Below, in pieces: positions 1 through 49,765 of a DNA stretch of 49,765 nucleotides. This stretch comes from Bdellovibrionales bacterium. Its GTDB lineage: Bacteria; Bdellovibrionota; Bdellovibrionia; Bdellovibrionales; UBA1609. The stretch lies in NCBI GenBank assembly GCA_007128005.1, contig SKYF01000177.1:1-49765 (forward strand). Reading direction: 5' to 3'. The notes beneath the pieces are model-generated. The model ran no database searches, was not told the DNA's origin, and saw nothing but the letters and a program-made list of their open reading frames with translations. Position 1 is the stretch's first letter. Each line of letters starts with the position of its first letter. Position numbers and translations under genes: made by a program.

Positions 1-1771
1 CAATAAAGTCCTTAAGCCTTTGCACTCTCTGCGGGGAGGGCTCCTCCACATCCAATTCGCGCAAGGCCCCCTCCTCGGCATCCCTGATGCCATAGCTCTT
101 GGCCAACTGAGCTATATCTTTCTGAGCCGCCTCGCTGTAGGCCTTGGTATTGGCCTCACGAATCTGCATCAAGCCCTGAGTGAATGTCTTTAAGTCCCTC
201 ATCTTACGAGCCAGATAGCGAGTGCGATAGGTGGGGCTGCGAACAACAATTTTAAGGTCTTTAAAATACTCCCGAGCCGCAAAGTTATTTCCTGTCAGCA
301 AAGACAACTTGTGTAAAAGAGGGACCAGATTGTCATCTCCTGAGAGTGCCTCCCAAGGGTTGACTTCAGGAAACTTCTTCCCTGTCTGCTCTTCTATTAG
401 GTCGACAATGGCACTGTAGACCAAGTACTTCCCATCACCGGGCCTTAGGGCATCCATTGTCTGGTGACCTTGAGGTTGGTCCTTGCCCTCAAAAGTGTCA
501 TAGCGATCCATCAGAACAAAGTCCGGACCTAGCAATTCCGCCAAGGGCTTAAAGGCAAATTCACGTCCCACATAGGTCAATCCGTCCCACATTCCCTGTA
601 TGAGCATCAACCTGGGTCGTTGCTGCATCTCTGAGGGCTCAGGCAAAGGAGTGCTATAGTGAATCTGCGTCCACAATGCGTAGAGGGTGCCAATGGGGTT
701 GAGCTTTCCACTGCGGACCACGTTGCGCATGAACTGTTTGTCTTTGTCTGCAATGCGGTCCATGAAGTTGGGATCATCCGCGAGAGTGCGAAAAAGCTTT
801 TCTTCCAACTCCACCCGTTCCCGAGGGCTGCCCTGACCCATAGCCAAGTCAGCAGGAGGGCTTAAGGGCATCACCCCAATAATTTGATCCAAGACTCTCT
901 TATAACGACCCTCGCGGTGGCGCGGCCAGTACTGGGTGTAAAAATAGAGCCAAAACTCCCCACCCCAGCTGTGCCCTGACAAAACCACCTTCACATCCGG
1001 ATGGGTGGTCTTCTCAATGACGGCCAAATTGTACTCAATCAGATCATCAAAGCTATCCACAGCGTAACGGGGACCTTTTCCGTGTCCATGCTGATCCACC
1101 GCCGCAAAGGCAATTTTGTGCTTTGCCAAATGGGTTGCAATCGAGCTGCCATTCATAGCCTCAGCTGAGGGAGTTCCCCCTCCATGCACATGAAAGACCA
1201 CTACTGAATCCCCTCTTTGAGGAGAGAAGAGATAGCCCTCCGACAGCCATTGATCCCAGGACGTCATCAGTGGCCTATTAAAGTAGAGCTGAGTGGTCGT
1301 CCACTGCCCCGGATGGACTTCTAATTCCAGATGAGCTGACATCCCCAGACCAGGACTAAATCGCGACACTTCAGATGGGTGCTCAGTATTGATACTGGGG
1401 GTCTTAAGCCAGGCCACCTGTGACCCAGCTTGAGTAGAGATGACAGATGAAAAGGCGGGAAAGGGATGAAGGCCTTTGCGCAGGGGCTGCGAGGCCTCAC
1501 GCTGCCAACTGACAAATTGGGGGTCGGGCTGAGCCCTTCGAGCTTCTTCCACCCGACTGTGCCCCTGTGCCACATAGGAAATCAGAGGGGCTTGATGGCT
1601 TGCATGATTGAGCAGTTCCACACAAGAGGGCAGGAGAAAACTACCGGAGCTGGTTGGGTAGGCAGTTCGTCCTCCCCCATCTGCTGCAGACCAAGCAGAA
1701 GCGGAATAAAGAGCAAGTGTGATGAAAATTGCTAAAAAACGGCTCAAACTGTGACCAAAGCTACTAAACAA
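1..1771 (-). CDS. Secreted alpha/beta hydrolase-like protein (C-terminus runs off the left edge)
   Basis: My reverse-strand translation is open from the window edge to ~1771 (absent from ORF track because no stop lies in the window). Shows signal-peptide-like LAIFITLALYSASAWSA, VVVFHVHGGGTPSAEAMN and nucleophile elbow LSGHSWGGEF. Probable TTG start at 1771 after GGGGGAG. Confidence 0.75.
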   Translation of the reverse strand, partial: MFSSFGHSLSRFLAIFITLALYSASAWSAADGGGRTAYPTSSGSFLLPSCVELLNHASHQAPLISYVAQGHSRVEEARRAQPDPQFVSWQREASQPLRKGLHPFPAFSSVISTQAGSQVAWLKTPSINTEHPSEVSRFSPGLGMSAHLELEVHPGQWTTTQLYFNRPLMTSWDQWLSEGYLFSPQRGDSVVVFHVHGGGTPSAEAMNGSSIATHLAKHKIAFAAVDQHGHGKGPRYAVDSFDDLIEYNLAVIEKTTHPDVKVVLSGHSWGGEFWLYFYTQYWPRHREGRYKRVLDQIIGVMPLSPPADLAMGQGSPRERVELEEKLFRTLADDPNFMDRIADKDKQFMRNVVRSGKLNPIGTLYALWTQIHYSTPLPEPSEMQQRPRLMLIQGMWDGLTYVGREFAFKPLAELLGPDFVLMDRYDTFEGKDQPQGHQTMDALRPGDGKYLVYSAIVDLIEEQTGKKFPEVNPWEALSGDDNLVPLLHKLSLLTGNNFAAREYFKDLKIVVRSPTYRTRYLARKMRDLKTFTQGLMQIREANTKAYSEAAQKDIAQLAKSYGIRDAEEGALRELDVEEPSPQRVQRLKDFI

Positions 1772-1872
1772 GCTCTCCCCCTCGTCAGAAGATGTAGAGA
1801 AAGTGTGACATAGCCCATCTTGACACATCTAGGTACTGTAGATTTTTTAAAAATCCTTAAAATTTGGAAATT

Positions 1873-1889
1873 GTTGACTTTTCGTCAAC
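1873..1889. repeat. Inverted repeat GTTGAC-ttttc-GTCAAC overlapping the putative -35 of hsp20
   Basis: Perfect 6-bp arms with 5-nt spacer. Confidence 0.5.
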
Positions 1890-1917
1890 TTGACAGACCC
1901 CCAATTGACCCCAAATT
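1889..1917 (+). promoter_or_regulatory. Sigma-32 (RpoH)-like heat-shock promoter upstream of hsp20
   Basis: CTTGACA-N13-CCCCAAATT resembles the RpoH consensus CTTGAAA-N12-14-CCCCATnT; located ~45 bp before an Hsp20 gene. Confidence 0.5.
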
Positions 1918-1962
1918 AAAACTGAAAGTAAGAGCAAGGAAACAAATTAATGGAGGTGCAAG

Positions 1963-2481
1963 ATGAGAAAAAGTCTGACAACTCGACCCACTCAAAGTGT
2001 TTGGGACTTTATGAATGAAATGGATCAAGTGTTCAACAAGGTGTTTGATAGCCCGATGAGTGCGACAAGCTCTTCGTTGGCTGAAATGGTGGATTTTGCC
2101 CCCCCTGTGGACATTGAGGAAAACAAGGATTTTTACTTGTTGAGCTTTGATATTCCGGGTGTGGATGCCAAAGATGTCAAAATTGATGTGAGCAATGGGC
2201 AGCTGACCGTCTCTGGACAGAGGGTAAAGACTCATCGTGAGGAGCAAGGGCCGTTGCGTCGCTATGAAAGGCAGTTTGGGCAGTTCACTAGGAGTTTTAT
2301 GCTTCCTACTCAGGTGGAAGAGGACAAGATTCAAGCTCGCCACGAGGGTGGAGTTCTTGAAATTATGATCCCTAAGTCTGGGGCGGCAAAGCCAAAGACA
2401 ATTAAAATTGAATCCGAGAAAGGTGGACTGTTCTCAAGGCTTCTTGGCAAGACAGACAAAGAGTCTGGGGACCAACATTAA
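1963..2481 (+). CDS. hsp20: Small heat shock protein, Hsp20/alpha-crystallin family
   Basis: VDIEENKDFYLLSFDIPGVDAKDVKIDVSNGQLTVSGQR ... GGVLEIMIPK is a typical alpha-crystallin domain; SD GGAGG upstream. Confidence 0.92.
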   Translation: MRKSLTTRPTQSVWDFMNEMDQVFNKVFDSPMSATSSSLAEMVDFAPPVDIEENKDFYLLSFDIPGVDAKDVKIDVSNGQLTVSGQRVKTHREEQGPLRRYERQFGQFTRSFMLPTQVEEDKIQARHEGGVLEIMIPKSGAAKPKTIKIESEKGGLFSRLLGKTDKESGDQH

Positions 2482-2499
2482 GGCTCCCCCTGCCTGTCC

Positions 2500-3750
2500 T
2501 TAGTCCCCAATGTCTCGGCGCAACTGCATTCCTGGCCATTTGACTTGATCTGCCTGATGATAAGCATTGACCAGGGCTTCCTTCAGGTCAGAACCAAGAC
2601 CTAGGGCATTGAGGACTCGTCCTCCCTGAGTGACCCAGGCCTCTGTCTGAGAGTTGCGTCCCGTTCCGCCGTGAAGAAAGTAACTGCTAGGAGTTTCAAA
2701 AAATACATCTCCCTCAATGGGGGTCCCTTTTACGGGAGAGGCCGGGTAGTTTTCTGCGGCCAGCACCACTGTGGCAGTGGCGATGGGCTTCCAGGCAGGC
2801 TCAGGAAGTTCTCCTCTGGCCACTGCCATTAGAACCTGTCCCCAGTCACCCTCTAACAGCGGGAGGACCACTTGGGCCTCGGGATCACCAAAACGCACAT
2901 TGTACTCCAACACCTTTGGCCCCTTGGGTGTGACCATCACTCCAATGTACAGCACCCCCCGATAAAGAAGCCCCATGGCCTGAAGCTGACGAATGGAGGG
3001 TGCAACCAGTTGGCTCTCAATCTGCTCCAACAGCTCGGGCGCGATAGAAACGGGAGCCACAGCCCCCATTCCTCCTGTGTTAGGACCTTGGTCTCTTTCA
3101 TTGAGCCTCTTGTGGTCCTTGGCCAAAGGCAGCAGGCGATAATCCGTGCCCTCCGTTAAACAGAGAAAGCTCAGCTCAGAGCCCTGTTGATGCTCTTCGA
3201 TCAGTACCTTTTCCCCGGCAGGGCCTAAAATCTTGCGCTCAAAAAGGTCCCGCCCCACTTGCAGAGCCTCTTCCAAACTCGCACAGATAAAGACTCCCTT
3301 GCCAGCTGCGAGTCCATCGGCCTTCAGAACATAAGGGGGCTCAAAGTCAGCCAAAGCCCCCTTGAGCTCCTGCTGAGAAGTGACTACCTGGTATCTGGCC
3401 GTAGGCACCCCAGCCTCTATCATAAACTCCTTGGCAAAGCTCTTACTGGACTCAAGTCGAGCGGCCTCGCCGCTGGGACCAAAAACCGCAACCCCTTCCC
3501 GGCGCAGATCATCTGCCAAGCCCTCGGCCAGAGGTTGCTCAGGGCCAATGACCACCAAGTCTATGGCCGTTTTTTTGACCAATTTACTCAATGCCTCTGA
3601 ATCCGAAGAGCTCACCTCGTGAACCAGGGCCTCTTTGGCCATGGCGGCACTGCCGGGCGCCACATGGACTTCTGTTACCGAGGCTGACAATCTCAGTGCT
3701 CGAACCAAGGCATGTTCTCTGGCCCCCTGACCAATGACCAATACTTTCAT
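2500..3750 (-). CDS. purD: Phosphoribosylamine--glycine ligase
   Basis: MKVLVIGQGAREHALVRAL, VVIGPEQPLAEGLAD, YVLKADGLAAGKGVFI, NTGGMGAVAP, EYNVRFGDPEAQ. Confidence 0.97.
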   Translation of the reverse strand: MKVLVIGQGAREHALVRALRLSASVTEVHVAPGSAAMAKEALVHEVSSSDSEALSKLVKKTAIDLVVIGPEQPLAEGLADDLRREGVAVFGPSGEAARLESSKSFAKEFMIEAGVPTARYQVVTSQQELKGALADFEPPYVLKADGLAAGKGVFICASLEEALQVGRDLFERKILGPAGEKVLIEEHQQGSELSFLCLTEGTDYRLLPLAKDHKRLNERDQGPNTGGMGAVAPVSIAPELLEQIESQLVAPSIRQLQAMGLLYRGVLYIGVMVTPKGPKVLEYNVRFGDPEAQVVLPLLEGDWGQVLMAVARGELPEPAWKPIATATVVLAAENYPASPVKGTPIEGDVFFETPSSYFLHGGTGRNSQTEAWVTQGGRVLNALGLGSDLKEALVNAYHQADQVKWPGMQLRRDIGD

Positions 3751-3838
3751 TTTGAACTCTCCTTTGAAAGACGTATTTAAGGCTGGTCCTCCTGCACTGT
3801 CAATTGACCCCTACATGGAAGCACCCTAACCTGAGTTT

Positions 3839-4627
3839 ATGCGAACTATGTCCTTAAAACTCCAAGACAAAACTATCGTTCTTTCGGGTACATTTGACCC
3901 TCTTATGCAGAACCTAGCCAGCACTCTGACTGGCTTTGGAGCCGATATTGCCCTCATTGGCCCCAATGTCACGCAGGCAAGGCGCTTTAGCGATAGCCTT
4001 AACGATGCCCGAGAAATCGATCCTAACTTTGGTCGCAGTATGATTGTTGAGGCCTCATTGACAGATGAAAGTAGCGTTCAAGAGGCTCTGTCTCGCACGG
4101 CGGAGTCATTTGGTGGCCTGGATGCTCTGATCGACTCAACTGTCAGCCACTCAACAGGTCTCTCCTTTAGTAGTTCCACTGCTGAACAGCTGCTCGGCGA
4201 AGCTCAAGCCGTATTGCACAGAAGTCTGATCACCGCCCAAAAGGCCTTAAAATTTATTGAATGCCGGCAAAAAGGCAGGGTGATTTTCCTGGTTCAAGAC
4301 TCCTGGCGCTGGTCCCTCCCGGGAGAGGAAATTTCCTCGGTCTTTCGCTCCTGCCTGCAGCAACTCACTAAAGTCCTCGCTCAGGAGATCACTGAAAAAA
4401 ATATCACGATAAATGCCGTGGCCCTTGGGGTGACCGAGCCCTTTTTGCGAGAGCGGTTTCCCAATGCCCCATCCATTGAGCAAGCCTTAACTGAGCTCAA
4501 AAAACACTGCCCCCAAGCTCGTCTGGTTGAAAATCAAGATATCTCCCACCTCGTGGCTTTTTTAGCCAGCCCCTTGAGTTCGGCAATCAGTGGGCAAACC
4601 CTCACGGCCAATGGGGGCTGGATTTAA
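3839..4627 (+). CDS. SDR (enoyl-ACP reductase-like) family protein lacking canonical catalytic and cofactor motifs
   Basis: SDR-like layout with C-terminal AFLASPLSSAISGQTLTANGGWI and ...LTKVLAQEITEKNITINAVALG. Glycine-rich motif and YxxxK not conserved. Confidence 0.75.
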   Translation: MRTMSLKLQDKTIVLSGTFDPLMQNLASTLTGFGADIALIGPNVTQARRFSDSLNDAREIDPNFGRSMIVEASLTDESSVQEALSRTAESFGGLDALIDSTVSHSTGLSFSSSTAEQLLGEAQAVLHRSLITAQKALKFIECRQKGRVIFLVQDSWRWSLPGEEISSVFRSCLQQLTKVLAQEITEKNITINAVALGVTEPFLRERFPNAPSIEQALTELKKHCPQARLVENQDISHLVAFLASPLSSAISGQTLTANGGWI

Positions 4628-4641
4628 AGCGACCTAAAAAA

Positions 4642-5700
4642 TTAAGCCAACTGACCTTCCGGGAGAGGCTGAGGCTTCTTGCGATCATCTGCTGGAGTTT
4701 TTGAGAGCGGAGCTTTGGACTTGGGCTCCTGCTGGAGCCCAAGGAGTGCAGATGCCCCACTGGCACGCAACTGACTGAGTGATCCAGAGAGGATAAATAA
4801 TTTTTGCCGATCAAAAATTCTCGGCAAGACAACAATCAAAATTTCATAAAGTAAACCCTGACCCACCACGCAGATTCTCTCTTCACCCCCCACTAAGAGG
4901 CGTCGAGAGGACTTTAGGGTCATAGCCCACTCCATCACCAGGCTCTCTAAGGAGGCATAAATATCGATCTCCCTGGATGTCACTGGCTGATCGGGGCTGC
5001 GCTGTGGGGAATGAAAGGCGCGGGCAAAGTCCGGGTGATTGTCTTTTAAGATCAGCTGTCCTTGAGAGCCAATTTCCAACCATTCCTCCCGCAACTGATC
5101 TAAAAAGCGAGGCTCCCCATAGCCCGACAGCTCCACAAACTGCCTCTGCGCTCTGCCCCCAGAGAAACCACAAAACTCCGCAAGCCTCTCAAAAAACTCC
5201 TCTGCAGAGTTTCCCTCTGCCTCGGGCCATTTTTTTTGCAGCCCCCTCTCTCCCGCCTCCCAGAGCTGGGCTGTCAGCTGATTCACCTCAGGATCTAAAC
5301 AGATCACAGTCGCTTGACGAAAGCCCGACTGACGAAAGGCCTCATAGGCTAGGGCTCTCTGTGGAGAGATCCGATAAGGTTTTAAATGTCCCAGCCCAAG
5401 AGACTCCACCCAACGAGCTCTCTTTCGATAAACCCAAAACTTGTTCCAAAAATGCCCCTCTTGACTATCTACAATCGTCATCCATTCTATCTGTTGGGGA
5501 TCTATACCTGTGGAGGAATAAACCCTTTGAAGGGCCTGGGGGAGGTCTTCGAACCCGACCTTATGTTGAGCGATGACATGTTGAGCGACAACTTCTTGGG
5601 TGTTGTTTCCCCATCGACTCAAGACAAATGAAACTGTGGGCTCGACTCCGTTGGAGGCCAAACTATCAATCGTTAAACTGTACGTCGAACTCTGCGCCAC
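4642..5700 (-). CDS. Degenerate NodU/CmcH carbamoyltransferase-like (ASKHA fold) protein
   Basis: FCGFSGGRAQRQFVELSGYGEPRF resembles the 'K.MGLA.YGEP' segment; RICVVGQGLLYEILIVVLPRIFDRQKLFILSGS...GASALLG resembles 'LCLAGGVALN...V.P..GD.G.ALGAA'. Confidence 0.4.
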   Translation of the reverse strand: MAQSSTYSLTIDSLASNGVEPTVSFVLSRWGNNTQEVVAQHVIAQHKVGFEDLPQALQRVYSSTGIDPQQIEWMTIVDSQEGHFWNKFWVYRKRARWVESLGLGHLKPYRISPQRALAYEAFRQSGFRQATVICLDPEVNQLTAQLWEAGERGLQKKWPEAEGNSAEEFFERLAEFCGFSGGRAQRQFVELSGYGEPRFLDQLREEWLEIGSQGQLILKDNHPDFARAFHSPQRSPDQPVTSREIDIYASLESLVMEWAMTLKSSRRLLVGGEERICVVGQGLLYEILIVVLPRIFDRQKLFILSGSLSQLRASGASALLGLQQEPKSKAPLSKTPADDRKKPQPLPEGQLA

Positions 5701-5800
5701 AGACTTTTAAGATTAGCAAGGTCAGGCCCCCAAGATCAATCCTGGAATTTTTAAATTTTCTTTATGGTTTCTCACCCTCTGGGCTGTGGAACTTCACCTT

Positions 5801-7117
5801 TCAAAGCTGACGAGAGAGAATCAGACCTTCGGCCTGGGCAAACTTCTCCGGAGCCACATACAACCGGTCAATAGTGCGAATTTCCTCATATTTTTTAAAA
5901 ATCTCTGTGCTGTCTTGAAGGCTGTAGGGCTGGGCCCTGCGGTCATATTGATCGACCACGTAGATCCCAAAGGGCTTTTCCTGGGGAGTCATCGTGTGAT
6001 ATTTACTCAGCCTTAGCTGAGAACTGGCCCAAATCACCTCGACCCCTTCAGATTCAAGGGCCTGGGCCATTTTCTCCGGTCGCTCCGTGGCCCTTGTAGA
6101 ATGCAGCTCAAAGAGCATACGAAAGGGCTTTCTCTCCGAAATCCTCCGAGCCCAGGGGTTGTCCACTGAAGCCAGGTGTTCAAAAAGAGCATAGTCTGTG
6201 CACTTGATGTACTCCTCAATCTCTGCTGGGAGAAAGAAGCTACAGTCCGGAGAAGTCAAATAACGACTCAAAATCTCTTCGTAGATGATGCCCTTGTGAT
6301 GAAAGTAGACCATCAAATGCATATGGTGCCGCGCTAACAGGAAATCATCAAAGGTATAAAGGGCTCTGCGATTGAGGGCCAAGTGGAGATTTCCATCCAC
6401 TAAATGCGAGCTCATGTTGGCCAGTAGCCACGACTGCTCCACTTTCCCATAATTGGTCCCACAAAAATAGGCATCCCTAGCCAAATAGTCCAGGCGATCT
6501 ACGTCCATCTCAGAGCTGATCAACTGACTGAGAATCACCCTAAAGTTGAAGCCCTGATCCAAAAAAAAATCATCTTCAACCTGCAAGCTCACATCTACTA
6601 AACAGGCAATGTGTTCTGGCCCAATATCGGGAAACTGGGCGCGCAAAATGGGGGTCAAGGAAGAGTCGGTGATAAATTTAATCGTGTAGTCCTCATGATT
6701 GGCTCTAGACTTCAAATCAGGTGCCCCCTGGCGCAAGCGATAGATTTCCACTCCAAGATCCCCAAGCGGGGGCATCACCTCTTCTGTGGTGTGAGACAGG
6801 GGACCATGGCCGATATCATGAAGCAGGGCTGCAAGCCTCAGCACCTGGCGCAGTCGCTGACGAACCTGATGATTGGAAAACTGAAAGTCCTTAAAAATAT
6901 GATCAAAGGCCACCGCAGCAAGATGGCAGACCCCAATCGAATGCAGGTAGCGGTTGTGAGTCGCCCCAGGGAAGCTGAATTCGGAAAAACCCAACTGCTT
7001 GATCGAGCGCAATCGCTGATAGGCCAAACTGTCCAAAACCGCCACCTCAGCCCGAGACAGCTCAATGGATCCATGAATGGGGTCTCTGATCTCCATATCC
7101 CCTTTTAGGCCTTTCAT
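5801..7117 (-). CDS. HD-domain (dGTPase/YdhJ-like) phosphohydrolase
   Basis: MEIRDPIHGSIELSRAEVAVLDSLAYQRLRSIKQLG, THNRYLHSIGV, LLHDIGHGPLSHTTE. Start may be 7096. Confidence 0.9.
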   Translation of the reverse strand: MKGLKGDMEIRDPIHGSIELSRAEVAVLDSLAYQRLRSIKQLGFSEFSFPGATHNRYLHSIGVCHLAAVAFDHIFKDFQFSNHQVRQRLRQVLRLAALLHDIGHGPLSHTTEEVMPPLGDLGVEIYRLRQGAPDLKSRANHEDYTIKFITDSSLTPILRAQFPDIGPEHIACLVDVSLQVEDDFFLDQGFNFRVILSQLISSEMDVDRLDYLARDAYFCGTNYGKVEQSWLLANMSSHLVDGNLHLALNRRALYTFDDFLLARHHMHLMVYFHHKGIIYEEILSRYLTSPDCSFFLPAEIEEYIKCTDYALFEHLASVDNPWARRISERKPFRMLFELHSTRATERPEKMAQALESEGVEVIWASSQLRLSKYHTMTPQEKPFGIYVVDQYDRRAQPYSLQDSTEIFKKYEEIRTIDRLYVAPEKFAQAEGLILSRQL

Positions 7118-7210
7118 CTCAAGGCGTCAAAAGCATTTTAGCCTGGCTCATCTTGGACTTACTCACTGCTTCAGGTTAGACTGTCGCCAAAAATGCCGAG
7201 GAGCGCAAAA

Positions 7211-8005
7211 ATGCAGACCTATCTCCAGCTCATGGAAAAAATCTTGAATGAGGGTGTCGACAGAGAAGACCGCACGGGTGTTGGAACGCTCAGTCTCTTT
7301 GGACACCAGATGCGCTTTGACCTGAGCCAGGGCTTCCCCCTAGTGACAACCAAAAAGGTTCATCTGCGCTCAATCATCCACGAACTGCTGTGGTTTCTCA
7401 AAGGCGACACAAATATCCAGTATTTAAAGGACAACAATGTCAGCATTTGGGACGAATGGGCTGATGCCGAGGGCAACCTCGGGCGAGTCTATGGGGCCCA
7501 GTGGCGCTCGTGGCGGGCACCTGATGGGCGCTGCATAGACCAGATCCAGCAGGTCGTTGAAGGCCTTAAAAATGACCCCTATTCCCGGCGTCACCTGGTT
7601 GTGGCCTACAATCCAGGTGAGATTCAAGAAATGGCTCTGCCTCCCTGCCACGCTTTTTTTCAATTTTACGTCGGAAAAGATCGGCTCTCCTGTCAGATGT
7701 ATCAGCGCAGCGCCGATGTGTTTTTGGGAGTTCCCTTTAATATCGCTAGTTACTCGCTTTTAACCTTAATGATGGCCCAGGTCTGTGGCTACAAACCCGG
7801 AGAGTTTATTCATACCCTTGGGGATGCCCACCTCTACTCCAATCACTTGGATCAGGCCCGACTGCAGCTCAGCCGCGAGCCTCGACCTCTGCCCCAAATG
7901 AAACTCAACCCTGAGGTCAAATCTCTCTTTGAATTTCGCTATGAGGACTTTGAGCTGGTGGACTATGATCCCCACCCTCATATCAAGGCAGAAGTGGCGG
8001 TTTAA
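7211..8005 (+). CDS. thyA: Thymidylate synthase (264 aa)
   Basis: [72 protein letters not shown] supports start at 7211 rather than 7193. Confidence 0.97.
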
Positions 8006-8006
8006 G

Positions 8007-8525
8007 ATGATTTTATCCCATATCGTGGCAGCAGCAAAAAATGGCGTGATCGGCAAAGACAACCAACTCCCTTGGCACATTCCCGAGGATCTGAAATTCT
8101 TTAGAGAAAAAACAAAGGGCAGGGCCCTTATCATGGGCCGAAAGACCTTTGAATCTGTGGGGCATCCCTTGCCTGATCGTCTCAATGTGGTGGTCACTCG
8201 TAACCCAGACTTCAAACAAAGGCATGAAAGTCCAGACTCCAAAACCCCCGTGCACGTGGTCTCCTCTTTAAAAGAAGCCATCGATTACTGCTCTGAACAG
8301 GTTCACCGCTACGGAGAAGAGGTGTTTATTATTGGTGGGGGGGAGATCTTTCGCGAGTCTATGAATATTGTTGATCTGATTTACCTAACGCGTATCCATC
8401 GAGATTACCCCGGCGATATCACCTACCCAGACGTAGATCCTCTGAAGTTTGAGGAGATCGAACGCCGGGACAGGAGCGAACCCACCGAATTCTCCTTTCT
8501 TACCTACTCGCGCAAAGACCTATAA
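8007..8525 (+). CDS. folA: Dihydrofolate reductase
   Basis: MILSHIVAAAKNGVIGKDNQLPWHIPEDLKFFREKTKGRALIMGRKTFESVG. Begins 1 nt after the thyA stop; the track's upstream start at 7929 is probably wrong. Confidence 0.95.
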   Translation: MILSHIVAAAKNGVIGKDNQLPWHIPEDLKFFREKTKGRALIMGRKTFESVGHPLPDRLNVVVTRNPDFKQRHESPDSKTPVHVVSSLKEAIDYCSEQVHRYGEEVFIIGGGEIFRESMNIVDLIYLTRIHRDYPGDITYPDVDPLKFEEIERRDRSEPTEFSFLTYSRKDL

Positions 8526-8582
8526 AATAAGAACATAAGTTGCCCTGCACCCCCTTTTCTACGGGACAAACACCTTGCAATC

Positions 8583-8607
8583 CACTATAGTAACGTGTAC
8601 TATAGTG
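8583..8607. promoter_or_regulatory. Perfect palindromic operator candidate for the TA pair
   Basis: CACTATAGTA-acgtg-TACTATAGTG, 10-bp perfect arms, 6 bp before the likely toxin start codon. Confidence 0.65.
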
Positions 8608-8613
8608 TTGTAT

Positions 8614-8970
8614 ATGGCGCAGTTTAAATTCGTCCTCTGGTTGGCTTATTGGTATCTCCAGACTGAGTCATTTGAATTTGAATGGGATGTGGGGAATTGC
8701 ACAAAAAGCCTTAAAAAACATGGGGTTAATTGTGACGATGTTGAATCCATCTTCTCTCTGAAAATGGCCGTTCCCATTGGTAGACAGGTTCGCCCTGAAG
8801 TCGAAGAAGAACGACTTTGTATAGTCGGGCCTACACGAATCGGAACATTTATTTCTGTGGTTTTTACTCTCAGGGATGGGCGAGTTCGCCCCATAAGCTC
8901 TAGGCCGGCGAGTCGAAAGGAGAAGATGCTTTATGAAAAAATACGCAAAACGCTTGAAGGAGTACGATAA
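8614..8970 (+). CDS. brnT: BrnT-family type II toxin
   Basis: FEFEWDVGNCTKSLKKHGVNCDDVESIF ... IGTFISVVFTLRDGRVRPISSRPASRKEKMLYEK is characteristic BrnT. ATG at 8614 preferred over the TTG at 8575. Confidence 0.82.
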   Translation: MAQFKFVLWLAYWYLQTESFEFEWDVGNCTKSLKKHGVNCDDVESIFSLKMAVPIGRQVRPEVEEERLCIVGPTRIGTFISVVFTLRDGRVRPISSRPASRKEKMLYEKIRKTLEGVR

Positions 8971-9169
8971 AATTGACTTCGACCCCAAAGAAATCATCGA
9001 GGGGATGAGTCGTCTAAAAGGTGCTCGTCGCAAACCAACCAGTGTAGCTCTTGAAGAAGAACTACTGAGTGAGCTCAAGGCCATAGCACAGAAACAGGGG
9101 GTGCCCTACCAAGTGCTGATGCGATTATTAATCGCTGATGGTGTAAAGAGGCTGAAAGAAGCCGTTTAA
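8933..9169 (+). CDS. BrnA/CopG-like ribbon-helix-helix antitoxin
   Basis: TSVALEEELLSELKAIAQKQGVPYQVLMRLLIADGVKRLKE; overlaps the toxin by 38 nt. Confidence 0.75.
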   Translation: MKKYAKRLKEYDKIDFDPKEIIEGMSRLKGARRKPTSVALEEELLSELKAIAQKQGVPYQVLMRLLIADGVKRLKEAV

Positions 9170-9217
9170 GCCCATATAGCCCTTAGTCCGGTTTTTCTCA
9201 AATAGGGACAAAAATCC

Positions 9218-9244
9218 TCAAGCCTCAAACTGAGACACCGAAGA
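9218..9244 (+). promoter_or_regulatory. Weak sigma-28 (FliA)-like promoter candidate, flagellin 1
   Basis: TCAA-N15-ACCGAAGA versus TAAA-N15-GCCGATAA; partial match. Confidence 0.25.
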
Positions 9245-9266
9245 GAGGGATGACAGTAAAGAACCC

Positions 9267-9326
9267 ACTGGGATGGGCCCAGTAGGCATCAAGGATCGAT
9301 GCCTAGTCAATTCTTCACGGAGGAGG
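9267..9326 (+). promoter_or_regulatory. Structured flagellin-1 leader: two tandem hairpins followed by the SD
   Basis: ACTGGG(atggg)CCCAGT and TAGGCATC(aaggatc)GATGCCTA, then CACGGAGGAGG. Confidence 0.6.
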
Positions 9327-9332
9327 AAAAAA

Positions 9333-10178
9333 ATGGGTTTACGGATCAATACCAACACAGCTTCGCTGAACGCTCAGAGAAATCTGATGAGCACGAAGTT
9401 GGGTTTAGACAGAAGCCTGGAGAGACTCTCCTCGGGCTTTCGCATCAATCGAGCCGGTGACGACGCTGCCGGACTCGCAATATCAGAAAATCTAAGAGCT
9501 CAAATCAGAGGTCTTAGACAGGCCTCTCGAAATGCCCAGGACGGTGTGTCTTTGGTGCAGGTGGCTGAGGGCTCACTCAATGAGATCAGCTCGATCCTGA
9601 TCCGGCTGCGTGAGTTGGCTGTTCAGGCGGCTTCAGACACCATTGGCCCGGTCGAACGCCAGTTCTTGAATGTGGAGTTTGACCAGCTTCTCTCGGAGAT
9701 CGATAGGATCGCCGACAGCACTGAGTTCAATGGCACCCAGCTACTCAGCGGAACCGGGTCCATTCTGGACTTTCAGGTCGGCACCCGAAACGATCCAAAC
9801 ATCGACCGTCTGTCGTTTGATGCCTCAAAGGCCGATGCCAATACGGCGGCCCTTGGGATGAACTTGACCAGTGTTGCCGACAAGGCCTCAGCACAAAACA
9901 CTCTGGCAGCCATTGACTCGGCGATTGTGAGTGTTTCGGCCATGAGGGCGGATTTTGGAGCGATTCAAAACCGACTCCAATCCACCATCAGCAACCTGGC
10001 CGTGTCGGTAGAGAATATGTCTGCAGCCAACAGCCGAATTCGCGATGTGGATGTGGCGGAGGAAACTGCAGAGTTGACGAAGAATAATATTTTGTTGCAG
10101 GCAGGGACGTCTGTGCTCGCACAAGCGAACCAAACAGCCCAAACTGCATTGACTCTTTTGAATCGCACCTTCAGCTAA
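9333..10178 (+). CDS. fliC: Flagellin
   Basis: MGLRINTNTASLNAQRNLMSTKLGLDRSLERLSSGFRINRAGDDAAGLAISENLRAQIRGLRQASRNAQDGVSLVQVAEG; C-terminal NILLQAGTSVLAQANQTAQTALTLL. Start 9333 has GGAGGA. Confidence 0.97.
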   Translation: MGLRINTNTASLNAQRNLMSTKLGLDRSLERLSSGFRINRAGDDAAGLAISENLRAQIRGLRQASRNAQDGVSLVQVAEGSLNEISSILIRLRELAVQAASDTIGPVERQFLNVEFDQLLSEIDRIADSTEFNGTQLLSGTGSILDFQVGTRNDPNIDRLSFDASKADANTAALGMNLTSVADKASAQNTLAAIDSAIVSVSAMRADFGAIQNRLQSTISNLAVSVENMSAANSRIRDVDVAEETAELTKNNILLQAGTSVLAQANQTAQTALTLLNRTFS

Positions 10179-10207
10179 TCACTTGGGGGGGGGACTCCCC
10201 CAGTGAT
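10178..10207 (+). terminator. Hairpin after flagellin 1 (not clearly rho-independent)
   Basis: TCACTTGGGGGGGGGACTCCCCCAGTGA can form a GC-rich stem just after the stop; no clear U-tract. Confidence 0.4.
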
Positions 10208-10330
10208 TCGATGACTGGTGTCTTGGTTCAAAACTTTTAGCTCACAAGAGATGCAATGGATTGCATCTCGACCCCAAGGCAAATTAGCTCAAAGGGTCAC
10301 TAAATATAAATACTTGTTTCCTGCGCCGCA

Positions 10331-10359
10331 GGGGCCGCCCCTTATTTAAGGGCGGCTCC
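10331..10359 (+). terminator. GC-rich stem-loop between the flagellins
   Basis: GGGGCCGCCCCTTA tt TAAGGGCGGCTCC; weak U-tract. Confidence 0.4.
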
Positions 10360-10407
10360 CTCATTCCATCCGGCAAGCCCACAAAAATTATTTGAAAACT
10401 GGACTCA

Positions 10408-10432
10408 TAAATACCATCTAAAAAGCCGATCT
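10408..10432 (+). promoter_or_regulatory. Sigma-28-like promoter candidate, flagellin 2
   Basis: TAAA-N13-GCCGATCT; near-consensus -10, spacing 2 nt shorter than canonical. Confidence 0.3.
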
Positions 10433-10468
10433 CATTATGGGGACATACACCCAATTAACAATAACCGC

Positions 10469-10539
10469 GGCACACGATGTGCCCGTAGCCAAGGGATTGG
10501 CGCTTATCAAGGAGGATGAGAAATGCAAGGAGGATAAAA
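10469..10539 (+). promoter_or_regulatory. Structured flagellin-2 leader: two hairpins plus duplicated SD and 4-codon minicistron
   Basis: GGCACA(cga)TGTGCC, GCCAA(ggga)TTGGC, then CAAGGAGGATGAGAAATG CAAGGAGGATAAAAATG. Confidence 0.6.
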
Positions 10540-11373
10540 ATGGGATTACGAATATCTACCAATGTGGCTTCTCTGAATGCTCAGAAGAACCTCAGTGGAA
10601 CCGGTCGAGACCTGGATCGTTCGCTGGCTCGACTCAGCTCAGGCTTTCGCATCAATCAAGCCGCTGACGATGCAGCTGGTTTGGCAATCAGCGAAAACCT
10701 GAGAGGGCAGATCCGAGGACTCAAGCAGGCCTCACGCAACGCCAATGACGGTGTGTCTTTGGTGCAGGTGGCCGAAGGAGGGCTCAACGAAATGTCTTCT
10801 ATGCTGATTCGATTGAGGGAGCTTGCCGTGCAGGCCGCTTCCGACACCATCGGTGACACTGAAAGACGGTTTATCGATGTCGAGTATCAGCAGCTGAAAT
10901 CTGAGATGCAGAGAATTGCAGAGGTCACTCGGTTCAATGGACGAGACCTGCTCAACGGCACAGGGGGAGTACTGGATGTTCAAGTGGGTGTGTACAATGA
11001 CCCCTTTAAGGACAGGCTGTCCTTCAATGCCTCTGCGGCCAATGCATCCCTGGATGCTCTGGGCCTTACGGCAGAGACAGTGGGCACAAAAGAGCAGGCT
11101 CAGGCCAGCTTGGATGTGGTGGACAGGGCGATGGTTTCAGTCAATGCGATGCGCGCCAACTTTGGAGCCTTGCAAAACAGACTGACCTCAACCATCAACA
11201 ACCTGGCCATTGCCCATGAGAACCTGTCAGCTGCCAACAGCCGCATTCGCGATGCCGACATTGCTGAGGAGACAGCTGAGCTCACTCGCAACAGCATCCT
11301 GATGCAGGCAGGAGTCAGTGTCCTGGGGCAAGCCAACCAGATGCAGCAAGTTGCTCTCCAGCTCTTGAGCTAA
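10540..11373 (+). CDS. fliC: Flagellin (paralogue of upstream gene)
   Basis: MGLRISTNVASLNAQKNLSGTGRDLDRSLARLSSGFRINQAADDAAGLAISENLRGQIRGLKQASRNANDGVSLVQVAEG; NSILMQAGVSVLGQANQMQQVALQLLS. Confidence 0.97.
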   Translation: MGLRISTNVASLNAQKNLSGTGRDLDRSLARLSSGFRINQAADDAAGLAISENLRGQIRGLKQASRNANDGVSLVQVAEGGLNEMSSMLIRLRELAVQAASDTIGDTERRFIDVEYQQLKSEMQRIAEVTRFNGRDLLNGTGGVLDVQVGVYNDPFKDRLSFNASAANASLDALGLTAETVGTKEQAQASLDVVDRAMVSVNAMRANFGALQNRLTSTINNLAIAHENLSAANSRIRDADIAEETAELTRNSILMQAGVSVLGQANQMQQVALQLLS

Positions 11374-11417
11374 GAGAGACACTAAGACCTGAGAGCTATA
11401 CTTATTCTAAAAAATCC

Positions 11418-11449
11418 AAGAAGGCCTCCCTAGGATGGGAGGTCTTCTT
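11418..11449 (+). terminator. Strong stem-loop after flagellin 2
   Basis: AAGAAGGCCTCCC-taggat-GGGAGGTCTTCTT, 13-bp stem with one G-U pair. Confidence 0.7.
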
Positions 11450-11564
11450 ATAGGCCCCTGCGCCCAAAATGACTTCCTAGCTGCGCCTCTGGACTTTAGT
11501 CCCATCGACAGCTTCAAGGAGAGTCGGTAAGCTCAAACATATCGACAAAAATGAGGGGGCTAAA

Positions 11565-12401
11565 ATGATCCAAAAGCACAGTAGAATCCGAAGATTTCAA
11601 TTGAGAAACTTGGTCGTACTCGGCAGCATTTTCACCAGCTTGGGGCTGATGGCCCCCCACATAAGTCTCGCCAGTGTTCCCAGTGGACAGAGACTCTCCC
11701 TGGGTCAGGGCATCGCCAGTCCAGCCAACACGAACTTTGTCAATTACCGTGGAGGCTGGACAGCTCAAAACCCCGTAGGGGCCGTCGTTCAAGAGAACTG
11801 GCGGGTGACAGGACAGTTCAGTAGCAATGGCAACAATGTATTTGGTGGAGAATTGGGCTACGGAGATGGCAGCTTTGGCTTGGCCGGAGGCTATCGGCAG
11901 GCGGACTGTGACAACTGTGATGGACAAGCCGCTCTGGCGGCCGCCTTTACTCCTGCAGCTTCCGTTGGACTGGGCTTTCGCTTTATGGAAGACCTCTATG
12001 GAATAGGACTCCTCTTCAATACAGGACAGGGCTGGCGCTTTGGAATTACCGGAGAGCTGGACGATGGCGGACCCAGCTCCTCCGACCGGGTGGCAAGACT
12101 GGGGGCTGGACTTGGCTATATGGCTGGAGCTTGGAGCTTTGTCCTAGATGCCTCTCACCGGCTTGTTCACAGCAGTCAAAGCTCCGATGATCGCATCTTA
12201 CTGACTCCAGGGCTAAGCCTTCGCGCTGACTTCTTAGAGGTCTCTCTCAACTACAAAGTCGTGGTCAACGACAACAGCTCCAGCGGGTCAAGCACTGATG
12301 GCTTCTGGTTTGGACTTGGCTTGAGTGGGGCCAGCTACCATGTGGGACTGTACATGGACTATGAACAAGAACTCGCTGCCAACCTAAGTTTTTATTTTTA
12401 A
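11565..12401 (+). CDS. Secreted/outer-membrane beta-barrel-like hypothetical protein
   Basis: Signal sequence (LVVLGSIFTSLGLMAPHISLAS), alternating Gly/aromatic strands, C-terminal aromatic ANLSFYF. Confidence 0.65.
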   Translation: MIQKHSRIRRFQLRNLVVLGSIFTSLGLMAPHISLASVPSGQRLSLGQGIASPANTNFVNYRGGWTAQNPVGAVVQENWRVTGQFSSNGNNVFGGELGYGDGSFGLAGGYRQADCDNCDGQAALAAAFTPAASVGLGFRFMEDLYGIGLLFNTGQGWRFGITGELDDGGPSSSDRVARLGAGLGYMAGAWSFVLDASHRLVHSSQSSDDRILLTPGLSLRADFLEVSLNYKVVVNDNSSSGSSTDGFWFGLGLSGASYHVGLYMDYEQELAANLSFYF

Positions 12402-14075
12402 GTAGGTCCACAGACCTAAAGCTCCTGCTAAAAAATAGGCAATGAAGGCCGTCCAGGGCCAACCAAAAGGACCTGAGCCCTGGGCAAAGACAATCATCAG
12501 AGTTCCAGATAAAATAAGGCTGCTTATTACAAGGCCAGAGACCAAAAGACCTGCGGATTTTTCAAGAGCCGCGGGCAAGGACTCCACTCCCTCGACCTGA
12601 ATCGGAAGTCTGTAGTTGGGGCTGTTCCAACGATGAAGGATCATCCTCAACTGAGAGGGCAGTAAAGCCACCAGACTCTGCATATCTCTAAGTCCCTGGG
12701 ACACTCTTTGCGAGCTCATTTTGACCTGTCCAGCCAAGGAATTCTTAAACAGTCCGGCCGAATCGTCTAAAGTCTCTGCCAAAAAATCAAAATCTGCTGA
12801 GTGTGTTTTAAGTACACCTTCAAGAGTCACCAGGGAGCGGAAAAACAAAATCAATTCTCTAGGCACCTGAAGATGGTGCTTTGAAGCCAAGGCCACTGAT
12901 TCCATCAGCCAAAGTCCTAGGTTCAACCGAGGAGCCCCGGGCCCTACCCGAGAACCCAAGAGATGGCGCAAATCCTGAGAAAGCAGAAAAATGTCGGTTC
13001 GTGCAGAGTAAGGGGCCAAGGTGACATAACACTGGGCTAAGCGATCAAAGTTTTGATCCCTGACTGCCCAAAGCAGCTCCCCAATGGCTAGTTGAGTGGA
13101 GGGACTCAAGCTCCCGACCAAACCAAAATCCACCAGGGCCAGTCGATCATCTGGAAGCCAAAAAATATTCCCCCCGTGCAGATCCCCATGAAAATATCCA
13201 AATTCAAGGACCATCTTGAAGTAGGCCCTATACAGTTGACGCACAAACAGGTCTTTTTCAACAGAGGACTTGTCCCGAACCTGACACAGGGGCTGACCAT
13301 CAAGGTGCTCCATCACCAAAACTTGAGATCCACTCAATCTGGAATCCACCTGAGGAATGTAAACATCGGGAGAGCCTGCAAAAAACTCCCTGAATTGCTT
13401 TAAATGCCTGGCCTCCACGTCAAAATCCAGTTCCAAGAGCAGGGACTGGGCCAGCTCATCGACCACTGCGGGAAGCTGCAGATACCTTAACTGTGGATAT
13501 AGAATTTCCAATAGGCTGACCGCCTCAGCTAGAAGTCCCAAGTCCTCCTTGATCAGCTTTTCAAGGCCTGCTCGCTGAATCTTAACCACCACAACACTGC
13601 CGTCTAACAAAACCGCCCTATGCACCTGGGAAAGGCTGGCTGCACCCATGGGAATAGGATCCAACTGTGCAAAAGCCTCTGTCCAAGGCCTGCCCAAATG
13701 GTGGTTCAAAGTCTTTTCAATGAGTTTGAAGTCCTGGGCTGGAACTGAGTCCTGGAGCTTGGCAAGCTCTTGCCTCCACAGCAAAGGCAAAAGATCGGGA
13801 CGACCTGAGAGGAACTGGCCGAACTTAATAAAAACAGGTCCGAGCCTCTCTAAAACCTGCCGAAGACTCTGTGGGGAAAAGAGTGTCTCAGCGGGATTTT
13901 CGAGGCGAACTCTTGCGACGAGCCTTTCGAGCCCCTCCTGAGCGAGAAGAGTGAGAATGCTTTGTAGACGCAGAGCGCTTTTTAGACGGCTTCTCTTGCT
14001 TCTTTTGCTTTTCTTGCTTCTCTTGCTGCTTTCGCCTGCTGGATTGAACAAGGCCCTCTCCCCCGGCAAGTACAA
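12384..14075 (-). CDS. ABC1/UbiB-family atypical kinase
   Basis: LGPVFIKFGQFLSGRPDLLPLLWRQELAKLQDSVPA, GAASLSQVHRAVLLDGSVVVVKIQRAG, YFHGDLHGGNIFWLPDDRLALVDFGLVG; C-terminal TM segments. Start codon uncertain because it overlaps rnr. Confidence 0.9.
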   Translation of the reverse strand: MYLPGERALFNPAGESSKRSKKSKRSKRSRLKSALRLQSILTLLAQEGLERLVARVRLENPAETLFSPQSLRQVLERLGPVFIKFGQFLSGRPDLLPLLWRQELAKLQDSVPAQDFKLIEKTLNHHLGRPWTEAFAQLDPIPMGAASLSQVHRAVLLDGSVVVVKIQRAGLEKLIKEDLGLLAEAVSLLEILYPQLRYLQLPAVVDELAQSLLLELDFDVEARHLKQFREFFAGSPDVYIPQVDSRLSGSQVLVMEHLDGQPLCQVRDKSSVEKDLFVRQLYRAYFKMVLEFGYFHGDLHGGNIFWLPDDRLALVDFGLVGSLSPSTQLAIGELLWAVRDQNFDRLAQCYVTLAPYSARTDIFLLSQDLRHLLGSRVGPGAPRLNLGLWLMESVALASKHHLQVPRELILFFRSLVTLEGVLKTHSADFDFLAETLDDSAGLFKNSLAGQVKMSSQRVSQGLRDMQSLVALLPSQLRMILHRWNSPNYRLPIQVEGVESLPAALEKSAGLLVSGLVISSLILSGTLMIVFAQGSGPFGWPWTAFIAYFLAGALGLWTYLKIKT

Positions 14076-15990
14076 AATCCACTCGCCCCTGATCGCTGTC
14101 GGTCGCAGCCACCTGAACCTTCAGCAAATCCCCTATGGAGTAGGTCATACCAGACTTTTTGGCAACTAGGCGCAAGTTTTCTTCATCAAACTCAAAGCGC
14201 TCGCCCCCCAAGTCTTCTAGGCGCACCAGCCCATCCACCTCAAATTGACGTAAAAGTACAAATAGGCCAAATTTGGTCACCGAAGACACCATGGCCTCAA
14301 ATTCCTGACCAAGGAACTGGCTCATAAAGCGAGCCTTCTTGATCGCTTGAATCTGACGCTCCGCTTTGACTGAGCGCTGCTCACAGGCACTCAGGTGAGA
14401 GCCTGCCCCCTCCAACTCCTCTAAACCCATGGTCTCATAGCCGGGCAACCTTAACACCACTGATTTCAAAAGCCGATGGACGATCAAGTCGGGGTAGCGA
14501 CGAATGGGCGAAGTAAAATGAGTGTAATCGGAAAAACCCAAGCCAAAGTGGCCCACATTGTGGGGGCTGTATTTGGCCTGAGACATTGAGCGCAGGGTTA
14601 GAATATGGAGAACGTGCTGCTGAGGCTTCCCATCAAAGGCCTGCAGAGCCTTGGTGAGTTTGTTCTGTAACTTCCCAGAACCTGCCACCTTCACCTTAGA
14701 GCCAAAGGCCTCTAAAAAACCCTCGAGCAGTTCAATGGAGTCTCGATCTGGGGGCTCGTGGATCCGATATATCCCCGGCACCTCTCGACGGGTGAACTCT
14801 AAGGCCACGGCCACATTGGCCATCAACATCATCTCCTCGATCATGCGATGGGAAAAAAGTCTCTCCGAGCGGATAATGTCCACCGCATTCCCCGTCTCAT
14901 CCAACTCCACCTCAGTCTCGGGGATTTCCAAATCAATGGAGCCCTCGCGAAAGCGCTTCGCCATTAAAATCTTGGCCAGATCTGCGGCCCGTAAAATAAC
15001 ATCTTCAACGGCCTTCAGATGATCCGGCCCCTCTCCATCAATCACCTCCTGGGCCTCACCGTAGATCACCCGAGCCTGGCTGTTGATCACAGCCTCGAAG
15101 ACTTCAGACTTTAGCATCAGGCCCTGAAAATCAAATTCCATCTCACAGGCTAAGGCCAGCCTATCCACATGGGGATTGAGGGAGCACAGGTGATTGGAGA
15201 GCTTTTCTGGAAGCATGGGAGAGACGAAATTGGGAAAGTAGGTGCTTGTGCCGCGAAGATAGGCCTCTTCATCCAGAGCTGTTCCAGCCTTCACATAGTG
15301 ACTGACATCGGCAATGGCCACGATCAACCGAAATCCTTTGCCGTGTTTTTCCACATAGATGGCGTCATCAAAGTCTTTGGCCGTTCTCCCATCAATAGTG
15401 ATCAGCTTAAGTCCCCGTAGGTCTCGACGCCCCTCGATCTCTTGAGCCGTCACTTCATTGGGCAATCGATCCACATCATACATCACCTGAGTTGAAAATC
15501 GGTGCGGAATGTTGTGGGAGTGGAGCACTCTTAGCGCGTCATTCATAGGGTCCAGGGCATCGCCAATCACCGCCACCAGCTTGCCTCGAAAGCCCTGGTC
15601 GGAATCAGGAAAGGAGACGATCTCCACACTCACCCATTCTCCGTTTTTGGGCTGATGGACGGCGTGGGGAATGACCTTTAAATCCTCTCCCCAGGCTCCG
15701 CTGGTGTCCCTTAAAATCCCTCTGCCTGGAGACATCTCGTAGTACTGCCCCGTCACCCGGGCGACATTTCTCTTTACTACCTCTGCAATTTCACCGCGAA
15801 AGCGATTTCCCCTAGGTTCCGGATAAACCGAGACCATCACCCGATCGTTGGTCATTATGCCCTTCATAGAGTGCTTGGGGATGTAGACATCAGACATATC
15901 CGGGCTGTCCGGGATAAAAAAACCAAACCCATCGGGGTGTCTTTTAATCACTCCCGGAACCGGTTTTCCTCTAGATCTTGTATTCTTCAT
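13888..15990 (-). CDS. rnr: Ribonuclease R
   Basis: ITIDGRTAKDFDDAIYVEK, FGLGFSDYTHFTSPIRRYPDLIVHRLL, S1-like FEAMVSSVTKFGLFVLL, basic C-terminal tail. Confidence 0.95.
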   Translation of the reverse strand: MKNTRSRGKPVPGVIKRHPDGFGFFIPDSPDMSDVYIPKHSMKGIMTNDRVMVSVYPEPRGNRFRGEIAEVVKRNVARVTGQYYEMSPGRGILRDTSGAWGEDLKVIPHAVHQPKNGEWVSVEIVSFPDSDQGFRGKLVAVIGDALDPMNDALRVLHSHNIPHRFSTQVMYDVDRLPNEVTAQEIEGRRDLRGLKLITIDGRTAKDFDDAIYVEKHGKGFRLIVAIADVSHYVKAGTALDEEAYLRGTSTYFPNFVSPMLPEKLSNHLCSLNPHVDRLALACEMEFDFQGLMLKSEVFEAVINSQARVIYGEAQEVIDGEGPDHLKAVEDVILRAADLAKILMAKRFREGSIDLEIPETEVELDETGNAVDIIRSERLFSHRMIEEMMLMANVAVALEFTRREVPGIYRIHEPPDRDSIELLEGFLEAFGSKVKVAGSGKLQNKLTKALQAFDGKPQQHVLHILTLRSMSQAKYSPHNVGHFGLGFSDYTHFTSPIRRYPDLIVHRLLKSVVLRLPGYETMGLEELEGAGSHLSACEQRSVKAERQIQAIKKARFMSQFLGQEFEAMVSSVTKFGLFVLLRQFEVDGLVRLEDLGGERFEFDEENLRLVAKKSGMTYSIGDLLKVQVAATDSDQGRVDFVLAGGEGLVQSSRRKQQEKQEKQKKQEKPSKKRSASTKHSHSSRSGGARKARRKSSPRKSR
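13991..14026. repeat. Four imperfect 9-bp tandem repeats in the rnr/ubiB overlap
   Basis: TTCTCTTGC TTCTTTTGC TTTTCTTGC TTCTCTTGC. Confidence 0.75.
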
Positions 15991-16024
15991 ATGGGAGGCA
16001 GCCTAGCATGACAAGAAAGGGGCT

Positions 16025-16492
16025 TCAATTGCGATGCTTGAGAAAGGCAAAATAGCTGCTTACTTCACTTTCAAGAGGAACCTGCCCCCCGCAGCCGGGG
16101 CAGGAGATCTCCTGAGGTAAGTCCAGAGACTCACGATGAACCACTGACCCCTCGAGATAGTCTTGGCCCCTCTGGGCCAAGTAATCCACCCCAGAACTGC
16201 AATGGGGGCATTTTAAAGAGAGCTCCACTGAGGCCACCCTTGCCTTCAATTGACTGATGGCCTTCAGACTGTTGAGCTGATCCAAAATCCCTTGAGAGCA
16301 GCGATGCAAGACGAGTTGCTCTACCCCAAGCTCAGCCAACCACACTTGAAAGAGTCTGAGCCCCCCAGCACTGATGGACTTCACTTGAGAAAAGTCCAAT
16401 TGAAGCTCCTTGGACAGACCTGACTTCAGCTTTAGACTCTTAAAGGTCCCCGATTCATCAATATGTCCCTGAATAGCCACGGTCTCAGACAT
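16025..16492 (-). CDS. STAS-like domain plus zinc-ribbon protein
   Basis: From MSETVAIQG: KELQLDFSQVKSISAGGLRLFQVWLAELG (STAS-like), then CPHC and CPGCGG. Track start 16534 is an alternative. Confidence 0.55.
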   Translation of the reverse strand: MSETVAIQGHIDESGTFKSLKLKSGLSKELQLDFSQVKSISAGGLRLFQVWLAELGVEQLVLHRCSQGILDQLNSLKAISQLKARVASVELSLKCPHCSSGVDYLAQRGQDYLEGSVVHRESLDLPQEISCPGCGGQVPLESEVSSYFAFLKHRN

Positions 16493-17459
16493 CAAAAACG
16501 AGCCCGTCCCATGCAAACTCCCAATCCACTTCAAAAACGTCAGATCCGGAATCTCTTAAGGCTTTTAGACGTGCCTGATAGTAGTCCTCGGTTCTTCTCT
16601 GAAGGTAGGCGATGTGCTCATCGCTGGCTGAAGGGTCATGGTGCATAAAGTAGACTTTGGGAATTTTTTCTCTCATCGCTAAGTCCAAACCTATGGGAGC
16701 TGAGGAATGACCCCAGTTGGTTTTTTCAATGGCCTCCTCGAAAGTGTACTGGGCATCAAACACCATCACATTGCAGTTTTGGTACAGGGGCAAATCAAGT
16801 CCTAGATCGTCTCGACTCACCCTGAGGGCTTCACTGTCCACACAGTGAGAGTAAGCTCGTCCCTGATGTTCAAAGCGATAACCCCAACAGGGATCGGGGT
16901 GATCGAGCTGATAGGGAGTCACTTGAATGTCGCCAATCATCTGGGGTTTACGAGGCTCCATGGAGTGAAAGAAAATCTGTGCCCCGAGGGCCTCAAAGGG
17001 AACCGGAAAGTTCGGCTTAGTAAACATCCGGCGGATATTTTGCTCCAGATCCTCTTGAACAGCGTAAAAGTGCACCCTATTGCCCGGAATAAAGATGGGA
17101 ATAAAAAAAGGCAAGCCAATCAAGTGATCCCAGTGAAAATGGGTCATAAATATATGGGCTTCACCCTTACCCATCCCACAGGGGCCAGCCATCAAATGCT
17201 CGGCAAGAGGACGAATGCCGCTGCCTCCATCCACGATCAGCTGCGTTTTGTCAGTAAAAACTTCCACGCAAGAGGTGTGGCCGCCGTAGCAGGGCTGCTG
17301 ACTCTCTGGAAGGTTTAAAAACTCATCAACTGAGAGCTGGGGGTTGTTTTTTTGCTGTTTGACGAAACTCTCAAGGGCCTTCTTTACTTTAGAAAAGGCC
17401 TGACTGCGCGCAGGAGCAGCCGGCAAAGACCCCCTGACTCCCCACATCTTCACTTTCAT
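16485..17459 (-). CDS. Metallo-beta-lactamase-fold hydrolase
   Basis: MKVKMWGVRGSLPAAP, CVEVFTDKTQLIVDGGSGIRPL, HIFMTHFHWDHLIGLPFF, NWGHSSAPIGLDLA, HHDP. Confidence 0.88.
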   Translation of the reverse strand: MKVKMWGVRGSLPAAPARSQAFSKVKKALESFVKQQKNNPQLSVDEFLNLPESQQPCYGGHTSCVEVFTDKTQLIVDGGSGIRPLAEHLMAGPCGMGKGEAHIFMTHFHWDHLIGLPFFIPIFIPGNRVHFYAVQEDLEQNIRRMFTKPNFPVPFEALGAQIFFHSMEPRKPQMIGDIQVTPYQLDHPDPCWGYRFEHQGRAYSHCVDSEALRVSRDDLGLDLPLYQNCNVMVFDAQYTFEEAIEKTNWGHSSAPIGLDLAMREKIPKVYFMHHDPSASDEHIAYLQRRTEDYYQARLKALRDSGSDVFEVDWEFAWDGLVFDV

Positions 17460-17584
17460 AAACTCCCCACCGCTAAGTTCTTGTCCTTTGACTCAGTCTA
17501 ATTGAGGATTTAGCCTATTGTCCAACCCTTCCCCACCCTCATTAATTCCTTGTCCGTAAAGCCGGCTTGGCCTATGAAGTCATT

Positions 17585-18340
17585 ATGTTACAGTCCCTTT
17601 GCGACACAGCCTTTGCCCTCTGGCCGCAGCCTCTGCCAACAAGAGAGCAAGTGGCAAAAGCCAAAATCATTGCCCATAGAGGGCTTACGGGTCTTTCCGG
17701 TGACAGGGAAAACTCTCTGACAAGTTTTCGACGTTGCCGAGACGCGGGGGTTTGGGGAGTGGAGTTAGATGTGCGCTGGAGTCAAGACAACATCCCCTTT
17801 GTACTGCACGATGAAGAGCCCAACCGCATTTACCCAAAGACCAAGATAAAGCCTAGCCAGGAGAATTTTTCTACCCTTAAAAAGCTCTGCCCAGACATAC
17901 CCAGTCTTGAACAGGTCCTAGACAACTGCGCAGGCCGCACCCATCTGATGATTGAGCTGAAAGAACCCTTAGACTCTGAGCGTCAGGAGCGGTTGAAGAG
18001 CCTTCTTGACGGCTTTGAAGCCTGTACTGACTATCACTTGCTCTCCTTGCAGCCCAGTTTTTTTAGAGACCTCGGTGGCTTTCCTCGCGAAGCCCTTATT
18101 CTTGTGGCCTTGACCAACACTCGGCAGATCAGCCAGGAGGTCCTCAACCAAGGCTATGGCGGCATTGCCGGACACTATGTTCTTATCAACCGGAGAATTC
18201 TTAAGCTCCATCAGCAGCGGGGGCACAAAGTGGGGGTGGGCTTTGTGGCCTCGCAAAACAATTTGTACCGAGAGCTGATGAGAGGCATAGAGTGGATTTT
18301 CACAAACCGAGCTGTCGTATTGCAGAGTTATTTGGACTAG
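17585..18340 (+). CDS. Glycerophosphodiester phosphodiesterase family protein
   Basis: IIAHRGLTGLSGDRENSLTSFRRCRDAGVWGVELDVRWSQDNIPFVLHDE; MIELKE. Start may alternatively be 17567 (TTG). Confidence 0.9.
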   Translation: MLQSLCDTAFALWPQPLPTREQVAKAKIIAHRGLTGLSGDRENSLTSFRRCRDAGVWGVELDVRWSQDNIPFVLHDEEPNRIYPKTKIKPSQENFSTLKKLCPDIPSLEQVLDNCAGRTHLMIELKEPLDSERQERLKSLLDGFEACTDYHLLSLQPSFFRDLGGFPREALILVALTNTRQISQEVLNQGYGGIAGHYVLINRRILKLHQQRGHKVGVGFVASQNNLYRELMRGIEWIFTNRAVVLQSYLD

Positions 18341-18373
18341 AGTTGAACATTCAAAAAAAGAGGGGGGTGGTCT

Positions 18374-19342
18374 ATGTTGGAAAAGAAAGTTCCTGAGCTG
18401 AGTCTGAGTCAATACACCGAAGGCTCACTGAAAGAGCAAAAACAGTTCATCGACGGGCTGTTTACCTCCCTAAGGGACTTTGGCTTTGTCATTTTAAAAG
18501 ATCACCCAATAGAAAAAGAGCTCTTGGAGGAGGCCTACAGACTGAGTCGGGATTTTTTTGCCCTGCCCACCAAGACCAAGCAATCCTACAGTCAATCCGA
18601 TATGGGCTTTCAAAGAGGTTACACTCCCTTTGGACAAGAGCATGCAAAGGACGCCCAAGTTCCAGATCTCAAGGAGTTTTGGCATGTGGGCAGAGACCTT
18701 CCGGAGGGGCACCGCTACGGAGATCTGTTTCCAAAAAATATCTGGCCTCAAGAGATCCCCGAGTTTCAGCCGACCTTTCAAAAGCTTTTTTCTCAGCTCG
18801 ACGGCGTTGGCAGAGTCATGCTCAGGGCTTTAACTGGCCCTTTGGAACTCCCACAAAACTATTTTGATCTGATGACAGAAAGCGGGAGTTCGATCTTACG
18901 TCTGCTCCACTACCCGCCCATTGCTGAAGGCGTGGACCCTCGCTGCATTCGAGCTGCTGCTCACGAAGACATTAATCTCATCACCCTACTCGTCAGTGCT
19001 TCCGCATCAGGACTTCAACTCAAGACCCATGAGGGCAAATGGCTTCCTGTGGAAACTGAGGCCAATAATTTGGTTGTGGACTCCGGGGACATGCTGGCTC
19101 GCATCACTAACGGGGTCATCCCTTCCACCACTCACCGAGTGGTCAATCCGGAAGGCCCCAACACCAGTCGCTACTCCATGCCCTTTTTTATGCATCCCAA
19201 CCCAGATGCCCTCTTAAGCTGCATTCCCTCCTGTCGAGGAGAAGGCCCCAAATACCCAGATATCACCGCCGATGAGTTTTTAATGGAAAGACTCCGAGAG
19301 ATTGGCTTAAAGCATCTGCCTAAAGAGGGACCCAGTTTATAG
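18374..19342 (+). CDS. 2-oxoglutarate/Fe(II)-dependent oxygenase (isopenicillin N synthase-like)
   Basis: AAHEDINLITLLVSASASGLQLKTHEGKWLPVE (HxD), STTHRVVNPEGPNTSRYSMPFFMHPN (H...R). Confidence 0.93.
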   Translation: MLEKKVPELSLSQYTEGSLKEQKQFIDGLFTSLRDFGFVILKDHPIEKELLEEAYRLSRDFFALPTKTKQSYSQSDMGFQRGYTPFGQEHAKDAQVPDLKEFWHVGRDLPEGHRYGDLFPKNIWPQEIPEFQPTFQKLFSQLDGVGRVMLRALTGPLELPQNYFDLMTESGSSILRLLHYPPIAEGVDPRCIRAAAHEDINLITLLVSASASGLQLKTHEGKWLPVETEANNLVVDSGDMLARITNGVIPSTTHRVVNPEGPNTSRYSMPFFMHPNPDALLSCIPSCRGEGPKYPDITADEFLMERLREIGLKHLPKEGPSL

Positions 19343-19417
19343 AACCCATAAAAATATTTCACTAGCCCTGGACCTAGACCTTTGGTAAGTAAATTTTACA
19401 TTAACTAGGGGGGTTTA

Positions 19418-20236
19418 ATGAAATTTTTATCTGTTCTGCTTCTATGTTGTTCCTCAGGCCTGCTCTTGAGTCACAATCTAAGCCACGCTCTGAATTTAAC
19501 GCACCAGATCTCAGATGCCTCTTCAGACGAATATTTTGAGCTGGTGGAGATGACCATTGAGGCCCTTGAGCCCGATGACGAGCGTTACGATCACCTCTTT
19601 CCAGGACTGATGTTGGAGTCTGTGGCCTCTGATTGCTCCGGCCAGAAGCGTCTCCACTCTCTGAACTCAGGAGTGGGCACAAACCCACCGCAGCGACCAG
19701 CTCCCAGCCCCTCCCGCCCCCCTCAGTCAGGGGCCAGCAATGGGGGGATTGTGGCTGTGGACCAAATTATTTCCACAGGAGAAAGGGTCTGGAAAATCGT
19801 GGAGGCCAACCGCCCCGTGGTTCACAGCCAATTGCCAAGAGCCCACGCTCTACCTAGGGGTGTGAGCTGCTGGACAGATCTTCAGATGTGGAGCATTCCC
19901 CGCACCCAGGATTTTAAGATCACCTACAGAAATGGCTTTGGGGTCGATGTGATCGACTTTGTCTACCGAGTCTCCTACACCTCAGGAGGAAACTTTGAAA
20001 ACCAAGGGGCCTTTTTGTCCAATGTGTCTGTTCAAGCTGCAACCCTGAACGTCTCTTGGGGCTTTACTTTTCACGCCACAGCCCAGGTTGGTCAGGTTGT
20101 TAACCTTGGGACCAACGACGACCCTCTGGCGGGAATGGAAATGATTGTCAACTGGAAGGCCGGCTCCGTTCTCCGTCACATGGAGAGCACTCAAAGTGTC
20201 TTTGTCTCTGGAGATGGCGTGCTTCGCAAGCTCTAA
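19418..20236 (+). CDS. Secreted protein of unknown function
   Basis: Signal peptide MKFLSVLLLCCSSGLLLSHNLSHA; Pro-rich linker; IVAVDQIISTGERVWKIVEANRPVVH. SD GGGGGG. Confidence 0.6.
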   Translation: MKFLSVLLLCCSSGLLLSHNLSHALNLTHQISDASSDEYFELVEMTIEALEPDDERYDHLFPGLMLESVASDCSGQKRLHSLNSGVGTNPPQRPAPSPSRPPQSGASNGGIVAVDQIISTGERVWKIVEANRPVVHSQLPRAHALPRGVSCWTDLQMWSIPRTQDFKITYRNGFGVDVIDFVYRVSYTSGGNFENQGAFLSNVSVQAATLNVSWGFTFHATAQVGQVVNLGTNDDPLAGMEMIVNWKAGSVLRHMESTQSVFVSGDGVLRKL

Positions 20237-20242
20237 GGCTGA

Positions 20243-22948
20243 CTAGCGCAGGCGAGCGAGGCTGTCCTCAAGGCTTTGGATCTGTGCCTTGAGCTGATCC
20301 AGCTGAGCTCGCCCCTGCTCCACAACTTCTTCAGGAGCATTTTTTATAAAATTATCATTATTTAGCCGTGACTGAAGTTGAGAGATCTCCTTGTGCTTTT
20401 TCTCAAGTGATTTCTTGGTGCGCTTGATCTCCTCGGCAATATCCACCAAACCCTCTAGGGGCACCACCACGTCCACTCGGACCTCTCCCACCACAACAGG
20501 TGTCACCGCACACTTAGATAGCGAATCCACGGGCCCAATCTCACAGACCTCAAGTTTTGCCAAAGACATGATGGAGTGCCTGTTGTCCCCCAACAGCTTC
20601 TGCACCTGGGCACTTTCAGGGACCAGGCGAGCAGTGATTTTTTCCCCGGGCTTGATGCGATTTTCTCCGCGGATATTGCGGATGGCTGTCACCACTTCTC
20701 TGACCAAATCCACGGCAAAGGCGACTTCCTCAGATCCCACAGACAGCCACTGCTTGTCATTGCGTGGGGTGGGGAAGCTCTCCACCACCAAGCTCTCTTT
20801 CGCCTTGATTGGCAATTTTTGGTAGATCTCCTCAGTGATAAACGGCGTAAAGGGGTGAAGGAGTCTCATCAGGCGGTTTAAAACCTGGGCCAATACAAGC
20901 TGAGTGGCCTTTTTCTCGCCCTCAGAGGAGCCATAAATCACCGGTTTAATAAACTCTAAATACCAATCACAGAACTCATGCCAGGCAAAATTATATATGG
21001 CATTGGCCGCATCGGCAAAACGATAGGACTGTAAGGCTTCATCCACAGCTCCTTCCACCAAGCCCAATTTGTAGACAATCCACTGATCCGCTGCCGACAC
21101 ATCCGCTTTTTGAGGCAAGGCCTCCAACCCCTCTTTGGGGACTTCAAAGCCCTCAAGAGCAGATAGGGAAAAGCGAGCTGCGTTCCAAATCTTATTCATA
21201 AAATTGCGGTAGCCCTCAAGCCGCTGGGGCGAAAACTTGAGATCTCTTCCGGCAGCAAGCTGAGAGATCAGGGTGAAGCGAAGGGCATCGGCACCATTTT
21301 TCTCAATCAGCTCCACGGGGTCAACGGCGTTGCCTGAGGACTTGGACATCTTTAGACCCTGAGCGTCCCGGATGAGTCCATGGATATAGACCGTGCGAAA
21401 AGGGACATCTTTACAAAACTCCAGCCCCGCCATAATCATCCTGGCCACCCAAAAAAAGATAATGTCATGGCCAGTGACCAGAACATTGGTTGGATAGAAG
21501 GTCTTCAACGCCTCTGTTTCCTGTGGCCAACCCAAAGTGCTAAAGGGCCATAGAGCCGAGCTAAACCATGTGTCCAACACGTCTTCGTCTTGCTGAATCT
21601 TCTGACTCCCACAGTGGCTGCACTGAGTGGGGTCCACCTCTGATACAGACAACTGGCCGCAGTCCTCGCACTTCCAGGCAGGAATGCGATGCCCCCACCA
21701 CAGCTGGCGGGATATACACCAGTCCTGAATAATGCTCATCCAGTGCAAATAGGTCTTTGTCCAGGTTTCAGGCTCAAAGCGCAATGTTCCACTCTCAACC
21801 ACTCGTTTTGCAGGGACTGCAAGCTCCGAGGTCTTCACAAACCACTGCTCGGACAAAAGGGGCTCCACCACACAGCCCGTGCGGGAGCAGTGTCCCACCG
21901 AATGAGTGTGAGCCTCAACTTCAACAAGTAAACCAGCCTTCTCCAGATCCTCCACCACCTTGTTGCGTGCCTGCCCAGCCGTCAGCCCCCTGTAGGCCTC
22001 GGGAACACTTTCATTGAGTGTCCCATTGCGCTCCATAATATTGATCATTTCCAACTGGTGACGCTGGCCAATTTCATAATCGTTGAAATCATGAGCCGGA
22101 GTGATCTTCACTGCGCCTGAACCAAACTCCCTATCGACGTATGTGTCGCCTATAACGGGAATTCTGCGTCCCGCAAGAGGAAGCTCAATCTCTTTGCCAA
22201 TAAAATCTTGAAAGCGAGGGTCTTCTGGATGAACGGCAACGGCCACATCCCCTAACATGGTCTCTGGCCGAGTCGTGGCCACAACTAAAGAGCCCGATCC
22301 ATCGGCCAAGGGGTAACGAATGTGCCAAATGTGACCCTTGACCTCGCGGTGCTCAACTTCTAAATCGGATAGAGCTGACTCCAACTGAGGACTCCAGTTG
22401 ATCAAACGAGTGCCCTTATAAATCCAACCCTTCTGATAAAGTGAAACAAAGACTTTGCGGACAGCTTTTGACACATCTTTGTCGAGAGTGAATTTGAGGC
22501 GATCCCAATCACAGGAATCTCCCAAGCGCTTCATCTGCTCGACAATACGGCTTCCGTACTGCTCCTTCCACTGCCAGACCCTCTGCTCAAAGGCCTCTCG
22601 CCCCAAATCCTGACGACTCAACTTCTCCTTGCGAAGCTCTCGCTCTACCACGCTCTGTGTGGCAATTCCGGCGTGATCCGTTCCTGGCAACCACAAGGCA
22701 TTGTAGCCAGACATCCTCTTCCAGCGAACAAGTACATCTTGGATGCTGTGGTCAAGGGCATGACCCATATGCAGTGAGCCTGTGACGTTGGGCGGAGGCA
22801 AAATCACACAAAAAGGTGGCCGAGTGGAGACATCCTCAGCTTTAAAAAAACCCTGTTCCTCCCACCAACTGTAGAGACGGGTTTCGACTTCTTCAGGATT
22901 GTAACGATCTGAAAGTTGATTGGGGCTCATAGTTTGGGAACTTAGCAC
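20243..22948 (-). CDS. valS: Valyl-tRNA synthetase
   Basis: PPPNVTGSLHMGHALDHSIQD, LPGTDHAGIATQSVVE, LMSKSSGN-type GLKMSKSSGNAVDP, C-terminal coiled coil. Confidence 0.97.
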   Translation of the reverse strand: MLSSQTMSPNQLSDRYNPEEVETRLYSWWEEQGFFKAEDVSTRPPFCVILPPPNVTGSLHMGHALDHSIQDVLVRWKRMSGYNALWLPGTDHAGIATQSVVERELRKEKLSRQDLGREAFEQRVWQWKEQYGSRIVEQMKRLGDSCDWDRLKFTLDKDVSKAVRKVFVSLYQKGWIYKGTRLINWSPQLESALSDLEVEHREVKGHIWHIRYPLADGSGSLVVATTRPETMLGDVAVAVHPEDPRFQDFIGKEIELPLAGRRIPVIGDTYVDREFGSGAVKITPAHDFNDYEIGQRHQLEMINIMERNGTLNESVPEAYRGLTAGQARNKVVEDLEKAGLLVEVEAHTHSVGHCSRTGCVVEPLLSEQWFVKTSELAVPAKRVVESGTLRFEPETWTKTYLHWMSIIQDWCISRQLWWGHRIPAWKCEDCGQLSVSEVDPTQCSHCGSQKIQQDEDVLDTWFSSALWPFSTLGWPQETEALKTFYPTNVLVTGHDIIFFWVARMIMAGLEFCKDVPFRTVYIHGLIRDAQGLKMSKSSGNAVDPVELIEKNGADALRFTLISQLAAGRDLKFSPQRLEGYRNFMNKIWNAARFSLSALEGFEVPKEGLEALPQKADVSAADQWIVYKLGLVEGAVDEALQSYRFADAANAIYNFAWHEFCDWYLEFIKPVIYGSSEGEKKATQLVLAQVLNRLMRLLHPFTPFITEEIYQKLPIKAKESLVVESFPTPRNDKQWLSVGSEEVAFAVDLVREVVTAIRNIRGENRIKPGEKITARLVPESAQVQKLLGDNRHSIMSLAKLEVCEIGPVDSLSKCAVTPVVVGEVRVDVVVPLEGLVDIAEEIKRTKKSLEKKHKEISQLQSRLNNDNFIKNAPEEVVEQGRAQLDQLKAQIQSLEDSLARLR

Positions 22949-22980
22949 CCCTTGCCAAGGCAGGCAAGCTGGGCCTGGCC

Positions 22981-24528
22981 CTACTCCGAGACCTCCAGAC
23001 CCCCTTCCAAAACATACACATTGAGATAACCCTGTGCCTCCAACTCAACGGCCAACTGGGTCGAGGCCCCTCCATCCGGACAGACCAGCACAATCGGGTG
23101 ACTCTTCGCCGACTCCTCTCCTAGGCTCTGAAGGTGTTTTTTTATAGCTTCAGCGGTCATAGGCCGAGCCATCTCTAAGAGAGCGCTTTGAGGATGGCCT
23201 CTCAGCTCTGACTCCTTGCAGAGGGCAAAAAATAAAAAGGGCACATTGTTGAGCTTGAGGTTTTCCAACTGAAAAAATCCAATCTCCTGAACCTGGTCAG
23301 GATGAATTTGACGAGACCTCTTTCCTCCTTCAGGCAGGCTTCGATAAAGCCTCAAACTGAGCCCACCAGCTCCCAGAGCCAGCACAGATGCAACAAAAAA
23401 GGGCCAACTCGGCCCAAATTCTCCATAAAGCCATCCCCCAATGGCTGGCCCCACAATCCGACCCATCGCTGAAAAGCTCTGATTCACACCCAGTGCTGAA
23501 CCCTGCTCATCGGCCTCAGCTAACAAGCTGATACTGCCCGTGATTGCAGGATTAATAAATCCTGTTCCCAAGGCCATCAGGGTCACCGCTCCCGCCAATT
23601 GCCAGACCTCTGAAGACAGACCAATCAGACCATAGCCTATAGCTGCAAACAACAACCCCAGCAGCAACAATTTCCTTTCACCGAGCCGAGAAATCAAAGG
23701 CCTTATTAAAACCCCTTGAGTGAGAACCATAATCAGCCCCACATAGGCAAAGCCAAAACTGGCTAAACTTAAGGACCAAGAGTATTCGTCTTGAACTAAT
23801 AAAAATAAAGGCGCTTCAATGACTGCTAAAGCACAGCTGCTCATAAAAAAAGTCAGCATCAGGGGGCCAAGCACAGGTTTCTTCACATGCTTGATCAAAA
23901 GCTGAAACCGAGGCTTCGCCTGGTGGTAAGCCAAGGGCTTTTGTGGAGAACGACTTTCTGGGAGCACAAAGTAGGCAAACAAAAAGTTGAGAAGACTGAT
24001 GCCCGCTGCGACGACAGCCGCAAAGCTCAGACCCAAGGGAGGGGCGTCCCCCAATCGCTGCCCAATCTCCCCAAAAATTCCCCCAAAAAAGGGCCCCAGC
24101 ATAAATCCCAAACCAAAGGCAGCCCCAATAAGGCCCATCCCTTTAGAACGCTCCTTTTCAGGAGTGACATCAGCAATATAGGCCATCGCCGTGGCGATGT
24201 TTGCCCCAAAAAAGCCCGCCAAAGCCCGAGCCAAAAACAGGGTCCACAGGGAGGCGGCCATGGCAAACCACAGGTGAGCGACAGCCACACCCAACAGTGT
24301 CAGCAAAATAACTGGACGTCTTCCTACTCTATCGCTGATTTGACCCCAAAAGGGGGCAAAGAGGAACTGCATCAGAGAATAGACGGTCATCAGCAAACCG
24401 ATCTCAAGGGGGCCTGCCCCATACTCCCTGGCCAAGTAGGGGTTGAGGGGAATAATCATTCCAAAGCCTATGAGATCAATAAAAACAGTGATAAAAATAA
24501 CAGCCAGGGGTTTATTTTTCATGCACAT
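22981..24528 (-). CDS. MFS transporter with C-terminal rhodanese-like domain
   Basis: VFIDLIGFGMIIPLNPYLAREYG, FWGQISDRVGRRPVILL; C-terminus HPIVLVCPDGGASTQLAVELEAQGYLNVYVLEGGLEVSE resembles a rhodanese active site. Confidence 0.85.
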   Translation of the reverse strand: MCMKNKPLAVIFITVFIDLIGFGMIIPLNPYLAREYGAGPLEIGLLMTVYSLMQFLFAPFWGQISDRVGRRPVILLTLLGVAVAHLWFAMAASLWTLFLARALAGFFGANIATAMAYIADVTPEKERSKGMGLIGAAFGLGFMLGPFFGGIFGEIGQRLGDAPPLGLSFAAVVAAGISLLNFLFAYFVLPESRSPQKPLAYHQAKPRFQLLIKHVKKPVLGPLMLTFFMSSCALAVIEAPLFLLVQDEYSWSLSLASFGFAYVGLIMVLTQGVLIRPLISRLGERKLLLLGLLFAAIGYGLIGLSSEVWQLAGAVTLMALGTGFINPAITGSISLLAEADEQGSALGVNQSFSAMGRIVGPAIGGWLYGEFGPSWPFFVASVLALGAGGLSLRLYRSLPEGGKRSRQIHPDQVQEIGFFQLENLKLNNVPFLFFALCKESELRGHPQSALLEMARPMTAEAIKKHLQSLGEESAKSHPIVLVCPDGGASTQLAVELEAQGYLNVYVLEGGLEVSE

Positions 24529-24595
24529 TGGGTTGTACTTTTCCTATGTTTAGACTTCAACTCAGATTTTATCTAAAACAGGCCTGGAGGAAGCA

Positions 24596-25759
24596 TTGAG
24601 GCAAAACGTGAGGCAAGAAAAGTTAGTTTTTTGGGCTCTGCTAGTTATCGGCTTGTTTGGCCCTGCATTCATAGAGGCCGCACCCCTTCACCCCACGCGA
24701 GCCTTGGAGCCAGGACGCTGGGCCTCCCAAGCGGGCTTTAGTTTTTTCAATACAAGTGCCAATTTTGACACCCAATGGGGCTCTTTTGAGCGGCTCCCTG
24801 ACTCAAACTCCTACCAGAACTATCTCTTTGATTATAGAGGTCAGTACGAGCTCAATCAGTTTTGGGCTCTTAAAACTTATCTTGGTCTTGCTGTGGCCGA
24901 GAGCTTTGATGGGATCTACTCTCGCTCCAACTCCAGCCTTACGGAAGTTGGCCTGGGGACCAGTTTGGCCTGGTTTATATCCCGCTTTCAGGTCTTTCCC
25001 GAGTTTTGGTTTTACTACCCCCTCAATCGAGTCGACCCTTTGACGGATGCCGTTCTCACGGGAGAGGGTGCTATGACTTTGGACACAAATTTGTGGCTGC
25101 GCTGGGATCTAGCCAATTGGCTCCAGCCCTTTGCTCGTATAGGCTGGTCCTACCGGGACGAGGGACGCTCCTCCTTACTTCACTGGGATCTGGGAACTCA
25201 CCTCTATCTCAATCACTGGATTTATAGGCTTCAGTTGCAAGGCTACAATTCGACAACCGATGATGCCTATTTGCTCAACCCTGAATTTCGCGACAATGTG
25301 ACGACAGCCGTCAATGGAGGCAGCTTTCGGTTCTTTTCTATCAACCCCAGTCTTCTCGAGTTTCAAGCCAAAGTAGATTACGCTCTCAGCCCCGAAGTCT
25401 TTGTCGGCGTTGGGGGAGCTTACACCCTCGATGGTCAAAACTCCGCCCAAGGCTACACCCTCTTTGTCACTGCAGCTGTGGATGTACAGCTGGGCAAAGT
25501 CGCAAAACCTCAACCACAGAGAGAGAGACGCCGTCAGGAAGTTGAACGCTTCCGCGTGGACACAAGGGATTATGACGAGCAGCTGTTCCGAGAGCGCCCT
25601 TCACCTGAAGTTGAAGAGCAAATGAGACGAGAGGAGCGGCTGAGGCAGCAGAGACGAAGGCAACTTGAAGAACAGCGACGTCGCCTACAGAGGCCGACTC
25701 AACCCAGTGACGAGGAGATCGACCAACTGCTTCAAGAGACCGAGGAGCGGCTCCGATAA
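24596..25759 (+). CDS. Outer-membrane beta-barrel-like protein with charged C-terminal coiled coil
   Basis: TTG start with GGAGGAA SD; signal peptide LVFWALLVIGLFGPAFIEAA; aromatic strand pattern; C-terminal RRRQEVERFRVD...RREERLRQQRRRQLEEQRRRLQRP. Confidence 0.6.
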   Translation: MRQNVRQEKLVFWALLVIGLFGPAFIEAAPLHPTRALEPGRWASQAGFSFFNTSANFDTQWGSFERLPDSNSYQNYLFDYRGQYELNQFWALKTYLGLAVAESFDGIYSRSNSSLTEVGLGTSLAWFISRFQVFPEFWFYYPLNRVDPLTDAVLTGEGAMTLDTNLWLRWDLANWLQPFARIGWSYRDEGRSSLLHWDLGTHLYLNHWIYRLQLQGYNSTTDDAYLLNPEFRDNVTTAVNGGSFRFFSINPSLLEFQAKVDYALSPEVFVGVGGAYTLDGQNSAQGYTLFVTAAVDVQLGKVAKPQPQRERRRQEVERFRVDTRDYDEQLFRERPSPEVEEQMRREERLRQQRRRQLEEQRRRLQRPTQPSDEEIDQLLQETEERLR

Positions 25760-25769
25760 CTCCTATGAA

Positions 25770-26393
25770 CTAGAGAGACTTTGAGATGGCTTCGGAAATT
25801 CGACTGCGAATCACTTGAGCTGAGTCAGATCCCGTCACTTCGCTCGAGGTTGGACCTGCCTGCCCTTGCCCTGCCTCCGCTTTTCTTGTCTCTTTCATTT
25901 CAACCTCTCCCAACTGCGACTCGATCACGGGACTGGGCATAATTTTTTGAGCTTGATCTAGCATGGTCAAGTGAGACTGAATGATGGCCTTTAAATTGTT
26001 TTCAAACTGCATTCTTAAGCGCTTAAGATCATTGATTTCTTGATAGATACGCTTCAAGGAGTCTCGGGCGTCACGGACAATCATCTCCGCTTTCTGATTG
26101 GCATCATTGATAATTAACCGAGCTTCCCGATCTGCATCTGCCTGCAACTTTTCAGACATCTTAGTTGCGGTTGTGATGGTATTCTTCAGAAGGTCGTCTC
26201 TTTCGCGAAAATCGGATATGGTCAATTCTTTTTCACGCAGAGTTTCCCTCAAACTGTTTCTCTCTCTAACCACTGATTCATACTCATCAGCTACACTGCG
26301 CAAAAAATCCATGACCTCATCGCCATCTAGGCCCATCATTTTCCGAGCAAAAGTCTTGTGAGCAATATCTATTGGAGCAATCTTCATATTCAA
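25770..26393 (-). CDS. divIVA: DivIVA-domain protein
   Basis: MKIAPIDIAHKTFARKMMGLDGDEVMDFLRSVADEYESVVRERNSLRE is a DivIVA N-terminus plus coiled coil. Confidence 0.9.
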   Translation of the reverse strand: MNMKIAPIDIAHKTFARKMMGLDGDEVMDFLRSVADEYESVVRERNSLRETLREKELTISDFRERDDLLKNTITTATKMSEKLQADADREARLIINDANQKAEMIVRDARDSLKRIYQEINDLKRLRMQFENNLKAIIQSHLTMLDQAQKIMPSPVIESQLGEVEMKETRKAEAGQGQAGPTSSEVTGSDSAQVIRSRISEAISKSL

Positions 26394-26407
26394 TATCCCC
26401 CCGTTTA

Positions 26408-26442
26408 TATCCCTCTCAGCTTAAGTAAGGCTGAGAAGGATA
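26408..26442 (-). promoter_or_regulatory. Inverted repeat in the proC-divIVA intergenic region, just before the divIVA SD
   Basis: TATCCCTCTCAGC-ttaagtaag-GCTGAGAAGGATA, 12 of 13 pairs. Confidence 0.55.
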
Positions 26443-26503
26443 TCAAGGCCCTTGGTCGAAGCTGCTCTGAAGTGTGATAGAATCTCGACCACAGCCCCCG
26501 ACC

Positions 26504-27316
26504 TTAGTCCAGTCTGCCAAGCTCCCGATCTCGCATGACAGCTTTTTCAAAGCTAATACGCAGTAGCCTTTCCATCTCTAGCTCCCGAATGGAGTCAAGC
26601 CCAGCAGCCGTCACTCCTTTTTTTGAGACCACCTTATTCTGGAGTTCTTCAATTGTAGTTAAGGGGGTTTCGTGGGCCATCAATGCAGCACCCATAAAGG
26701 TCCCCACCGTCATCCGACGAGCCTCCTCGGAAGAAAAATCGTGGTCCATCAACCAGTCTTGCCAATACTCCATCAGCTCATAAACAAACCCAATGCCACT
26801 GGAACAGGCCACAGTCAGAGCCTCGAAGGCCTCTCCCTCCTCCACAAAAACAATTTCTCCAAGGGGTTTAAACAGATCCTGAGCAAGGGTCTTTAGCCAC
26901 AGGGCCTCCCCTGAGACGCTGCACCCGATGACCGAACGGCGCACTTTGACAGCGGCATTGGGCATAATTCGAATCAACTGATTCACATTGGGAATTAGTT
27001 TTTTCAAGTTCTGTAGACTCACTCCTGCAGCCAGACTCACAACTATGTGAGAGCCATCAAAGCTCGAAGCAATTGGTTCAACAGCAGTCACTAAGTCCTG
27101 AGGTTTTACTCCCAGCAGGATCACCTCGGCTTTGTCTATGAGTTCCTCATTGTTGGCCGCTTTGTGAACTCCGGTTTGCTCCACCAGACGATCCAGTTTT
27201 CCTGCTGAGCGATTGCTCACCCAAATATGCTCGGGCTTGACGCTTGCAGATTCAATGAGGGACCGAATGATCGCCTGGCTCATGTGGCCGGCTCCCAAAA
27301 AACCATAGGTTCTCAT
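26504..27316 (-). CDS. proC: Pyrroline-5-carboxylate reductase
   Basis: YGFLGAGHMSQAIIRSLI, VILLGVKPQDL, RIMPNAAVKVRRSVIG, GFMGAALMAHE-like C-terminal region. Confidence 0.93.
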   Translation of the reverse strand: MRTYGFLGAGHMSQAIIRSLIESASVKPEHIWVSNRSAGKLDRLVEQTGVHKAANNEELIDKAEVILLGVKPQDLVTAVEPIASSFDGSHIVVSLAAGVSLQNLKKLIPNVNQLIRIMPNAAVKVRRSVIGCSVSGEALWLKTLAQDLFKPLGEIVFVEEGEAFEALTVACSSGIGFVYELMEYWQDWLMDHDFSSEEARRMTVGTFMGAALMAHETPLTTIEELQNKVVSKKGVTAAGLDSIRELEMERLLRISFEKAVMRDRELGRLD

Positions 27317-28059
27317 ACTTGCCTCCCCTGCCGCTCGCCCAACAAAATAGACCCCAACCTGACAATTGAGGCCCCCTCTTCAATGGCCACAGCATAGTCC
27401 TGACTTGTACCCATGGACAAGTGAGGAAGTGAGCAGTGAAACTTTACTTCGAGTAGAGACTTTAGCTCTGCCAATCGCTTAAAATAAGGCCTGGAGTTTT
27501 CCGCGGAATCCTGATGAGGAGGCATTGTCATAAGCCCATCTAAGATCAAGTAGGGCGAATCCTTGACTTGCTGGGCTAAACTCTCCAAATCCTGAGGCGA
27601 CACCCCCGCCTTTGAAGGCTCTCCAGATAAATTTACCTCTATGAGAACTCGTTGGCTCTTTGGACTTAGATTTAGATTCGCCTTCGCCATCTGCCTCTCC
27701 AATTCAACAACCAAACTCGGCCGGTCTATTGATTGGATCAGGTGAAATCGTTGGATAACCCTGCTGACTTTATTGCGCTGAAGGTGGCCAATGAAGTGCC
27801 ATTCCAGCTGAGTCACATCGACGGGCACCTCATGAAGCAGCCTTTCCTGTTTTGCGAGAGCCTCCTGGACATAGTTTTCTCCAAAGCAGAGCAATCCCTG
27901 GGCCACAGCCTCTAGAATTGTCTCCACAGGCTGACCCTTGCTGACTGCCAACACCTTCACAGGGTGGTTCCAGTTCTTTGGCCGACGACTCAGAGCGATC
28001 TCAATCTCCCTCTGAACACTCTGCCATCTACTTGCGATAGACTCTCCAGCCCTGCTCAT
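27313..28059 (-). CDS. YggS/PLPBP-family pyridoxal phosphate homeostasis protein
   Basis: VLAVSKGQPVETILEAVAQGLLCFGENYVQEALAKQ, WHFIGHLQRNKV, LSMGTSQDYAVAIEEGASIVRLGSILLGER. Confidence 0.95.
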   Translation of the reverse strand: MSRAGESIASRWQSVQREIEIALSRRPKNWNHPVKVLAVSKGQPVETILEAVAQGLLCFGENYVQEALAKQERLLHEVPVDVTQLEWHFIGHLQRNKVSRVIQRFHLIQSIDRPSLVVELERQMAKANLNLSPKSQRVLIEVNLSGEPSKAGVSPQDLESLAQQVKDSPYLILDGLMTMPPHQDSAENSRPYFKRLAELKSLLEVKFHCSLPHLSMGTSQDYAVAIEEGASIVRLGSILLGERQGRQV

Positions 28060-28624
28060 TGATTGTCCTCTCTAACAGCTCCATGGGTAACCCCACCACA
28101 TTGCTCCAAGATCCCTGAATGGATTCCACAAGATTGCCTCCAAGCCCCTGAATTCCATAAGCCCCGGCCTTATCCAAAGGTTCACCTGTTGCAATGTAGT
28201 CCTGAATTTCTTGCTCAGTCAGAACTTTCATTTGGACTGAAGTCTTGTCCACTCGACCTAGCCTGAGCCCAGTCGGGCCATGCTGAAGACAAATGGCGGT
28301 AAAAACCTGGTGAACACGCCCGGACAAAAGCCCCAAAAACTCTGCCGCTTGAACAGAATCCTGGGGCTTACCCAACAGGCGATCCTTGAAAACGACGGCA
28401 GTATCTGCAGAAAGAAACAAATATCTGTTAGAATTCAACACTTTAACGCTTTGCAGATATGCCTCCAGTTTACTCTCTGCCACAGCCATGAAAGCCTCGG
28501 GCAGATTTAAGTTTTTATCAATTATTTCCGATACTTTTACTGAATCTACTCGGATGTCATAGCCGGCCTCAGTGAGCAACTGATACCGACGAGGAGATTG
28601 GGACAGAAGGAAAATTTGCAGCAT
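28028..28624 (-). CDS. maf: Maf-family nucleotide pyrophosphatase
   Basis: LQIFLLSQSPRRYQLLTEAGYDI, FLSADTAVVFKDRLLGKP, YIATGEPLDKAGAYGIQGLGGNLVESIQGSWSNVVGLP. Confidence 0.95.
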   Translation of the reverse strand: MLQIFLLSQSPRRYQLLTEAGYDIRVDSVKVSEIIDKNLNLPEAFMAVAESKLEAYLQSVKVLNSNRYLFLSADTAVVFKDRLLGKPQDSVQAAEFLGLLSGRVHQVFTAICLQHGPTGLRLGRVDKTSVQMKVLTEQEIQDYIATGEPLDKAGAYGIQGLGGNLVESIQGSWSNVVGLPMELLERTINEQGWRVYRK

Positions 28625-28654
28625 GGCAGAGGATAAAACACGAGAAAGTAAAAA

Positions 28655-29563
28655 ATGTTAAGCTTTGAATTCATTATCTTAATCAGTGGCCTGGCCTTGG
28701 CTGGATTCAGCGTGTACCTGTTCACCACGGCGGTCTTTACCAACGATGCCGACAGCGAAGCCTTGGCCTGGGCTTCAGGGGACGAGCCCAAGCCCTCTAA
28801 GTCTCCCATTATCAATTTTTCCCGCAGCCTAGTTCACAACTTCACTCTGCAACATGCTCAGAAAATAAAAAGTCCCCGGTATCGCTCCAAGGTGCAAAAA
28901 ACGATCCTCACCGCTGGTCTGAGCCAAGAACTCAACGTAGATGAATACATTGGCCTCCAAATTCTCTGGGGAGTCATGGCACCGATCTTCTTTGTAATTA
29001 TCAATTTTGCTCTTAGTCTCAATTTGCCTCTGTTTCTTATTCTAGCCATGATTCCTCTAGGAATCTTCTTTCCCTCTTTTTATTGCTCTGGACATCGCAA
29101 ACAGCGCTACACCTCTGTCGTATCAGACTTGCCTTTTTTCACTGATCTCCTGGCTCTCTCCACCGAGGCCGGCCTGGATTTTATCAACTCCATTCAGCGC
29201 ATTGTGGAAAAAGCAGAAAGCAGCGTTTTGGCCGAAGAATTTTACATCGTCTTGAAAGACATAAAACTCGGCTCATCTCGTGCGGAGGCCCTCAAAGGCC
29301 TTGCCCAGCGTCTTCACATTCCTGAAATCACAAGTTTTGTAGCCGTCATCATAGATGCCGATCAGACGGGTGCACCCATAGCACGAGTCCTTAAGGATCA
29401 GTCGGAACAAATGCGTCTTGAACGCCTAGTTCGGGCAGAGCGCGCAGGAGCCAAGGCCTCCCAGCTTATGCTACTGCCCATGATCGCCTTTATTGTCCCG
29501 GCTGTGATGATTGCAGTCTTTGCGCCCTTGGCCTTGAGTTTTTTATCCGGAGGTGGTGGCTGA
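28655..29563 (+). CDS. tadC: TadC/GspF-like pilus assembly inner-membrane protein
   Basis: LPFFTDLLALSTEAGLDFINSIQRIVEKAESSVLAEEFYIVLKDIKLGSSRAEALKGLAQRLHIPEITSFVAVIIDADQTGAPIARVLKDQSEQMR (T2SSF domain) with flanking TMs. Confidence 0.9.
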   Translation: MLSFEFIILISGLALAGFSVYLFTTAVFTNDADSEALAWASGDEPKPSKSPIINFSRSLVHNFTLQHAQKIKSPRYRSKVQKTILTAGLSQELNVDEYIGLQILWGVMAPIFFVIINFALSLNLPLFLILAMIPLGIFFPSFYCSGHRKQRYTSVVSDLPFFTDLLALSTEAGLDFINSIQRIVEKAESSVLAEEFYIVLKDIKLGSSRAEALKGLAQRLHIPEITSFVAVIIDADQTGAPIARVLKDQSEQMRLERLVRAERAGAKASQLMLLPMIAFIVPAVMIAVFAPLALSFLSGGGG

Positions 29564-29910
29564 TGGCTAGGCTTATTAACCTCACCCAAAAGCAAACTCT
29601 GGCCGGCTCAGTTCTCAAAGCACGAAGTCTGTGGTCGCGTATGAAGGGCCTGTTGGGAAGAGACTCTCTGGGACCCTCTGAAACCATGTGGATTGCCCCT
29701 TGTTCAAGTATTCACACTTATTTTATGCGCTTTCCCATCGATGTGATCTTTGTCGACCGAAAACTCAGAGTGAAAGCTTATTATTTTAATGTCCCCCCAG
29801 GCAAAACCATTTGGCCCAGATGGGGATACCATTCCGTTTTTGAGTTCCAAGCTGGAGCCTTAATAGAGGCTCACATCCAAAAAGGAGATCAACTCCATGT
29901 GGAGGATTAG
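29563..29910 (+). CDS. DUF192 family protein
   Basis: RSLWSRMKGLLGRDSLGPSETMWIAPCSSIHTYFMRFPIDVIFVDRKLRV; TGATG overlap with tadC. Confidence 0.88.
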   Translation: MARLINLTQKQTLAGSVLKARSLWSRMKGLLGRDSLGPSETMWIAPCSSIHTYFMRFPIDVIFVDRKLRVKAYYFNVPPGKTIWPRWGYHSVFEFQAGALIEAHIQKGDQLHVED

Positions 29911-31555
29911 AGTGCTCACCGGCCCAATGGCCGGAAAAGCCTTTGAGCTAAAGAGCGGCACCAATGTCCTTGGTCGGGCAGCCTCTTGTGATGTGGTTTT
30001 GAACGACAAAGGCATCTCAAAAGAGCATGCTAAAATTGATGTCTTAGACGATAAAATAATTCTCAGTGATCTGAACTCACGCAATGGAACCTTTATCAAT
30101 GGAATCAAAATCAAATCCCAGCGAGTTCATGAAGAGGACAAAATTGCCTTCTTTAATATGATCTGTGACCTCAAAAAACATGAGAATGTACGCGCCTTAA
30201 GTCCATCTGTAAGAGCACCCACCAGCTCACCACAATTGTCACACCAACCTGACTCCTTAAACCGCGTTTATATGCAACAGGCCGCTTTTGATCTTCAGTC
30301 GCCCCCCCCTCAAGATATGGGATATTCGTCCCAGGCAGAAGATCCAGGCGCAGACTCCGCCCCTCCCATCAAGGGCAATCAGTTGGCTGACTTTCCTAAG
30401 CTAGCCCAAAGCTATATTGAGAATGTTGCTCTGCCAGGAGTGTATCGTTTAGCAGAAGTGATGGAATTTCGCTGGGTACTTATGCTCTTTATGATTGCCT
30501 TTATTCTACTTGTGACCTCTCTGTCTTCTTTACCCCTTATGCGTATCCTCAAAGCCAGCATTGAGCAGGAGAGCCAGCGCCGAGCTATGACGATTGCTCG
30601 GAACCTGGCCCAATTTAACGCCGGAGCAATCCGAGAAGGGCAACTCACCGGGACTTCTGTCAACATCGCCACAAGAGAGGTTGGGGTCGATGCGGCCCTT
30701 ATCATCTCCAGCTCAGACGGAAGTGTGATTGCGCCGGCCAACCGGGCTGCTAAATATCCGGACTTGCCCTTTGTCCACGAAGCCCGTCGTCTGGGACAAG
30801 AGTCGGTTGAACAGATAGATAGCTCAACCATTGGAGCCATCGTACCCATAGATGCATTTAACCCTGAAACAGGTGCGCGAGGAGTCATTGCCTATGCCGT
30901 TGTTATCTATAATATGGGCTCTTTGGCCGTAGATGATAGGCAGACCATAAGTCTATTTATTCAGACGTTTTTTATAGCGGTTGTGGTGGGCTCTATTCTA
31001 TTTTTTCTGCTCTTTAAGCTGATGGAGTTCCCCTTAAGAAGTCTTAACTCCCAGTTGAGTGTAGCGTTAAGGGATAAAACAGACAATCTCTCGGTAGATT
31101 ACCAGTTCCCAGCCCTGCAGGAGCTTATTTCGAATATCAATAGTCTTCTCAATAGGACCTTTTTTGGCGCAGAAAATGACGGTAGCTCCGCAGCTATCCA
31201 GGAAAAAGACCGCAGCCTCGAGCTACAAAACACTGTGGATGTCATAGGCTACCCAGCAATTGGCATTGACGCAGAAACACTGACAGTTAGACACATAAAC
31301 CAAGCCTTCGAAGAAAGAACTGCACAGAGCCTCTCGCATCTTTTACATATGCCTCTGGCCAACATCACTGACCAAGCTCTACAGCTCAGCCTGAGAGACC
31401 TGGCCGATCAAGTCACTCAAAATCCAGACCAAATATCTAGCAATGATTTGGAAATTGGAGGGGAAAATCAGCAGATTTTAGCTTACGGAGTGTGGGGAGG
31501 CACAAAGCTAGCTTATATACTCATGATCATTGTGCCAAAGGCGGGGGAGGACTGA
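29897..31555 (+). CDS. FHA domain-TM-extracytoplasmic-TM-PAS-like membrane protein
   Basis: FHA: NVLGRAASCDVVLNDKGISKEHAKIDVLDDKIILSDLNSRNGTFING; two TM segments (WVLMLFMIAFILLVTSL; IQTFFIAVVVGSILFFLLF); C-terminal VIGYPAIGIDAETLTVRHINQAFEERTA PAS-like. Confidence 0.82.
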   Translation: MWRIRVLTGPMAGKAFELKSGTNVLGRAASCDVVLNDKGISKEHAKIDVLDDKIILSDLNSRNGTFINGIKIKSQRVHEEDKIAFFNMICDLKKHENVRALSPSVRAPTSSPQLSHQPDSLNRVYMQQAAFDLQSPPPQDMGYSSQAEDPGADSAPPIKGNQLADFPKLAQSYIENVALPGVYRLAEVMEFRWVLMLFMIAFILLVTSLSSLPLMRILKASIEQESQRRAMTIARNLAQFNAGAIREGQLTGTSVNIATREVGVDAALIISSSDGSVIAPANRAAKYPDLPFVHEARRLGQESVEQIDSSTIGAIVPIDAFNPETGARGVIAYAVVIYNMGSLAVDDRQTISLFIQTFFIAVVVGSILFFLLFKLMEFPLRSLNSQLSVALRDKTDNLSVDYQFPALQELISNINSLLNRTFFGAENDGSSAAIQEKDRSLELQNTVDVIGYPAIGIDAETLTVRHINQAFEERTAQSLSHLLHMPLANITDQALQLSLRDLADQVTQNPDQISSNDLEIGGENQQILAYGVWGGTKLAYILMIIVPKAGED

Positions 31556-31556
31556 T

Positions 31557-32501
31557 ATGGGCCATCCTGCCTTAGCACAAATTCCTACCCTTGAGTACAG
31601 TCTGAGGATCAGTGCTGGGCCCGAGAAGGGGAGCGTCTACAAAATCGTCTCCGCTCAAGTATCTATTGGGAGGGATTCTGAAAATGATATCGCCCTAACT
31701 AATGACAAGAAATGCAGCCGAAAGCATGCAGTTATCTCAATCGCAGCCGATGGGTCCATACAGATTCAAAACGTCAGTGACCGCAACAAGCTGTTTGTTG
31801 ATGGCCAAGTCACCACCTCACGGCCCCTACGCAACGGATCAAAGATTCAAGTCGGAGATACTGAGCTCTCACTGCATATTCAGATCAAAGCATCCAACAA
31901 GAACCTTGCGGCCCCGGCCTCAAGACGTCCTATTGCGGGAAAAGCCTCAAAGTCTGCCTCTTCACTGAACCCAGCCCGCATCTTTCTAATCCTCTTCCTA
32001 CTCGCTTTTTTTACGATGCTGCTCACTGACGGCCCCTCAAATGAAGATACCCCAGTAGACCTTCGTACTCGCGAAGACATCGAAGCAGAGATTCAGCTCA
32101 CTCGGGAGTTGAAACAAAAAGCTGAGGAACAGCGCCGCCAACCTCGTCAAGGGGATCCTCTCACTCTCAAAGAAGCTCGGGCCAATTACGTTAAGGGGTT
32201 TCGGGATTACCAGGCCGGACAGTATGAGCGGGCAATAAAAGGATTTCAGGCCTGCCTGGCCCTTGATCCAGAACATGTTCTGTGTCAACGCTACCTGCTC
32301 TTATCCCAGAGAAAGTTCAACGAGTTGGTTCAATATCACGTGGTGTTGGGGCGAAGATATCGAGACCAAGGCCAGTATGCGGCCTGTTCCTCGGCCTTTA
32401 GAAACGTCATGGCCATGGTCAAAGACCAGAACAGTGATATCTACCGCGAAGCAAAAGCCAACTTTGATGCCTGTCGAGCACAGATCGCGGAGAGGTTCTG
32501 A
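31557..32501 (+). CDS. FHA domain-TM-TPR-like protein
   Basis: VSIGRDSENDIALTNDKKCSRKHAVISI; TM IFLILFLLAFFTMLL; GFRDYQAGQYERAIKGFQACLALDPEHVLCQRYLLLSQ TPR-like. Confidence 0.82.
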   Translation: MGHPALAQIPTLEYSLRISAGPEKGSVYKIVSAQVSIGRDSENDIALTNDKKCSRKHAVISIAADGSIQIQNVSDRNKLFVDGQVTTSRPLRNGSKIQVGDTELSLHIQIKASNKNLAAPASRRPIAGKASKSASSLNPARIFLILFLLAFFTMLLTDGPSNEDTPVDLRTREDIEAEIQLTRELKQKAEEQRRQPRQGDPLTLKEARANYVKGFRDYQAGQYERAIKGFQACLALDPEHVLCQRYLLLSQRKFNELVQYHVVLGRRYRDQGQYAACSSAFRNVMAMVKDQNSDIYREAKANFDACRAQIAERF

Positions 32502-34477
32502 TGGGTCGACTCAAGGTTTTTAAAAGTGGCTATGAGTTTATCCAGGTTGAGTTGATCTCAGGAAACAAATATGTCGCCGGTCGATCCAAAGACTGTGAGA
32601 TCGTCTTGGAAAAAGATAAGGGCATCTCACGAAGGCACATTCAAATATGGGAGGAAAATGGAATATGGTCTGTTCAATTACTTTCCCAGTATGGAGCTTT
32701 GATTTATGAGGATCAGCCTGTAGAAGCTCTAGACCTTTATGACGGCTGTGTTTTTTCCTCTCCCCCCTATGAATTTCACTACCTAGCTGATAAGCATATC
32801 GCCGCAGAACCCGAAGCCCCTGTGGCCACTCAGCAAACAGAACTACTCGGGGGGGAGACTGAAGTCACTTCTCCGGGCATCAGCCACCTTGTGCCTTTTT
32901 TAAAGATCTATCTCCCTAGCGGACACAAGGAAACTCTTCAGCTTGAGGGCAGCCTGTGGACTGCGGGCAGAGACCCCAGCTGCGAAATCCATGTCCCAGT
33001 TGAACACCTCAGTCGTCGTCATTTTGACCTCACTCAAACCAACGAGGGCTTCTTTCTCACCGATCTAGGTAGCTCCAATGGCACACTTGTCAACGGGAAT
33101 TTGGCTCCCGCTCACGAACCTATAGGCATCCAAAGTGGAGATGTCATCACCATAATGGACGTCCGCATTGAATTTCAGGTTAGAGATACCAGTTTTGAAG
33201 ACAAACTTCAGGCTGCGGTGGATCCCTCAGTCTTTGAAGCTGTGGAATCTGCATCCTTATCACCCGAGTCCTCTGACAGCAAAGCCCTCTCCCTGTCTCA
33301 CTCTCCACAGGCCTTGGTTCTTCCCGACTTCCTGGTTCCTGCCGACGCAGGGCCGGATTATCCATTGGATTTTCCCTCCGGAGGAGCCGTCAAGGTCCAT
33401 CAAGGGCCTCTGGGTTTTTGGCATCGATTGGACAAGAATCAAAAAATACGTGTCGTTTTGATTGCTCTTCTCCCATTGGTTCTCTTCCTGCTTTTCAGTG
33501 AACCTAAAAAGGAGGAACGGATAGACCTCCCTTCTCTCCCACGAGAGTTTGACCACTTGACAGATGAACAAAAAAATCTCGTTATTGACCTGTATCGCCT
33601 CGCCCAAAGGCAGTTCCAAAGCCGAGATTTTGAGCTCTGCCTCGTTGAGCTTAGAAAGCTTCACGATGTGATTCCAAGTTATTTGGAATCCAAGATCCTA
33701 GAACAAAACTGTCGCACAGGCTGGGACATGCAGCAGAGAGAAATTGAGCGAAGGAGAGAACTTGAGCGCCTGCGCCGAATCGAAGCCCAAGTCAAGGACT
33801 TGACTCAGGCTTGCGCCCAACAGATCACCCGCACTACCACTACCGATGAGATTCGACGCTGCCTGAGAGAAGCCATTGAACTCTCCCCTGAAAATCCAGG
33901 CATCTGGGAGCTCATTCAACAGGTAGAGGCAGAGCAGGAGAGAAGAGAGCAAGAACAGCAAAACCAGGCCCTGAGACAGCAGCGATTTCGAGCCGGTCAG
34001 TCCATACTTTCCAGGGCCCGAAGCCTAAGAGAACAGGGCCAAGCACTGAGAGCTATCGCCGAGTACGAAAAATTCGTCAACGGAAACTACCCAGACCTCA
34101 ACAATAGCCTCCCAGCTGCACGATCTGAGCTTTCTCAATTGCAAACTCAGCTGAACCAGAACCTCAGTAGTCTTATTCAACAATGCCAACAGCAGTTGGG
34201 GGCAGAAAACTATCGCGAGGCCATTATGACCTGCCGTAGAGCCCAGCAACTAGCACCTCAAAATACACAGGCCAGAAACCTTATCCAACAGGCCATGAAT
34301 CGGCTCAGACAAAAAATGCAACCTATTTACCAAAAGAGCGTTATCGAAGAAGACATTGGCAATGTGGATGCTGCCAAAGCCATGTGGCAGGAAATCCGAG
34401 AAAAGAGCATCCCCGGTGAGGATTATTACGACAGGGCGACCAATAAACTCAGACAGTACAAACTGATTTTTGACTAG
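32501..34477 (+). CDS. Tandem FHA domains-TM-coiled coil/TPR protein
   Basis: FHA1 YVAGRSKDCEIVLEKDKGISRRHIQIW; FHA2 WTAGRDPSCEIHVPVEHLSRRHFDL...LTDLGSSNGTLVNG; TM VVLIALLPLVLFLLF; long Q/E/R-rich C-terminus. Confidence 0.85.
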   Translation: MGRLKVFKSGYEFIQVELISGNKYVAGRSKDCEIVLEKDKGISRRHIQIWEENGIWSVQLLSQYGALIYEDQPVEALDLYDGCVFSSPPYEFHYLADKHIAAEPEAPVATQQTELLGGETEVTSPGISHLVPFLKIYLPSGHKETLQLEGSLWTAGRDPSCEIHVPVEHLSRRHFDLTQTNEGFFLTDLGSSNGTLVNGNLAPAHEPIGIQSGDVITIMDVRIEFQVRDTSFEDKLQAAVDPSVFEAVESASLSPESSDSKALSLSHSPQALVLPDFLVPADAGPDYPLDFPSGGAVKVHQGPLGFWHRLDKNQKIRVVLIALLPLVLFLLFSEPKKEERIDLPSLPREFDHLTDEQKNLVIDLYRLAQRQFQSRDFELCLVELRKLHDVIPSYLESKILEQNCRTGWDMQQREIERRRELERLRRIEAQVKDLTQACAQQITRTTTTDEIRRCLREAIELSPENPGIWELIQQVEAEQERREQEQQNQALRQQRFRAGQSILSRARSLREQGQALRAIAEYEKFVNGNYPDLNNSLPAARSELSQLQTQLNQNLSSLIQQCQQQLGAENYREAIMTCRRAQQLAPQNTQARNLIQQAMNRLRQKMQPIYQKSVIEEDIGNVDAAKAMWQEIREKSIPGEDYYDRATNKLRQYKLIFD

Positions 34478-34488
34478 GAGGCCTAAAA

Positions 34489-35184
34489 ATGCCCTTGGAA
34501 GAGAGATCCTATAGCGGAAAGTTCTTCAGACCTCGGCCTGAAGTTCTCGCCGACCCTCAAGACCAGCTGTTTTTAGTCGCAACTCCTTGGGGCCCAAGAA
34601 GTACAGCAAAAAAAACCATTCAGGTGATTCAGGATCACTTCTTATCCAGTTTAGAGGACCAAGAGGCCACATCCCCTTTTCCCACTCTCAGTTGCCTGTC
34701 AGCAGCCGAGAACAACCTGAGAACCTCATTACAAATAGCTAATCAAAATATTTACCGAGAAGACAACCGCAATGAATACACTGCCGGTGTTGAGCTGTTT
34801 GCAGCCACCCTCAAGGGCAATGAACTCATCTGGGCTCAGGTGGGCCAGCCCGCAGTTTTTTTAAGTCGTCCCAACAGCCCTCTTGTTCCCCTTAACACTC
34901 CTATCGATATGACCACCGACTTCGCCCATAAAAAAAACTCTCTTCACCCTCTCCCTCAGACCCTTTTGGGCATCGACCCATCAGTCAACTTGACCTCTCA
35001 GTCTGTCCGCCTTCACTTAGGGGACGAGATCCTGCTTCTATCCCGGAGTACATTACCCCCAAGTCTGTTTTCGCTCTCTGAGTCCGATCGATCAGTGGAT
35101 GCCGTCAGTCGGGTTTTGGCAAAATCCGATTCAGAAATGCCTTTTTGGATTGGAAAAATTCACTTTGAGAGTGTTCTGAGTTGA
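34489..35184 (+). CDS. PP2C-like fold protein lacking metal-binding motifs (predicted pseudophosphatase)
   Basis: LFLVATPWGPRSTAKKTIQVIQDHF ~ 'ADGMGGH'; AGVELFAATLKGNELIWAQVGQPAVFL ~ 'GTTLVAA...VANVGDSRAYL'; QTLLGIDPSVNLTSQSVRLHLGDEILLLSRSTLPPSL ~ 'LGVD....PGDRLLLCSDGL'. Confidence 0.6.
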   Translation: MPLEERSYSGKFFRPRPEVLADPQDQLFLVATPWGPRSTAKKTIQVIQDHFLSSLEDQEATSPFPTLSCLSAAENNLRTSLQIANQNIYREDNRNEYTAGVELFAATLKGNELIWAQVGQPAVFLSRPNSPLVPLNTPIDMTTDFAHKKNSLHPLPQTLLGIDPSVNLTSQSVRLHLGDEILLLSRSTLPPSLFSLSESDRSVDAVSRVLAKSDSEMPFWIGKIHFESVLS

Positions 35185-35193
35185 TTTCTAAGC

Positions 35194-37029
35194 CTAGCGT
35201 TTAGAGCGGCTCAACACCCGATTTCGAGCGATTGCGGCGTACCTGCGCCTTTCAGGCAAGGCCAGATAGAGATCGACTAGATTCGGCCCTCTAAGAACAT
35301 TTAAGTCAACGTCCCAATTTAAAAAATTGGCAAAACTCATTTCTGCAACTTTTCTTTGCAACTTGAAGTTTAAGTATCCGCGCAAAAAGACTTCCTGTAA
35401 AATCAGTTTTTTTTGAGCGTCTTCCTCCATCACCCAAGCTAAGAGATCAATAAATAGGCGATCTTCACACTCCTGATGGGTCGGACGTCTTTTTGGAGCT
35501 TGATCCACATCCAGCCAAATGGCACAGCCTTTAAGAAGAAACCCTTTTAACTCCTGACCCAAATTTCTTTTTGCGACATACCTCCAAGAGGATTCAACAA
35601 AGTCTTTCCCAGTAACAAAGTACTCCCAGTCTCTTTGTCTTAAAGCCAAATCGGCTCTCCAACCTAGAATCTGACTGTCCCAGGGCCTATCCTCCATCAG
35701 GCTTTCAATTTTATCAATTCGGTCAAAAGGGTCAGATCTGCCCTCGGGCCAAATAGAAGCCGATATCTCAATTTTTTGGAGGGTGCTAAAATCTAGACTC
35801 ATCCACGGCTCAAATCCCTTATCTTCAAAGAACTTTTCTGCCTCTTGAATAATTTGAGAGACCCGAGGCTCATCTACGTTCAGTGGCATGACCTCCATTC
35901 GATCCAGCAGGGAATTATAAATTTTTAGCGGTTCCTCATATAATATAAGAATCTCTCCGGATCTCAGAGCAAATCTAGTAGAACCAAACTCGCGCCATTG
36001 AGGCCATGCGGACTCTAAAAGTATAAACCGATCTGGATCCCAATCTACCTGGGGTCTGATCAGGGTGTTTTTCAAACTCACAACCTCTAAAGAGCGGAGG
36101 GGGGGCTGTGGACCTACAGCCTTAACAAAATCATACAAGGTTGCGCCCACATCTACTAAGGACACATTGCGATCGATCTTCCACTCCAAGCCTGGTTCTC
36201 TGCGGCGTTGGGCTGGTTTCACAAAAAGTGCAACTCTAGCCTCTGAAGAATAAAGAGAGTAAGGTGGGAGCTCCCCTGGGCGCCTTGGCCCCTCACTCCC
36301 ACCATTCAGACCCATAAGTACAACATGGGTTTTGTGCCATCTCTTTTTCCTTTTCAACCCCTCTACCAGGCCCAATAGAGCGTCACTAATTTCAATAAGT
36401 TGCCCCTGAGAGGACCTTTCTCGAGCCAGCCCAGATGCGGAATACGTAGGGACATCGGGAAACTGTAAGTCGGTCAAATGAAGAACTGAAAAGAAGGGGT
36501 CATTCCCGACCTCCCTGTCTAACCAGGATAAGAACAAGCGCGTCGTTTGGGATGCCTGCCTGTAAAGCCGACTCAGATCAATCCGCAAGTTATCCTCAAA
36601 GAGTTCAAAGCCCTGGCTTAATCCGGATCTTCGCCAGATAGGAGGACCTCCCGCGAAAAAAGCTGTGCGATAGCCTCTCTCAACGGCCTCCTCTGCCACC
36701 GTCTTCACCTGGTTGGAGAGGTGTTGGTCTCCATTGTGCCAGACGTTGTGTTCGTGAGGATAACGAGCTGTCAATACAGAGGCTAATGCGGCCTGACTCT
36801 GGGTTGACGGGGTAAAGGTATGGGTAAAGCGCACAGCTTCGTCACAAAAAATCTGCAATCCTTCCATCTCCTGAGCCAAGTGGGGGTTTAAACCACAGGA
36901 AAGGAGATCAGCTGACAGATTCTCAACAGCAATAACCAACACAGAGGAAGTAGGTGAAGACCTCCATCCGCAGCCCGACAACAGGGCCAGGCAAAGAGTC
37001 CCCCAAAATACACTCTTAAAATAAAACAA
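35194..37029 (-). CDS. Sulfatase/alkaline phosphatase-superfamily-like lipoprotein, probably inactive
   Basis: Lipobox CLALLSGC; SSVLVIAVENLSADLL ~ 'NVLLITIDDLRADHL'; STQSQAALASVLTARYPHEHNVW ~ 'C.PSRA.LLTGRYPH..GV'. Confidence 0.65.
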   Translation of the reverse strand: MFYFKSVFWGTLCLALLSGCGWRSSPTSSVLVIAVENLSADLLSCGLNPHLAQEMEGLQIFCDEAVRFTHTFTPSTQSQAALASVLTARYPHEHNVWHNGDQHLSNQVKTVAEEAVERGYRTAFFAGGPPIWRRSGLSQGFELFEDNLRIDLSRLYRQASQTTRLFLSWLDREVGNDPFFSVLHLTDLQFPDVPTYSASGLARERSSQGQLIEISDALLGLVEGLKRKKRWHKTHVVLMGLNGGSEGPRRPGELPPYSLYSSEARVALFVKPAQRRREPGLEWKIDRNVSLVDVGATLYDFVKAVGPQPPLRSLEVVSLKNTLIRPQVDWDPDRFILLESAWPQWREFGSTRFALRSGEILILYEEPLKIYNSLLDRMEVMPLNVDEPRVSQIIQEAEKFFEDKGFEPWMSLDFSTLQKIEISASIWPEGRSDPFDRIDKIESLMEDRPWDSQILGWRADLALRQRDWEYFVTGKDFVESSWRYVAKRNLGQELKGFLLKGCAIWLDVDQAPKRRPTHQECEDRLFIDLLAWVMEEDAQKKLILQEVFLRGYLNFKLQRKVAEMSFANFLNWDVDLNVLRGPNLVDLYLALPERRRYAAIARNRVLSRSKR

Positions 37030-37151
37030 CTGAGCTCCAATAAAAATTAACGCCTCCCAGCACCAGCTGACCTCAAATGATACCTTGACCCCTACTTTTA
37101 AGACCAGCGATAATTTTGAGGGTGGATTTTTACGTATAGAGGAGGCCTTCC

Positions 37152-37790
37152 ATGCTCACAGAACGCCTGTACATAATTGCAGATCTAGGACACGATATCA
37201 CCCTGTGGATTCTAATAGGTTTAAGTGTGTTCAGCATCGCGTTTATGCTCGAACGTTGGCTCGTACTGCGCTCTGTAAAAAAAAATAGCCTTAAAGTCAG
37301 TTCGCGCCTCAGAGAATCCCTTCAGGCCAATAGCCTCAGTGAAATTGAAGACCTCAGCCGAGATCGAGAGACATTGGAGGGCAGGGCCTTAAACTATGGC
37401 TTGCGTCATGCTCGGGAGCACGGCTCTGAAGGCCTGGAGGAAATCTTTAATTCCTATGCAAATATGGAGCGACCCTACTTGGAAAAGTATCTTAGCTTTC
37501 TCGCCACCGTGGGTTCAAACGCCCCCTTTATAGGTCTGCTTGGCACGGTCTTTGGAATCATGGATGCTTTCAGGGCCTTGGCAGTCACTCAAGGTGATCC
37601 GGCAGCCGTGATGATTGGAATCTCTAAAGCGCTTATCGCCACTGCAGTAGGGCTGATGGTCGCCATCCCTGCAGTGATCTCCTATAACTATTTTCAGCGT
37701 CAGGTAAAATCTATCTTACAGAGCCTTGAGAGTGTCCGTGACATCTGCTTGGCCTATGCAAAAACCTATCGGCGGGGGGAGAGCTCCTAA
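37152..37790 (+). CDS. MotA/TolQ/ExbB proton channel family protein
   Basis: LEKYLSFLATVGSNAPFIGLLGTVFGIMDAFRALA...ISKALIATAVGLMVAIPAVISYNYF. Confidence 0.95.
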   Translation: MLTERLYIIADLGHDITLWILIGLSVFSIAFMLERWLVLRSVKKNSLKVSSRLRESLQANSLSEIEDLSRDRETLEGRALNYGLRHAREHGSEGLEEIFNSYANMERPYLEKYLSFLATVGSNAPFIGLLGTVFGIMDAFRALAVTQGDPAAVMIGISKALIATAVGLMVAIPAVISYNYFQRQVKSILQSLESVRDICLAYAKTYRRGESS

Positions 37791-38200
37791 TGGCCGCAAA
37801 GATTTCGGGCGACGATGAGCCCATATCGGACATCAATATTGTCCCCTTTGTGGACATTATTCTTGTCGTACTCATTATTTTTATGATCACGACCCCCTTT
37901 ATCATGCAGTCTCATATAAAAATTGACCTCCCTCAAGCGGCCAGTGGAGAAGATGGAACTCCAAGTGAATTCAATATCTCAGTGGCCTCAGATGGACGCA
38001 TTCTCCTGAACGGAGAGGTCAGCGACTTGCAAAGGGTCAATGCCAAATCCCAGGAGCTCAGTCAAACCAACCCTGAAGTGCAAGCCATCATCGCCGCGGA
38101 TCGAGAGGTCCCCCATGGACAAGTTGTCGAAGTTATCGATGCGGTGAAAACTGGTGGTGTCAAACGCTTTGCTATCACCATAGACCGCAAGCGCCAATAG
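37790..38200 (+). CDS. ExbD/TolR family protein
   Basis: ISDINIVPFVDIILVVLIIFMITTPFIMQSHIKIDLPQA; 1-nt overlap with upstream gene. Confidence 0.95.
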   Translation: MAAKISGDDEPISDINIVPFVDIILVVLIIFMITTPFIMQSHIKIDLPQAASGEDGTPSEFNISVASDGRILLNGEVSDLQRVNAKSQELSQTNPEVQAIIAADREVPHGQVVEVIDAVKTGGVKRFAITIDRKRQ

Positions 38201-38282
38201 ACCTTTAAAAAAAGTCAAAAATCAACAACAGCCCTCTAGACCTTTGGCCGACCCCTTTCCTGACAAGCAACAGGGGGAGCCA

Positions 38283-39527
38283 ATGGCAGATCTAAAAGAA
38301 CGGGGCCCAAGGGCCCAACAACGACTCAATTTGGGACAAATCTCTGATTCTCAGCTGAGCCTGCGAGTTGCGCGCAGCCGACAGGAGATGGAGGAAGCCT
38401 ATAAATTGTGCTTCGAAGCCTATGCACAAAAAGGCTACACCAGTAGGGTTGAGGAGGCTCTTGGCATGAGATTTAGCATCTACAATGCCTTGCCCACCAC
38501 CCTCACACTGATTGCCCAAGATGAAGGTAAAGTTGTCGGCACTCTCACTCACATTGTTTACTCCAGCCTTGGCCTCCCAACAGGAAAGATCTTTGACCTC
38601 CAGCACCTCTTACGACGCAGCCCCTACCTCTGCGAGGCCTCGGCCTTGGCTGTGGCTGATTCTCATCAAGGTCATGGAGGCCATGTCCTATTTCATCTTA
38701 TTCGTAACTACTTTGCTCTGTGCGAGGAATCCCAGGCGCTAGACCAATTGATTATCAGCATCAATCCCAGCCACAAGTCCTTCTACGAAAATATTCTTCT
38801 CTTTGATCGACTTGCAGAAGGCTGCCTCAAAAATGATTATGACTTTGTCTGTGGAGCTCCCGCCCTTGGAATGCAAATGCCCCTAGGGGAACTGCGAGGG
38901 CGAGTCCACCAGAAGTACGCTCACTTACCCAAAAAAGAAAATCTGTTTCATTTTCTCTTTGGTGGGACACTTTATAGTGAACGCCCATTCGTCCAAGATG
39001 GCTCTGCCAGCCCTCTTGTCATTGATACTCCAACGATGACTCCCGAAGACCTCTACCACTTCTTTGCTCAACTGAGATCAGATCTTGTTTTGAGTCTAAA
39101 GGAGCAGCACCAGTATTTCATACGTAGCAGCTATAACTTTCAAAATTATCAGAGTGTTTTTGATGAACTTGGACTATTAAAACCAAAACTCAGGCGCCAG
39201 TTACATAGATTTACCACCAACATACCCATCTTTTTCCTACTTACAGGACAGATCACCCAAGTTCGTAACGCCTCCCGTAGCCACCTTGCTGTCAAGAGAA
39301 CCAAGAGACTTGATGATTTCCCCCATTCTGGATTCACAAGAGCATTCATTGATCTGGGATCAAGGGGTCCAGTTGAACTCAACCTTAAACTGACCCAGTC
39401 CACTGAGCGAGATCTCGTCTTTGAGATCAAGAACCATAGCTCGGCCTGGGAGGCCTTTATGGATAAGACCGAAGCAATGTACTTGCCTTCTAAACGAGAA
39501 GGGCTCTACAATCTGAAAGTAGCATGA
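38283..39527 (+). CDS. GNAT-fold, FeeM/autoinducer-synthase-like N-acyltransferase with extra C-terminal domain
   Basis: LRVARSRQEMEEAYKLCFEAYAQKGYT, LTLIAQDEGKVVGTLTHI, EASALAVADSHQGHGGHVLFHLIRNYF...LIISINPSHKSFYENILLFDRL. SD GGGGGAG favours ATG 38283. Confidence 0.65.
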   Translation: MADLKERGPRAQQRLNLGQISDSQLSLRVARSRQEMEEAYKLCFEAYAQKGYTSRVEEALGMRFSIYNALPTTLTLIAQDEGKVVGTLTHIVYSSLGLPTGKIFDLQHLLRRSPYLCEASALAVADSHQGHGGHVLFHLIRNYFALCEESQALDQLIISINPSHKSFYENILLFDRLAEGCLKNDYDFVCGAPALGMQMPLGELRGRVHQKYAHLPKKENLFHFLFGGTLYSERPFVQDGSASPLVIDTPTMTPEDLYHFFAQLRSDLVLSLKEQHQYFIRSSYNFQNYQSVFDELGLLKPKLRRQLHRFTTNIPIFFLLTGQITQVRNASRSHLAVKRTKRLDDFPHSGFTRAFIDLGSRGPVELNLKLTQSTERDLVFEIKNHSSAWEAFMDKTEAMYLPSKREGLYNLKVA

Positions 39528-40306
39528 TCGATAGACAACTCTCCAATCTAAAGCCCTTGGTCGTGGACACGGCCACCTATAGCTCGCGCTACTATCGAAT
39601 TTCCTCTGATTTATTATTCATGCAGCGATCCCATTTTTGGCAGTCTCCTGCCTCTGAAATTGATGCTTTTCCTGACCTATGGACTCTCACTTTTTGTGAT
39701 TTTGAGCCGGGGCAGGTGGCTTTAAGAGCCAGGGGTAAAGTCCTTCCCCTTATAGGAAAAAACATTGTTTTTATCCCCAAGTTTAACCTGGTGGAATGGA
39801 TTCTTGGGACCGGTCATCTCAACTGGTCCTGTATACTTTCAAAAAATGACCCACCTACGACTGCCCCTCGGACAGCCTGTGTTTTTCCCTGGCCGAAAAA
39901 TCTGGACATCCTCAATCCCACTGATGTCCTCAACTGGCTGCAAAACGCCAACGCCCTCCTTCCCATTGATAAAATGGACAAGAGCTCTGTGGTGGCTGAA
40001 AGGACAAAGCAAGAGATCGACCAGAACTTTAAACAGAGTTTTAAGATTGGAGATGTAGCTAAAAAGCTCGGTTACCATCACTCCGTGATGGACAGAGAGT
40101 TTAAGTCCTGTTTTGGCATCAGCCCACTCACCTATCGCAACCGTCTGAGGGTCTTTGAGGCCCAAAGTCTTCTGTTATTTCAGTCATTGGATGTCAGTCA
40201 AACAGCTCAAACTGTGGGGTTTTGCGACTCCAGCCAATTGAGTCACCACTACAGAAGCCTCATAAAAGCCTCTCCGTCGCTGTTTAGGCCACTTAAGACT
40301 GACTAA
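39524..40306 (+). CDS. AraC-family transcriptional regulator
   Basis: C-terminal HTH: KIGDVAKKLGYHHSVMDREFKSCFGISPLTYRNRLRVFEAQSLL...DVSQTAQTVGFCDSSQLSHHYRSLIKASPSLFR; ATGA overlap with upstream gene. Confidence 0.88.
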   Translation: MIDRQLSNLKPLVVDTATYSSRYYRISSDLLFMQRSHFWQSPASEIDAFPDLWTLTFCDFEPGQVALRARGKVLPLIGKNIVFIPKFNLVEWILGTGHLNWSCILSKNDPPTTAPRTACVFPWPKNLDILNPTDVLNWLQNANALLPIDKMDKSSVVAERTKQEIDQNFKQSFKIGDVAKKLGYHHSVMDREFKSCFGISPLTYRNRLRVFEAQSLLLFQSLDVSQTAQTVGFCDSSQLSHHYRSLIKASPSLFRPLKTD

Positions 40307-40318
40307 AGATCCTTTTGC

Positions 40319-41497
40319 TTAAGCTCCGCTCTCCACTGCAATCTTGCCCATTGGATTTCTCAACACTTGGTCTGTTTTCTCCACTCGGCTGAGTCTTTCA
40401 TAGGGAAGAACTCTGCTGTTAAAAAGGGCAAAAAGCTCCTGGTCGAATTTGCTGGGGACAGATTGAGCGCTCAGAAGAACCAACTCAGCCCCCCGCCTCG
40501 AACAGGGCCTTGCCACAACTGCAAGCTCAGACTTTAAAGAACTCTCCTTTTCCAAGAGCAGCTCCTCCAAACACAGGTTCAACCGCATCAGGTTCACAAG
40601 CTCTCCACTGACTTTGATGGTCTGTTTCAGTCGACCCACAAAGCTCATCCGATCTTGAGACCAGAACTTGACTTGATCCTCGGTCTGATACCAGCTGTTC
40701 TGCTTGGGGTCCTGGGCAACAGGTGGCAGGGAACTCGCCAAGTCCACCTCCAGCTGAACTGTTAGGAGACTTGAGGACTTGATCTTCAAAACACTCTGTT
40801 CCGTTAACTCCCACTCCATATGTGACAGCCTCTTAAAAACTGGCAGACTGGAGTTGGCTTGAGCTCTCTCAATCCCTAAGGAGCTGAGCTCTGCTGTAGC
40901 CACCTGAGAGGCCGCCTCTGTCATTCCATAGCTGGGCAAAAGGGGCCAACCCAAGGCTCTGGCTCTCTTATAGAGACTCTCTCCTAGGGCTCCCCCTCCA
41001 ACCAGGACTGCTCTCAAACTATCAGGGGCTTGGCACCCCCCCTTCACCAAATCATAGACTTGAGTGGGAACAAGGGAAGTCAAGCTGACCCTATGATCTT
41101 GAAGGGCCTGAACAAAGCCCCGAGTCTCCCAAGGCCCTGGCCACAAAAAGGCCTGCACTCCGGACACCAAATAACTGCGGGCAAAAATGGACAGCCCTCC
41201 CACATGAAACAATGGCAGAGGACAGAGCCAGAGATCCTTTGACTGCACCTCAAGATGCCTATTGACGGCTTGAGCGGAGACTAAGAAAGCCTGACGAGAT
41301 AGGCCTACCAGTTTATAGACGCTTGGCCGAGTGGTACCTGAAGTGGCCAGCCATATCAGCTCTGGCCAAATCCTTCTCTGCTCTTCACTTCTCTCTGCGA
41401 TCTGCTCGCGAAGCTTGAGAGGCCAGTTGGGATTCAGCAAAAGGTGAGACCCCTTGCCCTCCCAGTCGACTGTGGGTGTTGTCAGAGAGGACCTCAT
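40319..41497 (-). CDS. menE: o-Succinylbenzoate--CoA ligase (AMP-binding)
   Basis: IWLATSGTTRPSVYKLVGLS, LPLFHVGGLSIFARSY, LPSYGMTEAASQVAT; location in men cluster. Confidence 0.88.
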   Translation of the reverse strand: MRSSLTTPTVDWEGKGSHLLLNPNWPLKLREQIAERSEEQRRIWPELIWLATSGTTRPSVYKLVGLSRQAFLVSAQAVNRHLEVQSKDLWLCPLPLFHVGGLSIFARSYLVSGVQAFLWPGPWETRGFVQALQDHRVSLTSLVPTQVYDLVKGGCQAPDSLRAVLVGGGALGESLYKRARALGWPLLPSYGMTEAASQVATAELSSLGIERAQANSSLPVFKRLSHMEWELTEQSVLKIKSSSLLTVQLEVDLASSLPPVAQDPKQNSWYQTEDQVKFWSQDRMSFVGRLKQTIKVSGELVNLMRLNLCLEELLLEKESSLKSELAVVARPCSRRGAELVLLSAQSVPSKFDQELFALFNSRVLPYERLSRVEKTDQVLRNPMGKIAVESGA

Positions 41498-42459
41498 AGG
41501 ACCTCTACTTCCTTCCAGTTCCGTGCCTTTAGCTGAGATTCAAAACCCAGCCCTCCACCCTCAACTTCCACATGAGCTTGAGGGCCCTGATAGGAAATGC
41601 TCTCTGAAAACTCATCTGGCTGATAAAAATCTTTGGTTTGCAGACCACAGACCTCATCGCTTGTAAACTTCTGTGCCTGCAGCATAGCGTAGACCTGCCC
41701 CAGAGGATGGTCCAAGTTGGTGGTGGTGATCACTCTTTGTACTCCCGAGCTCTTTCTGGCCCAGTCCATGTCTCCGACCAAAGGCTTCCAGATGCGGATC
41801 TTTGCCTGTCTTAAAACCTCAAAATCAATCTGTCGGTCTGCTGCCACAGGAGCCCACCCTTCCATCTCCATCCAAGACTCCAAAGTGGCATCACTGATGG
41901 GGTCTTCAATAAAGTCAATCCAGGGTTCTAAAATGGCCTGGAAGTCTCTCCACCAATTTATAAATTGGGTGGCTGAGTGAAAGCTTCCATTAAAGTCCAA
42001 GCGAAGACGCTGATGAGGACTCAGACTCCCTAACCACAACTCGAGAGTGTCCCTCACCTCTCTTTGATTCTCAGCCCGAAGTTTGATTTTCAAGTGACTA
42101 TAGCCAAGCCCATCTAGATCCGAGCCCGGCACAGGGTTGAGAATATGACTGAGAGGGATCATATGGTTCAGATTGAGTAAGCTCTGTTGATGAGTCCGGC
42201 CCAGGGCGTCTTCTTTGGCCATATCGAGAGCTCTTTGTACCAGAGGCTCGGGGGAACGAAAGCCTGCTGACAAAGAGGGGAGCAGCTCCCTTAGGCCTGG
42301 CTCTCCAAGCTCCGGCCATGACTGCAAGCAGCCATAACCCATATCCAGGCTGCTTTCACAAAACTCACAGCGCAAAAGCAGCCCTTCTACCTCTGTCAAA
42401 TTTCCTGCAGCGCTCTTCAAAACGTAGGGGCTCACCCAGAGTCGCCGCAGCTGACTCAT
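41494..42459 (-). CDS. menC: o-Succinylbenzoate synthase (enolase superfamily)
   Basis: GYSHLKIKLR, RLDFNGSFH, IDFIEDPISD, VAADRQID; men cluster context. Confidence 0.85.
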   Translation of the reverse strand: MSQLRRLWVSPYVLKSAAGNLTEVEGLLLRCEFCESSLDMGYGCLQSWPELGEPGLRELLPSLSAGFRSPEPLVQRALDMAKEDALGRTHQQSLLNLNHMIPLSHILNPVPGSDLDGLGYSHLKIKLRAENQREVRDTLELWLGSLSPHQRLRLDFNGSFHSATQFINWWRDFQAILEPWIDFIEDPISDATLESWMEMEGWAPVAADRQIDFEVLRQAKIRIWKPLVGDMDWARKSSGVQRVITTTNLDHPLGQVYAMLQAQKFTSDEVCGLQTKDFYQPDEFSESISYQGPQAHVEVEGGGLGFESQLKARNWKEVEVL

Positions 42460-42469
42460 GATAACCTAC

Positions 42470-43357
42470 TCATGGCATAAGCCCCATCACCACAAAGGCA
42501 AAAACAAGTTGAGCCCCAAACAGAATGTGCACCACAGCCGCCTTGCCCAAAAGCTCATTGTAGTGAGCCCCTGGCTCTGTGAAAAACACCTGGTGGATAA
42601 TCTGACGCACCAGAGGCCACACCACCAAAGGCAGGAAAGCCGCAAGCCACTGCCCCTGCTGAAACCAATAAACCCCCAAAGCTAGGGCCAAGAGATAGAT
42701 CAAAAGGATCTCTATGCGGGAAAACTTCAGACCAAAGCGCACGGCAAGGGTCTTTTTTGCTGCCCTCAGATCCTGTTCCCTGTCCCGAATATTATTTATG
42801 ACCAACAGAGCCGTGGCCAAAAGCCCGACTTGAAGACCGGCCACAAGGGCGGCAGGGTGCAGAGTCATTGTGTGCAGGTAAAAGACCCCTCCCACTGCAA
42901 TCAATCCAAAAAATAAAATCACAAAGACTTCCCCTAGCCCCAAGTAGGCCAAAGGCAGGGGGCCCCCTGTGTAGGCGTAAGCCAGAGCCAAGGAGACAAG
43001 TCCGATGGCTACTATGGGCCACCCCCCTTGCATAACAAGAGGAATCCCTGAGACAAATGCCAACAAAACAAACACAGCTCCCATCATCATGACCTGGCGG
43101 ACAGAGTACAGACCGCTTTGAGTCACCCTCTGGGGGCCAATCCTATCCGACTGATCTGCGCCTTTCTTAAAATCAATGGCATCGTTAAAGAGGTTGGTTG
43201 CAAGTTGAATGCACAGAGCTGAAAATAAGGCCAGTCCACTGACCCACCACAAAAGCTCATAGCCTAGAGCAGGCACAAGGGCTGTGGCCACCAGCACGGG
43301 AACAACAGCTGCCGTTAAGGTCTTGGGGCGAAAAGCCTTCAGCCAATGGATCATCAC
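42470..43357 (-). CDS. menA: 1,4-dihydroxy-2-naphthoate polyprenyltransferase
   Basis: WLKAFRPKTLTAAVVPVLVATALV, LATNLFNDAIDFKKGADQSDRIGPQRVTQSGL, NNIRDREQDLRAAKKTLAVRFG. Confidence 0.95.
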   Translation of the reverse strand: MMIHWLKAFRPKTLTAAVVPVLVATALVPALGYELLWWVSGLALFSALCIQLATNLFNDAIDFKKGADQSDRIGPQRVTQSGLYSVRQVMMMGAVFVLLAFVSGIPLVMQGGWPIVAIGLVSLALAYAYTGGPLPLAYLGLGEVFVILFFGLIAVGGVFYLHTMTLHPAALVAGLQVGLLATALLVINNIRDREQDLRAAKKTLAVRFGLKFSRIEILLIYLLALALGVYWFQQGQWLAAFLPLVVWPLVRQIIHQVFFTEPGAHYNELLGKAAVVHILFGAQLVFAFVVMGLMP

Positions 43358-43366
43358 ACAGTCCTC

Positions 43367-44206
43367 TTAAGGTAGTCGTGGAAACTTGGAAAAATCTGGA
43401 GAGCGCTTTTCCACAAAGGCATTTTTGCCCTCCTTGGCCTCTTCAGACATATAATAGAGAAGAGTGGCATTGCCGGCCAAATCCAAAAGCCCCATCTGAC
43501 CATCGCAGTCTGCGTTGAGGGCGGCCTTTAGACAGCGAATGGCCAGAGGCGAATGACTCAATATCTCCCGACACCAGGCCAATGTCTCTTGCTCCAGCTC
43601 CTCATAGGGGACGACCTTGTTGACGAGCCCCATCTCCAGGGCCTCCTCAGCAGAGTACTGACGGCAGAGAAACCAAATCTCTCTGGCCTTTTTTTGACCC
43701 ACCACTCGAGACAAATAACTGGAGCCAAGTCCTCCATCAAAGGATCCCACCTTCGGCCCCGTCTGGCCAAAGCGAGCGTTGTCAGCCGCAATGGTGAGGT
43801 CACAGACCACATGAAGCACATGCCCCCCACCAATGGCATACCCTGCCACCATGGCGATCACTGGCTTAGGCAGAGAGCGGATTTGCTTTTGTACATCCAA
43901 AATATTGAGTCGAGGAATCCCGTCGCTGCCCACGTAGCCCGCATGGCCTCGCACTTTTTGATCTCCTCCAGCACAGAAGGCCTCTTTGCCCTCTCCGGTT
44001 AAGATCACCACTCCCACTCGCGAGTCCTCTCGCACCCACTCAAAGGCTTCCTGAAGCTCCTTGACTGTTTGAGGTCTAAAGGCGTTGCGCACCTCAGGTC
44101 GATTGATAGTGATCTTGGCAATTCCGTCTTCCGTGACTTCTAAGCGAATGTCTTCAAAACTCTTTACCGAATTCCAGGCGGTCTTCTGTACATTTATTTG
44201 ACTCAT
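43367..44206 (-). CDS. menB: 1,4-dihydroxy-2-naphthoyl-CoA synthase
   Basis: [107 protein letters not shown]. Confidence 0.97.
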
Positions 44207-44226
44207 TTCATTCTCCTTTGGGGGCC

Positions 44227-44442
44227 TTAAGTCTGCTTTAAAATTTCCATCACCTCTTCCATCTTCGCCTCGACGGAAAAGCGATACCCCCCCACATAAA
44301 TCCGCAAATGCCCTGAAGAGCGGCTGGTCCCGGTCACCTCCTCAAGGGCTCCCACACTCGTAAGTCGAATTTGGACAAGTTGGCTGTCTGTGGTCTTAAG
44401 CTTCATAAACAGTCCGTCTTCACTGATTTCAATTGGATTCAA
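44227..44442 (-). CDS. Small conserved-looking protein (71 aa) of unknown function in the men operon
   Basis: Same strand, starts inside menH (14-nt overlap), ends 20 nt before men[27 protein letters not shown]. Confidence 0.65.
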
Positions 44443-45208
44443 CTTCTACCTCCTCAAGGTCAATGCTTTTTAAAAAATCCACCAAATGTCCTGCCAACTC
44501 TCGAGGGGCCTCCACTGGCACCCGATGCCCTGCCCCCTTGACTTCCCGCCACTCACCGGGAATGCCCTGCTCTCTGAGCTGTCGATAAAGCTGAGAGTAA
44601 ACTCCATCATGTTCTCCCCAACACCACAACAGCGGACGGCCAATCTCCTGCACCTCTTCTAGCGAAAACAAATGTTGGGTTCTGTCCCAGCGAGCCAAGG
44701 CCAGAGCCAAGGCCTCACGATCAAAGTCCTCCTCCTGAACTCTGTAGGCTTTGGACCGAGAGTCTGAACCTCTCAAAACATCCTGGCCCTGCCAGTCTTC
44801 AGCCAGCCGAGCAAAGTCCTCGCCTGAGGCAAAGCGTTCAGACCAATTTTGCCTCCAGGCCTGGCGCTCGTAGCTGTCCTCTTCCCCTGGGTGGGCAGAA
44901 ATTAAAATCCCAGCAGACCACAGCTGAGGGTAGGCCACAAGAGCCTGCATGGCCAGCCGTCCTCCCATGGAGTAACCCAGCAAAACACGGGGGAAGTCCG
45001 GATGAGTGTGCACCTCTACTAACTCACAAAAGCGCTCCACCCACTCGGACATGGTAAGGTCCGCCGACAAAGGCGTGTCTGGTGAGAAAAGGTCCGGAGC
45101 CCAGCAGCTGAACTCCAGTTCGGGATGGTCCGCAGCCCAGTGCCCTAAGCTGTGATCAAAAATATCACCTCGGTTGAGAAATCCATGTAAAGCAATCAGT
45201 TGAATCAT
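44429..45208 (-). CDS. menH: Alpha/beta hydrolase, MenH-like (SHCHC synthase)
   Basis: LIALHGFLNRGDIF, RVLLGYSMGGRLAMQALVAYPQLWSAGILISAHPG, LLWCWGEHDGVY, GAGHRVPVEAP; between menD and menB. Confidence 0.9.
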   Translation of the reverse strand: MIQLIALHGFLNRGDIFDHSLGHWAADHPELEFSCWAPDLFSPDTPLSADLTMSEWVERFCELVEVHTHPDFPRVLLGYSMGGRLAMQALVAYPQLWSAGILISAHPGEEDSYERQAWRQNWSERFASGEDFARLAEDWQGQDVLRGSDSRSKAYRVQEEDFDREALALALARWDRTQHLFSLEEVQEIGRPLLWCWGEHDGVYSQLYRQLREQGIPGEWREVKGAGHRVPVEAPRELAGHLVDFLKSIDLEEVEVESN

Positions 45209-45217
45209 TGCCCTCTC

Positions 45218-46900
45218 TTATAGACCCTTTTTTAGGGCCCTTTCTAGCCGCTCTGTGGCTTGGTTGTCCGGTCGAACTTCAAAGATCATGGAGACAGAGT
45301 CAAGGGCCTTGAGCTCTTGGGGCTGAGTGAGGAGTCGATATTCCAGCCCCCACATCTCGGCCCAAGACCGAAAGCCCAATTGATGGCGATTTTGATAGAT
45401 GGGATGCCCATACAGCCCCCGAAATATCTGCCCCCCCTGATTGTTCAAAATCACCAACTGAGCCCTGGCTTGAAGCCGAGCTTGAATTTGGCCAAGGGGC
45501 CAAAGGCCCGCCAAATCATAAAGAGCGCTGAGATCTCCCAGTAGGGCCCAATTCTCCTCATCTGAACCCTGAATAAGCCCCAGAAAACTCGAAACGAGAC
45601 CATCAATGCCGTTGGCCCCCCTATTGGCATGAATCCTCCACTGCCTGGGCCCCACACTGGCCCAGTTATCCCACTCTCGAACGGGTAAACTGTTGCCCAA
45701 AAATACATGGGCCTTGGGGCCGATGGACTCGGAGATTCTGCGCACCCAGGCCCACTCGGACTCTGGCTCCCCGTCCACTAGCTGATCCAACTGCCTGCGT
45801 CTGTCCCTGTCTCGATCCAGCAGGGCCTGTCTCTGCGAGCCCGGCCAGCAATTGCTCAGAACCTGCACAGTCTCAAGTGCTGAGGGCTCTGCACCCCAGA
45901 GCCGCTCAAGGTGGACGCTCTCTGTGCTGGAGCTCGGTCTTTGCCGACTTAAACCTGAAAAGCCACCCAAGGCAAAAGACAGCACAGGAAGACTGCGAAA
46001 CTCCTTTTCCAGATCCCGCCACAGGCGCAATGAGGGAACGCCGCCAAAGCGGAGGATCCCATCAATTTCCCCCTGGCGAATCAGCTCTCGCAACAGCGAC
46101 TCGCCACTGGTCCACTGCAGCCGCCTGAGCTCCTCCGGGCCTTGCCTCAGTCCCGAGGGGGCCTCCAGCAAGCAGGGGGCTCCCACAGCAATCAACAGCT
46201 CCGCCACCCTCTCCGCATAGCCCAAGGGCAGTCCCCCCACAATGACCAATGGACGCTGAGACCTCTGAGCAAAAGCCCTCAAACTCTCTGCCACAGAGCC
46301 TGTCCCTGACTGGGTGGATAAGGACGGGCTAAAGTCCCTTGCCTTTTTAGGCGCCTGAGCCTCCTTCAGACAAAGCTCGAGATCCAGCAAAGAACCATCC
46401 ATCAGAGGCCCATCAATCAAAGGTTCATCAAAGCACAGGTTGATGTGAATGGGCCTTTGGACCGACCAAGATGACAGCTCAGACCAAGGGGTTAGGTCCT
46501 CAGGGCTGCAATCCAGACTGCTCTCCACATAGGTAGAAAACAGGCCCACCTGCTCGATGCTCTGGGGGGCCCCCTGCCCGCGGTAGGACTTCGGCCTGTC
46601 TGCAGTCACCAGCACGAGGGGAACTCTCAGGTAGTGGGCTTCAATGGCGGCAGGCAGGAGCTCCGCTGCCGCCGTGCCTGACGTGGTGATGACCGCCACC
46701 GGCTGCCTCAACACTTGGCTTCGTCCCAGAGCAAAAAAAGCCGCCGACCTCTCCTCGAAAAAAGTCCACAGATGAAAGTCAGAACTACGACTTAAGAGTT
46801 CGACCAAGGGGGCATTTCTCGAGCCCGGGCACAGACAGAGCTCCCTCACTCCAAGAGCAAAGAGATGCTCCAGACACTGCCTTGCCACCTCAACATTCAT
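45218..46900 (-). CDS. menD: SEPHCHC synthase (ThDP enzyme)
   Basis: LFALGVRELCLCPGSRNAPLVELL, FFEERSAAFFALGRSQVLRQPVAVITTSGTAAAELLPAAIEAHYLRVPLVLVTADRP, NRGANGIDGLVSSFLGL. Confidence 0.97.
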   Translation of the reverse strand: MNVEVARQCLEHLFALGVRELCLCPGSRNAPLVELLSRSSDFHLWTFFEERSAAFFALGRSQVLRQPVAVITTSGTAAAELLPAAIEAHYLRVPLVLVTADRPKSYRGQGAPQSIEQVGLFSTYVESSLDCSPEDLTPWSELSSWSVQRPIHINLCFDEPLIDGPLMDGSLLDLELCLKEAQAPKKARDFSPSLSTQSGTGSVAESLRAFAQRSQRPLVIVGGLPLGYAERVAELLIAVGAPCLLEAPSGLRQGPEELRRLQWTSGESLLRELIRQGEIDGILRFGGVPSLRLWRDLEKEFRSLPVLSFALGGFSGLSRQRPSSSTESVHLERLWGAEPSALETVQVLSNCWPGSQRQALLDRDRDRRRQLDQLVDGEPESEWAWVRRISESIGPKAHVFLGNSLPVREWDNWASVGPRQWRIHANRGANGIDGLVSSFLGLIQGSDEENWALLGDLSALYDLAGLWPLGQIQARLQARAQLVILNNQGGQIFRGLYGHPIYQNRHQLGFRSWAEMWGLEYRLLTQPQELKALDSVSMIFEVRPDNQATERLERALKKGL

Positions 46901-48077
46901 TATTTAAACCCCTTAACACCACAGACCGCTTGAGAGCCAGCTCCTGCCACTCTCCCTCAAGCTGACTCTCCTCCACCACTCCGCAACCACTGCCCAGACG
47001 TAAAACCCCATCTGCCCACTGCACATTGCGAATGGCCACCACGGCCCAGCTGGGTCCACTTTCCGGCCCCTGATAAAAGCCAAAAGGCGCTCCAAAGCGA
47101 CCGCGATCCAGCTGCTCTGTGGAGGCCTGCTCCGTCCAAGGAGTCAGGGCCTCTCGGGGAAAGGAGCCCAGCGCGGCCGTGGGATGCAACAGCTCCACTA
47201 AGCTCTGAAAGCCTTTGTCCTCCTCCCAGAAGGACTCCTTCAGCTCTGCCCTGATATCCGTTCTTAAATGTTTAATCTGCGGCATCTGCCATTCATATGT
47301 CTGCCCACTTTCAAGTTCCCTGACTTGAGAAGCTCCACCCAGTCGCTCACAAATATCCCTGACCACCCACTGGTGCTCAGCCCACTGTTTAGGATCTGTC
47401 AAAAGACTCGGCCCTTGAGGTCGCTCCGTCCCCGCCAAAGCCATTGTCTGAAGTTGGCCCTTAGGCTCAAGACTCAATAGGAGCTCGGGGGTCAAGCCCA
47501 AAAGGCCCTCATTCGCGGGGGCATCTAACCAAAAGCCATACAGCCAAGCCGGGCCCAGTTGGCTTGAGAGGTTCAGCAACCAAGCCCTCCTCTCCTCGAC
47601 AGTGGGACAGTGGCTGCGGCGAGCAAAGGTGATTGGCACCAGCTTGCTTGCCTGCTGCTCGGCGATCATCGCCTTGGCCCGAGCAAAATCCTGAGCAAAG
47701 CCTGAAAGCTCTGGCTCCTGCCAAGGACTACCAGCCCCTTGCCTTTCTTGCCCTTTGGTGGCTCTAGCACCCGCCCCTTGCAGCCTATCCCTGAACTCAG
47801 AAAGCTCTACTTTTTGATGGAATCGAAAGCCCAACCAGGGAAGAGGCTCCCTCAAAAAAAAATCTGGGGCGTAAAAAATGGCCTGAGCCCCTTGGGCCCT
47901 GGCCTGTTTGGGGTGAGCAAAGGATCCCAAAAAACCCCAACCCAAATGCAGGCCTCCACCAGGATCGGAGATAAGGGCCCCCTGACGGAGAAATTCGCTG
48001 AATTCCTGATCCATTTGCTGATCCATTTGCTGATCCATTTCCTGGTCCATACAGAAACTCCCTATTTCGCATCTCAT
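46890..48077 (-). CDS. menF: Isochorismate synthase
   Basis: Chorismate-binding domain: LMALAGTERP-like LQTMALAGTERPQGPSLL, LLHPTAALGSFPREA, GFYQGPESGPSWAVVAIRNVQWADGVLRLGSGCGVVEESQLEGEWQE. Confidence 0.93.
   Translation of the reverse strand: MRCEIGSFCMDQEMDQQMDQQMDQEFSEFLRQGALISDPGGGLHLGWGFLGSFAHPKQARAQGAQAIFYAPDFFLREPLPWLGFRFHQKVELSEFRDRLQGAGARATKGQERQGAGSPWQEPELSGFAQDFARAKAMIAEQQASKLVPITFARRSHCPTVEERRAWLLNLSSQLGPAWLYGFWLDAPANEGLLGLTPELLLSLEPKGQLQTMALAGTERPQGPSLLTDPKQWAEHQWVVRDICERLGGASQVRELESGQTYEWQMPQIKHLRTDIRAELKESFWEEDKGFQSLVELLHPTAALGSFPREALTPWTEQASTEQLDRGRFGAPFGFYQGPESGPSWAVVAIRNVQWADGVLRLGSGCGVVEESQLEGEWQELALKRSVVLRGLNNEC
48006..48053. repeat. 12-bp tandem repeat at the 5' end of menF
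   Basis: ctgatccatttg x2, ctgatccatttc, degenerate ctggtccataca; encodes MDQ(Q/E) repeats. Confidence 0.85.
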
Positions 48078-48156
48078 AAAAGGTCACCGAGATAATGAAA
48101 TAATCTGCTCAAATTTACCCTAGGGCTGTGCTATCAAGAGCTGCAGGGAGAGGACG

Positions 48157-48969
48157 TTGAACACAATCCACAATTCACCTTTAACAAATCGCGTTAAAAT
48201 TGGCGCCTGTGAGGTGGGAGGCAATGATTTCTGTCTCATTGCGGGCCCCTGCTCCTTGGAGTCTCTGGAGCATTTTCAGAACGTGGCCCATCGAGTAAAA
48301 AGCCTTGGTGCTGTGGCTCTCAGAGGAGGGATGTTTAAACTGCGCACCAGCCCTGAAAGTTTTCAGGGGCTGGGCAAAGAGGCCTACTCCATCGCCCGAC
48401 AAGTGAAACAAGAAGTTCAACTGCCCTTTATCTCCGAAGTCACCGACCCACGGCACATTGGAGATATGCTCGACCTTGTCGATGCCTTTCAGGTGGGCTC
48501 GCGCAATATGTACAATTACTCTCTCCTTAAAGAACTGGGCTCTACCGACAAGCCCATTCTGCTGAAGAGAGGCTTTTCGGCCCTTATAAAAGAATGGCTT
48601 TTGGCCGCCGACTATATCGTCAAAGGTGGCAATGATCAGGTGATCCTCTGTGAAAGGGGCATTCGCAGCTTTGAAACCGCCACCCGCAACACCTTTGATA
48701 TCAATGCCGTCTCCTATATCAAACGCTACTCTTCTTTCCCAATTGTCGCCGACCCCTCTCATGGAACTGGTGACAGCCGCCTGGTCGTTGATGTGGCTCT
48801 GGCGGCTGTGGCGGCTGGCTGCGACGGGCTTCTGATCGAGGTTCACCCCAACCCCTCCCAAGCCCTGTCCGATGGCTTTCAAGCCCTGGACTATGCGGCC
48901 CTTGAAGATCTGACCACTCAACTCAATTTGCTCTTGCCCGTCTTTGGCAAGAGACTAGGAGATCGATGA
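48157..48969 (+). CDS. aroF: 3-deoxy-7-phosphoheptulonate synthase (AroG-beta/KdsA-like class)
   Basis: LIAGPCSLESLEHFQNVAHRVKSLGAVALRGGMFKLRTSPESFQGLG, DAFQVGSRNMYNYSLLKELGSTDKPILLKRGFSALIKEWLLAADYIVKGGNDQVILCERGIRSFE, PIVADPSHGTGDSRLV. Confidence 0.95.
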   Translation: MNTIHNSPLTNRVKIGACEVGGNDFCLIAGPCSLESLEHFQNVAHRVKSLGAVALRGGMFKLRTSPESFQGLGKEAYSIARQVKQEVQLPFISEVTDPRHIGDMLDLVDAFQVGSRNMYNYSLLKELGSTDKPILLKRGFSALIKEWLLAADYIVKGGNDQVILCERGIRSFETATRNTFDINAVSYIKRYSSFPIVADPSHGTGDSRLVVDVALAAVAAGCDGLLIEVHPNPSQALSDGFQALDYAALEDLTTQLNLLLPVFGKRLGDR

Positions 48970-49685
48970 CTCCCTCCACCAGCCCAAACCCAGAGTTTAT
49001 CCGCTCCCTGTTTAGCTCTATCTCCAGCGACTACGACAAGGCCAATGACGTCATCACTTTTGGCCTGGCTCGCAGATGGAGGCGAAAGCTGGTGAGGTGG
49101 AGTGAAGCCAGCAAAGGCAGCCGGGTCTTAGACTGCGCCACAGGAACCGGTGATCTGGCCTTGGACTTCAAGGCCCATGTAGGCCCAGAGGGAGAGGTTA
49201 TTGGCACTGACTTTTGTGAGGATATGCTCAAATGGGCCCCCAAAAAGGCCCTTGAGCAAGGTTTGCAGGTTCAGTTTGAGTGGGCCGATGCCACAGACCT
49301 CAAATACCCGGATGCCTCCTTTGATGTGACTAGCATCGCCTATGGGATTCGCAATGTGAACGAGCCCCTCAAAGCTCTCAGCGAGATGGCTCGAGTCACT
49401 CGGCCTGGAGGCTTTGTTATGGTTCTAGAAACTGGGGACTCTCAGTGGCCGATCTTTAAGAGCTTTTATCGATTTTATTTCAATCATGTGGTTCCGCGAC
49501 TGGGAGGCCTTGTCACCGGACATCGATCTGCCTACGAGTATTTAAATCGCTCGTCTAGCAAGTTCCCAGCAGCCGACAAATTTGTGGAATTGATGCACCA
49601 AACAGGCCGTTTCTCTAAGATTGATTATGTTCGACTGATGGGCGGGGCCAGTTTTATCTATCGTGGCCAAGTGTCTGAGCCTTAG
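48966..49685 (+). CDS. ubiE: Demethylmenaquinone methyltransferase UbiE/MenG
   Basis: FSSISSDYDKANDVITFGLARRWRRKLVRW, VLDCATGTGDLALDFK, YGIRNVNEPLKALSEMARVTRPGGFVMVLETG; ATGA overlap with aroF. Confidence 0.96.
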   Translation: MTPSTSPNPEFIRSLFSSISSDYDKANDVITFGLARRWRRKLVRWSEASKGSRVLDCATGTGDLALDFKAHVGPEGEVIGTDFCEDMLKWAPKKALEQGLQVQFEWADATDLKYPDASFDVTSIAYGIRNVNEPLKALSEMARVTRPGGFVMVLETGDSQWPIFKSFYRFYFNHVVPRLGGLVTGHRSAYEYLNRSSSKFPAADKFVELMHQTGRFSKIDYVRLMGGASFIYRGQVSEP

Positions 49686-49765
49686 GCCGCCCTTTTTTCA
49701 TCCATCAGCCGCTCTATCTCATAGAGACTCTTTTCCAAATGAACTGGGCTAGGTGCTTCCGGCAA
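49682..49765 (-). CDS. C-terminal fragment of an unknown CDS entering from the right edge
   Basis: Reverse strand open from window edge: ...LPEAPSPVHLEKSLYEIERLMDEKRAA*; convergent with ubiE. Confidence 0.35.
   Translation of the reverse strand: MPEAPSPVHLEKSLYEIERLMDEKRAA

Follow-up and report, generated by a model that had tools for sequence, protein, structure and literature searches.

Does an acyltransferase gene that overlaps the gene of an AraC-type regulator encode a compact synthase-receptor couple, as the first-pass annotation of this locus had proposed, or a biosynthetic enzyme together with its own regulator? The locus lies in a 49,765-nucleotide stretch of a Bdellovibrionales genome (contig SKYF01000177.1; hereafter the window), where both open reading frames are on the + strand, flanked by exbD on one side and menE on the other and preceded by the ExbB/ExbD genes. 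The first gene (38283..39527, 414 aa) encodes a fusion of a FeeM-type acyltransferase with a divergent PilZ domain (NAS-PilZ), and the second (39524..40306, 260 aa) an AraC-family regulator. Because a Shine-Dalgarno sequence graded as strong, AGGGGGAG (38272..38279, + strand, read directly), precedes the ATG at 38283, this codon was preferred over the TTG at 38244 as the NAS start. The NAS stop (TGA, 39525-39527) and the AraC start (ATG, 39524-39526) share an ATGA that was read directly at 39524..39527 of the + strand, and the two reading frames and their overlap are thus as originally annotated. The explanation of the pair that we favour, to which we assign a probability of roughly 0.65, is that a gene for biosynthesis is accompanied by a regulator of its own.

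Residues 38-199 of the enzyme (38394..38879, + strand) match the FeeM acyltransferase family PF21926 with an E-value of 4.4e-29 and 101.8 bits (cut-off 27). Pfam detected no other domain in the window enzyme, and PF21926 was matched by 25/25 relatives. An AlphaFold model was computed from an alignment of 40 relatives, all drawn from named genomes (mean pLDDT 71.6), and its top fold matches in the PDB were FeeM chains (2g0b, E 2.8e-10; target-normalised TM-score up to 0.82). The codon of Glu118 (38634..38636, + strand), the counterpart of the proposed catalytic glutamate, is invariant in all 25 relatives; it was equated with FeeM Glu95 and Nas354 Glu103 by the conserved motif, neither protein being part of the alignment. 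In Nas354 the exchange E103A abolished activity (PMC4897644). Judged by Pfam, fold search and the conserved glutamate, the window enzyme is a member of the FeeM-type N-acyl amino acid synthase (NAS) family, in line with its annotation as a FeeM-like acyltransferase, and its probable reaction is the acylation of an amino acid with a fatty acid; we infer both catalysis and substrate. The further label 'autoinducer-synthase-like' applies to the GNAT fold and no further. In the proposed structural comparison with FeeM and the LuxI type, FeeM was closest, whereas the acyl-homoserine lactone (AHL) synthase LasI followed far lower, at rank 46 (E 1.1e-5). The autoinducer synthase family PF00765 had no match in the window acyltransferase or elsewhere in its own genome, and control genomes were likewise without a match. 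An identity as LuxI-type AHL synthase was ruled out on these two grounds, the missing PF00765 match and the closer fold of FeeM.

The C-terminal part of the enzyme, described at first as an unassigned domain of about 150 residues, could be assigned as a helical linker of about 100 residues followed by a divergent PilZ domain. The linker (residues ~200-302, 38880..39188, + strand) is conserved in the family and helical in the model, and scored 34.5 bits with a family HMM built without the window sequence (best shuffle 8.9). For the PilZ region (residues ~303-400, 39189..39482, + strand), Pfam gave no match to PF07238 in the window copy, whereas this family is matched by 18/25 relatives in the alignment, and the family HMM built without the window sequence gave 31.8 bits (highest score among 2000 shuffles, 7.5); the assignment rests on these two results. 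The model of this region displays beta strands and a C-terminal helix (pLDDT mostly 75-90), and among PDB entries the family profile found the PilZ portion of cellulose synthase (E 1.5e-4). Homology with the relatives' PilZ domains rules out a new domain. Binding of c-di-GMP by PilZ domains involves the motifs RxxxR and [DN]xSxxG. Aligned with its relatives, the window copy is degenerate in both (RFTTN, 39207..39221; NASRSH, 39267..39284; + strand) and does not carry the signature of a c-di-GMP-binding PilZ receptor, while three relatives (L039, L042, L050) retain both motifs. Functional c-di-GMP control of the window copy is disfavoured by this loss, which is also why we regard its PilZ domain as probably a structural or protein-protein remnant.

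The regulator carries a clear double helix-turn-helix DNA-binding domain of the AraC type (40016..40288, + strand; HTH_18, E 4.2e-15; HTH_AraC, E 1.7e-8). It is preceded by a family-specific N-terminal domain of ~155 residues (39524..39979, + strand) for which no Pfam family was found in any of 16 family members and no sequence match in the PDB, in agreement with its annotation as uncharacterised. Comparison with the classical AraC cupins by hhalign aligned a plausible short motif without significance (P 0.4), and a single-sequence AlphaFold model, made without an alignment, reached a pLDDT of 31.

The pairing of the two genes was surveyed in 141 genomes of the order, in which 89 NAS-PilZ places (35/141 genomes) and 53 genes of this AraC family (AraC-N; 14/141 genomes) were found. 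A NAS-PilZ gene is located no more than 1.5 kb from 15/53 AraC-N genes (0.28 expected), and NAS-PilZ is present in 14/14 genomes with AraC-N as compared to 21/127 others (Fisher 3e-10). The excess spans seven genomes and both tandem and divergent orders: NAS precedes AraC in the window and in L049, L053, L055, L066 and L153, AraC precedes NAS in L039 and L044, and the two genes diverge in L034, L042, L047, L050, L154 and L155. The four-base ATGA overlap recurs in L153, a different family. For 14 pairs, the distances between the NAS proteins correlate with the distances between the AraC proteins (Mantel r 0.32, p 0.006; p 0.028 when permuted within genomes), and these tests, like those of co-localisation, count gene copies, sister species included, as independent, so that the evidence for linkage and co-inheritance is optimistic. 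In three orthologous AraC-NAS pairs, the NAS proteins and likewise the AraC proteins are each other's nearest neighbours. The diversity of arrangements is a stronger argument for coupling than the p-values, since with several gene orders and families a single inherited event does not suffice as an explanation.

These findings strongly support that the synthase-regulator couple is real and recurring, and the coupling claimed from the window sequence is thereby upheld. A 4-bp overlap in a single genome would prove little, and the two genes could in principle be housekeeping neighbours that are co-transcribed without a functional link; given the excess linkage, which involves seven genomes and tandem as well as divergent arrangements, the co-inheritance and the fact that both genes are present or absent together in the exbD-menE interval, we consider such chance adjacency very improbable. 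The last point comes from the sister species G001, in which exbB/exbD, menE and the remainder are kept in order (L180, compared with window positions 37152-41497), with a 716-aa ORF, overlapped by one that resembles a serine protease, in place of the NAS-AraC pair. Because the flanking synteny is retained without either gene, the pair seems to have been gained or lost as a unit.

The window NAS as a single query against the genome contigs retrieved no relatives, and a three-sequence NAS profile retrieved 80 loci, mostly of Betaproteobacteria; no AraC partner was present in two of these 80, the ones that were inspected. We found no description of the AraC-NAS family in the literature searched, in which few subscription papers were covered.

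The genes that accompany the two families point to a biosynthetic pathway. NAS with ThiF and a nitroreductase gives rise to acyl-oxazolones in the systems OxzAB, TyzABC and TrzAS (PMC10404671, PMC12856293). Within 2 kb of NAS we found ThiF at 23/89 places (0.38 expected) and a nitroreductase at 12/89 (0.27 expected); for AraC-N genes the corresponding numbers were 6/53 for ThiF (0.25 expected) and 11/53 for nitroreductase (0.20 expected), and methyltransferase genes adjoin the AraC-N family as well. The regulator belongs to a lineage-specific AraC family that is co-inherited with NAS-PilZ, acyl-oxazolone-type genes and methyltransferases, and probably governs the expression of those genes, its own operon included. 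In the genome of the window, which encodes three ThiF proteins in all, a second NAS-PilZ gene adjoins ThiF (L036) and an FDO-type nitroreductase-family oxidase is encoded away from the window pair (L174); the product of the window enzyme may be an end product or may be handed to a ThiF protein and an oxidase encoded elsewhere. Several observations weigh against the reading as biosynthetic gene and regulator. No ThiF, nitroreductase or methyltransferase gene adjoins the window pair, which lacks the layout of an acyl-oxazolone cluster (NAS with adjacent ThiF and nitroreductase); for 24/53 AraC-N genes no partner gene of the three kinds occurs at a distance of up to 3 kb, many of the contigs being short; and the regulator could act only elsewhere.

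Nor does an operator-like motif found at related loci occur upstream of the window NAS, which also counts against this reading. The motif, AAAAAACGCCTAG, lies in the intergenic regions that separate AraC from a divergent NAS gene in L042 (6758-6768 and 6804-6814) and L154 (3138-3148), two loci of different families, and AraC from a methyltransferase gene in L164 (2609-2619); it was spotted by eye in the first two, and L164 is its sole independent confirmation. Among 206 loci the looser pattern WWWWCGCCTAG was matched only seven times, and the intergenic regions of these three account for four of the matches. Because it is missing upstream of the window pair, we treat the motif as a lead rather than a result. 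Between 37000 and 40500 promoter-like sites occurred at chance level and terminator-like sites slightly above chance.

Further gene neighbourhoods were recorded. A large cluster (L040:328-14842) contains NAS-PilZ, two nitroreductases, ThiF and four AraC-N regulators together with a glycosyltransferase, a sugar dehydratase, a methyltransferase and two E2-like acyltransferases. In another family of the phylum (G347, L188:1934-7016) AraC-N adjoins a glycosyltransferase and a sugar dehydratase, similar to L040, and no NAS gene is present in that stretch. Directly upstream of the AraC-NAS pair of L044, a subtilase-like protein is encoded (6718-8574) that likewise ends in a PilZ-like domain. In Undibacterium terreum two NAS-PilZ genes in tandem follow the gene of a protein whose C-terminus is PEP-CTERM-like (L136:2953-7170), which agrees with the published NAS-exosortase link cited in PMC4897644.

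A signalling function could likewise account for the coupling: a released N-acyl amino acid or oxazolone would accumulate, be bound by the N-terminal domain of the regulator and shift the expression of its own operon or regulon. One-to-one pairing, the ATGA overlap, co-inheritance and several independent pairs per genome are as expected for such a module; AraC-type N-terminal domains of ToxT, Rns and HilD can bind fatty acids (PMC8329261, PMC10696396); and in other bacteria acyl-tryptophan intermediates are found mainly in the culture supernatant (PMC12856293). However, the N-terminal domain could not be placed in the AraC cupin fold, and the AraC family also adjoins oxidase, methyltransferase and other enzyme genes without NAS. 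Moreover, N-acyl alanine methyl esters of Roseovarius are placed outside AHL-mediated signalling in PMC11580390. We regard the module as unlikely. That the regulator senses the synthase product by whatever route is doubtful, and less likely than ordinary pathway control, the function of the regulator with the best support; the occurrence of the same AraC family next to ThiF, nitroreductase and methyltransferase genes fits the regulator of a biosynthetic pathway at least as well as a receptor. Direct regulation by the window protein, like any sensing of the product, is an inference. Several parallel synthase-receptor channels per genome, in which each NAS-PilZ product would be detected by the paired AraC, appear quite unlikely. 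If real, they would be lipid-signal circuits in multiple copies, of a class hitherto unrecognised and with a new sensing domain.

A lipid of the cell envelope or a surfactant offers another, tentative explanation, in which the product would be membrane-located or surface-active and the regulator would sense prey, membrane stress or nutrients. In L036 and L041, NAS-PilZ relatives are neighbours of ABC exporters and a LolA-like protein, the products of Nas354 are surfactants (PMC4897644), and the window pair comes after the ExbB/ExbD genes. The window's own pair is without a transporter, however, and the ExbB/ExbD neighbourhood is unspecific, as the sister species has it without the pair. In L036 (contig C106 of the same genome, 2945-9391), NAS-PilZ and ThiF are accompanied by genes for a LolA-like protein, an outer-membrane-like protein and an ABC ATPase and permease, the LolA-like and ABC exporter names having been assigned by eye; this is a possible cluster for lipid synthesis and export.

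Biosynthesis under its own regulator remains our preferred reading of the window pair. Some genomes of the group carry nine or more NAS-PilZ copies, and an AraC family travelling with the synthases provides a direct handle on them, as knowledge of its ligand and targets would make the role of the lipids testable. The family may also serve as a marker for mining related clusters in the group.

Among known systems, LuxI/LasI with LuxR resembles the window pair in the GNAT fold and in the synthase adjoining a regulator, but the window enzyme has no Autoind_synth match and its regulator is of the AraC and not the LuxR type. ToxT, Rns and HilD share with the window regulator the AraC-type C-terminal DNA-binding domain and a separate N-terminal domain, the latter not being demonstrably related. 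OxzAB, TyzABC and TrzAS combine an acyltransferase with a ThiF cyclase and a nitroreductase-family oxidase (PMC10404671, PMC12856293); many relatives of the window pair have such genes around them and the genes are dispersed in its own genome, whereas the acyltransferases described here carry PilZ and often have an AraC partner. FeeM itself (PDB 2g0b) belongs to PF21926 like the window enzyme, its solved chain of ~198 residues being without PilZ. Further counterparts are Nas343 and Nas354, NAS-PilZ fusions that produced N-acyltyrosines in E. coli (Thies et al. 2016; PMC4897644). They share with the window enzyme the FeeM-type domain, a linker of ~80-100 residues, the C-terminal PilZ domain, a length of ~400 aa and the glutamate, and differ from it in that the window copy has degenerate PilZ motifs. 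In the accessible part of the same paper no AraC partner is reported for either, and their genes were judged to lie outside a pathway operon. NAS-PilZ fusions themselves are thus already known, and the coupling to AraC is the new part.
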